A DNA stretch of 42,824 nucleotides, from positions 1 to 42,824 of the forward strand of contig CAKJZO010000017.1 in the NCBI GenBank assembly GCA_918298275.1, read 5' to 3'. Positions within the stretch are counted from its first letter, which is position 1, and each line of letters starts with the position of its first letter. The notes below the pieces were generated by a model. The model worked only from the letters and a program-made list of their open reading frames with translations. It did no database searches and was not told the DNA's origin. Positions 1 to 42,824 of the stretch are shown piece after piece. A program made the translations under genes and the position numbers. The DNA is from Spirochaetota bacterium. GTDB lineage: Bacteria; Spirochaetota; Spirochaetia; Sphaerochaetales; Sphaerochaetaceae.

Positions 1-23
1 GGCTCTCGCAATATTTTGGTGGG
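1..23 (+). repeat. left terminal inverted repeat of the ISL3 element
   Basis: The reverse complement of bases 1-23 aligns without gaps to 1497-1519, with 15 of 23 identical. The longest shared run is CCCACCA at the inner edge. Confidence 0.6.
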
Positions 24-39
24 ATTTTTTAAAATAAAA

Positions 40-101
40 AAGTGGTTTTTCCTTTATAATTTTTGTCACCACAACAAAATCCTAAAGGAGAGAAACCACT
101 T
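40..101 (+). promoter_or_regulatory. transposase promoter -10 and anti-readthrough hairpin
   Basis: A perfect TATAAT lies at 55-60 and no good -35 is visible. AAGTGGTTT (40-48) is complementary to AAACCACTT (93-101), and pairing can extend into the Shine-Dalgarno AAAGGAG at 84-90. A transcript starting just after the -10 lacks the left arm and would stay open. A transcript reading in from outside would contain both arms and could hide the ribosome binding site. That mechanism is known for other insertion sequences such as IS10 and IS50; here it is inferred from the sequence only. Confidence 0.5.
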
Positions 102-103
102 CC

Positions 104-1516
104 ATGGATCAGTATATCAGAACCCCACTTTATTTGCCACATTTAAAGGTCAGAACAGAAGCCACAAACCTATTCATCAATGATGTCCCAAGTTACTTAA
201 TCCACGGGGATCTGGATGAACCGAACTACCGTCATTGTCCTTACTGTCACGGCAGCACGATGCATCTGAACGGAAGGAGAACCGTCAGACTCAGACACAT
301 ATCCATCGGCAAATCAATAATTTACGTTGAAGTCACCTACAAGAGGTGGGAGTGCCAGGACTGCCACAAAGCTTTCAGACACAGGATTCCTTTCCGGGAA
401 AAGGGACACAACATCACAAGCACGTTCGCCAAGCAGATCGAACACTTCCTCTCCATCGGAGAGACTCCCACTCAGTGCTCCAGGAAACTGCACTACAACC
501 GCACGACTGTCCAGCATCTGGACAAGAAAAGAATTGGGAAGATTGCAAAGGACATGAAGCCGAGACATCAGAGCAGATTCATCTGTGTGGATGAGTTTCT
601 GCTGCACAAGGGCCATGAGTACGCCACAGTGGTGATCGACTATGAGACAGGAGAGTCTCTGTTCTGCACGCAGGGCAACACCTACGGTCAGATGATTGAG
701 TTCTTCCATTTCGTCGGACGACGCTTCATGGAAGGAGTGGTCGCAGTCTCAATGGACATGAACGCCTCCTATGCGAAAGCCTTCAGAGAACTGTGGCCCC
801 ACATCAGAATCGTCTATGACGGCTTCCACATGGTGAAGAACTACAACGACATGGTACTCACGGAAGTCCGTAGGGCTGAGCAGCGCAGAATCCTTGATGA
901 AATTGAAAGGGCAAGAATCAAAAAAGACTTGGACCTCATGAAGGAACTGAAACAGGAGATGAGGTTCTTCAAGAACAGCAGGTTTTTAATTCTAAGCAAC
1001 AGAAAGACATTGGAACTCAAGGACGCCTCTGCGGCAGAGCACAACAGGATCCTCTTCGAGAAGTATGAAAAACGAGGTCTCAAGCTCCCGATCGGGAAAC
1101 ACTACCGCAAGGGCAGAAGCATCGAAAGACTGCAGGAGGTCCTGTCCTCCAACGAAAAACTCCAGACCTGCTACACCCTCGGCGAGATGCTCAAATCATC
1201 TCTGTGGTGCCGTGACAGACAACAGTTCATCGACGGTTTCAGAATGTGGTTCTCAATGGCCAAGACTACAGGTTATGATGAACTGCAGAGATTCTCGAAC
1301 ATGATCAGGAGGCATTGGCCGGGAATCCTGAACAGGCTGGACATCCCGATCTCCAACGGCCCTCTGGAAGGTACCAACCTACTTATCAAGAACATCAGGA
1401 GACAGTCCTACGGAATCAGGGATGATGACTATTTCTTCCTCAAGATCTGGGAGGCAACAAGGAAACACCCCAAGTGCAGACAGGTGACCTGCTCTCCCCA
1501 CCAGTTTTCTGCATGA
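104..1516 (+). CDS. ISL3 family transposase
   Basis: This 470-residue DDE transposase should cut and rejoin the ends of the surrounding element. The N-terminus has a zinc-ribbon-like pair of cysteine motifs (CPYCHG near residue 46 and CQDCHK near 84), then a helix-turn-helix region, then the catalytic domain. Acidic candidates for the DDE triad lie in FICVDEF, in VSMDMNASY and in GPLEGTNL near the C-terminus; the last is a typical ISL3 signature. Length is normal for the family and no frameshift is seen, so the protein is probably active. AAAGGAG precedes the ATG by 13 bases, a somewhat long spacing that the hairpin may modulate. The last codons lie within the right inverted repeat. Confidence 0.93.
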   Translation: MDQYIRTPLYLPHLKVRTEATNLFINDVPSYLIHGDLDEPNYRHCPYCHGSTMHLNGRRTVRLRHISIGKSIIYVEVTYKRWECQDCHKAFRHRIPFREKGHNITSTFAKQIEHFLSIGETPTQCSRKLHYNRTTVQHLDKKRIGKIAKDMKPRHQSRFICVDEFLLHKGHEYATVVIDYETGESLFCTQGNTYGQMIEFFHFVGRRFMEGVVAVSMDMNASYAKAFRELWPHIRIVYDGFHMVKNYNDMVLTEVRRAEQRRILDEIERARIKKDLDLMKELKQEMRFFKNSRFLILSNRKTLELKDASAAEHNRILFEKYEKRGLKLPIGKHYRKGRSIERLQEVLSSNEKLQTCYTLGEMLKSSLWCRDRQQFIDGFRMWFSMAKTTGYDELQRFSNMIRRHWPGILNRLDIPISNGPLEGTNLLIKNIRRQSYGIRDDDYFFLKIWEATRKHPKCRQVTCSPHQFSA

Positions 1517-1519
1517 ACC
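1497..1519 (-). repeat. right terminal inverted repeat of the ISL3 element
   Basis: This pairs with bases 1-23 (15 of 23 identical). It contains the last codons and the TGA stop of the transposase at 1514-1516, so the gene runs into the IS end. Confidence 0.6.
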
Positions 1520-1520
1520 G

Positions 1521-1675
1521 GCTTTAGGTACTGGACTTGAAACGGAGCGTCAGGCAGAAGCCGAGCTGGCGCAGGGTTCTGCAGCGGAGGCGGCCTGAGC
1601 CGGACTACCGGTAGGCGAAGGCAAGTGTCCAGTTGGCCGCAAGGCGAAAAGGGAATCCGAAAGGGTTCCCTTTTT
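1521..1675 (+). ncRNA. candidate structured RNA downstream of the IS
   Basis: No credible ORF covers this GC-rich stretch, but it folds well by eye. ACTGGACTTG (1530-1539) pairs with CAAGTGTCCAGT (1622-1633), with one bulged base, closing a domain of about 100 nt. Inside are a GCAG-GGTT-CTGC hairpin (1571-1582) and a longer one in which GCCT (1593-1596) pairs with AGGC (1613-1616) around a CCGG-ACTA-CCGG core. A terminator follows at once. I could not match it to tmRNA, RNase P RNA, SRP RNA or 6S RNA. The 5' end may have been displaced by the IS. The strand is chosen from the terminator, which could also work on the other strand. Confidence 0.4.
1651..1675 (+). terminator. intrinsic terminator, probably bidirectional
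   Basis: GGGAATCC-GAAA-GGGTTCCC is an 8-bp stem (one G-T pair) with a GNRA-type tetraloop, followed by TTTTT on the plus strand. On the minus strand the same stem is followed by TTTT, so it can also end the ABC transporter operon that runs in from the right. Confidence 0.8.
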
Positions 1676-1741
1676 GCATTGTTAGGGTTGGACGATGACG
1701 GACCACAATTGGAGACAAATATCACGATAAAAGAGAAAAAA

Positions 1742-2527
1742 TCAGTGGATATCCTTTCTGCCGTATTCGATGTATGCAGCGCAGACACCGACAAGGCCGA
1801 TGGCCATACCAATGCAGATCTTGACTGCATCGAGGCTCAGGTCGGAAACAACTGCAGAGCTATCGCAATAACCGAACGGTGTGATGTACTTGAGGAACGA
1901 AACGCTGTCCGTGATGTTTGCCATTATGTTCAGGAAATACATCAATATCGCAATGCCGAGACCTATTCCCAGGCTCGAACGTCGGATGAAGGCGGAAACT
2001 CCGAAGCAGATTCCGGCAAGCTCGATCTGCATAAGAAGGTATGCCAGGTGGAGAAGAATCATCTCCTTCCACGGAATGCTCTCACCTATCGCAGCCATTG
2101 ATCCGATGGAAACGAGGAACACCGCTGCATTCATCAGGATCACCTGGATGAGGACGGCCAAAATCTTCTCGGTGATTATGCGGAACCTTCCAACCGGATG
2201 GGTCAGCAGGAACTCAGCGGTCCTCTCCTTCTCTTCCTTGCTGAGGATCGATACCGCACAGAGCGATGCGAAGAATGCACCTCCGAGACCCAGGACGTTG
2301 CCGCACTCTATGGCATAGTATCCGACAAGGGTTCCGAAATTGAGTTTGTCCATCCCGAACGCCGCAGTGAACGCCCCCATGGAAGAGAACATTTCGCTGA
2401 TTGTATCCATCTCCTTCTTCATCTCGGGGAAAAGGAAGATGCATATGCCGAGAAGAAGGCTCAGGGAGCAGAGCCAGATCAGAAAGGATTTTCTGCCCAG
2501 TCTGAGTTCATGTCTTGCAATCGTCAT
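1742..2527 (-). CDS. ABC-2 type transporter permease
   Basis: This 261-residue integral membrane protein has about six hydrophobic helices: one near the N-terminus (after the RHELRLGRKSF start), one around residues 75-95, two between 115 and 175, one around 180-200 and one near the C-terminus. Between helices 2 and 3 it has the KEEKERTAEFLLTHPV segment typical of ABC-2 permeases that face their ATPase. It is the membrane half of an exporter with the ATPase just upstream; the two reading frames share four bases (ATGA), which implies translational coupling. The substrate cannot be told. The family includes antibiotic, lipid and polysaccharide exporters. Confidence 0.85.
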   Translation of the reverse strand: MTIARHELRLGRKSFLIWLCSLSLLLGICIFLFPEMKKEMDTISEMFSSMGAFTAAFGMDKLNFGTLVGYYAIECGNVLGLGGAFFASLCAVSILSKEEKERTAEFLLTHPVGRFRIITEKILAVLIQVILMNAAVFLVSIGSMAAIGESIPWKEMILLHLAYLLMQIELAGICFGVSAFIRRSSLGIGLGIAILMYFLNIMANITDSVSFLKYITPFGYCDSSAVVSDLSLDAVKICIGMAIGLVGVCAAYIEYGRKDIH

Positions 2528-3402
2528 GACTCGTCACCCCCTTTCCCGTAGTAATGCAGGAAGATTTCCTCCAGATCCGGTTCCGAAACGCTCAGGTCCG
2601 AAACATTGCCCTGGGCAAGCTTATTCAAAAGCAGGTTCATGTCTCCGCTGAAAAGGAAAGATGTTGTGCTTCCCTCCTTCAGATCCCTGATTCCCTCAAG
2701 GCCGCCGAGGTCCACCTGCCCGGTCACGGAAATGCGCTTGGCATTGCTGTTTCCCAAAGCGTCCACACTGTCGCAGGCGATGATGCGCCCTTCGCGGATT
2801 ACTGCTGCACGGCAGCAGTTATGCTGTACCTCGGTCAGGATGTGGCTTGAAAGGAACACTGTCGCACCCCGGCTGTTTCGCTCCCGGATTATCTCGAAGA
2901 ACTCGCGCTGCATCAGCGGATCCAGACCTCCGGTGGGCTCGTCAAGAATCAGGAGCGAGGGTTTGCTCTGCAGAGCGCAGACAATGGCTACCTTCTTGCG
3001 GTTGCCGAACGAAAGCTCATCGACCTTGCGTGACGTATCCAGCTGAAGCCGTTGGCAGAGAATATCCGCCTCCCTGCTGCAGTCCATGCCGCGCAGATCA
3101 GCGGAAAGCTTCAGGATATCCTTGACCTTCATGCCGGCGTAGAACACGGCTTCAGACGGAAGATAGCCTGTTTCCTTCAGGATGGCTGTTTTTTCAGCAA
3201 CGATATCCTTTCCCAGGACACTGGCAGTTCCAGAGGACGGGGAAATCAGGCCCAGAAGGGTTCTGATCGTAGTGGACTTTCCGGCTCCGTTCGGTCCTAT
3301 GAAACCGAAGCATTCCCCTTCCTCGACACAAAGGTTAAGCCCGATTATTCCTCGGGCTTTACCGTAGTACTTTGTAAGTTCAGTGGTCTTTATTGCTTCC
3401 AT
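2524..3402 (-). CDS. ABC transporter ATP-binding protein
   Basis: This 292-residue nucleotide-binding subunit powers the adjacent ABC-2 permease. Walker A is GPNGAGKST (residues about 36-44), the signature is LSFGNRKKV in place of canonical LSGGQ, and Walker B plus D-loop is LLILDEPTGGLDP, followed by the switch His in LSSHIL. The C-terminal extension of about 80 residues is usual in the CcmA/DrrA-like exporter ATPases. The ATG follows the flavodiiron stop codon by three bases with no clear ribosome binding site, so translation is probably coupled to the gene upstream. The altered signature (SFGNRK) is common in this subfamily and need not mean loss of function. Confidence 0.9.
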   Translation of the reverse strand: MEAIKTTELTKYYGKARGIIGLNLCVEEGECFGFIGPNGAGKSTTIRTLLGLISPSSGTASVLGKDIVAEKTAILKETGYLPSEAVFYAGMKVKDILKLSADLRGMDCSREADILCQRLQLDTSRKVDELSFGNRKKVAIVCALQSKPSLLILDEPTGGLDPLMQREFFEIIRERNSRGATVFLSSHILTEVQHNCCRAAVIREGRIIACDSVDALGNSNAKRISVTGQVDLGGLEGIRDLKEGSTTSFLFSGDMNLLLNKLAQGNVSDLSVSEPDLEEIFLHYYGKGGDES

Positions 3403-3405
3403 GTT

Positions 3406-5202
3406 TTACTGGATCGGCTCGAAATCCGCAGCACCATGCTTGCAGAGCGGGCAGACGAAGTCTTCCGGAAGCTCCTCGCCTTCATGGACATAGCCGCAGA
3501 TCTTGCAAACCCAGCCCTTCTTTCCCTCTGTCTTGGGCTTAGGCTTCACGTTGGACTGGTAGTAGTTGTAGGTCATGGTCTCCTTGTCGCTCAGCACGCG
3601 TGCCTCGGTGACGGTGCAGATGAACATTCCGTGGGTATCCAGATCCACATAGCGCTCGACCTTCAGGCTCATCATGGCGTTGATGTACTTGGACAAAAAG
3701 CGCAGTCCGTTGTCGGAACGGAGATCCTCGAAATCCGAACCCTCGAACTTATCCACATTGCGGCCGCTCTGGAAGCCGAAGCGCTCGAACACGGAGAACG
3801 GAGCTTCAACGGAGAGGCAGTTCAGGTTCATCACTCCGTTCTGCTGAACGACGTGGAATGTGTAGTTCTGCTTGTTGATGCACACTGCAATCCTGTTGGG
3901 TGAATTGGTCACCTGCGAGACGGTGTTCACTATCATGCCGTTGTCGCGTCTTCCGTCGTTGGATGTGATGACGTAGAGACCGTATCCGATCTTGAACAGG
4001 GCGCTCATGTCGTTCTTGTTTGCAGTCTCCTCCTGGCGGGCCATGTAGTCCTTGCAGAGTTCGGCTGCAAGGGCATCGATCTGGGCCTTGCTCTCATCAT
4101 TGAGTGCGCTCTTGATGTGCACGGTGGTCTGGGCAAAGGTTATGTTCTTGGAATTTGCAAGAAGACCTGTCATGACCTTGGCGGCCTGAGGAGCCCAGGA
4201 GCCGTTCTCGATGATTGCAACGGTTCTGTTCTGGTAGTTGCGCTCGGTCAGATGCTCGATGAAGGTGCGCATGAACGGGAAGACATCTGCATTGTATGTC
4301 GTGGATGCAAGAACCAGGCGCCCGTAGCGGAAGGCATCTTCCACGGCCTCGGCCATGTCATCGCGGGCAAGGTCGGTGACGACCACCTTCGGGCATCCGT
4401 CGGCCTTCAGCTTCTGCTCGAGCAGTTCGACTGCCTTCTTCGTGTTGCCGTAGACCGATGTGTAGGCGATCATGATGCCCTCGCTCTCCACTCCGTAGGA
4501 AGACCAGATGTTGTAGAGATTCAGGTAGTAACCGAGGTTCTCCGAGAGGACGGGTCCGTGAAGCGGACAGATGATCGAGATATCCAGGCCGGCTGCCTTC
4601 TTCAGGACATTCTGCACCTGAACGCCGTACTTTCCGACAATGCCGAAGTAGTATCTGCGAGCCTCGCAAGCCCAGTCCTCGTCTGCATCGAGGGCTCCGA
4701 ACTTGCCGAAACCGTCGGCGGAGAACAGGACCTTGTCCGTGCTGTCGTATGTCATCACGACCTCGGGCCAGTGCACCATCGGGGCTGTGACGAAATTCAG
4801 GATGTGCTTTCCGAGTTCGAGCTTGCTGCCCTCGCCCACCTCGATACGGCAGGAGGCATAATCGTCCCCGAGGAAATTTTTCATCATCGGGAAAGCCTTT
4901 GACGATGCCACTACGGTCGTGCCGGGATAGGTCTTCATGAAGTTGGCGATGTTTGCCGAGTGGTCGGGCTCCATGTGCTGGACCACTAGGTAGTCGGGCT
5001 TGCGGTTTCCCAGTGCCTTCTGGATGTTGTCCAGCCACTGGTGCGTGAAACGCCTGTCGACAGTGTCCATCACGGCAATCTTCTCGTCCATGATGATGTA
5101 CGAATTGTATGCCATTCCGTTCGGAACCACGTACTGGCCCTCGAAAAGATCGATTTCGTGATCATTTACGCCGACGTAGATGATATCGTCTGTAATCTTC
5201 AT
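3406..5202 (-). CDS. flavodiiron protein with flavin-reductase and rubredoxin domains
   Basis: This 598-residue soluble enzyme is expected to reduce O2 to water (or NO to N2O) and so protect an anaerobe. Residues about 1-240 form the metallo-beta-lactamase-like diiron domain with all usual ligands present: H76, E78, D80, H81, H144, D163 and H215. Residues about 243-390 are a flavodoxin domain (TSVYGNTKKA phosphate loop). Residues about 400-545 resemble the NAD(P)H:flavin oxidoreductase family, and 550-598 are a rubredoxin with CKICGY and CPLCK. E. coli NorV lacks the flavin-reductase module and cyanobacterial Flv proteins lack the rubredoxin. The single chain may therefore carry electrons from NAD(P)H to the diiron site. 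CAGGAG precedes the ATG. Confidence 0.93.
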   Translation of the reverse strand: MKITDDIIYVGVNDHEIDLFEGQYVVPNGMAYNSYIIMDEKIAVMDTVDRRFTHQWLDNIQKALGNRKPDYLVVQHMEPDHSANIANFMKTYPGTTVVASSKAFPMMKNFLGDDYASCRIEVGEGSKLELGKHILNFVTAPMVHWPEVVMTYDSTDKVLFSADGFGKFGALDADEDWACEARRYYFGIVGKYGVQVQNVLKKAAGLDISIICPLHGPVLSENLGYYLNLYNIWSSYGVESEGIMIAYTSVYGNTKKAVELLEQKLKADGCPKVVVTDLARDDMAEAVEDAFRYGRLVLASTTYNADVFPFMRTFIEHLTERNYQNRTVAIIENGSWAPQAAKVMTGLLANSKNITFAQTTVHIKSALNDESKAQIDALAAELCKDYMARQEETANKNDMSALFKIGYGLYVITSNDGRRDNGMIVNTVSQVTNSPNRIAVCINKQNYTFHVVQQNGVMNLNCLSVEAPFSVFERFGFQSGRNVDKFEGSDFEDLRSDNGLRFLSKYINAMMSLKVERYVDLDTHGMFICTVTEARVLSDKETMTYNYYQSNVKPKPKTEGKKGWVCKICGYVHEGEELPEDFVCPLCKHGAADFEPIQ

Positions 5203-5266
5203 TTTCTGCTCCTGTTTTTCCTAGTATGCTTAATATATCACAAAGGATGAATTATCTGCCAACCAA

Positions 5267-5488
5267 TCAGTAAAAGACTTCGATGTCGCCGGTTATTCCG
5301 TATCGGGTCCTGAAGGCATCGAGGTCCTTGTCGGATGAAATCAGCATTATCTCGGTGAAAGCGCCTGTTTCCCTGCTTCTGAAGCCTGCAACCTTCTCAC
5401 CCGTGCAGATGCTGCTGCGGATTGCGGGATAGCTCCTTTCGCTGTCATAGGTTTCGTGTCTTGTTTCCTTTCTTCGCTTGAACAACAT
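5267..5488 (-). CDS. small conserved protein of unknown function
   Basis: A 73-residue basic-to-acidic soluble protein beginning MLFKRRKE. I chose this start over an ATG nine codons upstream because GGAAAGGAAAG lies just before it and nothing like a ribosome binding site precedes the longer form (which would end at 5515). It contains a SSICTGEKVAGFRSRETG block followed by a Glu/Asp-rich segment. I recall similar short proteins in anaerobic Firmicutes, sometimes named aspartate dehydrogenase without clear reason. It has no membrane segment and a single Cys. It lies 64 bases upstream of the flavodiiron gene on the same strand and could share its transcript. The function is unknown. Confidence 0.6.
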   Translation of the reverse strand: MLFKRRKETRHETYDSERSYPAIRSSICTGEKVAGFRSRETGAFTEIMLISSDKDLDAFRTRYGITGDIEVFY

Positions 5489-5666
5489 GACGGCTTTCCT
5501 TTCCGATATCTGCATTCTATCACATCGTAGGCTCTTTTTTCGTGAATAGTTGGTTTTTGGATTTCTCGGACCTCATTCCGCTCAGGCAGTTATAATTACT
5601 AAAATTTCATAGCTTTCTTCGAAAAGGAAATGCAATAACCGTCACTGTTGTAGTATGATGTGGGTC

Positions 5667-7112
5667 ATGAAGAACAGAAACCTTTCAATCAGAATCATCG
5701 CTGCGGCTCTTGCAGTTCTCATTGCATTGTCCGCAATGGCATGTAAGCAGGAACCTGCTCCGGTCGAGCCGGTTGCGGATGAGATTACATTCTCGAGCGA
5801 AATCGATGTCATGACCACAGGCCAGAAGGCCACTGTCGAGAACATCTACAAGACGGATTTTTTCCGCAAGGATGCATGTACGTTCGACAAGGACCTTGCC
5901 CTGCTCTCCTGCACCCTGGCTGCATCCACGAAGCGCGACAATGTCATCAAGTCGTTCAACGCCATGTGTTTCGATACCATTTATCAGCACTGGAACGATG
6001 ACACCGACATTTTCGGATGCTCCTATGTCTTCGGACACAGGAAGGTCGATGACTATGAGCTGATTGCAGTCTATATGAACTGGATCGACTACGATGTCGA
6101 GTGGGCGGGCAATCTGACCATCGGCGAGGATACCGAATGCGACGGAAACCACAAAGGCTTCCATCTTGCAGCCGAAAAGGCCTATGCGGCACTCAAGCAG
6201 TATGTCGAAACCAACTTCAAGGACAGGAACCTCAAGATCTGGGTCACCGGTTATTCACGTGCCGCGGCACTGGCTGATGTCCTTGCCTACGATATCATCG
6301 ACAAGAACGAGCTGAAGATAAAGCAGAGCGATCTGTTTGCTTATTCGTTCGAATCTGCCGGTCCGATTCTTGAAACGAACAGCAAGGAGTATCAGTGCAT
6401 CCACAATATCGTGGTCGAGGCTGATCTGCTTGCAGGTATTGTTCCGGCTTCCTACGGACTTGTCCGTCCCGGTGTCGACATTGTCCTGGACGCTACTCCC
6501 GAGACCGTCAACGAGGCTCTCCATCAGATCATCGGCGAAGAAATATCCATGCCCGTCTTCACTCCGGGTGAAGACTACCCGAATCCGGCTGGTTTCCTGG
6601 ATTACTTCCTGACACAGATCCTGTGCGAATGCGATGAGCATCAGGAGGGTTATGAAGGGATTGTCCCGAGTCTTCAGAGCAGAGAAAGATTCTGCTCAAG
6701 CGTCCAGGAAAAGCTGACCTATCTTCTGGAAGTCCTCATGAAGAGCAACAGAACCGGACTCAACGCTCTGACTGCATACGGAAAGCAGAAAGTCACGGAT
6801 CCCAAAACCGAAGAGGTTGATTATATGGCAGCACTGTCATTGGTCGGCACCTGGACAGATACCGACGGGTTCTATAACGGAGATGAGACCACAAAGGGTC
6901 TTAAGCAGATTCTCGATGAATGCAGCATAACCTATGACGATGCAAAGCTGAAGAATGCCTGCGACCTACTGCACGGATTGTTAAAAAACGATATGCTCTT
7001 CGCCGGCGCAGCGAATTTTGCCGTGAATGAGGGATTGAAGAACAACCTCCTGTACTGCGTCAGCTGCCACTATCCGGAGGTATTCTACTCTCTTCTGAAG
7101 ACCTATCAGTAA
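5667..7112 (+). CDS. lipoprotein with class 3 lipase-like domain
   Basis: A 481-residue exported lipoprotein. The signal peptide ends in LSAMAC, making Cys26 the lipidation site. The fold suggestion comes from VTGYSRAAA at residues 193-201, a Gly-X-Ser-X-Ala nucleophile elbow (S197) like that of class 3 lipases, preceded by a run of acidic and aromatic residues. The catalytic Asp and His cannot be assigned by eye. I chose the ATG at 5667, not the ATG pair at 5655, because the latter lies inside a TATGAT that could itself be the -10 box. No Shine-Dalgarno sequence is visible for either. The substrate is unknown. The 3' end overlaps the convergent esterase gene by seven bases. Confidence 0.7.
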   Translation: MKNRNLSIRIIAAALAVLIALSAMACKQEPAPVEPVADEITFSSEIDVMTTGQKATVENIYKTDFFRKDACTFDKDLALLSCTLAASTKRDNVIKSFNAMCFDTIYQHWNDDTDIFGCSYVFGHRKVDDYELIAVYMNWIDYDVEWAGNLTIGEDTECDGNHKGFHLAAEKAYAALKQYVETNFKDRNLKIWVTGYSRAAALADVLAYDIIDKNELKIKQSDLFAYSFESAGPILETNSKEYQCIHNIVVEADLLAGIVPASYGLVRPGVDIVLDATPETVNEALHQIIGEEISMPVFTPGEDYPNPAGFLDYFLTQILCECDEHQEGYEGIVPSLQSRERFCSSVQEKLTYLLEVLMKSNRTGLNALTAYGKQKVTDPKTEEVDYMAALSLVGTWTDTDGFYNGDETTKGLKQILDECSITYDDAKLKNACDLLHGLLKNDMLFAGAANFAVNEGLKNNLLYCVSCHYPEVFYSLLKTYQ

Positions 7113-7993
7113 TTTGTTTCGATATGCAGGGAAACCTGCTCCCCGAACAGATGCCCCAACCTGATCATGGACGGGGCATCGTAGTGAGCAGGATCCGAGG
7201 CGGACACCTTGAGGCCGTAGTAGTTCGAGTTGATGAACACACAGCGGCCGAGAGAGCAGTCCGCCTTTTTCTTTTCGTTGTTGACGCGGGCATAATATGT
7301 CCAGGATGTCGAGATTCCGGCATCCAGGAAGAAGAAGTTGCCATAGCGTTCGCGAAGAGTGTTGACCATGGTTTTCTGGTTGTTCCCGTAATGCCTTGTA
7401 GTAGATATGAAGCAGGCATCGGACTCACCCTGCATCCAGCAGAAGGCTACGACCTCGGGGTCCAGACCCTGATTGCGAAGTGTTTCCAGCCCATTGTCGA
7501 TTGCCTGACATAGATCCCTGTACCCTGTTCTGCCCGGAAGGAACTTGTCTTTAAGGCCGGCACCGCTCCACGAGTATTTGATTATGTAGATTTTCTCTCC
7601 GGGATAGGATGAGGACAGTTCTTCCGCAAGCCCGACCTCCGGTCCGAAAAGCAGGCCTTCTGTATTATCGCCCCACCCCGTCGTCGTTTTGACAAAACCG
7701 TCGGAGTTGTGTCCGGAAACAGCGTTGGTCACACTGATCATGATATCCTCGAAACCCGAGCCGTACTTAGCGGTATCGGCCTCCGAAAGCGTATCTACCA
7801 ATGAAACTCCCGCTGCGTTGGACTGACCGGAAAGGATGATGACCTTGGCCTTGGATGACGGGATACCCACGACTTCGGTGGAGCCGGCGACCGGATCGGT
7901 GACGTCCTCTGGGAATAAATCGGCCCTGCAGGAGACAAAAAAGCAGACTGAAAGGAGGATTGAAATCAACGATATGACAACGTGCTTTCTCAT
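7106..7993 (-). CDS. SGNH/sialate O-acetylesterase-like lipoprotein
   Basis: A 295-residue predicted lipoprotein esterase. The signal peptide ends in FFVSC (Cys22). The SGNH-type blocks are LSGQSNAAG (nucleophile S58), FCWMQGESDA in the middle, and DPAHYDAP near the end with the Asp/His pair. The GQSN and QGESD motifs are those of the DUF303/sialate O-acetylesterase family, which removes acetyl groups from sugars. The start at 7993 is supported by AAAGGAG six bases before the ATG; a longer frame starts ten codons upstream without a site. It converges with the lipase-like lipoprotein, and the two genes overlap at their 3' ends. The substrate is unknown and may be plant or host glycan. Confidence 0.78.
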   Translation of the reverse strand: MRKHVVISLISILLSVCFFVSCRADLFPEDVTDPVAGSTEVVGIPSSKAKVIILSGQSNAAGVSLVDTLSEADTAKYGSGFEDIMISVTNAVSGHNSDGFVKTTTGWGDNTEGLLFGPEVGLAEELSSSYPGEKIYIIKYSWSGAGLKDKFLPGRTGYRDLCQAIDNGLETLRNQGLDPEVVAFCWMQGESDACFISTTRHYGNNQKTMVNTLRERYGNFFFLDAGISTSWTYYARVNNEKKKADCSLGRCVFINSNYYGLKVSASDPAHYDAPSMIRLGHLFGEQVSLHIETNY

Positions 7994-8063
7994 AGCTTGC
8001 TCCTTTACAAACGAGCCTTGCATTCAGCTCTTTTCAATAATAATATAGCATAGAGGAGAAAAT

Positions 8064-8606
8064 ATGAAAGTTGTCGTTTCGCTGCTCTTGGTGGCCGTTC
8101 TGGCAATGACAGCGCTTTTTGCCGGGGCAATAAACCTCGGGATGGACCTCAAGGAGGTCAAGGATACCAACGTCACCGATTTCATCAACTACATGAATGA
8201 AAACGGAATCATGGATTCAAGATTCTACTATTACGGGGTTTTCCTGGACAATGCAGGAGACTACTACGTTGCCCTCACCCCCAGCGGATTCGAATACGGC
8301 GAGGATCTCCAGCTTTATTTCTATGACGATAATGTCGAGATGTTCTGGTTCAGCGACGTATATGTGGATGACGACAACTACCTGTATGTACTCTATGTAA
8401 TCAACGAGTTTGCAAATTCATACCGCGCCTGGTCAACGCTCTACATCAGCAACTATGACGGCTGCCTCTCCTCCACCTCCATAATGTCCGTCGCAGGGCT
8501 TGAATCCTGTGCTGAGGCAATCTGGGCAAGACTGGAACCGTTCGTACTGCTCTCGGATGAAGGATATTCCAGAGTGAAGGCTGCATTGAGCGCACCTGAA
8601 GAATAA
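8064..8606 (+). CDS. exported protein of unknown function
   Basis: A 180-residue protein with a signal peptide of about 22 residues ending ALFAGA. The mature part is acidic and very rich in Tyr and Asp, with stretches such as VYVDDDNYLYV that look like beta-strands. I do not recognise a family. GAGGAG precedes the ATG. The stop lies 11 bases before the MoxR ATPase gene on the same strand, so it is probably the first gene of that operon and may be an envelope partner or client of the MoxR system. It contains few Cys and no lipobox. Confidence 0.65.
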   Translation: MKVVVSLLLVAVLAMTALFAGAINLGMDLKEVKDTNVTDFINYMNENGIMDSRFYYYGVFLDNAGDYYVALTPSGFEYGEDLQLYFYDDNVEMFWFSDVYVDDDNYLYVLYVINEFANSYRAWSTLYISNYDGCLSSTSIMSVAGLESCAEAIWARLEPFVLLSDEGYSRVKAALSAPEE

Positions 8607-8617
8607 GGGAGATATCT

Positions 8618-9559
8618 ATGGAAACCAAACTTTTCACAAGCTGCAAAGACAGACTCATATCCAACTGCTCCAAGGTAATCGTGGGCAAGGAGGATGTAAC
8701 GGAGCAGATCATAATCTGCCTGATCGCCTCGGGACACGTATTGCTGGAAGACCTTCCGGGAACAGGAAAGACCATGCTTCTGAGAGCATTCTCAAAGAGC
8801 ATCGGAGGGGATTTCAAGAGAATCCAGTTCACCCCGGACCTCATGCCCAGCGACCTTACAGGCATCAATTTCTACAACCAGAAGAAGGGAGAGTTCGAGT
8901 TCCGCAGAGGACCGCTCTTTGCCAACATAGTGCTGGCAGATGAAATCAACAGGGCCGTTCCCAGAAGCCAGAGCGCCCTTCTGGAGGTCATGGAAGAGAA
9001 GCAGCTCTCGATCGACGGAACGACCTACCGCCTGGAAGAGCCCTACATGGTCATGGCAACCCAGAACCCCGTCGAATCCTACGGCACCTTCCCTCTCCCG
9101 GAAGCCCAGTTGGACAGGTTCTTCATGAAGCTGTCTCTAGGCTACATGACACGTGATCAGGAAATCGGCATCCTCAGACGGCAGGAAACCATCAGGATCA
9201 TCGAGGAGCTCGGACAGGTCGTCAGCACCGACGAGATCCTTCAGATGCGCAGGGCCTTCAGCCAGGTGACCGTCAGCGATGAGATTGCCGCCTACATCAT
9301 GCAGATAATCGAATACACGCGAAGCAGCAGCCTTCTCGTAAACGGAGTATCCACCCGCGGCTCGCTCGCCCTCTACAAGGCCAGCCAGATCCACGCCGCC
9401 CTCAACGGAAGGGACTTCGTCATTCCCGAAGACGTCAAGAAGGAAGCCATGGCAGTCCTGCCCCACAGGATCATGCTCTCGGGCAGAAGCCATCTGGGCA
9501 ACATGGGCTTCGTACGCAACATGCTTGAAGACATCGAGGTGCCTCTGGAGCAGGGCTGA
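8618..9559 (+). CDS. MoxR family AAA+ ATPase
   Basis: A 313-residue AAA+ ATPase of the MoxR group, which act as chaperone-like maturation factors for partner proteins, often with von Willebrand A or DUF58 proteins. Walker A is DLPGTGKT (residues 45-52). Walker B is IVLADEINR, followed by the typical AVPRSQSALLEVMEE helix and sensor 1 ATQNP. Arg finger and sensor 2 regions follow in STRGSLALYKA. The downstream DUF58 gene overlaps by one base (TGATG), so the two are coupled. The target may be one of the exported proteins nearby, but that is inference. Confidence 0.93.
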   Translation: METKLFTSCKDRLISNCSKVIVGKEDVTEQIIICLIASGHVLLEDLPGTGKTMLLRAFSKSIGGDFKRIQFTPDLMPSDLTGINFYNQKKGEFEFRRGPLFANIVLADEINRAVPRSQSALLEVMEEKQLSIDGTTYRLEEPYMVMATQNPVESYGTFPLPEAQLDRFFMKLSLGYMTRDQEIGILRRQETIRIIEELGQVVSTDEILQMRRAFSQVTVSDEIAAYIMQIIEYTRSSSLLVNGVSTRGSLALYKASQIHAALNGRDFVIPEDVKKEAMAVLPHRIMLSGRSHLGNMGFVRNMLEDIEVPLEQG

Positions 9560-10620
9560 TGCTTGGATTCGTCTTCATAGGTCTGCTGGCCGCCGCCATC
9601 ATATTGGAGATCATCAGCCTCAGGAAACCCCTCAAGCATGTGGTCATCAGCTATGACCTGGACATGCTCATGGCCGAACCCGGCGAGCAGATCACAGTCA
9701 GCTACAGCGTGACCAACACAGGCATTTTCCCGATTTTCTACCTCGGCGTCTCATTCTCCTTCGAAGGCGGAATCAGTATCCTTGAAGACAGCAAATGGGC
9801 CGAAAAGCACGTCACACGCAGCTTCACGGGCATCAGCGTGGACAACAGCTATTTCCTTCCCGGAGGCAAGACAGTCAGAGGCCGATTCCGCATAGCCCTG
9901 CAGAAGCGCGGAATCTACCGCATGGGCAGATGCTACCTCGAAGCAGGCGACCTGCTTGGCCTGAATGTATCGGTCTCATCCACGGAAGGCAACAGAACCA
10001 TAATCTGCACGGCACCCATGGCCGAATCGGACCCGCCGGTGAACGTCCTCGGAGGATTTCTAGGGGATATCTCGGTCCGCCGCTTCATCATGGAAGACCC
10101 CAGTCTTCTTGTGGGCTACAGGGAATATACCGGCTACGAACCAATGAAGAAGATTTCCTGGATCCAGAGCGCAAAGACCGGAAAACTCATGGTCAAGCAG
10201 AATGACTTCACGCTGGACACCGATGTGGCCATAGCCGTCAACCTGGAACGCAACGAGGCCTCCATGGCGGACATGGAGAAACTCTTTGAACTGACAAGAA
10301 CCGTATGCGAGAAGCTCGAGGAGATGAAGATCCCCTACGCCTTCATTTCCAACGGAGACCTGCGCGAGTTCCAGCAGGGCTTCGGAAGGGCCCATCTGGG
10401 AGCCATACTCAGAACAATAGGTATTTCGGGAGCGGTCTGCTACAATAGTTTTGAGAACCTCATAGACAAGTGCATCGCCGGAAACCGCAGCAACAGAAGC
10501 TATATTCTGGTGACACCCCGTCTGGACAACGACGGCAAGCACAGTCTGGACAGACTCAGAAGCGTTTCGGATCATGAGGTCTGCGTCATAATTGCAGACA
10601 GAAAGGAGGAAAGAGCATGA
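9559..10620 (+). CDS. DUF58 domain protein
   Basis: A 353-residue protein with a hydrophobic N-terminal segment (residues 1-20), a beta-rich middle and the DUF58 signature near residue 195: YREYTGYEPMKKISW followed by SAKTGKLMV. DUF58 proteins contain a degenerate von Willebrand A fold and are encoded beside MoxR ATPases in many phyla. The gene starts inside the stop codon of moxR and its own stop overlaps the next start (ATGA), so the three genes form a tight operon. The likely role is a membrane-attached partner of the MoxR ATPase in envelope protein or metal-centre maturation; no specific function is established. Confidence 0.88.
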   Translation: MLGFVFIGLLAAAIILEIISLRKPLKHVVISYDLDMLMAEPGEQITVSYSVTNTGIFPIFYLGVSFSFEGGISILEDSKWAEKHVTRSFTGISVDNSYFLPGGKTVRGRFRIALQKRGIYRMGRCYLEAGDLLGLNVSVSSTEGNRTIICTAPMAESDPPVNVLGGFLGDISVRRFIMEDPSLLVGYREYTGYEPMKKISWIQSAKTGKLMVKQNDFTLDTDVAIAVNLERNEASMADMEKLFELTRTVCEKLEEMKIPYAFISNGDLREFQQGFGRAHLGAILRTIGISGAVCYNSFENLIDKCIAGNRSNRSYILVTPRLDNDGKHSLDRLRSVSDHEVCVIIADRKEERA

Positions 10621-11849
10621 AGGCACCAGCCAGCCTGAGAGTAATCTGCTTCATGTGTTTCATTTTCGTAATCCTCAGCACAATGCCCTTTTTGGGCAAT
10701 AGTAGCGGATTATTCGCTTTCTTCACGGCAATCTGTACCATCGTCTGCCTGCTGAGCGCAAAGGCAAAGAGTTGGGCCGTCCGCCTTGTTGTATCTCTTG
10801 TTCCGCTTGCGGCGCTCTGCGTAACGCTGTTTTTCAGTGCCTTGGAAATCGCCAAGGTCCTGTTCATCGCCATTGCGGCCGTCCTTCTCTACTTCACGGT
10901 CTTCATGACCATGGGAAAATTCGAGAAGGAATACTGGAAGTTCAGGAAAATCTACATTGGTCTTCTTTCCGCATCCGTATTCATCTCCCTTATCTACCTT
11001 CTGATCTATATTGCCGTAGTACCGGAAACCAAGCAGACCATGAACCTCTCCGGCGTACTGGGATTCACGGTAGCTTTCGCCCTCATGGGAATGTTCGTCA
11101 TGACGGAGATGAGATCCGGAGAGCCTGATGCAAAATGGCGCGCGAAGAACGCGGGACGCATCCTTGCAGCCTTCAGCTTCGCAGCTGCAGCGCTTATCCT
11201 TCTCTATCTGATCCTGTCCTTCCTGTTCTCCCTGATAACTCCTACCCTGGGTCCCCATGCCCCTGAACTGAGGACGGAACGGATCCGCTTCCAGAACGTC
11301 TACGCCATCGGCTATACGCCTCTGACCAGTCCCAACGGCCAGCAGGTCTACGATGAAGAGACCATGAATGATGACAAGCCGCTGGATGAGATAGTCAGGG
11401 AAAAGGACAGAGGCTTCCACTGGGAGTATGTGGCCATCGGCGTCATCATTATCGGTGCTGCAGGATTCTTCTGTTACAGATATCTGAAGAAGAAAAAGAC
11501 AAAAGCCGGTGAAGAAGTCAGGCAGATTTCACCTGAAGAAAAGATCAATCTGGATAACATCATGAAGATCCGCATGATCTACAGGCAGTACATCTCCCAT
11601 CTGAGGAAAAACGGCATCCAGATCAACAGGGGAACCACAACCGAGGAACTGCTGGACCGTTCAAGGGAAACTGCAGCAGAAGATGAATCGGAACCGAATC
11701 CGGAGAATCTGGAAGCCGGAACCGAGGCAGAGGAAAAGCTGAGGGAAATCTACATCAGAGCCCGCTACGGAGCTCCCGAGTCCATTACTCCGGAAGATGC
11801 CACCGAGGCTGTCAGACTGCTAGCCGAGATCACTGAACCCAAGGAGTGA
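10617..11849 (+). CDS. membrane protein with DUF4129-like C-terminus
   Basis: A 410-residue protein with about six membrane helices in residues 1-210, an extracytoplasmic stretch of about 60 residues, one further helix near 275-290 (AIGVIIIGAAGFFCY) and a charged cytosolic tail. The tail, with MIYRQYISHLRKNGI, TTEELLDR and EEKLREIYIRARYG, resembles the DUF4129 domain often found at the end of transglutaminase-like proteins of MoxR operons. No transglutaminase Cys-His-Asp motif is visible, so this would be the membrane platform alone. It ends six bases from a convergent esterase gene with no terminator between them. Confidence 0.7.
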   Translation: MKAPASLRVICFMCFIFVILSTMPFLGNSSGLFAFFTAICTIVCLLSAKAKSWAVRLVVSLVPLAALCVTLFFSALEIAKVLFIAIAAVLLYFTVFMTMGKFEKEYWKFRKIYIGLLSASVFISLIYLLIYIAVVPETKQTMNLSGVLGFTVAFALMGMFVMTEMRSGEPDAKWRAKNAGRILAAFSFAAAALILLYLILSFLFSLITPTLGPHAPELRTERIRFQNVYAIGYTPLTSPNGQQVYDEETMNDDKPLDEIVREKDRGFHWEYVAIGVIIIGAAGFFCYRYLKKKKTKAGEEVRQISPEEKINLDNIMKIRMIYRQYISHLRKNGIQINRGTTTEELLDRSRETAAEDESEPNPENLEAGTEAEEKLREIYIRARYGAPESITPEDATEAVRLLAEITEPKE

Positions 11850-11855
11850 CCGTGG

Positions 11856-13619
11856 TCAGAGCGTAAAGCCCTGCCACCTGTCCATGATTTCGTATAGTTT
11901 AAGATAGGGCTCGTCAATCATCCCTATGTTGTCTCCGAACTCCATCAATCTGGTTGAGGAAGCGTTCTGTTCGAACACGGGAAGTCCTTCGCCGTTGGGA
12001 TTGCCGGTCCTTGCGAAATTGGCCCAGTAGCTGTTCATAAGCGAACTCAGGCTGCGGTCTGCATCGCTGTAGAGCTTGGATTCTTCCGGGATTCTGCCGA
12101 AAGCATAGATGAGCTCTCCGCTGTGCCAGCTGCCCAGGCTCCTGTTGTCCATGGAGAAGAGGTACTCGTAGGTCGGAATCCCCTCTTCGGAAGCCAGCCG
12201 GTTGAGACAGTAGTGCGGATAGTTGAAGAACACGGCTCCGTAGACTTCTGCCCAGTATTTGTCTGCTTCGTCATCTGTGCTTGCAGGATAGGCGGCAAGC
12301 ACATCATCGGCAGCATCCCTGAAGTAGGCTCGGATCTTGGACTCGTAGTTCTTCATGTTTGCCTTTCCGAAAATGATGAACGGACCGCTCTCCTCAAGAT
12401 TGAATCCGTGCAGCAATGCCTCTTCATTGTGGATACCCTGCTTCCTCAGTTCGTAAGGGGATGCCGGAAGCACATAGCCGTCTACGGTGATGTGATGCTG
12501 TGAGGAAAGCTCGCCGACCAGGGTCGATGCATCGAGCTTTCTAAGGTCCTCTGCCGAAGAGCAGCTGTATCTGGCCTTCAGAGAGTTTCCGGATCTGAGA
12601 GCCGACTCCAGCGTCCTGTAAGAGTGCGGCGGATTGACGGAAGAGACCGTGCTGCTTTCCAGTATGGCTCTTCTGAACAGGCCCTTTGCAAGCGGAGACA
12701 CGCAGAGGGCATCCACACACACCGAGCCGGCGCTCTCACCCACGATGGTCACATTGTCCGGATCTCCTCCGAAGGCGACGATATTGTCGCGGACCCACTG
12801 AAGGGCCTTGATCTGGTCCAGAAGCCCGTAGTTGCCCGTGGTACCGTCCTCTTTCAGAAGCTGTTCGTCTGCATAGAAACCGAACACTCCGAGACGATAG
12901 CCCATATTGACCGTGACTATGCCGTTTCTTGCAAAAGTCGCGCCGTTGTAATCCTTGTACCAGGGCTGGCCGGTCTGCAGAGATCCGCCGTGGATGTAAA
13001 CCAGAACGGGCAATCCGCTCTGCTTTCCGGCAGGTTTCCAGACATTGATGTAGAGGCTGTCTTCACTTACGGGCGGCCTGTAGTTGTCCTTGAGAGATAT
13101 CTTGTAATCGTGGTAGCCGATTATGCGTACAAGCGAGTCATAGATGGGCAGATTTGTGGTCTGCATGGACATGGGTGCAAAGGATGCGCACTCAAGAACG
13201 CCTTCCCACGGCTCGGGATCCTGCGGGGCTCTCCACCTCAGGTCTCCTACCGGGGGCTTGGCATACGGAATACCGGCAAAGACCTCTACGCTTTTGTCCG
13301 CTGTATACACCCCGCTGACTTTTCCGAACTGTGTATTGATAGCTTCGGTGGCCACGGGCTTGGAAGCATCGGAGGCCGGAACTGCCTTGACTGGAGGCCA
13401 GGATATAATCAGTACCGCAAAGAAGAGAGCGATATAGAGCACCCAAGCGATGAGCTTGAGGACCCACATCTTTGAAAATACGTGCTTGAAGAAAAACGGA
13501 AACACAGCTGCAACGAACAGAAAGATGAGCCACCCCAACATGGTGTTGTGATTGAGTTCTAGAACAGCTGCAAAAAGTGTTGTCAGTATGCCGTAGAAGA
13601 TCCAGAATGCAATCTTCAT
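11856..13619 (-). CDS. membrane-anchored type B carboxylesterase
   Basis: A 587-residue alpha/beta hydrolase. Residues 1-75 hold three hydrophobic helices, unusual for this family, followed by a type-B carboxylesterase domain. It has an oxyanion loop HGGS (210-213), a nucleophile elbow GESAG (S296), a likely acidic residue in GFNLEES and the catalytic His in WHSGELIYAFG. This should hydrolyse carboxylic esters at the cell surface or in the periplasm. The ATG overlaps the stop of the upstream hydrolase (ATGA), so the two are coupled and may act on the same substrate. The three-helix N-terminal anchor is the odd feature; the esterase part has normal length. Confidence 0.85.
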   Translation of the reverse strand: MKIAFWIFYGILTTLFAAVLELNHNTMLGWLIFLFVAAVFPFFFKHVFSKMWVLKLIAWVLYIALFFAVLIISWPPVKAVPASDASKPVATEAINTQFGKVSGVYTADKSVEVFAGIPYAKPPVGDLRWRAPQDPEPWEGVLECASFAPMSMQTTNLPIYDSLVRIIGYHDYKISLKDNYRPPVSEDSLYINVWKPAGKQSGLPVLVYIHGGSLQTGQPWYKDYNGATFARNGIVTVNMGYRLGVFGFYADEQLLKEDGTTGNYGLLDQIKALQWVRDNIVAFGGDPDNVTIVGESAGSVCVDALCVSPLAKGLFRRAILESSTVSSVNPPHSYRTLESALRSGNSLKARYSCSSAEDLRKLDASTLVGELSSQHHITVDGYVLPASPYELRKQGIHNEEALLHGFNLEESGPFIIFGKANMKNYESKIRAYFRDAADDVLAAYPASTDDEADKYWAEVYGAVFFNYPHYCLNRLASEEGIPTYEYLFSMDNRSLGSWHSGELIYAFGRIPEESKLYSDADRSLSSLMNSYWANFARTGNPNGEGLPVFEQNASSTRLMEFGDNIGMIDEPYLKLYEIMDRWQGFTL

Positions 13620-14626
13620 ATCTCAATGTCCTCACCGAGGAAGTATTTTGCACAGAATTTGTCCATGTACTCGATGAACAGCCTCTGCTTGTCGGGATCG
13701 CATATGAGCATGTGGCCTGACTTCTCATAGACAAGACCCACATTGGTCACATTATGCTCTTTAAGGGCTTGCTCGAGGACAAGACGGCTTGCCGGCGGCA
13801 CTATGCCGTCCAGAACGCCGTAGGCAAAGAGGATGGGAACACTGTCATCGGTAATGTAGGTGTAAGGCGATACCTTCTTCCAGTACGCCTCGGCACTGCC
13901 GTCCTTGACCATCTCTTCTGTGACCTCTTCCCCAGAGAACTGGCTGATCCAGGCAGCATCGGCCTTGTAGGAACCGTTGAGGCCCGTGGATTTGAGCATG
14001 AGCTTGTGAAGCTCGCCGTTGCGCCAGATGGAGGGCTCGAAGGTCGAGGGCCCGGACTGCTGGAGGATGAACTTCACGGGAAGAGCGGGATCTGCGTCGG
14101 CAACGTCGAATCCGTACATCATGGCCTGGCAGGCGCCTGCGGAGAAACCGTGGGTGGCCATGTCGACAAGGTTTATTCCTATGTCGGCTTCTGCGCATCT
14201 GGCCTTGATGGCCCCTACTGCAGCCCTGACCTGGCTGTTGACCAGCATGATGTTGGTATCAGTGGTATCGGTCTTGAGGGTATAGCTGATAGTGGCTGCG
14301 GTATAGCCCTTTGATGCGATGTTGCGGCACCAGAGTTCTCCGTCGTTCTTGCTTCCGCTCTGCCAGCTTCCGCCGTGGATAAAGAGAATCAGATGAGTGG
14401 CCTTGGGGTCGGTCGTGTCCTCGGGAAGGTAGAGATCATAGACCTCGCGCTCGCCCTCGCCGTATCTGAGGTCGGTCAGGACAGTGCCGTTGTATTCCAC
14501 CTGGAGAATGCCGTTTGCATCCATCCACTTGCTGCGTGCATCAATGGTTGCAAAGCAGCTCGGAAAGAGCTGAAGAACGGCAAGCCCTAAGGCAACGATA
14601 ATCCCTTTTATTCCAATCGGTTTCAT
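13616..14626 (-). CDS. exported alpha/beta hydrolase (acetyl-esterase-like)
   Basis: A 336-residue hydrolase with a signal peptide; LFPSC at residue 24 may be a lipobox. It has the oxyanion motif FIHGGSW (HGG 84-86), a nucleophile elbow GFSAG (S162), an Asp in GVLDGIVPP and a His in KSGHMLI, which together make a full triad of the BD-FAE/esterase-lipase group. The start at 14626 is supported by AGGGGGA. A second ATG at 14656 also has a possible GAGG site. The open frame extends much further upstream, but that part is antisense-like sequence over the P13-like gene. Translation is coupled to the carboxylesterase downstream. Confidence 0.8.
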   Translation of the reverse strand: MKPIGIKGIIVALGLAVLQLFPSCFATIDARSKWMDANGILQVEYNGTVLTDLRYGEGEREVYDLYLPEDTTDPKATHLILFIHGGSWQSGSKNDGELWCRNIASKGYTAATISYTLKTDTTDTNIMLVNSQVRAAVGAIKARCAEADIGINLVDMATHGFSAGACQAMMYGFDVADADPALPVKFILQQSGPSTFEPSIWRNGELHKLMLKSTGLNGSYKADAAWISQFSGEEVTEEMVKDGSAEAYWKKVSPYTYITDDSVPILFAYGVLDGIVPPASRLVLEQALKEHNVTNVGLVYEKSGHMLICDPDKQRLFIEYMDKFCAKYFLGEDIEI

Positions 14627-14658
14627 TTTTCCCCCTACTTTACCTTTTTCGGCCATCG

Positions 14659-15042
14659 TCAGTACCTCGATGGAGATTGAAGTCCTATGATCTTGGATGC
14701 AATCAGCATTACTACCCCGGAAGCAAGGATTCCGGCACTGATATAGATGTCGGCCTTGGTCACTTCGCCTACCATGGCCCTGTAACCGCTGTACATGAAG
14801 ATGCTTGCCCAGAGGCTCAGTCCACCGGTGACGGCCAGTGCCGACCCGGTGATATCCAAAGCCATTAGCTTCTTTGCAGTCTGCAGATCTCCCTGATGTC
14901 TGGACCCGACTCCGAAACCGATGAAGGTGTTCTGGAGCTGGAACTTCTTTACCTCTTCCTTTGTGAATGAGGCATTGTCCGAAGCATAGAGTGCGGTGCA
15001 GACCAGCAAGGCCAGAAACAGGATTGCAAGTGCTTTCTTCAT
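14659..15042 (-). CDS. small membrane protein resembling spirochaetal P13 family
   Basis: A 127-residue protein with a signal peptide (cleavage near LYASD), then a QNTFIGFGVGSRHQGD segment and two membrane helices. The FGxGS-x-x-QGD pattern and the C-terminal helix ending in an aromatic residue resemble the P13 porin-like family first described in Borrelia and common in spirochaetes; this match is from memory and tentative. The start at 15042 (not 15057) is chosen because a promoter-like -35/-10 pair ends six bases before it and the signal peptide begins there. No ribosome binding site is visible. It lies upstream of the esterase pair on the same strand. Confidence 0.65.
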   Translation of the reverse strand: MKKALAILFLALLVCTALYASDNASFTKEEVKKFQLQNTFIGFGVGSRHQGDLQTAKKLMALDITGSALAVTGGLSLWASIFMYSGYRAMVGEVTKADIYISAGILASGVVMLIASKIIGLQSPSRY

Positions 15043-15048
15043 ACTTTT

Positions 15049-15077
15049 TATATACATCGCACGATGGGAACATTCAA
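15049..15077 (-). promoter_or_regulatory. promoter of the P13-like gene, leaderless spacing
   Basis: On the minus strand TTGAAT (15072-15077) and TATATA (15049-15054) are 17 bases apart, and the -10 box ends six bases before the ATG at 15042. Transcription would start at about the start codon. Confidence 0.5.
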
Positions 15078-15101
15078 GCAGGTTTTGTTATATAGCCTGT
15101 C

Positions 15102-15130
15102 TTCACAACAGCGCTCCGAAGCTTTAGAAT
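15102..15130 (+). promoter_or_regulatory. promoter of the 41-residue membrane peptide gene
   Basis: TTCACA (15102-15107) and TAGAAT (15125-15130), both 5 of 6 to the sigma-70 consensus, are 17 bases apart. The -10 box ends exactly six bases before the ATG at 15137. Confidence 0.6.
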
Positions 15131-15136
15131 CAAGAC

Positions 15137-15262
15137 ATGAACTTCCGAATCCCGTTATGGCTCAGAATCACCATCGCCGCCCTGCTCGGCATTGCCCTGC
15201 TTGCCGTCATCTTCACCGGCGGGAAGATGCTTCTGGACATCTGGACCAACGCTCAGAAATAG
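15137..15262 (+). CDS. 41-residue single-helix membrane protein
   Basis: A short frame starting MNFRIPLWLR and ending WTNAQK, with one hydrophobic helix (about residues 11-28) after a positively charged N-terminus, so the C-terminus is probably outside. I do not recognise a family. Support comes from the promoter-like hexamers with 17-base spacing placed six bases before the ATG, the clean helix design, and its fit in an otherwise empty gap between the P13-like gene and the alcohol dehydrogenase. There is no ribosome binding site, as expected for a leaderless message. The dehydrogenase gene begins 51 bases downstream and may share the transcript. Confidence 0.55.
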   Translation: MNFRIPLWLRITIAALLGIALLAVIFTGGKMLLDIWTNAQK

Positions 15263-15313
15263 TTTGAGAACTCATTCGAGCTATAGTAGAATTGGAAGAC
15301 AGCAGGAGAGACG

Positions 15314-16468
15314 ATGCAGAACTTCACATACAACATCCCCACGATCATTAACTTCGGAATCGACCAGCTTTCCCATCTGGCCGACCTCAGGGAGTCCGGG
15401 GACAGAGTGCTCTATGTCTACGGCGGCGGCTCGATCAAAGCCAACGGGCTCTACGACAGATCCATGAAGATCCTCAGGGATGCAGGACTTGAAGTATACG
15501 AGCTTGCGGGAATAGAACCCAATCCGAGGATCCAGACCATCCGCGAGGGCGTGAATATCTGCAGAAACAAGATGGTGGACATGGTCCTGGCCGTCGGCGG
15601 AGGATCCGTAATCGACAGCGCCAAGGTCATAGCTGCAGGCGCCTGTTACGACGGCGACCCGTGGGACCTGGTCATCAAGCCCGAGCTGATTTCGGAATGC
15701 CTTCCCATCTATACGGTTCTCACCATTGCCGCAACAGGAAGCGAGATGGACACGTTCGCAGTCATCTCCGACCTGACAAAGAATGAGAAATGGGGAACCT
15801 GGTCCGATTTCTTCGCTCCCAGGATGTCAATCCTGGACCCGACTCTCACCTACAGCGTCCCCAGAAGGCAGACCAGCGCCGGTGTGGCCGACATCATGAG
15901 TCATACACTGGAGAACTACTTCAACAACGAGAAGGGAGCCTACCTTCAGGCACGTCTGGCTGAGGGAATTCTCAAGACCCTCATCAACTACGGTCCCATA
16001 GCATTGGAACAGCCCGACAACTACGAGGCCAGGGCGAATCTGATGTGGAGCTCGTCGCTTGCCATCAACGGGCTTCTGTCCTGCGGATCAAATGTCGGCT
16101 GGGCGGTACACCCCATGGAGCACGAACTCTCGGCATTCTATGACATCACACACGGCGAGGGCCTTGCCATCCTCACCCCTCACTTCCTGGAATTCGCCCT
16201 CAACAAGGACAATGTCTGGAAGTATGTAGAGTATGCCAAGAACGTGTTCGGCATCACCGAAGGAACCGAGATGGAGATCGCACGCGATGCGATCCGTGCA
16301 ACCAAGGATTTCTTCAAGCGCATGAGGCTGCCCTCCACCCTCTCCGAACTGGGAATCGATGACGAATACTTCGACATCATGGCAGAAAAGGCGGCCGCAG
16401 GCTGCTTCGGAACTTTCGTCGAGCTTACCAAGGACGATATCATCTCGATCTTCAGGGCATCGCTCTGA
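15314..16468 (+). CDS. iron-containing alcohol dehydrogenase
   Basis: A 384-residue member of the group III alcohol dehydrogenases (butanol dehydrogenase/YqhD type), which reduce aldehydes with NAD(P)H during fermentation. The cofactor-binding GGGSVIDSAK lies near residue 96. The metal-binding region includes DPTLTYSVP, the GVADIMSHTLENY helix and the HPMEHELSAFYDITHGEGLAI block with its conserved His residues. AGGAG precedes the ATG. An XRE regulator starts 12 bases after the stop and is probably cotranscribed. Substrate (butanal, lactaldehyde or other) cannot be told from sequence alone. Confidence 0.9.
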   Translation: MQNFTYNIPTIINFGIDQLSHLADLRESGDRVLYVYGGGSIKANGLYDRSMKILRDAGLEVYELAGIEPNPRIQTIREGVNICRNKMVDMVLAVGGGSVIDSAKVIAAGACYDGDPWDLVIKPELISECLPIYTVLTIAATGSEMDTFAVISDLTKNEKWGTWSDFFAPRMSILDPTLTYSVPRRQTSAGVADIMSHTLENYFNNEKGAYLQARLAEGILKTLINYGPIALEQPDNYEARANLMWSSSLAINGLLSCGSNVGWAVHPMEHELSAFYDITHGEGLAILTPHFLEFALNKDNVWKYVEYAKNVFGITEGTEMEIARDAIRATKDFFKRMRLPSTLSELGIDDEYFDIMAEKAAAGCFGTFVELTKDDIISIFRASL

Positions 16469-16480
16469 CATGCTGCTGCA

Positions 16481-17122
16481 ATGGGCTTTCTGATGGATAG
16501 TTACATCACTGGTGAGAGAATCTCACACCTACGCGAGGAGAAGGGCCTGTCCCAGCTGGAACTGGGAGAGGCTCTGGGCGTGAGCTGGGATACCGTGTCC
16601 AAGTGGGAAGATGATACCGTGCACCCCGATATCTCCATGCTTAACGACCTTGCCAAGGCCCTCGGAGTATCGATCGACCAGCTTCTCGAGGATGTTGAAA
16701 TAGTAAATTCCAATCAGGGAATCGACATCAATGAATCCGCCTTCCATGTCTGTCCGGTCTGCGGAAACATCATCACAAGTGCCGGCAACGCACAGGTCTC
16801 CTGCTGCGGGGTAAGTCTCCCCGCCCTTGAGAGCGAAATCTGTGACGACGAGCACATGATCGAGTATGAGGAATCCGACGGCGAATACTATGTGACCGTC
16901 GAGCACGAGATGACCAAGAGCCACTACATCTCGTTCCTGTCCTGCGTCGGCAGCGATGCGGTCCATATTGCAAAAACCTACCCCGAATGGTACTGCCAGG
17001 CAAGATTCCCGGTTTCGCCCAAGGCAAAGCTCTACTGCTACTGCAACCGCCACGGCCTGTTCCGCAAGGACATCAGGGCCGCCCGAAAGCATGACGAGTT
17101 CGCGGATCTTCCGGATTTATAG
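16481..17122 (+). CDS. XRE-family regulator fused to a complete desulfoferrodoxin domain
   Basis: A 213-residue fusion. Residues about 10-70 are an XRE helix-turn-helix (LSQLELGEALGVSWDTVSKWE). Residues 89-112 have C91-x2-C94 and C108-C109, the pattern of the desulforedoxin Fe(Cys)4 site. Residues 120-195 match the superoxide reductase domain: E124-H125, H142 and H148 six apart, and C188-x2-H191, which supply the expected four His and one Cys ligands. The catalytic-site Lys next to the Glu in classical enzymes is not obvious. An iron-based redox or superoxide-sensing regulator is the natural inference. An alternative start at 16493 would drop four residues; neither start has a good ribosome binding site. 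It follows the alcohol dehydrogenase closely. Confidence 0.85.
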   Translation: MGFLMDSYITGERISHLREEKGLSQLELGEALGVSWDTVSKWEDDTVHPDISMLNDLAKALGVSIDQLLEDVEIVNSNQGIDINESAFHVCPVCGNIITSAGNAQVSCCGVSLPALESEICDDEHMIEYEESDGEYYVTVEHEMTKSHYISFLSCVGSDAVHIAKTYPEWYCQARFPVSPKAKLYCYCNRHGLFRKDIRAARKHDEFADLPDL

Positions 17123-17146
17123 TCTTTTGCATTTTTGTATGACACA

Positions 17147-17175
17147 TTGACACGATTCGTCAGATTCATCACAAT
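17147..17175 (+). promoter_or_regulatory. promoter of the PLP enzyme gene, leaderless spacing
   Basis: A perfect TTGACA (17147-17152), a 17-base spacer and CACAAT (17170-17175) end exactly six bases before the ATG at 17182. No ribosome binding site lies in between. Confidence 0.6.
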
Positions 17176-17181
17176 CACCGC

Positions 17182-18369
17182 ATGGATCTTTTTGACAAGT
17201 TTTCAGACAAAAACAGCAATTATCAGAAGGCATTGGATGCCCGTAGTGCCGATATATACCCCTATTTTCACTGTCTCGAGTCCCGTCAGGCTCCGGAAGT
17301 CATCATGGAAGGCAAGCGCCGCATCATGCTGGGGTCCAACAACTACCTCGGACTGACCTCCGAGAAGTCGGTCATCGATGCCGGAATCAAGGCCCTCGAG
17401 AAGTACGGAACCGGCTGCTCGGGCTCCCGCTTCCTGAACGGAACGCTGGATCTGCACCTCAAGCTTGAAAAAGAGCTCTCTGCATTCCTGCACAAGGAAG
17501 CCGCAATGACATTCTCCACCGGATTCCAGAGCAACCTGGGTATCCTGAGCGCCATCTGCACCAAGGGCGACTACATCATCTGCGACCGCGAGAACCACGC
17601 CAGCATCTACGACGGCGCAAAGCTCTCCTACGCCGAGATGGTCCGCTACTTCCACAACGATATGGACAGCCTCGAGCGTGTTCTCAACAAGCTGGGCTCC
17701 GATACCCCCAAGCTCATCGTAACCGACGGAGTCTTCTCCATGAGCGGCGATATCGCCAAGCTCCCTGATATCGTGGATCTTGCCCGCAAATACAACGCCA
17801 GAATCATGGTGGACGATTCCCACGGTGTCGGAACAGTCGGCGAAGGCGGCAGAGGAACTGCCTCCTACTTCGGTCTCGAGGACCAGGTGGACATCATCAT
17901 GGGAACCTTCAGCAAGTCCTTTGCAAGTCTCGGAGGCTTTGCGGTGGCTTCGGAACCAGTTATCGACTACATGTGCCACATGTCCAGGCCCTACATCTTC
18001 TCGGCAAGCCTGCCACCTGCAAACGCAGCCACCGCAACTGCCGCACTGGAGTACCTGGTTGTACATCCCGAACTGAAGGACCAGCTCTCAACTGTCGCCG
18101 GATGGCTCAGAAGCGCTCTTGCCGAGCGCGGAGTAAGGTTCAAGGAAACCCTCACCCCGATTGTCCCGATCTACACCACCGACAGATTCACCACGCTGCG
18201 CATAGTCCGCGATCTCTACAACGAGGGAGTGTTCGTCAACGCCGTACTTCCCCCTGCCACCGCCGAGAACGAGTGCCTCATCCGCACAAGCCTCATGGCA
18301 AACATCAGCCGCCCCCTCATCGAGGAAGCTGCCGACAAGATTGCCGAGGTGCTGGGAAGGTATCTGTAG
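17182..18369 (+). CDS. alpha-oxoamine synthase, serine-palmitoyltransferase-like
   Basis: A 395-residue PLP-dependent enzyme of the alpha-oxoamine synthase family, which condense an amino acid with an acyl-CoA and release CO2. The internal aldimine Lys is in GTFSKSFASLGG, the PLP-contacting Asp/His pair in VDDSHGVG, and the substrate His in RENHASIYD. The N-terminal block (YPYFHCLES, then LGSNNYLGLT and YGTGCSGSRFLNGTLDLH) looks more like Bacteroidetes serine palmitoyltransferases than like BioF or Kbl, but 2-amino-3-ketobutyrate ligase activity cannot be excluded. No other sphingolipid, biotin or threonine-degradation gene lies in the window. It appears to be expressed from its own promoter. 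Confidence 0.82.
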   Translation: MDLFDKFSDKNSNYQKALDARSADIYPYFHCLESRQAPEVIMEGKRRIMLGSNNYLGLTSEKSVIDAGIKALEKYGTGCSGSRFLNGTLDLHLKLEKELSAFLHKEAAMTFSTGFQSNLGILSAICTKGDYIICDRENHASIYDGAKLSYAEMVRYFHNDMDSLERVLNKLGSDTPKLIVTDGVFSMSGDIAKLPDIVDLARKYNARIMVDDSHGVGTVGEGGRGTASYFGLEDQVDIIMGTFSKSFASLGGFAVASEPVIDYMCHMSRPYIFSASLPPANAATATAALEYLVVHPELKDQLSTVAGWLRSALAERGVRFKETLTPIVPIYTTDRFTTLRIVRDLYNEGVFVNAVLPPATAENECLIRTSLMANISRPLIEEAADKIAEVLGRYL

Positions 18370-18421
18370 ATTTACTGTCAAAAAGCTTCATCATAGTTAT
18401 CAGGTTTTATTCCAAGCCATA

Positions 18422-18430
18422 TGCTATAAT
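18422..18430 (+). promoter_or_regulatory. extended -10 promoter of the LysR gene
   Basis: TGC followed by a perfect TATAAT (18425-18430) forms an extended -10 box. No good -35 is seen. The box ends six bases before the ATG at 18437, with no ribosome binding site. Confidence 0.55.
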
Positions 18431-18436
18431 GGCAAT

Positions 18437-19330
18437 ATGCTTAAATACCTTGACTATGAGATGCTGATAGAGCTGTACAACAGCAATAGCATAACTACTG
18501 CCGCACAACGTCTTTATATCACCCAGCCTGCATTGACGAAATGGATTCACAGGCTCGAAAACGATTTGGGTGTAATACTCGTGAACAGAAATACAAAAGG
18601 AGTTGAATTCACCCCCGAAGGCGAACATCTCGTGCACTTTGCCTCTCTTGCTATGGAGAACTATAGGACCGAGCTACTCCAGCTCCAAGGCCTCAAGGAA
18701 CAGCATGACAATACTGTCTCCCTCATGGGAGCAGGTTCACTTGTAACGCATTTCCTTCCGAAAATGCTTGGAATCTTCAAAGATCAGAACAAGGATGTCC
18801 AATACAGACTGCGTTTCAGTGGCAGCAACACCGTAGCAAAAGAAGTTTATGACGGATCCACATCCCTTGGATTCATCAGAGGAGAACCTTGGACAAAATG
18901 TGAGAAAGCCGTAATCAGAACAGAATATGCCGCAATTGTGTCCAGAGATCCGATAAAAATGGAAATGCTCCCCTATCTCCCCAGAATAGATGCCGCATTG
19001 AGCGACAGTGCCAAGATGTTCATAAACAACTGGTGGAGGGACAATTATGCCATTTCACCGACAATTGCAATGATTGTTCCGAATATTGCGACCTGTGTTC
19101 AGATGGTTCAAGAAGGTCTTGGCTACAGTATTATCATCTCTTCGGATGTTTATGAAGGAATCAAGGGGCTGAACATCTACCCGCTTCTGGACAAAAAGAA
19201 GAAATACGTCAAAAGAAACGACTACATGATTTGGAACAAGGACTATGAGAAGAACTCGGCAACCCTGTCATTCATGGAATTCGCTTTCGATTACTTCAAG
19301 AGCACTCAGGAAAAGAAACTACCCGAATAA
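18437..19330 (+). CDS. LysR family transcriptional regulator
   Basis: A 297-residue LysR-type regulator: an N-terminal winged helix-turn-helix (SITTAAQRLYITQPALTKWIHRLE, given here as motif region residues 16-39) and a periplasmic-binding-like effector domain from about residue 90. An open frame continues 32 codons upstream, but the true start at 18437 begins with the typical MLKYLDYEMLIELYNS and lies six bases after a TATAAT. The gene converges on the tct/aconitase operon, ending 60 bases from its last gene, so it is a plausible regulator of that operon or of the whole acid-catabolism locus. The effector is unknown. Confidence 0.9.
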   Translation: MLKYLDYEMLIELYNSNSITTAAQRLYITQPALTKWIHRLENDLGVILVNRNTKGVEFTPEGEHLVHFASLAMENYRTELLQLQGLKEQHDNTVSLMGAGSLVTHFLPKMLGIFKDQNKDVQYRLRFSGSNTVAKEVYDGSTSLGFIRGEPWTKCEKAVIRTEYAAIVSRDPIKMEMLPYLPRIDAALSDSAKMFINNWWRDNYAISPTIAMIVPNIATCVQMVQEGLGYSIIISSDVYEGIKGLNIYPLLDKKKKYVKRNDYMIWNKDYEKNSATLSFMEFAFDYFKSTQEKKLPE

Positions 19331-19332
19331 CG

Positions 19333-19364
19333 AAAAAGGACCCGGCAGAAACTCCACCGGGTCC
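19333..19364 (-). terminator. intrinsic terminator of the aconitase-tct operon
   Basis: GGACCCGG (19338-19345) and CCGGGTCC (19357-19364) form a perfect 8-bp stem with an 11-base loop. On the minus strand it is followed at once by TTTTT. It lies 25 bases after the aldolase stop. There is no T-run on the plus strand, so it may serve the LysR gene only weakly. Confidence 0.88.
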
Positions 19365-19389
19365 AGAGCTGGGATTGTTATGGGAAAAA

Positions 19390-20184
19390 TTACTTGTTTG
19401 CTTTCATCTCAGCGAACTGAGCAACCTTTGAATTGAGGGCCTTCTTTACCAGAGCCATGTCGGAACCTACGGTGAACATCTTGCATCCGAGATTTCTTAC
19501 ATAGTCGAAATCTTCCTGTGAAGTAAGTCCACCAAGACCGGCATCACCCAGAATGACCTTTGAAGCGGAGATTCTTCTGCAGAGACCCTCGACAATCTTC
19601 CTGACCTCCGGAGTGACCTTTCCACCATATCCGAGATCCAGAGAAAGATCTCTGGCTCCTATGCGCAGGACATCGATTCCGGACTCAAGTATCTCGTCAA
19701 GATTATCGATTCCTTGTTGACTCTCAATCATTCCTATGCACATAACATTCCGGTTTACGAGCTCCAGGTATTTCTCATCGGGGACATAGCCGTATTTCGA
19801 AGCTCGGGCAGAATCACCGTAACCTCTGTGACCGACCGGTGCGAATTTCACTTCATTGACCGCATGTCTGGCCTGTTCGGCGGTATCTATATGGGGAAAA
19901 ATGACTCCCATGACACCTGCCTCAAGCACCTGGAGAATCAGGCCATCCTCATGACTGGGAATCCTCATGATGGGAACTGCACCGCCAAGCTGGACGGCAC
20001 GGAAGAGGTTCTCTGCAGATTCGATGTTATGAACGAAATGCTCGCCTTCGATGAAGACATAGTCCAGTCCGGAATATGCAGCCATCTCGGCAATCAACGT
20101 CGATCTGCTTCTGACCTGGCAACCCAGAACGGGCTCGCCAGCTTTCATTTTGTCAAACATCTTGTTTTCTTCAATGAGATTCAT
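19390..20184 (-). CDS. HpcH/HpaI family aldolase
   Basis: A 264-residue class II aldolase of the HpcH/HpaI family, which cleave 4-hydroxy-2-oxo acids to pyruvate (or other oxo acids) and an aldehyde using a divalent metal. Family marks are IEGEHFVHN (counterpart of the FDGEH motif), FPHIDTAEQAR, APVGHRGYG, a metal-binding Glu in GMIESQQG and GARDLSLDLG. AAAGGAG precedes the ATG. It is the last gene of the operon and is followed by a strong terminator. In this setting it would perform carbon-carbon cleavage of the product made by the hydratase and dehydrogenase upstream; the actual substrate is not known. Confidence 0.88.
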   Translation of the reverse strand: MNLIEENKMFDKMKAGEPVLGCQVRSRSTLIAEMAAYSGLDYVFIEGEHFVHNIESAENLFRAVQLGGAVPIMRIPSHEDGLILQVLEAGVMGVIFPHIDTAEQARHAVNEVKFAPVGHRGYGDSARASKYGYVPDEKYLELVNRNVMCIGMIESQQGIDNLDEILESGIDVLRIGARDLSLDLGYGGKVTPEVRKIVEGLCRRISASKVILGDAGLGGLTSQEDFDYVRNLGCKMFTVGSDMALVKKALNSKVAQFAEMKANK

Positions 20185-20197
20185 TGCAAAAGCTCCT

Positions 20198-21151
20198 TTA
20201 TTTTACAACCACGGCAGGTTCTTCGACCTCAAGGCCGTTGATAACTGCATAGCAGCCCCTGGCGGCAGCCATCGAAGCCCTTACAAGGGAATCTTCCGAA
20301 CTGCCTGCATTGTGAGGCGTCATAATGACGTTTTCGAATCCGAACAGTGGATTATCCATCGATGTCGGTTCCTCGACGGTAACATCGAGCCCTGCCCCTG
20401 CGATGCGGTTCTCCTGCAGGGCCCTGATGAGGGCAGCCTCATCCACAATCGTACCGCGTGCGGTATTGATGAAGAATGCAGTCGGCTTCATACATGCGAA
20501 CTCGGACTCCCCTATGCTGTTCTTTGTTTCCGGAGTTGCCGGAACATGAACGGAAATGAAATCAGCCTGTGAGAAAAGCTCCTTTTTTGAGGAAACAAGC
20601 TCAATCCCTGGAATTGAACCCGGCTTCACATAAGGGTCATAGGCAATAACGTTCATTCCAAGGCCGTTCTTGCAGATTCCAGCAGTGATCGAACCGATAT
20701 GACCCATTCCCACCAACCCCAGAGTCTTCCCCTGGAGTTCAATTGCCTTGACTTTGCGTCCCTTGTCAAACTGATTCGACTTGTAGAGGTCCTCTCTGAT
20801 TTTGATCTTCTTAGCAAGAGACATAATGAGAGTCACGGCATGCTCTGCAACTGCAACGCTATTGGTGCCCACGTTGCGCAGGACCGTGATTCCGTGTTCC
20901 CTGCAGTAGTCGACATCTACGCTGTCCACTCCTGCTCCATGGCGGGCAATGACCTTGAGGTCTGTTGCTTTCTCAAGCACGTCCCTGCTGAGCACTGCAA
21001 GTCTTGCAATGACAGCCTGACATCCCTGAAGATCTTCGACAAGTATGGCAGGGTCTATCCCACGCCCGTATTTGACGGTTACTCCTTTCGAACGAAGCCA
21101 GTCCATGCCCTTATCCGACATGGATTCGGTAACAAGCAAAGTAAAACTCAT
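20198..21151 (-). CDS. D-2-hydroxyacid dehydrogenase
   Basis: A 317-residue NAD-dependent dehydrogenase of the D-isomer-specific 2-hydroxyacid family (phosphoglycerate dehydrogenase-like). The Rossmann motif is GLVGMGHIGS near residue 145. The catalytic residues are Arg in NTARGTIVDE, Glu in VEEPTSMDNP and His in TPHNAG. It interconverts a 2-hydroxy acid and its 2-oxo acid. GGAGG precedes the ATG, one base after the TctA stop. Between a carboxylate transporter and an oxo-acid aldolase, it probably oxidises an imported or hydrated hydroxy acid to the aldolase substrate; malate- or citramalate-like compounds are possible. Confidence 0.9.
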   Translation of the reverse strand: MSFTLLVTESMSDKGMDWLRSKGVTVKYGRGIDPAILVEDLQGCQAVIARLAVLSRDVLEKATDLKVIARHGAGVDSVDVDYCREHGITVLRNVGTNSVAVAEHAVTLIMSLAKKIKIREDLYKSNQFDKGRKVKAIELQGKTLGLVGMGHIGSITAGICKNGLGMNVIAYDPYVKPGSIPGIELVSSKKELFSQADFISVHVPATPETKNSIGESEFACMKPTAFFINTARGTIVDEAALIRALQENRIAGAGLDVTVEEPTSMDNPLFGFENVIMTPHNAGSSEDSLVRASMAAARGCYAVINGLEVEEPAVVVK

Positions 21152-21152
21152 A

Positions 21153-22643
21153 TCACGCCTCCTTTATCGCCGGCTTTTTCCTGTGAAGCAGGTATTTCAC
21201 AATGGCATATACAATGAAGAATATCGTCATGAGGATGAGAATCAGCGAAAGCGGTCTGGTGAAGAAGATTCCCATTCCGTTCTCCGTGATAATCATCGAC
21301 TGGAAGAACGCATTCTCGACCGTTGAAGTGAGAATCAATGCAACGACAATCGGCGTTACCGGGAAGCCACCTTTCTTCATGAAGAAAGCGATCGTTCCGA
21401 TGACAAGGGCCGTCATGATGTCGAAGTAGCTGTTTCTGATTGCATAACAGCCGATTATCACCAAGGATGCAACGACTGGACAGACAAGACCTTTCGGGAT
21501 TCTCAGGACATGCACGAAGCCTTTCAGACCGCCCATTGCAACGAAGTACATCATGAGGTTGATGACGAACAGACCTATCAGGATGCTGTAGACAACTCCA
21601 GGCTGGTCATTGAAGATGTTCGGCCCCGGAGTCAGGCCGTGAAGCATCAGGGCTCCGAGAAGGATAGCCGTAGATGAGTTTCCGGGAACACCAAGTGCCA
21701 TTGTAGGAATCAGGGTTCCGCCGGTAACTGAATTGTTTCCGCTTTCTGAGGCTGCAACACCCTCGATGGCACCATGACCGAATTCCTCGGGATGCTTGGA
21801 AGCTCTCTTGGTCTCGTTCCAGGCCATGAAACAGGAAATAGCAGAACCTGTTCCTGGAATAATACCGATGATTGTACCGATTATACTTCCTCTGGCAATG
21901 GCACCGACTGTCTTCCTCCTTTCTTCCTTATCCGGGAAGAGTTTTCCGGAGAGCTTTCCTTCGAACTTGGCCTGCCTTTTGGCCTTAGGTAGACACATAT
22001 TGATGATCTCAGGAACAGCGAATAGACCTACCAACGTCGGGACCAGCTCCAGTCCACCTAGAAGATTGACGTTGCCGAACGTGAAACGCGGGAAACCGGT
22101 GATGATATCCATTCCAATCGTAGCAAGGAAGATACCGAATCCACCTGCAACAAGGGCCTTGACCATGCTCTTTTCATCAAGAGAGCAAATAATGCTCATT
22201 CCGAAAAGACCAATCGCAAAGAATTCGGGAGGACCGAATCTCAGAGCGAACTTCGCAAGAAGCGGTCCGAAGGAAATCAGAACGATGGCTGAGAACAATC
22301 CGCCTATTGTGGATGCCCATACACTCATTCGCAGAGCGTTCCAGGCTTTTCCTTTTTTTGCCAGCGGAGCTCCATCAAGAACGGTGGCAGCGGCGGCAGG
22401 TGTTCCTGGGATACCGAGAAGAATTGCGGAAATGGATCCGCCGTATTCAGCACCGCAGTAGCTTCCGCACATCACCAACATGGCATAAGCCGGGTTCATT
22501 CCAAAAGTAACGGGAACAAGCAGTGATAATGCCAAAGTACTGGTAAGACCTGGAATGGCTCCGAACACGATACCCATGCACAGACCAAGGAACATGGAGA
22601 TGATACCGCGAATAGAAAAAACAATGCCCAATGCGCTTAACAT
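21153..22643 (-). CDS. tctA: tripartite tricarboxylate transporter, large permease TctA
   Basis: A 496-residue integral membrane protein with about eleven to twelve helices and the TctA signatures GIVFGAIPGLTSTLALSLLVP and the second, related IIGTIIGIIPGTGSAISCFMAW repeat (described here as motif positions near residues 22-42 and 254-275). It is the channel subunit of a sodium- or proton-driven importer that takes carboxylates from the periplasmic protein TctC. AAGGAGGGG precedes the ATG. Gene order C-B-A and the 11-base gap after TctB are standard. Family substrates include citrate, tricarballylate and aromatic acids. Confidence 0.94.
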   Translation of the reverse strand: MLSALGIVFSIRGIISMFLGLCMGIVFGAIPGLTSTLALSLLVPVTFGMNPAYAMLVMCGSYCGAEYGGSISAILLGIPGTPAAAATVLDGAPLAKKGKAWNALRMSVWASTIGGLFSAIVLISFGPLLAKFALRFGPPEFFAIGLFGMSIICSLDEKSMVKALVAGGFGIFLATIGMDIITGFPRFTFGNVNLLGGLELVPTLVGLFAVPEIINMCLPKAKRQAKFEGKLSGKLFPDKEERRKTVGAIARGSIIGTIIGIIPGTGSAISCFMAWNETKRASKHPEEFGHGAIEGVAASESGNNSVTGGTLIPTMALGVPGNSSTAILLGALMLHGLTPGPNIFNDQPGVVYSILIGLFVINLMMYFVAMGGLKGFVHVLRIPKGLVCPVVASLVIIGCYAIRNSYFDIMTALVIGTIAFFMKKGGFPVTPIVVALILTSTVENAFFQSMIITENGMGIFFTRPLSLILILMTIFFIVYAIVKYLLHRKKPAIKEA

Positions 22644-22654
22644 CTATCCCCTCC

Positions 22655-23122
22655 TTATCCTATATATACATGCAACCATGCAATAAACACGCCATATGTA
22701 ACTGCCGTAGCGACTGCAGCCGTTGGTATCACTTTTTTCCAGCTGATGCCGGAGAGGAATCCGATGGCACAGATGACTATCGGCATTGAAATAAAGAAAT
22801 TTATCAGTTTGAACGAAACGAAGAACAGAAGAATGATTGCAATCTTGATTGCAGAAACAAGGCTTTCATGCGCATCAAGCCAAGAAACGGTACCTTCGCC
22901 TTCCTGATTTGCGGGAATGGGAGACCCTTCCTTTTCCTTTCCCCTGTTCTTGAAATACTTGACCAGACTTTTGGTCAGAACAACCAACGAGAAAATTATC
23001 ATTATCCCGAATGCAACCAGCGGCATCCACTTTGCATTGGGTTTTCTGAAAGACTGAGTATATATCGAACCTGCAATGCCCAACGCAAGCATGAAGGAAC
23101 TTACAATAATCTCATACAGCAT
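22655..23122 (-). CDS. tctB: tripartite tricarboxylate transporter, small subunit TctB
   Basis: A 155-residue membrane protein with four hydrophobic helices: residues about 1-20 and 30-50, then two in the last 60 residues. A charged loop (KNRGKEKEGS) separates the halves. This is the usual size and layout of TctB, the small subunit of the importer. I chose the start at 23122 (MLYEIIVSS) because GGAGGAAAG precedes it; the open frame continues 22 codons upstream through a terminator-like hairpin, which is unlikely to be coding. Its ribosome binding site directly follows that hairpin's T-run. Confidence 0.85.
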   Translation of the reverse strand: MLYEIIVSSFMLALGIAGSIYTQSFRKPNAKWMPLVAFGIMIIFSLVVLTKSLVKYFKNRGKEKEGSPIPANQEGEGTVSWLDAHESLVSAIKIAIILLFFVSFKLINFFISMPIVICAIGFLSGISWKKVIPTAAVATAVTYGVFIAWLHVYIG

Positions 23123-23134
23123 ATCTTTCCTCCG

Positions 23135-23179
23135 AAAAAATTTTGGGTGGCCGTGCCTGAATAGCAGAGCCACCCAAAA
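23135..23179 (-). terminator. terminator-like attenuator between tctC and tctB
   Basis: TTTTGGGTGGC (23169-23179, read on the minus strand) pairs perfectly with GCCACCCAAAA (23141-23151), an 11-bp stem with a 17-base loop, followed by TTTTTT. It lies 28 bases after the tctC stop and just before the tctB ribosome binding site. If partly read through, it gives more binding protein than permease. Confidence 0.85.
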
Positions 23180-23206
23180 CGGTCTCATTCAACAGAGATC
23201 TGAAAA

Positions 23207-24193
23207 TCACCACGGTTCTTTCTTATAGAACTCTGAATACATCTCGAACAGGTTCTCATGTGCAGCCTTGAATTCCTCGGCATCCATGTATCTGAGCATT
23301 GTGCCGTTATCTGCTGCGTACTTCTGATAATCGGGATTGTTGACCATCTGCTGAATTGCATCTGACCAGAATTTGATTGCTGCTTCGCTCATGCCCTTCG
23401 GTCCAACGATTCCGCGCATTCCACCCATGACCAGATTGATTCCGTTCTCGGTGAAAGTCGGGATCGTGTTGAAAGCAGGCTCTCTCTCATCACTACCCAT
23501 TGCAAGACCGATAACCTGATCCTGCTCCAGATAGTTGAGAACTGCATAGGCTGATGTCATTGCACAGTAGACATGTCCGCCAAGAACTGCAGCAGCTGAA
23601 GAAGCGGTATCCTCAAAAGGGACATCCTTGACTTCGATTCCTGCGTACTCTGCGAAGAGCTTGATTGCAATGTACTCGTCTCCGCCTGTTCCTGTATGAG
23701 CCATTGTGACCTTGCCCGGATTGGCCTTTGCATAGGCAATCAGATCCTGGAGGTTGTTGATGCCCCATGAGTTGTTCTTTGCGATGATAAGAAGCGGCGG
23801 TTCATAGGTAATGTTTCCGAGGTATGTGAAATCTTCAACACCGAAGGTTGCATCGCCTGAAACGATTGAAGCTGTTGCTGAAGGAATGTTCAGAACGCCG
23901 ATCGTGTATCCGTCAGCAGGCTTTGAAAGAAGTGTGCTCCATCCGATGAGTCCTTCTGCTCCCGGGAGGTAGACGGGCTCAAGAGACTGGCCGATGATGC
24001 CCTCGAGGTAAGGCTGGAATGCACGGAACATTCTGTCCGAGCCGCCGCCGGCCTTGTAGGAAATGATGATCTCAGCCTTTCTGTTCAAAGAGAAGGTTTC
24101 ATCAGTTGTTTTCTGTGCTTCACTGGCACCGCCTGCAAAGAGCAGCGAAGAAGCCAGAATAAGAATCAAACAAACAAGAATTCCTTTTTTCAT
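23207..24193 (-). CDS. tctC: tripartite tricarboxylate transporter substrate-binding protein TctC
   Basis: A 328-residue periplasmic binding protein of the Bug/TctC family. The signal peptide ends LLFAGGASEA, the spirochaete-like style, with no lipobox Cys. The mature protein has the family blocks IIISYKAGGGSDRMFR (near residue 45, the carboxylate-binding loop), PGAEGLIGWSTL and MAHTGTGGDEYIA. Bug proteins bind di- and tricarboxylates through backbone amides in these two loops. AAGGAG supports the start at 24193; a longer frame adds 12 codons with no support. It is followed by a terminator-like hairpin before tctB. Confidence 0.92.
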   Translation of the reverse strand: MKKGILVCLILILASSLLFAGGASEAQKTTDETFSLNRKAEIIISYKAGGGSDRMFRAFQPYLEGIIGQSLEPVYLPGAEGLIGWSTLLSKPADGYTIGVLNIPSATASIVSGDATFGVEDFTYLGNITYEPPLLIIAKNNSWGINNLQDLIAYAKANPGKVTMAHTGTGGDEYIAIKLFAEYAGIEVKDVPFEDTASSAAAVLGGHVYCAMTSAYAVLNYLEQDQVIGLAMGSDEREPAFNTIPTFTENGINLVMGGMRGIVGPKGMSEAAIKFWSDAIQQMVNNPDYQKYAADNGTMLRYMDAEEFKAAHENLFEMYSEFYKKEPW

Positions 24194-24238
24194 ATTAGTG
24201 CTCCTTTTTATTTTTTTGGCCCAAGCCAAATTACCAAA

Positions 24239-24544
24239 TTAAACTGCCACTCCCAGAAGCGGTGCATGCTGCTGGGCTCCGAAAACATCCGTATTCCCGA
24301 TATCTCCGGCCGGTACCGGACGCGGGAAGGCAATCTTGATTGCCAGCGCCACATCGCAGTAGACGACCGTAATCTTCTTTACGTCTATTCCGTAAAGATC
24401 CGATACCAACTGCGGGGTGATTATCCCCTTGTTCTTGACCCGCTCGTAATACTCGGGGACCTCGAACATGACATCCAGAGTCTGATTGAACGGTCCTGCG
24501 TTCTTGCTTCTGACCAGTCTTGCCAATTCACTCAGTTTAGCCAT
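24239..24544 (-). CDS. DUF4387 family protein
   Basis: A 101-residue soluble protein matching the DUF4387 family, which is nearly always encoded next to an AtuA/DUF1446 protein, as here, or fused to its C-terminus. It has a RSKNAGPFNQTLDVMF segment near the start and AIKIAFPRPVPAGDIGNTDVFG near the end. GAGGGGG supports the start at 24544 and the gap to the AtuA gene is 10 bases. The pair is assumed to be one enzyme. The reaction is not established, though the setting with hydratase and carboxylate transporter points to hydration or dehydration of an organic acid. Confidence 0.82.
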   Translation of the reverse strand: MAKLSELARLVRSKNAGPFNQTLDVMFEVPEYYERVKNKGIITPQLVSDLYGIDVKKITVVYCDVALAIKIAFPRPVPAGDIGNTDVFGAQQHAPLLGVAV

Positions 24545-24554
24545 TTCAACCCCC

Positions 24555-25910
24555 TCAGCACTCGACCATCTCAATTCTGAACGGTTCAAGCGGATCATCG
24601 ATCCAGATGACATGGTTCATATTGAATCTGAACACTTCGCCCACCGGGATATCGGTCGGCGAGAATGGGAAGGCGATGTTTCCCGCATTGCATCTTCTTC
24701 CCTCGAAATCGGTATGAAGGATTAGGCTGCGGGCAATTCCGATGATGACATTGGCCATGTCCTGGGTAGGAGCCACTATATCCACCACTATTCCAATTTC
24801 CGTTGCAGGTCCTGGATTCTGCTCCATGCATCCCATCACACCGTCTCTTCCATATCTGAAGAAGGTGATCTTGTATGCATCGGGATCGAGTCCCAGAACA
24901 TCCTTAACTCTCTCGTTTGTAGTTTTTCTGATCTTTTCCAAATACTCGTCGAGAATGGAAATCAAGCCAGGATCGTGGGTGCCGCCTATGGTGATTGCCC
25001 TGAATCCCAGACTCTCCACACCCTCGAGCTTAACGGAGTAAGGCTTGGGCAGGAATCTGCTGCCTGTGACCTTGACGCGCCTGTCGTCGATCTGCTCGTA
25101 GGTACACTGCTGGACATCGATTATTCCGTCGGGTTCTGTTATCTGGAACGGATTGACGTTCTCATACAAGGTATGGGCCGCGGCGTTCACACGTCTGACA
25201 TGTTTGATCGGATTCGGGGGATCAAGGATGAATGAATCACCGTCGATATGGGCGACCATGGAGTCATGGGACTTCGGGAACGAGCACGCTGCGCCGCACT
25301 CGATAATCTTTGAAGCATGCCACACGGGTCCGGGATTGCATCCCAGCATGAGTGGAACGGCAGCATAGATCGATGTGTCAGTTGCTCTTCCGCAGAGGAC
25401 TATCTGCGCACCTTCGCTGATGGCCTTCTGAATCGGCTCCGGGCCCATTGCAGCGGTTATGTGCCTTGAATTGAGAATCGTTTTCTCATCAAGCTGCTCA
25501 TTCCAATCAAGAGGGCTGATTTTCCCTTCCTTCAGCTTTGAGAGAACATACCGGGGATCCTGTTCGCTGTGAATCAGGGCTATCTTGGCACTGAGGTTTT
25601 CTTCTTTCAGGATTTCCTTGATTATATCGAATAGCCAAGCAATACCTTCATCAGAACCGGATCCGCCGCTTGATCCGAAGATTAGGGGTATCTTGTGAGA
25701 TAGGGCTGCCTTCACAAGAAGTCTGGCATCGCGTTTTGTAGCCTGTCTCGAACATATTGCCTTTCCCATTCCAAGATAATTTGGACCCGGATCACAGGAA
25801 CCGCAGTCACAGCCAAGGAATGCAGGATTCTGTTTCAGAGCGGTATTAAGGGATTCTTCTGGGAAACCATATCCCAGAATTCCTGTTGCCGCATACATCG
25901 TTACTTTCAT
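24555..25910 (-). CDS. AtuA/DUF1446 family protein
   Basis: A 451-residue protein of the acyclic terpene utilisation AtuA (DUF1446) family. Family marks are GILGYGFPEESL and FLGCDCGSCDPGPNYLG at the N-terminus, IFGSSGGSGSDE near residue 80, ILCGRATDTSIYA-like text near 175 (VLCGRATDTS), and FPKSHDSM. AtuA takes part in citronellol catabolism in Pseudomonas, but most members sit in carboxylate-catabolism loci like this one with a DUF4387 partner and a tripartite carboxylate transporter. The Cys pair in CDCGSCD could bind metal (inference). A weak GGGGTG site precedes the ATG. There is a 92-base gap from the hydratase gene. Confidence 0.88.
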   Translation of the reverse strand: MKVTMYAATGILGYGFPEESLNTALKQNPAFLGCDCGSCDPGPNYLGMGKAICSRQATKRDARLLVKAALSHKIPLIFGSSGGSGSDEGIAWLFDIIKEILKEENLSAKIALIHSEQDPRYVLSKLKEGKISPLDWNEQLDEKTILNSRHITAAMGPEPIQKAISEGAQIVLCGRATDTSIYAAVPLMLGCNPGPVWHASKIIECGAACSFPKSHDSMVAHIDGDSFILDPPNPIKHVRRVNAAAHTLYENVNPFQITEPDGIIDVQQCTYEQIDDRRVKVTGSRFLPKPYSVKLEGVESLGFRAITIGGTHDPGLISILDEYLEKIRKTTNERVKDVLGLDPDAYKITFFRYGRDGVMGCMEQNPGPATEIGIVVDIVAPTQDMANVIIGIARSLILHTDFEGRRCNAGNIAFPFSPTDIPVGEVFRFNMNHVIWIDDPLEPFRIEMVEC

Positions 25911-26002
25911 TAAAGCACCCCACGTAAAAAGCTATTTTCAGTATGGGGGACTGGCTTAGAAATGTAAAATTCAAAAAAATCATCTTATGCCATAACTTTT
26001 GG

Positions 26003-28249
26003 TTATGACTTTTTCTTTGATTTCAATTCGCTTCTATAGTGATTTACAAGACAGCCGTCAAGAAGAATTGCCCTCTCCTCATTGTTAAGAGGGGCGAAAT
26101 CCAGGTTGAGTTCCTCAACAGATCCTTCATGAAGAATTAGCCCTGTTATTGAGGAAACACCTTCTTCAACTGCTTTCCTCAGCCCCGGGATGAATACATA
26201 TGAGCCCACCTTGAGCTTCTCGATTGAAGAGGCAGTAAACGGAAACAGGCCCCAGTTGATGAGGTTTGAGCGGTATCGTTTCGTAGCATACTCAAGACAG
26301 ATATTCGCACATCCGCCGAGTACCCGCTGGCATGTTGCCGCATATTCGCGGGCAGAACCGTCCCCGGGCTTTCTGGAAACCACGACGCTTCCGGAGGTAG
26401 TCTCAGCCCAGTCGATGTCCACATCATAGCCCTCCACAAGAGCGGCAAGCTTTTCGTTGTCGTTCGACCTCTCCTTGATGGCTCTGGCTGTCGGAACGTA
26501 ATTCGGGTCGCGGTTGGCCAGAGTGAAATCGGCAAGCCTGACCAGATTGGAACGGTAGGAAGTGCTCTCCCCGCCTGGAATCAGTTCGTCGGTTGTGGTG
26601 ACAGGGTCATCCAGGCGGCAGGCAACCTCAAGAAACAGATTCTGCTTAAGACCCGGAATCTCGGGAATAGGAGTAATATTCGGTCCCATCTTCAATTCGG
26701 TTTTCGGCTCTGCCCTTCCTACGCAGTCCAGCCGGCGGCCTTGATATATTGAATTATCAAATGAATAGACCCTATTCCTATATTCGATATCGGTCAAATC
26801 CGTGGCTGGAGTTATCCGCCCGCCGTTAATAGCAGTCGCAGCAATCGAGCGGGCATCCATCAGGGCAACAGCGGTCAACTGTCCGTCTTTGGGCTTGGAT
26901 CCGTCTCTGCTTGCAAAATTCCTGGTCACGTGGCGCACCGAGAAACCCATCTGTGAGGGGATGTCGCCCGCACCGAAACAGGGCCCGCAGAAAGCTGAGC
27001 GGATGTCCACGCCGGCCTTCATTATCGTCATAGCGACACCGGAGGAAATCATCTGCTCCATGATGGGCATGCTTGCAGGATACACATGCATTGAGAACTG
27101 TCCGTTGCCTATGGTTTTACCATCCAGAATATCAGCAACTGCACAGAGATTCGTGTACAGTCCGCCTGCACATCCTGCTACAATTCCCTGATCCACTACC
27201 ATTCGACCATTGCGGACCTTGTCCAGAAAATTAAACCTCAGACCGAACTTCTCCATCTGTCTGTTGCACTCTTCTTCAGTGGCGTGAAGAATATCCTTGG
27301 TGTTTCGGTTGAATTCATCTATCGTATATACATTGCTCGGATGGAACGGCATTGCAATGACGGGAACAAGCTCTGAAAGATTGATTAGGATGGCCCTGTC
27401 GTAATAAGCCTTCTCTGCAGGATGCATCTCCACGAAATCGGCCTGCCTGCCATGGATGGCGAGGAATTCCTCGACCTGAGAGTCCGTCTCCCAGATACTG
27501 CTAAGACATCCTGCCTCGGTGGTCATGCAGTCCACCCCGTTTCTGAAGTCAACCGACATGGACTTTATACCTGGACCGCAGAACTCGATGATCCTGTTCT
27601 TGACGAACCCTTTCTTGAAGACCTCGCCGATTATGGTCAGTGCCAGGTCATGAGGTCCAACACCGGGACGGATGGCACCGTCGAGATAGCAAAGCACTAT
27701 TTCCGGATAACTGATGTCATAGGTTTTGCCCACCAGCTGCTTTACGACTTCCCCGGCGCCCTCTCCGATGGCAATGGTTCCGAGAGCGCCGTAACGGGTG
27801 TGACTGTCCGCTCCAATGATCATCTTTCCGCAGCCGGCCTGGGTCTCGCGCATGTACTGATGAAATATAGTTGTGTGGCTGGGCATTTTCTGTCCGCCGT
27901 ACTTCCTGACTGCGGAATAGTTGAAGACATGGTCGTCCTCATTGAAGCTTCCCGCCATCATACAGAGACTGTTGTGACAGTCCGTCATGATGAACGGAAG
28001 GTCGAAGGACTCTATCCCGCATGCGATTGCGGTCTGGAGTACACCCATGTATGTCATATCATGCGCACCGAGGACATCGAACCTTATGGCCAACTTGTCC
28101 ATATTATCTGAAGTGTTGTGGGTCTTCAGCACGGAATAGGCCATCGTTCCCTGTTTCGCTGAAAGCATTTCAGATTCTGAAGCGAAATCGGCGTCCACTA
28201 AAGTCCTGCCATTTATCAGAAAAACACCCTTTTGAATCAATCTAATCAT
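26003..28249 (-). CDS. aconitase-family hydratase
   Basis: A 748-residue [4Fe-4S] hydro-lyase of the aconitase superfamily, closest in size and layout to the little-studied YbhJ-like group. Likely cluster ligands are the Cys in GCAGGLYTN (counterpart of GSCTN) and both Cys of FCGPCFGAGD. The catalytic-domain signature GADSHTRYGALG is clear. The C-terminal swivelling domain includes YRSNLINWGLFPF, where aconitases have a substrate-binding Arg. It would hydrate or dehydrate a hydroxy acid such as a citrate- or malate-type compound. It is the first gene of its operon, with a promoter whose -10 box ends seven bases before the ATG and no ribosome binding site. Confidence 0.88.
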   Translation of the reverse strand: MIRLIQKGVFLINGRTLVDADFASESEMLSAKQGTMAYSVLKTHNTSDNMDKLAIRFDVLGAHDMTYMGVLQTAIACGIESFDLPFIMTDCHNSLCMMAGSFNEDDHVFNYSAVRKYGGQKMPSHTTIFHQYMRETQAGCGKMIIGADSHTRYGALGTIAIGEGAGEVVKQLVGKTYDISYPEIVLCYLDGAIRPGVGPHDLALTIIGEVFKKGFVKNRIIEFCGPGIKSMSVDFRNGVDCMTTEAGCLSSIWETDSQVEEFLAIHGRQADFVEMHPAEKAYYDRAILINLSELVPVIAMPFHPSNVYTIDEFNRNTKDILHATEEECNRQMEKFGLRFNFLDKVRNGRMVVDQGIVAGCAGGLYTNLCAVADILDGKTIGNGQFSMHVYPASMPIMEQMISSGVAMTIMKAGVDIRSAFCGPCFGAGDIPSQMGFSVRHVTRNFASRDGSKPKDGQLTAVALMDARSIAATAINGGRITPATDLTDIEYRNRVYSFDNSIYQGRRLDCVGRAEPKTELKMGPNITPIPEIPGLKQNLFLEVACRLDDPVTTTDELIPGGESTSYRSNLVRLADFTLANRDPNYVPTARAIKERSNDNEKLAALVEGYDVDIDWAETTSGSVVVSRKPGDGSAREYAATCQRVLGGCANICLEYATKRYRSNLINWGLFPFTASSIEKLKVGSYVFIPGLRKAVEEGVSSITGLILHEGSVEELNLDFAPLNNEERAILLDGCLVNHYRSELKSKKKS

Positions 28250-28256
28250 GTATGAA

Positions 28257-28286
28257 ATGATAAAGGGATTAGTTTCCTGATGGCAA
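28257..28286 (-). promoter_or_regulatory. promoter of the aconitase-tct operon
   Basis: On the minus strand TTGCCA (28281-28286) and TATCAT (28257-28262), each 5 of 6 to consensus, are 18 bases apart. The -10 box ends seven bases before the ATG at 28249 and no ribosome binding site is present. Confidence 0.6.
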
Positions 28287-28322
28287 GAAAAGAATTCAAC
28301 CTAATTTCCATTGGCCTATACG

Positions 28323-28351
28323 TTGACAATATGGACACACTTGTGTACCAT
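28323..28351 (+). promoter_or_regulatory. promoter of the toxin-antitoxin pair
   Basis: A perfect TTGACA (28323-28328) lies 17 bases before TACCAT (28346-28351). The spacer contains the short dyad ACAC-TT-GTGT (28337-28346), a possible operator for self-repression by the antitoxin complex. Confidence 0.65.
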
Positions 28352-28371
28352 TTAATCAACGAGGAACAAGG

Positions 28372-28653
28372 ATGAACTTCTATTCAATACGAGACCTGAG
28401 AACCGACTCCAAATCTCTTTGGCAGACCATTGAACAAGGTGATGAAGCAATCATCACCAACAACGGAAAACCTGCAGCGGTAATGATCAGCATTCCTGAC
28501 GGATACTTCGATGAGGCAATCCAGACAATCCGTCAGGCAAGAGCAATCATTGCACTGAACAGCATGAGGATGCGTGCAGCCCGAAACGGTTTCAAATCCG
28601 AGGAAGAAATCAACAGCCTCATTTCGGAAGCCAGAGGAGAATCACAGACGTGA
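28372..28653 (+). CDS. Phd/YefM family antitoxin
   Basis: A 93-residue antitoxin-type protein. The N-terminal half, with SIRDLRTDSKSLW followed by EAIITNNGKPAAVMISI, is the Phd/YefM DNA-binding fold. The C-terminal half is helical and charged and would wrap and neutralise the toxin. GAGGAA lies five bases before the ATG. The stop overlaps the GTG start of the PIN-domain gene (GTGA), the usual antitoxin-first order. It probably represses its own promoter through the short dyad in the spacer. The pair lies opposite to and between two catabolic operons. Confidence 0.88.
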   Translation: MNFYSIRDLRTDSKSLWQTIEQGDEAIITNNGKPAAVMISIPDGYFDEAIQTIRQARAIIALNSMRMRAARNGFKSEEEINSLISEARGESQT

Positions 28654-29045
28654 ACGTAGTACTGGATACCAATATCATTGTATCCGCAGTCTTGTCTCCC
28701 GGCAGGAATGCAAGCGATATTCTTCTTGCAGCAATCACCGGGAGATTCGCTCTGTACTATGACTATCGAATCGCTGAAGAGTACTACAAAGTCATGCACT
28801 ACCCTAAATTCGGATTTGAAGAATGGGAAATCGATGCAATTCTCGATCCGTTACTTAAGCATGGAATCCCCATCCATGCCCGAGCACTTCAGGGGATACA
28901 GTTTACAGACGAATCAGACCGGAAATTCTATGAGGTTGCAAAAACAGTCGGAGCCATTCTCGTTACCGGGAACCTCAAGCACTACCCTGCCGACGGCACG
29001 GCATTAAGCCCATCTGACTTCCTTGCTCTTCTTGCATCGAACTGA
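28650..29045 (+). CDS. PIN-domain toxin (VapC-like)
   Basis: A 131-residue PIN-domain protein, expected to be a Mg-dependent ribonuclease toxin. It starts at GTG inside the antitoxin stop. Acidic metal ligands are visible in VLDTNIIVSAV (D6), in the EEYYKV helix, in TDESDRKFYEVA and nearby. The AILVTGNLKHYP ending is typical of the group annotated as putative toxin component, PIN family (PIN_3). Its length is normal and the motifs are intact, so it is probably active. It converges with the cupin gene with 28 bases between the stops. Confidence 0.88.
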   Translation: MNVVLDTNIIVSAVLSPGRNASDILLAAITGRFALYYDYRIAEEYYKVMHYPKFGFEEWEIDAILDPLLKHGIPIHARALQGIQFTDESDRKFYEVAKTVGAILVTGNLKHYPADGTALSPSDFLALLASN

Positions 29046-29073
29046 GTAAACAAAGCTCAAATTATCACTGAGA

Positions 29074-29424
29074 TTACCCGTAGATAATCAACGCAATGAT
29101 ATCCAACGGTTCGTCATTGGGATTGTTGATTCCGTGGCCTGTTCCACTGGGAGTGAACGTCACGTCGCCGGGTCCGATCGGAACGATGGTACCGTTGTCG
29201 TTGTATTCTGCCTTACCGGAAAGAACATAATAAATCTCGGTGTCTCCCTCATGCATGTGGAAACCGATTCCCGAATGGGGAGCTACCGTCGTATGGGCGA
29301 ACACCCTTCCCTTGCCATTGAGTTCCTCAACGGTATTGGTAAGGCTTCTTACGGTAATGTATCCATCTGCACCGAACTTGTGCTCGGCTTTTTCAATATG
29401 CCTTTCGCCTGCTTTTCTGACCAT
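29074..29424 (-). CDS. cupin-domain protein
   Basis: A 116-residue single-cupin protein. Motif 1 is GIGFHMHEGDTEIYYVLSG, giving two His and one Glu as metal ligands. Motif 2 is GDVTFTPSGTGHGINN with the third His. Such proteins range from isomerases to dioxygenases and sugar-binding sensors. It is the last gene of the LacI-linked operon, 11 bases after the Dabb gene, with GAGAGG before the ATG. A small metal-dependent isomerase or lyase acting on the operon's substrate is possible but not shown. Confidence 0.85.
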   Translation of the reverse strand: MVRKAGERHIEKAEHKFGADGYITVRSLTNTVEELNGKGRVFAHTTVAPHSGIGFHMHEGDTEIYYVLSGKAEYNDNGTIVPIGPGDVTFTPSGTGHGINNPNDEPLDIIALIIYG

Positions 29425-29435
29425 GATGATGCCTC

Positions 29436-29726
29436 TCAGTCTTCGTAGTCCATGATGACCTTGGATTCCAGGAACTGAGGATACTCATTGATCCACTTGT
29501 CATGGATCGGGCTGTTTGAATAGGCCTCCAGAGCATCCTTCTCCATATCGACGATGATCATCAGATCATATCTGTTGGACATGTTGATGCAGTTCTTGTG
29601 AGGGCTGACCTTGTGCACGCCCTTCACTGTTCCAACCATACCTTTGAACAGGTTTCCGATTTCATCTGCAAGGGCGATCTTGTCCTTGACCGTATCATTG
29701 AACTTGACTATTACATGATGCTGCAT
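29436..29726 (-). CDS. Dabb (stress-responsive A/B barrel) family protein
   Basis: A 96-residue protein of the Dabb dimeric alpha-beta barrel family. It has the typical start HHVIVKFNDTVKDK, a middle VKGVHKVSPHKNC and the closing DLMIIVDMEKDALEAYSNSPIHDKW. Members include plant cyclases, SnoaL-like helpers and many proteins of unknown role in catabolic operons. AAGGAG lies before the ATG. The start falls within the last 32 bases of the sodium-symporter-family gene, so the two are probably coupled. The function here is unknown. Confidence 0.83.
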   Translation of the reverse strand: MQHHVIVKFNDTVKDKIALADEIGNLFKGMVGTVKGVHKVSPHKNCINMSNRYDLMIIVDMEKDALEAYSNSPIHDKWINEYPQFLESKVIMDYED

Positions 29727-30696
29727 TTATTGACTCCTTTTTCTGTTTGTCTTTTTCATTGAGTTTCAGGAACACTCTTCCTGCACTCGTGGTCACGATA
29801 TCGTGGAAGAACAATGTGATTACCGGCGGTACGGCGGCAAGCGGCGGGAAATAGCTGCTTGCAAGGATGATTGACAGTCCGAGATTCCTGCATCCGAGAG
29901 CAAAGGACATAGATACTGCGTCATGGGTGTCCGATTTCAGCAGGAATCTGCTTGCGAAGAATCCGAGAAGATAACCGAAGACCAGGACTATCAGTACACC
30001 GAAGAAGCTCCAGATGAAACCGAATGAGAAGTTTTCCTTCACTGATGCAGTGGAACCGGAAAGGCTGATTATGATTATCAGCAGAAGGGAAATCTTAGTG
30101 ATGAACTTGATGGGCGGCGCCGCAACTGCAAGCTTTTCCTGCTTGATCCGTGAAACGACCAGAACTCCCGCGACAGATGGGAAGATGACCATCTTGGTCA
30201 TGCTCCAGATCAGACCCAATGAGTCGATTCGTACAGCTGTTGCGCAGGTGTTCCTGATGATCAGCGGAGTAAGCAGGATGGACAGCATCGTATCGATGAC
30301 TACAAAGACAATCGAAAGTCCTTTGTTGCCGCCGTAGATGCCGCTCCATATGAAGCTCGTGGTTGCACATGGACCGGCGAAGATCAGAATCAGACCCATG
30401 AAGAAATCTGATGAAGGGTCTTCGAAGATCCTGAAAACAGCCCATGCTGCAAACGGGATGACGACATGTCCAAGAAGCAGAAGCAGGAGAATCGCCTTGA
30501 TATTGAAGGCCTTCCTGCACTCCGAAAGGGACAGTGTCAAAGATGATGCGAAGCAGGCAAAGGCGAACAGCCAGTTCGTGGCAGGCTTCAAGAAAGCGAT
30601 GTATTTCCCCCAGAAGAAACCTACCACTACACACAGAGGCATGATGAGTTGCATCCATTTTTCAATGAATGAGTTCGCCTTGTTGAAGAATTGCAT
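29695..30696 (-). CDS. bile acid:sodium symporter (BASS) family transporter
   Basis: A 333-residue membrane protein with about nine to ten helices. It resembles the BASS family, which carries bile acids, pyruvate, pantothenate or oxo acids with sodium. Visible family features are GLILIFAGPCATTSFIW near the middle and the SMSFALGCRNLGLSIILAS crossover region near the end. The start at 30696 overlaps the YhcH stop (TGATG) and removes 19 upstream codons that lie in that gene. The tail is charged and reads KLNEKDKQKKES. It is the fourth kind of carrier in this locus and may export or import an acid intermediate. Confidence 0.78.
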   Translation of the reverse strand: MQFFNKANSFIEKWMQLIMPLCVVVGFFWGKYIAFLKPATNWLFAFACFASSLTLSLSECRKAFNIKAILLLLLLGHVVIPFAAWAVFRIFEDPSSDFFMGLILIFAGPCATTSFIWSGIYGGNKGLSIVFVVIDTMLSILLTPLIIRNTCATAVRIDSLGLIWSMTKMVIFPSVAGVLVVSRIKQEKLAVAAPPIKFITKISLLLIIIISLSGSTASVKENFSFGFIWSFFGVLIVLVFGYLLGFFASRFLLKSDTHDAVSMSFALGCRNLGLSIILASSYFPPLAAVPPVITLFFHDIVTTSAGRVFLKLNEKDKQKKESINAASCNSQVQ

Positions 30697-31151
30697 CAGA
30701 CGGGAACCTTCACGACAATCTTCTTGATGGGCATCGGCTTGTCCACTGCACATCTGGGCTTGTGTGCATCTTCGGGAGCAAGAACGATGAAATCCCCTGC
30801 ATTGAGGAACACTTTCCCCGAATGGACAGGCTCTTCATAGAACTCAATGTCGTTTGCCTCGTCATAGGTGACAGCCACCGGCCCGAGCTCTTCCCTCTTG
30901 CATACACCGCAGTATTCCATACCTTCGATGACATACTGGACATCGAAGTATTTCTCGTGGGTTTCGAATCTGTTCTCATCCCAACCGAAGGAATCATAGC
31001 GCTGGACACTGGCTCTGACCCCTTCTCCAAGCTCGATCCAACCGACAGGGAGCTCAGCGAGATCCTTTCTCTTGAGGAAATCGAATGCGATTCTGAACTT
31101 CTTTTCCGAAAGATCATACTTGTACTCAAGACCGTTCTTCAAACTATACAT
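30696..31151 (-). CDS. YhcH/YjgK/YiaL family protein
   Basis: A 151-residue cupin-like protein of the YhcH/YjgK/YiaL (EbgC) family. Marks are ETHEKYFDVQYVIEGMEYCG (central metal-binding strand), YDEANDIEFYEEP and FIVLAPEDAHKPRC with the C-terminal His. Members are found in sialic acid, ulosonate and galactoside operons and are thought to be sugar or sugar-acid anomerases or isomerases. AAGGAG precedes the ATG at 31151. A much longer open frame upstream is in the MFS gene and is not coding. It suggests the operon's substrate may be a sugar acid. Confidence 0.87.
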   Translation of the reverse strand: MYSLKNGLEYKYDLSEKKFRIAFDFLKRKDLAELPVGWIELGEGVRASVQRYDSFGWDENRFETHEKYFDVQYVIEGMEYCGVCKREELGPVAVTYDEANDIEFYEEPVHSGKVFLNAGDFIVLAPEDAHKPRCAVDKPMPIKKIVVKVPV

Positions 31152-31153
31152 AA

Positions 31154-32344
31154 TCAACTCCTTGTCTTGTCCTTTCTCAGACATTCCATATAAAGCTTGA
31201 CCAGCATCAGGGCAAACATGCATGAAAGCGGAACCAGCAAAGTCTTGAGTCCGCTCCTGTACGACCCTGTCGCATTGGTAACATTTCCGATGATTACAGG
31301 CATTATGATCGTTGCCGCAGTACAGACTCCTATGCAGAGTCCGGAGCAGAACGATGACTTCATGTATTTGTCTTCCTGGGTCGACATCGTCGTCGGATAG
31401 ATTCCGCTCATCGAGAGTCCGACACAGAAAAGCGCGATCAGAGCTCCTGCCGGTGAGTCCGCATTGACCATAAAGATGAATGAGACTATAAAGCTCAGCC
31501 CTAGGAACGCTATGAGGTATGGCTTCTTCACACGGTTCACGAGCGGGATGCATGACAGCCTTCCGATAAGAATTGCAATCCACAGAACGGAGGCCAGATA
31601 ATTGGATGTCGAGTCAGAAAACAGACCGGTGTATGTAAAATAGGACACCGTATATGTCAGAAGACAGGCTTCCTCACACAGATAGAAGAACATGATTCCG
31701 GTGTTGTACCAGTATTTGAAGGACTTCGGGAGTCCGATTGATTCCTTCTCTCTCACCTCCTTGGTCTTTGACATGGAAGAAAGACCGATTAGCGTCACGG
31801 CAACGAAGATTCCCGTTGCGATTATGAGGGTCGGAATCCGCCACTTGCTCTGCATGAAGACTGCCATGAGGATAGGACCCGTGACGGCACCGATGGAGAA
31901 GAACGAATGCAGGAAGTTCTGCGCAACCGCCCTGTTCCTTGCGGTATGGTTCACAACTATGTTGGTGATGTTGGAATTGACGCCCTTACCTATTCCCACA
32001 CAGATGAACGACATGAGAAGCAGAGCAGGATTTCCCGTAAGGATCAGGGTGATCAGACCGAACACCGGAGCAATGGCGAGGATGACCGTAGAACGCTTCC
32101 TCCCGATGATGAACGGCAGAAGGCCCGACAGGATATTGGCAGCCAGACCCCCGAACTGCATCGCAGAGGACAATACTCCCTGGAAGCTGGCGGAAAAACC
32201 ATATCCGTAGGTGGGGTTTCTCATATCCTTGAGAATCGACCCCATGGAATTGGCCATGACGCCCGAACAAAAATAGAGGAAATAAGTCCTGAACAGCAGT
32301 TGCCTGTCCTCAGGTTTGACTCCAAGCAACTCCGAAAAATTCAC
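31154..32344 (-). CDS. MFS family transporter
   Basis: A 396-residue carrier with twelve predicted helices and a central charged loop (SSMSKTKEVREKES, residues about 190-205). The start is GTG at 32344 with GGAGG nine bases upstream. The loop between helices 2 and 3 reads FIIGRKRS, the MFS motif A counterpart. It may import sugar acids or other carboxylates, or export a product. It lies between the beta-propeller gene, from which it is separated by a perfect palindrome, and the YhcH gene, which starts two bases after its stop. Confidence 0.88.
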   Translation of the reverse strand: MNFSELLGVKPEDRQLLFRTYFLYFCSGVMANSMGSILKDMRNPTYGYGFSASFQGVLSSAMQFGGLAANILSGLLPFIIGRKRSTVILAIAPVFGLITLILTGNPALLLMSFICVGIGKGVNSNITNIVVNHTARNRAVAQNFLHSFFSIGAVTGPILMAVFMQSKWRIPTLIIATGIFVAVTLIGLSSMSKTKEVREKESIGLPKSFKYWYNTGIMFFYLCEEACLLTYTVSYFTYTGLFSDSTSNYLASVLWIAILIGRLSCIPLVNRVKKPYLIAFLGLSFIVSFIFMVNADSPAGALIALFCVGLSMSGIYPTTMSTQEDKYMKSSFCSGLCIGVCTAATIIMPVIIGNVTNATGSYRSGLKTLLVPLSCMFALMLVKLYMECLRKDKTRS

Positions 32345-32370
32345 GACCGATTTCCTCCATTCTCATAATC

Positions 32371-32392
32371 AGGGCGGGAGTACTCCCGCCCT
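32371..32392. other. perfect 22-bp palindrome between beta-propeller and MFS genes
   Basis: AGGGCGGGAGT and its exact complement lie back to back. In RNA they can form a GC-rich stem with a minimal loop. There is no T-run on either side, so it is not a standard terminator. It may be a protein-binding site or an mRNA processing or stabilising hairpin just before the MFS ribosome binding site. Confidence 0.7.
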
Positions 32393-32404
32393 GTATTGAA
32401 ACAA

Positions 32405-33427
32405 TTACTTGATTCTCTTCAGGCAGATGCACTGATGATCTTCAGTAGCGGTTGTCGGGAACAGGAAGAGGTCTCCCTTGCTGTTGACGGCAATGCCGTG
32501 AGCCCTGAGCTCGCTGTTGAAGTAACCGATCTGTGCAACGACTTCGAACTTCGGGTTGAAGATCGTGAGATATCCGCCACGTCCGACGCAGTAGATGTAG
32601 TCCTTGTCTGCAACGATACCGGAAGGCTGTCCGAGGTTTCCCTTGCAGTATGCGAGGACATTACCTTCGTTGTCGAAGACATGAACTGCGTTCTGGTCTC
32701 TGTCGCAAACCCAAATCTGATCCTTGGCATCGACTGTAACGGCATGAACCATGAGGAACTTGCCCGGCTCGTCTCCACGGCCGCCCCATGTCTTGATGAG
32801 CTTACCGTCTCTGGAGAATCTGTGGACAGCAACGTTGCCGTAACCGTCGGAGACATAGATATCGCCCTTGGAATCCATTGCGACGTCGGTGGGTCTGTTG
32901 AACGGCTCAGCACATCTTACGACAGTAGCTCTCTCTGCTTCTGTAAGTGCGGTGAGTCCGGGTATGCGCATATACGGCTCAGGCGGATAGAGGTTGCCGA
33001 GTCTTCTCTGCTCCTCATAGTAGTGTCCGTTGAAACCGGAATCACTTGCCTTTCCTCTGTTTCCCATCTCGACAAGGACATTGCCCTTCTCGTCGAATTC
33101 GCGGACGACGTGCATCGGGATATCGGCCATCATGTAGGTATCATCAGGAGTTGCAATACCGAAGTGGCAGATCGTGATGACTCCCCTTCCGAACTCTCCG
33201 ACATAGTTTCCTTCCGGATCGAGCTTGATGACCGGGTTGGGACATCCTCTGACCTCGAGGTAGACATTGTCATGCTTGTCACAGAAACCGCCGGCTACAC
33301 TTGCGTAGAACACATGAGGCGGGAGCTTCTTTGCAAAATCAGCGATGAACTCGTATTTGAGACCGCCACCTTCATAGGTGATGGACATGTTTTTTTCTCT
33401 GTCGTAATCGCATTTCATTGTCTTCAT
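32405..33427 (-). CDS. NHL-repeat/six-bladed beta-propeller protein, no signal peptide
   Basis: A 340-residue protein with NHL-type repeats: NRPTDVAMDSKGDIYVSDG, HAVTVDAKDQIWVCDRD and QPSGIVADKDYIYCVGRG mark successive blades, with related GITICHFGIAT-like strands earlier (residues about 75-95). Bacterial NHL propellers are usually exported, but this one starts MKTMKCDYDRE with no signal peptide or membrane helix, so it should be cytosolic. AAGGAG lies eight bases before the ATG. Possible roles are a lactonase/hydrolase or a scaffold for the pathway; SMP-30-like lactonases share this fold. No catalytic residues can be assigned by eye. Confidence 0.75.
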   Translation of the reverse strand: MKTMKCDYDREKNMSITYEGGGLKYEFIADFAKKLPPHVFYASVAGGFCDKHDNVYLEVRGCPNPVIKLDPEGNYVGEFGRGVITICHFGIATPDDTYMMADIPMHVVREFDEKGNVLVEMGNRGKASDSGFNGHYYEEQRRLGNLYPPEPYMRIPGLTALTEAERATVVRCAEPFNRPTDVAMDSKGDIYVSDGYGNVAVHRFSRDGKLIKTWGGRGDEPGKFLMVHAVTVDAKDQIWVCDRDQNAVHVFDNEGNVLAYCKGNLGQPSGIVADKDYIYCVGRGGYLTIFNPKFEVVAQIGYFNSELRAHGIAVNSKGDLFLFPTTATEDHQCICLKRIK

Positions 33428-33442
33428 GAAGTTACTCCTTTT

Positions 33443-34009
33443 TTATTTGACAAGTTTGAATCTTCTGCAGCAGAAGAAGTTGTTGGCGGCAATCGTCGGC
33501 TGGTCATAGTAGAAGATTCCCAGCTCGTTGAAAGTCAGCTCTTTTCCGACGAAGGACTTGCCGAAGGCATCGACGAATCCCTTGTAGTTCTCATAGGGTG
33601 CAGTGCCGAAGCCGAGGGTGATAGACTTCTGGCCGGTGACCCCGTCCTTCTCAGGGATCTCGAGACCCAGCTCGGAAACGAGTCTGGCACGGACATCCTT
33701 CCTGATTTCATCAAGACCGAAGGACTCTTCGAACTTCAGGAAATATGCCCCGAATTCTTCACTGATTTTTCCTGCGACAAAATCACAGAGCTTCACAGTG
33801 ACCGGTTTGAGTTCGTGGGAAAGCTTCTCGGCGAACTTCTCGTATTCGGACCAGTCCTTGACCTCATAGGGCATGCCCAAGGAGATGTGTCTCGGAAGGC
33901 CTGCGGCTGCAACGCCGACACCGCCCTCAACGGCTCCCTTTCTCATGATGTCGCGGATATAGTTCTCAGCATCGAAGTCTGCAAGCAGACAAAGTGTACC
34001 TTTCTTCAT
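33443..34009 (-). CDS. 2H-phosphoesterase (2'-5' RNA ligase)-like protein
   Basis: A 188-residue soluble protein whose layout resembles the LigT/2H phosphoesterase fold. One His-x-Ser motif is clear (H41-I-S43 in PRHISLG). The position of the second motif reads SIT (in QKSITLGFG), so the second catalytic His seems lost. If so, it may bind but not hydrolyse its ligand, or it may belong to another family. It lies between the TRAP permease and the beta-propeller gene in a tight operon; GGAGG precedes the ATG. Why an RNA-end-type fold should sit in an acid-catabolism operon is unclear. Confidence 0.5.
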   Translation of the reverse strand: MKKGTLCLLADFDAENYIRDIMRKGAVEGGVGVAAAGLPRHISLGMPYEVKDWSEYEKFAEKLSHELKPVTVKLCDFVAGKISEEFGAYFLKFEESFGLDEIRKDVRARLVSELGLEIPEKDGVTGQKSITLGFGTAPYENYKGFVDAFGKSFVGKELTFNELGIFYYDQPTIAANNFFCCRRFKLVK

Positions 34010-34024
34010 TTCATGAACCTCCAG

Positions 34025-35326
34025 TTATAAGACCAAGCCCGGATACCACAGAGCGATCTGCGGGAAAAGACCCAGAAGGACAACTGCGATGAGGACTGCG
34101 ACGATGAACGGAATACTTTCCTTTGCGACCTTCATTGCGGATGTATCGGCAATGCTGGCTGTAAGATACAGCAGTGTTCCTACCGGCGGTGTGTTCAGAC
34201 CCATGGCACAGACGATTGCAGCTGAAACTGCGAAGACATAGGGATCGACACCGGCTGCAATACAGGGGATTGCGAGAACCGGGATGAAGATCATCGTGAT
34301 GACCAATGTCTCGAGAACCATACCGAGGATGAAGATGATCAGCATGGCGAGCATGAAGACCGTGAAGCGGGAAAGACCGAGGCTTCCGATCCAGGCAGCC
34401 AGTGAATTCTGGAAATTCAGAGAACCGATGATCCAGATGAATACTGTTGCTGCGGCAAGCATCGAGAAGACAACGGCAACCTGTCTTGCGGTAGCCTTGA
34501 TGCAGTTCCAAAGTCCCTTCCAGTCAAGTTCCTTGTATATGACCATTGAAATGAAGGCTGCAAGCACACAGGAGACAGCACCGATTTCGGTAACCGTTCC
34601 GATTCCGACTGTAAGGCAGATCAGAATCAGGATGGGAAGAAGGATGGCCCAGAAGTTGATCTTAAACTCCTTCCAGATGACCTTGAAACCTGCGAACTTT
34701 TCGGTGCACGGGTAGTTTCTCTTGTGTGAAATGAATATGGAATAAGCCAGCTCCAGAAGACCCATTGCAAGTCCGGGGATAAGACCGCAGAGGAACAGCT
34801 TTCTGACAGAAAGGTCCATCATGCTTGCAATGAATACAAATGTAGTCGATGGCGGAATGATCGGTCCGATAATCGAACTCATCTGGGTAACTGCAGCTGA
34901 GTAAGGAGCATCATATCCCTGCCTCTTCATCATCGGGATCATCAGGTTTCCGATGGATGCGGTATCTGCAGCGGCAGATCCGGAAACACCGGCGAACAGG
35001 ACTGAAGCGATGATGTTGATATGGCTGAGCGAACCCTTTACATGGCCGATACATGCATTACCGAATTTGACTATTCTGTCGCCGAGTCCGCCATGGTTGA
35101 GGATTGCACCCAGAAGGAAGTAGAAAATAATGGATGCGTAGGTCGAATTTCCCAGACCCTGGACAAACGTCTGTCCGAAAACGAACATCGGAATCGAACC
35201 CGGGAAAACGATGGCATATACTGCAGCTGATGCAAAACATGCCAGGAAGAAGGGGAATCTGAGGAACATCGTTACAAAGAGAACCCCAAACAGAACAACA
35301 AGTTTCCAAACTAGAATTGTACTCAT
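34025..35326 (-). CDS. dctM: TRAP transporter large permease (DctM-like)
   Basis: A 433-residue membrane protein with about twelve helices, the large subunit of a tripartite ATP-independent periplasmic transporter that uses a sodium gradient to import organic acids. Family blocks are AGVSGSAAADTASIGNLMIP (with the GSAAADT signature near residue 115), the IGPIIPPSTTFVF stretch, and NTPPVGTLLYL near the end. The start overlaps the DctQ stop (ATGA), as usual. Together with DctP and DctQ it makes a complete transporter. Confidence 0.94.
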   Translation of the reverse strand: MSTILVWKLVVLFGVLFVTMFLRFPFFLACFASAAVYAIVFPGSIPMFVFGQTFVQGLGNSTYASIIFYFLLGAILNHGGLGDRIVKFGNACIGHVKGSLSHINIIASVLFAGVSGSAAADTASIGNLMIPMMKRQGYDAPYSAAVTQMSSIIGPIIPPSTTFVFIASMMDLSVRKLFLCGLIPGLAMGLLELAYSIFISHKRNYPCTEKFAGFKVIWKEFKINFWAILLPILILICLTVGIGTVTEIGAVSCVLAAFISMVIYKELDWKGLWNCIKATARQVAVVFSMLAAATVFIWIIGSLNFQNSLAAWIGSLGLSRFTVFMLAMLIIFILGMVLETLVITMIFIPVLAIPCIAAGVDPYVFAVSAAIVCAMGLNTPPVGTLLYLTASIADTSAMKVAKESIPFIVAVLIAVVLLGLFPQIALWYPGLVL

Positions 35327-35826
35327 TCGGTCACCTCTTTCTTTTCAGATTTCCATCTGAGAATCTGTTCCACGACACACTCGATGGCAGCAAATATAGT
35401 CAGGGCACCGCCTACGAAGACCGGCACATACCTATGGAATTCATCGATTCCAAGCATTGACTGTACGAAACCCTTGTTGGCGTTGGCGGAAAGGATTCCG
35501 ACCCAAACCATCATGACTCCTGCCAATATCAGAACGATGTCCACGATGAACATCACAATTTTCTTACCTTTTGCGCTGACAATTGAATCAATGATGTTGA
35601 TCAGAAGATGCTCATGGTTGATCGTACCGATACTGATACCGAGTGCCATCATCCAAAGCATTCCGAAAACTGCAACATCTTCAGCAAAGACAAATCCTGC
35701 ATTGATGATGTACCTTGAAAGGACCTGGGAAACATCTACCAGCAGAATCACAATACAGATAATCGCACATATTGCCACGATTACCTTCGTGTAAATACTT
35801 TTGAACTTTTCAAGTTTCTGAAGCAT
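35323..35826 (-). CDS. dctQ: TRAP transporter small permease (DctQ-like)
   Basis: A 167-residue membrane protein with four hydrophobic helices and the small-subunit features VDVSQVLSRYIINAGFVFAEDVAVFGMLW (here noted as residues 30-58) and INHEHLLINI. It partners DctM in the TRAP importer. GAGGGTG precedes the ATG. A terminator-like hairpin lies between the binding protein gene and this one, so DctQ and DctM are probably made in smaller amounts than DctP. Confidence 0.9.
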   Translation of the reverse strand: MLQKLEKFKSIYTKVIVAICAIICIVILLVDVSQVLSRYIINAGFVFAEDVAVFGMLWMMALGISIGTINHEHLLINIIDSIVSAKGKKIVMFIVDIVLILAGVMMVWVGILSANANKGFVQSMLGIDEFHRYVPVFVGGALTIFAAIECVVEQILRWKSEKKEVTE

Positions 35827-35835
35827 ATCACCCTC

Positions 35836-35877
35836 AAAAAGTGTCAGTAGAGGTTGCCACGCGTGACAACCTCTACT
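35836..35877 (-). terminator. terminator-like attenuator between dctP and dctQ
   Basis: AGTAGAGGTTG (35846-35856 and 35867-35877 as complements) forms a perfect 11-bp stem. The inner CAC/GTG adds further pairs. On the minus strand it is followed by GACAC and TTTTT (35836-35840), just before the dctQ ribosome binding site. The stem begins 18 bases after the dctP stop codon. Confidence 0.8.
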
Positions 35878-35894
35878 TGTTAATCAGAATCGAA

Positions 35895-36950
35895 TCAGTA
35901 CGGAGTAGCCTGAATCTGGTCGTACAGACCTGCGGGGAAGAACTGACCGTCGAACTGCTCATGTACGAGCTTCGAGAAATAGGCCTTCCACTCGTCGAAA
36001 TCGAACTCAACGATTGTTCCGCCGTGCTCGAGGATTTCAGCCTTGGCAGCCTCATACTTGGATGCATATGCCTCAGAACCCTTCTGGCAAGCATATGCGA
36101 GAGCCTCGTTCCACCAACCCTGCTCTTCTTCTGTCATTGCCTGCCATGTCTTGTCGGACATGTACATGAGCATGGCCTGCTTGATGTAGTCGGTTTCTGT
36201 GAAGTACGGAGCGACTTCATAGAGCTTGAGAGCGGAAGCGGATGCAACGATGTCGTTCTCCTGTCCATCGACAAGACCGCTGCTCAGTGAGGTGTAGAGC
36301 TCGGATGCGGGGATGACCATCGGAGCTGCTCCGGTTGCCTGCCACAGCTTCATCTGGACTGTTGACTCAGGAACTCTCATGCGGAGGTTCTTCAGATCAG
36401 CAGGATGGACAATCGGCTTGACTGTGTTGAAGCTTCTTGCTGTCTGGTGGCATCCGAGACCGGAGATATAGATACCGGAAGTTGTTCTGATTTCCTCAAC
36501 CATCTGCTTCCAGAGATCGCTCTTCAGGAATGCATCCATGTGGGCGTCGTTGTCGAAAACGTACGGCATGGCGACTGCATAGAACTTCTCTGAATTCGGG
36601 AGGTTTGTTGCAAGGTCGAAACCGGTGGGCATGAGATCGAGAGTTCCCTGCTTCAGCTGAGCAAGAAGCTGGGTGTTGTTTCCGAGAGCTCCGCCGTAGA
36701 CACACTCATAACCGATTGTACCGCCGGACAGCTCAAGAAGCTTTTCCTGGAGAGCATGATGCATGATGTACAGACCGTTTGTGGGATCTGTTGATGCAGG
36801 TGCGGATGTTCCGGCCTTAAGAATGCGCGGATTCTCTTTTGTTCCGGCGATTCCCTTCTTCTCTCCGGAGGTAGCAGCCTCGTTTCCACCGTTTGCAAAG
36901 ATTGCGAAAACGGTCAATGCCATAAGCACGATAACAAGAATTTTCTTCAT
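35895..36950 (-). CDS. dctP: TRAP transporter substrate-binding protein (DctP-like)
   Basis: A 351-residue periplasmic binding protein with a signal peptide ending near FAIFANGG. Family marks are the early GGALGNNTQLLAQLKQGTLDL block and LRMRVPES, whose Arg normally forms the salt bridge to the ligand's carboxylate. PASELYTSLSSGLVDGQEN is the conserved hinge segment. This indicates a monocarboxylate or sugar-acid ligand (C4-dicarboxylates and uronates are typical). AAGGAG precedes the ATG. It lies downstream of the lyase gene and upstream of the permeases, separated from them by an attenuator. Confidence 0.93.
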   Translation of the reverse strand: MKKILVIVLMALTVFAIFANGGNEAATSGEKKGIAGTKENPRILKAGTSAPASTDPTNGLYIMHHALQEKLLELSGGTIGYECVYGGALGNNTQLLAQLKQGTLDLMPTGFDLATNLPNSEKFYAVAMPYVFDNDAHMDAFLKSDLWKQMVEEIRTTSGIYISGLGCHQTARSFNTVKPIVHPADLKNLRMRVPESTVQMKLWQATGAAPMVIPASELYTSLSSGLVDGQENDIVASASALKLYEVAPYFTETDYIKQAMLMYMSDKTWQAMTEEEQGWWNEALAYACQKGSEAYASKYEAAKAEILEHGGTIVEFDFDEWKAYFSKLVHEQFDGQFFPAGLYDQIQATPY

Positions 36951-36981
36951 TCTTTTCTCCTTTTTAGGGTTTCCCCTTTTG

Positions 36982-37896
36982 TTATTTGATTATTCCAAGT
37001 GCCTTAGCACTTTCTTCCCAATTCAACCACTTGTCTCTCTGTGCCATCTTGTGCATATACGGAGTTCCAAGCCCTGATTCCTTCATCTTCTTGACGATGT
37101 TGAAATCATGTCCGTCATTCAGTGCCATGTTTGCAAATTCCGTGATGCCGATTAAAGAACCGAACAGAGAAACCGCAGGCATGCTCATCATCGTGAAACC
37201 AAGATCTCCGCAATCCTTCATTGTCCTGCTCATTTCTTCATCCGTAGCCTTGAGTATTCCCTTGAGGCTCAGATATTCATACATCTTCCAGCCGGGAATC
37301 TCTGCCATGTACCTGGCAATGTCTTCTTTGCTGTAGACACCGATTGCCAGGGTCATCTCTGCACCATGGTCAGTAGCTATCTTCAGTCTTGCAAGGGTCT
37401 CATCCATGTCATATTTGACACGCGAATCGGTGCGTCCGATCAGCATGCATCCTGTTCCGCGGAGACCATACATCGCCGCATCGAGATTTCTCTTCCATGT
37501 ATCATGATCGACAAGGGAGAAACCGGGGATTGTCGGAAGCCTTTTCGGGAAGGTCTGGTCCTCGAGATGGACTGCAGCTGCTCCAGCATCGGCAATCATT
37601 TCGCAGCTTCTGATGATGTTCAGTTCGTTTCCGTATCCGCTGTCGATATCAACGATCAGAGGTATGTTTGTAACCTTTGTGATCCTTCTGACCATCTCGG
37701 CAACTTCGGTAGGAGTGACGATTCCGATATCAGGAACGCCGCAGTAAGCAAGGGCGAGAGTTGCGCCGCTAAGGCACATGGCCTTGTATCCGGCATTCTC
37801 TACAACCCTGGCAGAGAGGCAGTCATAGACGCAGGCCTCGAAGAAAGGACCTTCGCTGCAAACCTGTCTGAGCTTATCACCGTTAGTCATTTCCAC
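36982..37896 (-). CDS. isocitrate lyase/PEP mutase family enzyme lacking the lyase Cys
   Basis: A 304-residue alpha/beta-barrel enzyme of the isocitrate lyase/PEP mutase superfamily. The metal-binding segment LIVDIDSGYGN and the HLEDQTFPKR loop are intact. In true lyases such as PrpB the loop goes on as CGH, carrying the catalytic Cys; here it reads KRLPTIPG, so the Cys is missing. Members without it include oxaloacetate decarboxylase-like enzymes and phosphonate mutases. AGGGGGAG precedes the ATG, 10 bases after the cyclase stop. It should act on a 2-oxo or 2-hydroxy acid; methylisocitrate or dimethylmalate cleavage is less likely given the missing residue. Confidence 0.85.
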   Translation of the reverse strand: MEMTNGDKLRQVCSEGPFFEACVYDCLSARVVENAGYKAMCLSGATLALAYCGVPDIGIVTPTEVAEMVRRITKVTNIPLIVDIDSGYGNELNIIRSCEMIADAGAAAVHLEDQTFPKRLPTIPGFSLVDHDTWKRNLDAAMYGLRGTGCMLIGRTDSRVKYDMDETLARLKIATDHGAEMTLAIGVYSKEDIARYMAEIPGWKMYEYLSLKGILKATDEEMSRTMKDCGDLGFTMMSMPAVSLFGSLIGITEFANMALNDGHDFNIVKKMKESGLGTPYMHKMAQRDKWLNWEESAKALGIIK

Positions 37897-37906
37897 TCCC
37901 CCTCTA

Positions 37907-38593
37907 TCAGCTGAAGTCCTTCAGTCCTTCGATGGCATAGAGTCTTACCGGACAGGAATCCAGTCCCTTGATGTACATCGGAGCAAAGCTCACGAAGAAC
38001 GTATCTGTCTTGAGCTGCTCGAGGTTCTTGATGACCTCCAGAAATGTGATGTTCTGTGCCATGCAGATGTCATGGAAGGGCTTCACATCCTCGTTGCAGT
38101 TCTCGATCGAGACACCGTCGCCGAAACCGACGCACTTGACCTTGTGATCGACCATCCACTGTGCGGTCTCGCCGTTGACCAGAAGTCTCTTGTCCTCGGG
38201 GCCGTTGGTCTTGGGTGTGAACGGGGCAAGCTTGTAGCAGGAATCAAGGATGACGACATCACCGGGCTTAACCCTGTTTCCGATTGCCTTGTCCAGATCA
38301 GCTGCGCTGATGTGCTTCAGAGGCTCGAGATCCTTGAACTCGTAGTAGATTGCCCTACCCATGAATGCTGTCAGGGGAAGATCTGCAACGCTTGCACCGT
38401 CCTCAAAGTGGTGGTACGGGCACTCGCAGTGGGTTCCCAGGTGGGTCATGATGTCGACGTTTGTATGGAAATCAGGGATTGCTCCGCCTGTGTTGAACCT
38501 GTCAAGCTTGCATCTTCTGGTCTCCGTTGCCGGATCGATATACTTTGTGAGGTCAATGACTCTCAGTCCGTTGAGTTCATATACTGTCTGCAT
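37907..38593 (-). CDS. cyclase-family metal hydrolase
   Basis: A 228-residue protein of the cyclase/kynurenine formamidase-like family. The signature HLGTHCECPYHHFEDG (motif HxGTHxDxPxH with Glu in place of Asp) supplies the metal ligands. A second cluster near VILDSCYKLAPF and the GFGDGVSIENC segment are typical. The start at 38593 shares its A with the stop of the upstream reductase (TGATG) and follows AGGAGG. Members hydrolyse amides, lactones or act as isatin hydrolases. In this operon a lactone- or amide-opening step is plausible. Confidence 0.87.
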   Translation of the reverse strand: MQTVYELNGLRVIDLTKYIDPATETRRCKLDRFNTGGAIPDFHTNVDIMTHLGTHCECPYHHFEDGASVADLPLTAFMGRAIYYEFKDLEPLKHISAADLDKAIGNRVKPGDVVILDSCYKLAPFTPKTNGPEDKRLLVNGETAQWMVDHKVKCVGFGDGVSIENCNEDVKPFHDICMAQNITFLEVIKNLEQLKTDTFFVSFAPMYIKGLDSCPVRLYAIEGLKDFS

Positions 38594-39528
38594 CAAACTG
38601 CCTCCTTGGCTTTGTCTTCCAATGCATGGATACATCTGACAACCATTTCATGGTATGGAACTGCTATGCCCTGAACGTGGGCCGCCTCTACTACGCTTCC
38701 GCTGATGGTATCTACCTCGCTGCGTCTGCCGTCTCTGATATCCGCATAGATGGATGTGTATCCGTTCGGTGCGTTGATACACACCTTTTCAACATCATTA
38801 GTGACTTCTTCAAGATCGAATCCAAGACCGAGGGAATTGGCAACCTCTACGGCCTCCCTGCAAAGCTGTCTCATCAGCCAGTTGGCATTCGGATCGGTGT
38901 GGATGAATCCGAGCGGAACCTGATAGAGTGCCGTGAGGGAACTGGCTGCAGTATTGGTGAACAGCTTCTTCCAGACCTGCTTCTGGACGTTTTCCTCTGT
39001 GTGGCACTCGAATCCGCAGTCTGTCAGATTCTTTGCAATTGCCTCAAGGGATTCCGAATTGCCGTCAAGCAAACCGATGCTTGTAACACCGCTGCCGCCA
39101 TGGAAGATGACTCCGGGCTCGATAACCGAGCTGTTGTGCTGGGTCGATCCGATGATAACGTGCTTGCGATCGGCAAACTTGAGAAGCTTGCTTTCATGTC
39201 CTGCCCCGTTCTGAAGTGTCATGATGTATGTATCGGGACCGATAAGGTTCCTGTTGCCTTCAAGGGCTGTGATTGTGAACATGGATTTGACAAAGACGAT
39301 GACAAGGCCCTGAGGTCCGATTCCGACTGAACTCTTTACAGCTTTCGGATGACAACAGAGGACGCTTCCATCCTTCTCCTTGATATTGACGCCATTTTCA
39401 TTGATTGCGTTGACCATGACACCGCTTACGTCTACGACCGTCACGTCATTCTTGCGTGACAGGTATCCGCTGAACAGCGATCCCATTGCTCCTGCTCCCA
39501 AAACCGTAATCTTCAAAACAATCTCCAT
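38593..39528 (-). CDS. ketopantoate reductase (ApbA/PanE) family protein
   Basis: A 311-residue NADP-dependent 2-oxo-acid reductase. The Rossmann motif is VLGAGAMGSLFSGYLS at the N-terminus. The catalytic Lys is in QKQVWKKLFTNTAASSLTAL, with the Asn and Glu that follow. The first four codons may not be translated: a TTG at 39516 gives the usual family start MKITVLGAGAMG and has GGAG six bases before it. It is the first gene of the LacI-linked operon. Since other operon members are catabolic, it probably acts on a branched oxo or hydroxy acid and not in pantothenate synthesis. Confidence 0.85.
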   Translation of the reverse strand: MEIVLKITVLGAGAMGSLFSGYLSRKNDVTVVDVSGVMVNAINENGVNIKEKDGSVLCCHPKAVKSSVGIGPQGLVIVFVKSMFTITALEGNRNLIGPDTYIMTLQNGAGHESKLLKFADRKHVIIGSTQHNSSVIEPGVIFHGGSGVTSIGLLDGNSESLEAIAKNLTDCGFECHTEENVQKQVWKKLFTNTAASSLTALYQVPLGFIHTDPNANWLMRQLCREAVEVANSLGLGFDLEEVTNDVEKVCINAPNGYTSIYADIRDGRRSEVDTISGSVVEAAHVQGIAVPYHEMVVRCIHALEDKAKEAV

Positions 39529-39576
39529 TTTTTCCGAAATCTTGTTACAAAAATTCTTGCAACCGATTTCAGTCTT

Positions 39577-39589
39577 TACTGCAACAGTA
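39577..39589 (-). promoter_or_regulatory. possible LacI-type operator
   Basis: TACTG-CAA-CAGTA is a perfect 5-bp dyad with a 3-base centre, overlapping the -10 box and likely start site of the operon. TTGCA half-site-like words recur on either side. It is the best candidate site for the adjacent LacI protein. The centre is not the CG typical of the family. Confidence 0.4.
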
Positions 39590-39614
39590 TTGCATGCTTT
39601 TTCAGAACACGCAA
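39586..39614 (-). promoter_or_regulatory. promoter of the LacI-linked catabolic operon
   Basis: On the minus strand TTGCGT (39609-39614) and AATACT (39586-39591) are 17 bases apart. Transcription would start near 39579, about 50 bases before the first gene. Confidence 0.4.
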
Positions 39615-39669
39615 CCCCTAATTTTCAGAAATTGTGACTGCTTTGAATAATTAGATGCAAATAAACGAG

Positions 39670-40671
39670 TTACGTTGAAGAGCGCTCGACAATATTGGTC
39701 CCGATGCTCATGCGATGGTTGACTCTTTCGCCTTTCAGGACCTCCAGAAGATTGCGCACGGCAATGAGACTCGTGTCGTAGAGCATGTTGTCTATGCTGG
39801 TCAGCGATGGATTGCTGATGCGGGCATAGCGGGAGTTGTTCATACCAACTACGGCTACCTGTTCGGGAACCTTGATGCCCATCTCGTACAGGGCATGCAG
39901 GCCTGCAATGGCAACATAGTCCTCCGAGAATATTATGGCATCGGTCTCTGGTCTGGTCTGTATGAGCCGGCGGGTGGCTTCCTCGTAGTCGGAGACCTCT
40001 CCGGACTGGATTTCCACCACTTCCTCCTTCCCGCCCTTGACGTAGAGCTTCAGACCGTCGTTGAATCCGTCTACCTTGTTCTGGTTGCTGGGAGTGAGCT
40101 TGTTGGTCAGAAACGCTATGTTCCTGCGGCCCTTGTCTGCCAGAAGCTTTACCGCATTCATCACACCGCCGTGCTCATCGGAAGTCACGCCGTAAATATT
40201 AGGTCCGTCAAGATATCCGTTGCAGATGGCCACAGGGGTGTCCGGCATACATACCATGATTGCATTCTGGACGGTGACATTCTGAAAGACCGATCCCATC
40301 AGAACCACGGCCTCGACCTTCTTCTGGCTGAGGATCTGGATATACTTGGCCTGCTGCTCGGGATCCGTTCCGGTATTATATATAAGGCATGAATAGCCGT
40401 TCTTGGAGAACTCGTGCTCCACATAATAGACACCTTCGGTATGGTGTGTGGTCCTGACGTCGGCAATGAGGATTCCGGCCATCTTGGTGCTCTGGGTTGC
40501 AAGGCTGCGGGCAGAGTCGTTCTGGATGTAGTTGCTCTCAGCTATAACCTTGAGAACCTTTGCACGGGTTTCCTTGTTTACATATGGATAATTGTTGATG
40601 ACTCTCGATACAGTCGAGGCCGATACTCCGGCTTTTTCTGCTATATCATAAATCGTTGAATCCTGCGCCAT
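39670..40671 (-). CDS. LacI family transcriptional regulator
   Basis: A 333-residue regulator. The N-terminus TIYDIAEKAGVSASTVSRVINN is the LacI helix-turn-helix (residues 6-27), followed by the hinge helix (DSARSLATQ) and a sugar-binding-protein-like effector domain from about residue 62. A strong AGGGGAGGAAGG site precedes the ATG. It lies just upstream of the ketopantoate-reductase-like gene, same strand, so it probably represses that operon through the dyad at 39577-39589. LacI proteins usually bind sugars, which fits the YhcH protein and a sugar-acid substrate. The effector is unknown. Confidence 0.93.
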   Translation of the reverse strand: MAQDSTIYDIAEKAGVSASTVSRVINNYPYVNKETRAKVLKVIAESNYIQNDSARSLATQSTKMAGILIADVRTTHHTEGVYYVEHEFSKNGYSCLIYNTGTDPEQQAKYIQILSQKKVEAVVLMGSVFQNVTVQNAIMVCMPDTPVAICNGYLDGPNIYGVTSDEHGGVMNAVKLLADKGRRNIAFLTNKLTPSNQNKVDGFNDGLKLYVKGGKEEVVEIQSGEVSDYEEATRRLIQTRPETDAIIFSEDYVAIAGLHALYEMGIKVPEQVAVVGMNNSRYARISNPSLTSIDNMLYDTSLIAVRNLLEVLKGERVNHRMSIGTNIVERSST

Positions 40672-40735
40672 ATTCCTTCCTCCCCTGTTCCGTAAGAATC
40701 ATCTTTTTTTGAAAGCGGATGCAAGATTTATTACA

Positions 40736-40765
40736 ATTATCGCATAGCAGTTTGGTTTTTGACAA
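40736..40765 (-). promoter_or_regulatory. promoter of the LacI gene
   Basis: On the minus strand TTGTCA (40760-40765) and GATAAT (40736-40741), each 5 of 6 to consensus, are 18 bases apart. The leader to the ATG is about 60 bases. Confidence 0.65.
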
Positions 40766-40797
40766 GTCTTTGATTTGTGTCCGTAAAACTAAAATTA

Positions 40798-42666
40798 TTA
40801 AACCTTCAGACGCTTGATAAGGTTCTCTGCGGCCTTCATGGAAATGCCCGCCCTCTTGGAGATTTCCTCGGCGGAACACTGGATCACGTCATCAAGGGTC
40901 GTGAAGGCGGCAAGTATCTTCTCGCTGGAGGCCTTGCCTATTCCCGGGATGCTCTGCAGGAGATGGAAACTGGCCTCCTTGCTGCGCATAGCCTGGTTGG
41001 CTCCGGTTGCAAAGCGGTGGCACTCATCGCGGACGGCAATCAGCACGCGCAGACCCTCGTTGGAATGATCCAGCCTGAGATCCGGTCTGTCATCGTCGAA
41101 GACTATGGTTTCATAGCGCTTGGCAAGGCCCACTACAGGCACATCCGCCAGGCCGAGGTCATCAAGGACTTCTCGGGCAATGTTCACCTGCCCCTTGCCT
41201 CCGTCTATGAGAACCAGGCCGGGTTTCTGAAGGTTTTCATTGATTACGCGACTGTATCTGCGGTACACGGCTTCACGCATGGCGCCGAAGTCATCGATGG
41301 CCCCATCCAGCGACTTGATGTTGAATCTACGGTATCCTGCAGGATTCGGGTTACCGTTTACAAATGAGATGAGGCTTGCAACTGTGTACTTTCCGTTCAG
41401 CTGGGCGATATCGAAGCCCTCGATCAGCTCAGGCGGTTCTTCCAGGGAGCAGATATCCCGCAGGACTTCCAGAGCCTGGCTGTTGTCCTTGCTTCGCAGT
41501 CTCTTCTCGACATCACGCGAGGCATTTTCCGCGGCCATGCGCAGGATGCGGAAGTCCCTTCCCTCCTTTGGAACCGAGACACGCACATTCACTTTCAGGA
41601 ACTCGTTGAAATAGCGGGAGATCAGGTCCAGATCGATCTCATGGGAAACATAGATCTCGGTCGGGATCTGCCGGCCGTCCTCGTAGTACTGGGTCAGGAA
41701 GTTCAGAAGCGTCTCGCTCTCATCCCCGAACGTCTGGGCGCGGTAAAGGGCGCGGCCTATGAGTTTTCCGTCGCGGAACTGCATCAGGGCAACGGTACAG
41801 AGAGGACTGCGCATTTCTATGGCTGCGTAGTCGCGGCTCTCGGTATTCGAGTGGTCCTCGACCATCTGGGCCTTGGAAACAGCCTGTACGGCCTGAAGCA
41901 GGTCCCTCTTCTTGGCTGCGACCTCATACTCCATCTTTTTTGCGGCTACATTCATTTCGTCCTGCAGCTGGCGCTCAAGATCATCGTTCTTGCCGGAAAG
42001 GAAACCGCGGATGCGGTCTATGCTCTTTCCATATTCCTCCTTGGTCACCTTGCCGCAGCAGGGTGCGGAGCATCGTCCTATGTGATAGTAGAGACAGGGC
42101 TGGTTGCGTTTTCTCAGCGGCGTGGAGCACTTTCTGAGCGAGAACAGCCTGTCGATGAGGTCCATGTACTGGTTGACCTTCTGGGCCTCGGGAAACGGTC
42201 CGAAATACTCCGAGCCGTCCTTCATGATGCGCCGCGTGGAGAAGACCTTCGGGAAATCCTCCTTTGTGATGCGGATCATCGGGTAGCTCTTGCCGTCCTT
42301 CAGAAGGATGTTGTAGTGCGGATTGTATTTCTTGATGAGGTTGTTTTCCAGAATCAGGGCCTCGTAGTCGTTGCCGGTTATCACGTGGTCGATGTCGCGG
42401 ATCTTCTCCACCAGAGCCTGCGTCTTGCGGTCGCGGTTGGGCAGGAAATACTGGCTTACGCGCTTGCGGAGGCTCTTGGCCTTGCCGACGTAGATGACCG
42501 TACCGCTTTCATCCTTCATCAGGTAGCACCCGGGATTCAGTGGAAGGGCATGCGCCTTGGCCTTCGCTTTCTCGAAGTTTTCGCGCCTTGTTTTGAGTTC
42601 CTGCTCCGTTACCTGCTTGTCCACCTGATAGCTCAGGCCGACTTCGAATGCGTTCTTGTCCAACAT
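40798..42666 (-). CDS. uvrC: excinuclease ABC subunit C (UvrC)
   Basis: A 622-residue nucleotide-excision-repair endonuclease that makes both incisions around UvrB-marked damage. In order it has the GIY-YIG domain (GCYLMKD, Y48, and IYVGKAKSLRKRV, residues 46-70), a Cys-rich link (PCLYYHIGRCSAPC), the UvrB-binding UVR motif (LERQLQDEMNVAAKKMEYE, near residue 215), the RNase H-like domain from about 400, and C-terminal helix-hairpin-helix motifs (IPGIGKASSEKIL). Length and order are normal, with an N-terminal extension of about 30 residues. A TAGAAT at 42684-42689 may be its -10 box. Confidence 0.96.
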   Translation of the reverse strand: MLDKNAFEVGLSYQVDKQVTEQELKTRRENFEKAKAKAHALPLNPGCYLMKDESGTVIYVGKAKSLRKRVSQYFLPNRDRKTQALVEKIRDIDHVITGNDYEALILENNLIKKYNPHYNILLKDGKSYPMIRITKEDFPKVFSTRRIMKDGSEYFGPFPEAQKVNQYMDLIDRLFSLRKCSTPLRKRNQPCLYYHIGRCSAPCCGKVTKEEYGKSIDRIRGFLSGKNDDLERQLQDEMNVAAKKMEYEVAAKKRDLLQAVQAVSKAQMVEDHSNTESRDYAAIEMRSPLCTVALMQFRDGKLIGRALYRAQTFGDESETLLNFLTQYYEDGRQIPTEIYVSHEIDLDLISRYFNEFLKVNVRVSVPKEGRDFRILRMAAENASRDVEKRLRSKDNSQALEVLRDICSLEEPPELIEGFDIAQLNGKYTVASLISFVNGNPNPAGYRRFNIKSLDGAIDDFGAMREAVYRRYSRVINENLQKPGLVLIDGGKGQVNIAREVLDDLGLADVPVVGLAKRYETIVFDDDRPDLRLDHSNEGLRVLIAVRDECHRFATGANQAMRSKEASFHLLQSIPGIGKASSEKILAAFTTLDDVIQCSAEEISKRAGISMKAAENLIKRLKV

Positions 42667-42695
42667 GATGCCCTACAACGGGAATTCTACAGCAC

Positions 42696-42724
42696 TTGAA
42701 GGAAAAAAAGTAGTCCATTAAGAT
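42696..42724 (+). promoter_or_regulatory. promoter of the divergent gene at the right edge
   Basis: TTGAAG (42696-42701) and TAAGAT (42719-42724) are 17 bases apart. The -10 box ends six bases before the ATG at 42731, and there is no ribosome binding site. Confidence 0.5.
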
Positions 42725-42730
42725 TTCAGC

Positions 42731-42824
42731 ATGAGCCGTGACATCGACACCTTCATACAGGACATCCCCTACCTCTCATTCCAGCAGCGCCGCATGCTCC
42801 GCGAGGAGGCGATGGACCTTGCAC
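42731..42824 (+). CDS. start of an unidentified gene, cut by the window end
   Basis: The 31 visible codons begin MSRDIDTFIQDIPYLSF and continue with a charged helix (QQRRMLREEAMDLA). There is no stop before the edge. It is divergent from uvrC. I cannot name it from this fragment; a DprA-like or other DNA-processing protein is one thought, given the uvrC neighbour, but the evidence is slight. The promoter spacing suggests leaderless translation. Confidence 0.5.
   Translation, partial: MSRDIDTFIQDIPYLSFQQRRMLREEAMDLA

Follow-up and report, generated by a model that had tools for sequence, protein, structure and literature searches.

The window analyzed here is a contig of 42,824 nucleotides from an assembly of 1.83 Mb (86% complete) whose close relatives are rumen Spirochaetales assemblies. 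On its forward strand, an open reading frame (ORF) at 16,481–17,122 translates to 213 amino acids and joins an XRE/Cro-type helix-turn-helix (HTH) domain to a domain of the desulfoferrodoxin or superoxide reductase (SOR) type, an arrangement known as HTH-Dx-SOR. The residue equivalent to M5 is a methionine in all aligned family members (10/10), so translation probably starts there, which would place the gene at 16,493–17,122 (+). The HTH domain covers residues 11–72 (16,511–16,696, +). A profile search placed HTH_3 on residues 17–68 (E 9.7e-13, 48.4 bits against a gathering score of 23), and in Foldseek the domain matched the P22 c2 repressor (TMt 0.83). The desulfoferrodoxin model TIGR00320 aligned with residues 88–196 (E 7.3e-12); against this dfx_rbo equivalog model the protein scores 45.6 bits, below the curated cut-off of 146.9. 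The closest solved sequence was the SOR of D. baarsii (2ji2, E 3.2e-8), and this alignment pairs all nine iron ligands. Four cysteines, C91, C94, C108, and C109 (CX2CX13CC; 16,751–16,807, +), would form centre I, of the Fe(Cys)4 type, while H125, H142, H148, C188, and H191 (16,844–17,053, +) would form the SOR-type centre II, with its signature HX5H...CX2H (H142-X5-H148, C188-X2-H191).

An AlphaFold2 model of the protein, with 50 homologues as input, had a mean pLDDT of 86.9, and its C-terminal domain matched SORs in Foldseek (2ji2, E 1.3e-10, TMt 0.72; T. pallidum 1y07, TMt 0.78). Compared with the nearest orthologue, in genome G050, the gene is under purifying selection (pN 0.018, pS 0.355). 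Given the model confidence, the structural match to SORs, and this selection, the ORF and its ligand set are not due to chance. The initial annotation had described a protein that binds DNA and has every ligand of both iron centres. Its placement of the ORF is confirmed, as is that of all nine ligands, which the 2ji2 alignment pairs; its internal spacings of six (H142 to H148) and three (C188 to H191) residues are correct, and the predicted fold agrees with it.

Upstream on the same strand lies an alcohol dehydrogenase gene of the Fe-ADH family (15,314–16,468; nearest NCBIfam model PRK15138, 324 of 645 bits), and its ORF ends 12 nt before the annotated HTH-Dx-SOR ORF. Because of this short gap, the two genes are probably co-transcribed. 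Before both is a promoter-like site (TTGAGA-17-TAGAAT; 15,264–15,292, +), recognized only by its match to the consensus. An unannotated ORF for a 41-residue predicted membrane peptide (15,137–15,262, +) is conserved in eight genomes of the genus. In G068, it lies directly upstream of the HTH-Dx-SOR gene, and in G025, G060, and G072 directly before the equivalent of the serine-palmitoyltransferase-like gene found at 17,182 in the window. Since the small ORF adjoins that equivalent in the latter three genomes, the window lineage appears to have gained the dehydrogenase and HTH genes by insertion. Divergent from the dehydrogenase and HTH pair (11,856–15,057, −) are a carboxylesterase gene, a gene for an esterase of the BD-FAE type, and one coding for a small membrane protein. 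At locus L197, the HTH gene likewise has a BD-FAE-type homologue (35%) beside it.

Distribution of the family and its operator

A genome scan yielded at least 532 confirmed relatives, which are abundant in rumen and gut Clostridia and in Treponema. A viral or plasmid origin was considered and rejected. The matches came to one partial, HTH-only viral match, one phage-labelled contig, and two plasmid-collection records, so few that the gene does not appear to be a typical mobile gene.

The upstream regions of the homologues share the motif TCYACG-NNN-CGTRGGT(T/A)G, a dyad of CYACG and CGTRG. Scores of at least 11 out of 15 were obtained for 76 of 80 upstream regions, compared with 19 of 1600 shuffled controls. 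In 60 of 74 non-identical sequences, an extended −10 element (TGnTAnnnT) stands exactly 17 nt downstream of the motif. Little information is carried by the bases that flank or separate these two elements, and the right half-site of the dyad abuts a weak −35 (TWGNNT). If transcription is assumed to start about 7 nt after the −10, the centre of the dyad is estimated to lie near −43, a position that we take to recall that of the CI site at lambda PRM. Such a promoter geometry allows repression or lambda-PRM-like activation alike. Because the dyad is conserved at the protein's own gene, we infer that the HTH-Dx-SOR protein itself binds it. In a distant member on a Monoglobus pectinilyticus plasmid (L209), the −10 is preceded in the same geometry by a different perfect dyad, CAAACG-GAG-CGTTTG, suggesting that the operator has drifted with its geometry conserved. 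An HTH-Dx-SOR gene with a perfect operator is also present in L210 (MT835563.1), an unverified phage-labelled clone from human faeces; this contig may be bacterial sequence.

Outside the family's own promoters, the operator was rarely encountered. The exact 16-base pattern occurred 11 times in 101 genomes, nine times at HTH-Dx-SOR promoters and twice inside unrelated coding sequences. With one mismatch allowed, 17 of 20 carrier genomes had matches, and in all 17 these included one at the own gene; a looser core gave nine matches in eight carrier genomes, eight of them at the own gene. The extra sites were considered as a possible regulon and rejected, as the two exact extras are intragenic and the four one-mismatch extras in the 20 genomes share no gene. 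A reversed control pattern gave more matches in the one-mismatch scan than these four. Around all 51 stand-alone SOR loci scanned, the operator core was absent. No neighbouring gene was common to more than 7 of the 96 homologous loci, and in about half of the loci a convergent gene lies directly 3′ of the HTH-Dx-SOR gene. With the operator at the own gene and elsewhere only sporadic, the simplest reading is an autogenous circuit that controls few or no other genes; exact-pattern scans could miss the degenerate sites of a wider regulon.

Iron ligands and the lysine before the first histidine

Conservation was assessed in 96 full-length homologues, 75 from a pattern search and 21 spirochaete proteins from an unfiltered genome search. 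The four cysteines and H142 are kept in all 96, H148 and C188 in 93 each, H125 in 89, and H191 in 84. All five centre II ligands are present in the window protein, as aligned to 2ji2, and in 83 of the 96 homologues: 70 of the 75 from the pattern search, a mostly clostridial set that the search patterns enrich for H148 and the CxxC pair, and 13 of the 21 spirochaete proteins gathered without such preselection. The initial annotation had held that routine loss of the His and Cys ligands among homologues would count against it. Loss is indeed frequent in the unfiltered spirochaete set (8/21), but not in the pattern-selected set (5/75). Losses other than H191 to Asp occur only within the taxonomic family to which the window belongs. 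The change of H191 to Asp (CxxD) recurs in nine HTH-Dx-SOR proteins of several lineages (L021, L022, L023, L026, L079, L087, L092, L099, and L103), and these variants possibly have a different metal or ligand set. From the retention counts, the Cys4 site looks indispensable, and the SOR site looks usually, not always, kept. In the window protein, centre I has all four cysteines but the spacing CX2CX13CC instead of the canonical CX2CX15CC. The X13 form is found in 93 of 96 HTH relatives, compared with X15 in 40 of 42 stand-alone Dx-SORs. In G080, a 132-residue ORF (L028:1474–1869, +) consists of an HTH-class SOR domain without the HTH and is apparently a derivative that has lost its DNA-binding head.

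The residue immediately before the first histidine is lysine in 46 of 47 stand-alone SORs, including 29 of 30 from spirochaetes and 17 of 17 from HTH-carrier genomes. Among the 89 HTH proteins that keep this histidine, it is lysine in one and Glu or Asp in 68, and the proline at +2 has become Ile in 72. The canonical Glu47-Lys48 pair is absent from the window protein, which has Asp-Glu (D123-E124) instead. A Glu adjoining the first histidine had been noted in the initial annotation and is present (E124, codon 16,850–16,852), but it stands at the position of Lys48 in the canonical E47-K48-H49, with Asp123 at that of Glu47. For the D. baarsii enzyme, PMC2824530 describes bound peroxide as hydrogen-bonded to Lys48, which assists protonation toward product. 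In a tree of 143 SOR domains, all 96 HTH members fell on one side of a branch with 100/99 support. The HTH protein is probably not catalytically equivalent to a canonical SOR. Loss of the lysine does not prove loss of activity, because SORs without conserved second-sphere residues can work, for example, the Nanoarchaeum enzyme without the glutamate, named in a title that PMC3116461 cites. A separate canonical SOR was found in 20 of 26 carrier genomes, and in 14 of 22 in the window's family. Since most carriers hold such an enzyme, the HTH protein would not usually be the cell's only SOR. No separate SOR was found in the other six of the 26, including the complete T. ruminis chromosome, and in those six the HTH protein might be the enzyme.

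These data bear on what the domain does. The protein could be a working SOR or scavenger whose HTH adjusts only its own synthesis, like bifunctional enzyme-repressors. Such an enzyme would fit the complete centre II of 83 homologues, the six carriers without another SOR, and a dyad that is essentially limited to the own gene, so that the protein itself is the output. We nevertheless consider it unlikely, given that the catalytic lysine is gone across the class whereas the stand-alone SORs of the same genomes keep EKH[VI]P, and that some members, such as L018 and L026, have lost ligands and still have the operator. The idea of a DNA-targeted superoxide reductase, put forward in the initial annotation, is weakened by the missing proton-donating lysine and by the separate canonical SOR of most carriers. 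A structural role for the domain appears quite improbable. Here, a Cys4 metal (Zn or Fe) would serve as part of a dimerisation module, with centre II as a fading relic, which would agree with cysteines kept throughout, with the incomplete centre II of 8 of 21 spirochaete homologues, and with the repeated replacement of H191 by Asp. However, five intact ligands in 70 of the 75 pattern-selected homologues are hard to account for without selection, although the search patterns enrich this set for H148 and CxxC.

The window copy and the proposed circuit

No match above chance to the family operator was found in the window. Among the 80 upstream regions, those of L001, L009, and L010 score at background. 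Residue 37 of the window protein, in the recognition helix, is Asp (codon 16,589–16,591). In 93 of the 96 homologues this position is Lys; the three with Asp, L001, L009, and L010, all lack an operator, as does just one other gene, L072, which keeps Lys. The sister L011 has kept both Lys37 and an operator-like site. On another contig of the same genome is a paralogue, L002, which is 50% identical, has an intact 216-residue ORF, and carries a perfect operator upstream. Judged from its sequence, the window copy is a derived paralogue, because its operator is gone, Lys37 has become Asp, and an alcohol dehydrogenase gene precedes it. A different site has probably become its target. When the regions upstream of the 41-residue ORF, the dehydrogenase, and the HTH gene were searched for a dyad that could serve the window copy as operator, no convincing candidate emerged. 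An ACG-ATT-CGT dyad at 17,152, over the −35 of the downstream gene (17,182), was set aside because it is not conserved in G050.

A classical repressor whose regulon includes the neighbouring dehydrogenase, the target suggested in the initial annotation, is highly unlikely: the 12-nt gap with probable co-transcription and the promoter-like site before both genes would suit it, but the window lacks the family operator, adjacency is seen only in the window genome and one relative (96% identical protein; L009/L196), the dyad near the promoter of the 17,182 gene is not conserved in G050, and no neighbour is conserved among the 96 loci surveyed. On this last ground and on the absent operator, the dehydrogenase was rejected as a conserved target.

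The reading that we favour, with a probability of roughly 0.55, is that of a protein that senses redox state or iron within an autogenous circuit, the window copy now acting at a new site. Direct sensing of superoxide, peroxide, or iron had been offered in the initial annotation and appears to be the most plausible role for the protein. A Cro/C1-type DNA-binding head is joined to a two-iron desulfoferrodoxin-like domain. By sensing redox state or iron, this domain would tune the DNA affinity of the head; it would not be the cell's working SOR. The lysine that assists protonation of bound peroxide has given way to another residue, in most cases Glu or Asp. The iron would be oxidised to a longer-lived state by superoxide, peroxide, or O2, or would be lost, and the fold would pass this on to the DNA-binding head. 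In the ancestral circuit, the protein would sit on one dyad, TCYACG-NNN-CGTRGGT, abutting its own −35, and the main output would be its own level. The window copy would act at another site after loss of the operator and change of the recognition helix. The computation establishes the fold, the ligands, the missing lysine, the conserved self-operator and its near absence elsewhere, and the divergence of the window copy; iron binding, the signal, its coupling to DNA binding, the sign of regulation, and what the window copy targets are our inferences. Against this reading, 8 of 21 spirochaete homologues lack centre II ligands, so that DNA binding may not depend on that site.

More tentatively, and at less than even odds, this picture could be extended to the whole protein family, widespread in gut anaerobes, in which the SOR fold minus its proton donor would have become a superoxide, peroxide, or iron switch that controls its own gene alone through one promoter site, with window-type copies having escaped to a new target by a change of the recognition helix. 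No transcription regulator built on an SOR iron site is known to have been characterised. If the SOR-type site does report superoxide, peroxide, or iron to the head, it would represent a type of sensor in strict anaerobes that differs from both PerR and OxyR. Through the dyad, the promoter geometry, and the Lys-to-Glu change, the sensor idea is open to direct testing.

Relation to known systems

The architecture itself is not new and has been catalogued since 2011, when SORGOdb named it HTH-Dx-SOR and listed 19 proteins (PMC3116461). The main text of that paper defines the class by architecture only (PMC3116461). Within the open-licence literature, which omits most subscription journals, the SORGOdb paper was the only one found on the class; neither an experimental study of it nor a report of an XRE fusion was found there. 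The family analyzed here shares with the SORGOdb class the N-terminal HTH before a desulforedoxin and SOR module, as well as the HX5H...CX2H signature. It differs from the SORGOdb description in the replaced Lys48, the X13 instead of X15 loop of centre I, and the conserved self-operator, and the window copy departs further from the class in having lost the operator and changed its recognition helix.

Two-iron SORs or desulfoferrodoxins (2ji1, 2ji2, 1dfx, and 1y07 of T. pallidum) have the same fold as the C-terminal domain (TMt 0.72–0.78 over about 121 columns) and the same positions of all centre II ligands. Unlike them, the HTH proteins have an added HTH, have not kept Lys48 or, in most, Glu47, have Ile for the +2 Pro, and score far below the TIGR00320 cut-off. 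Repressors of the Cro/C1 type (P22 c2, 3jxb) share the HTH fold (TMt 0.83, 38% identity), but the C-terminal domain here is a metal protein and not a LexA-like protease domain. Another XRE-family spirochaete regulator, and to that extent similar to the window protein, is TrtA (TDE_0127) of Treponema denticola, which affects oxygen tolerance (PMC12724145). It was considered as a desulfoferrodoxin regulator and dropped, since its authors report a C-terminal part that resembles no functional protein (PMC12724145). By its architecture and centre II signature, and with a shorter centre I loop, the window protein is a member of the HTH-Dx-SOR class, to which the loss of the lysine, the self-operator, and a retargeted copy appear to be new additions.
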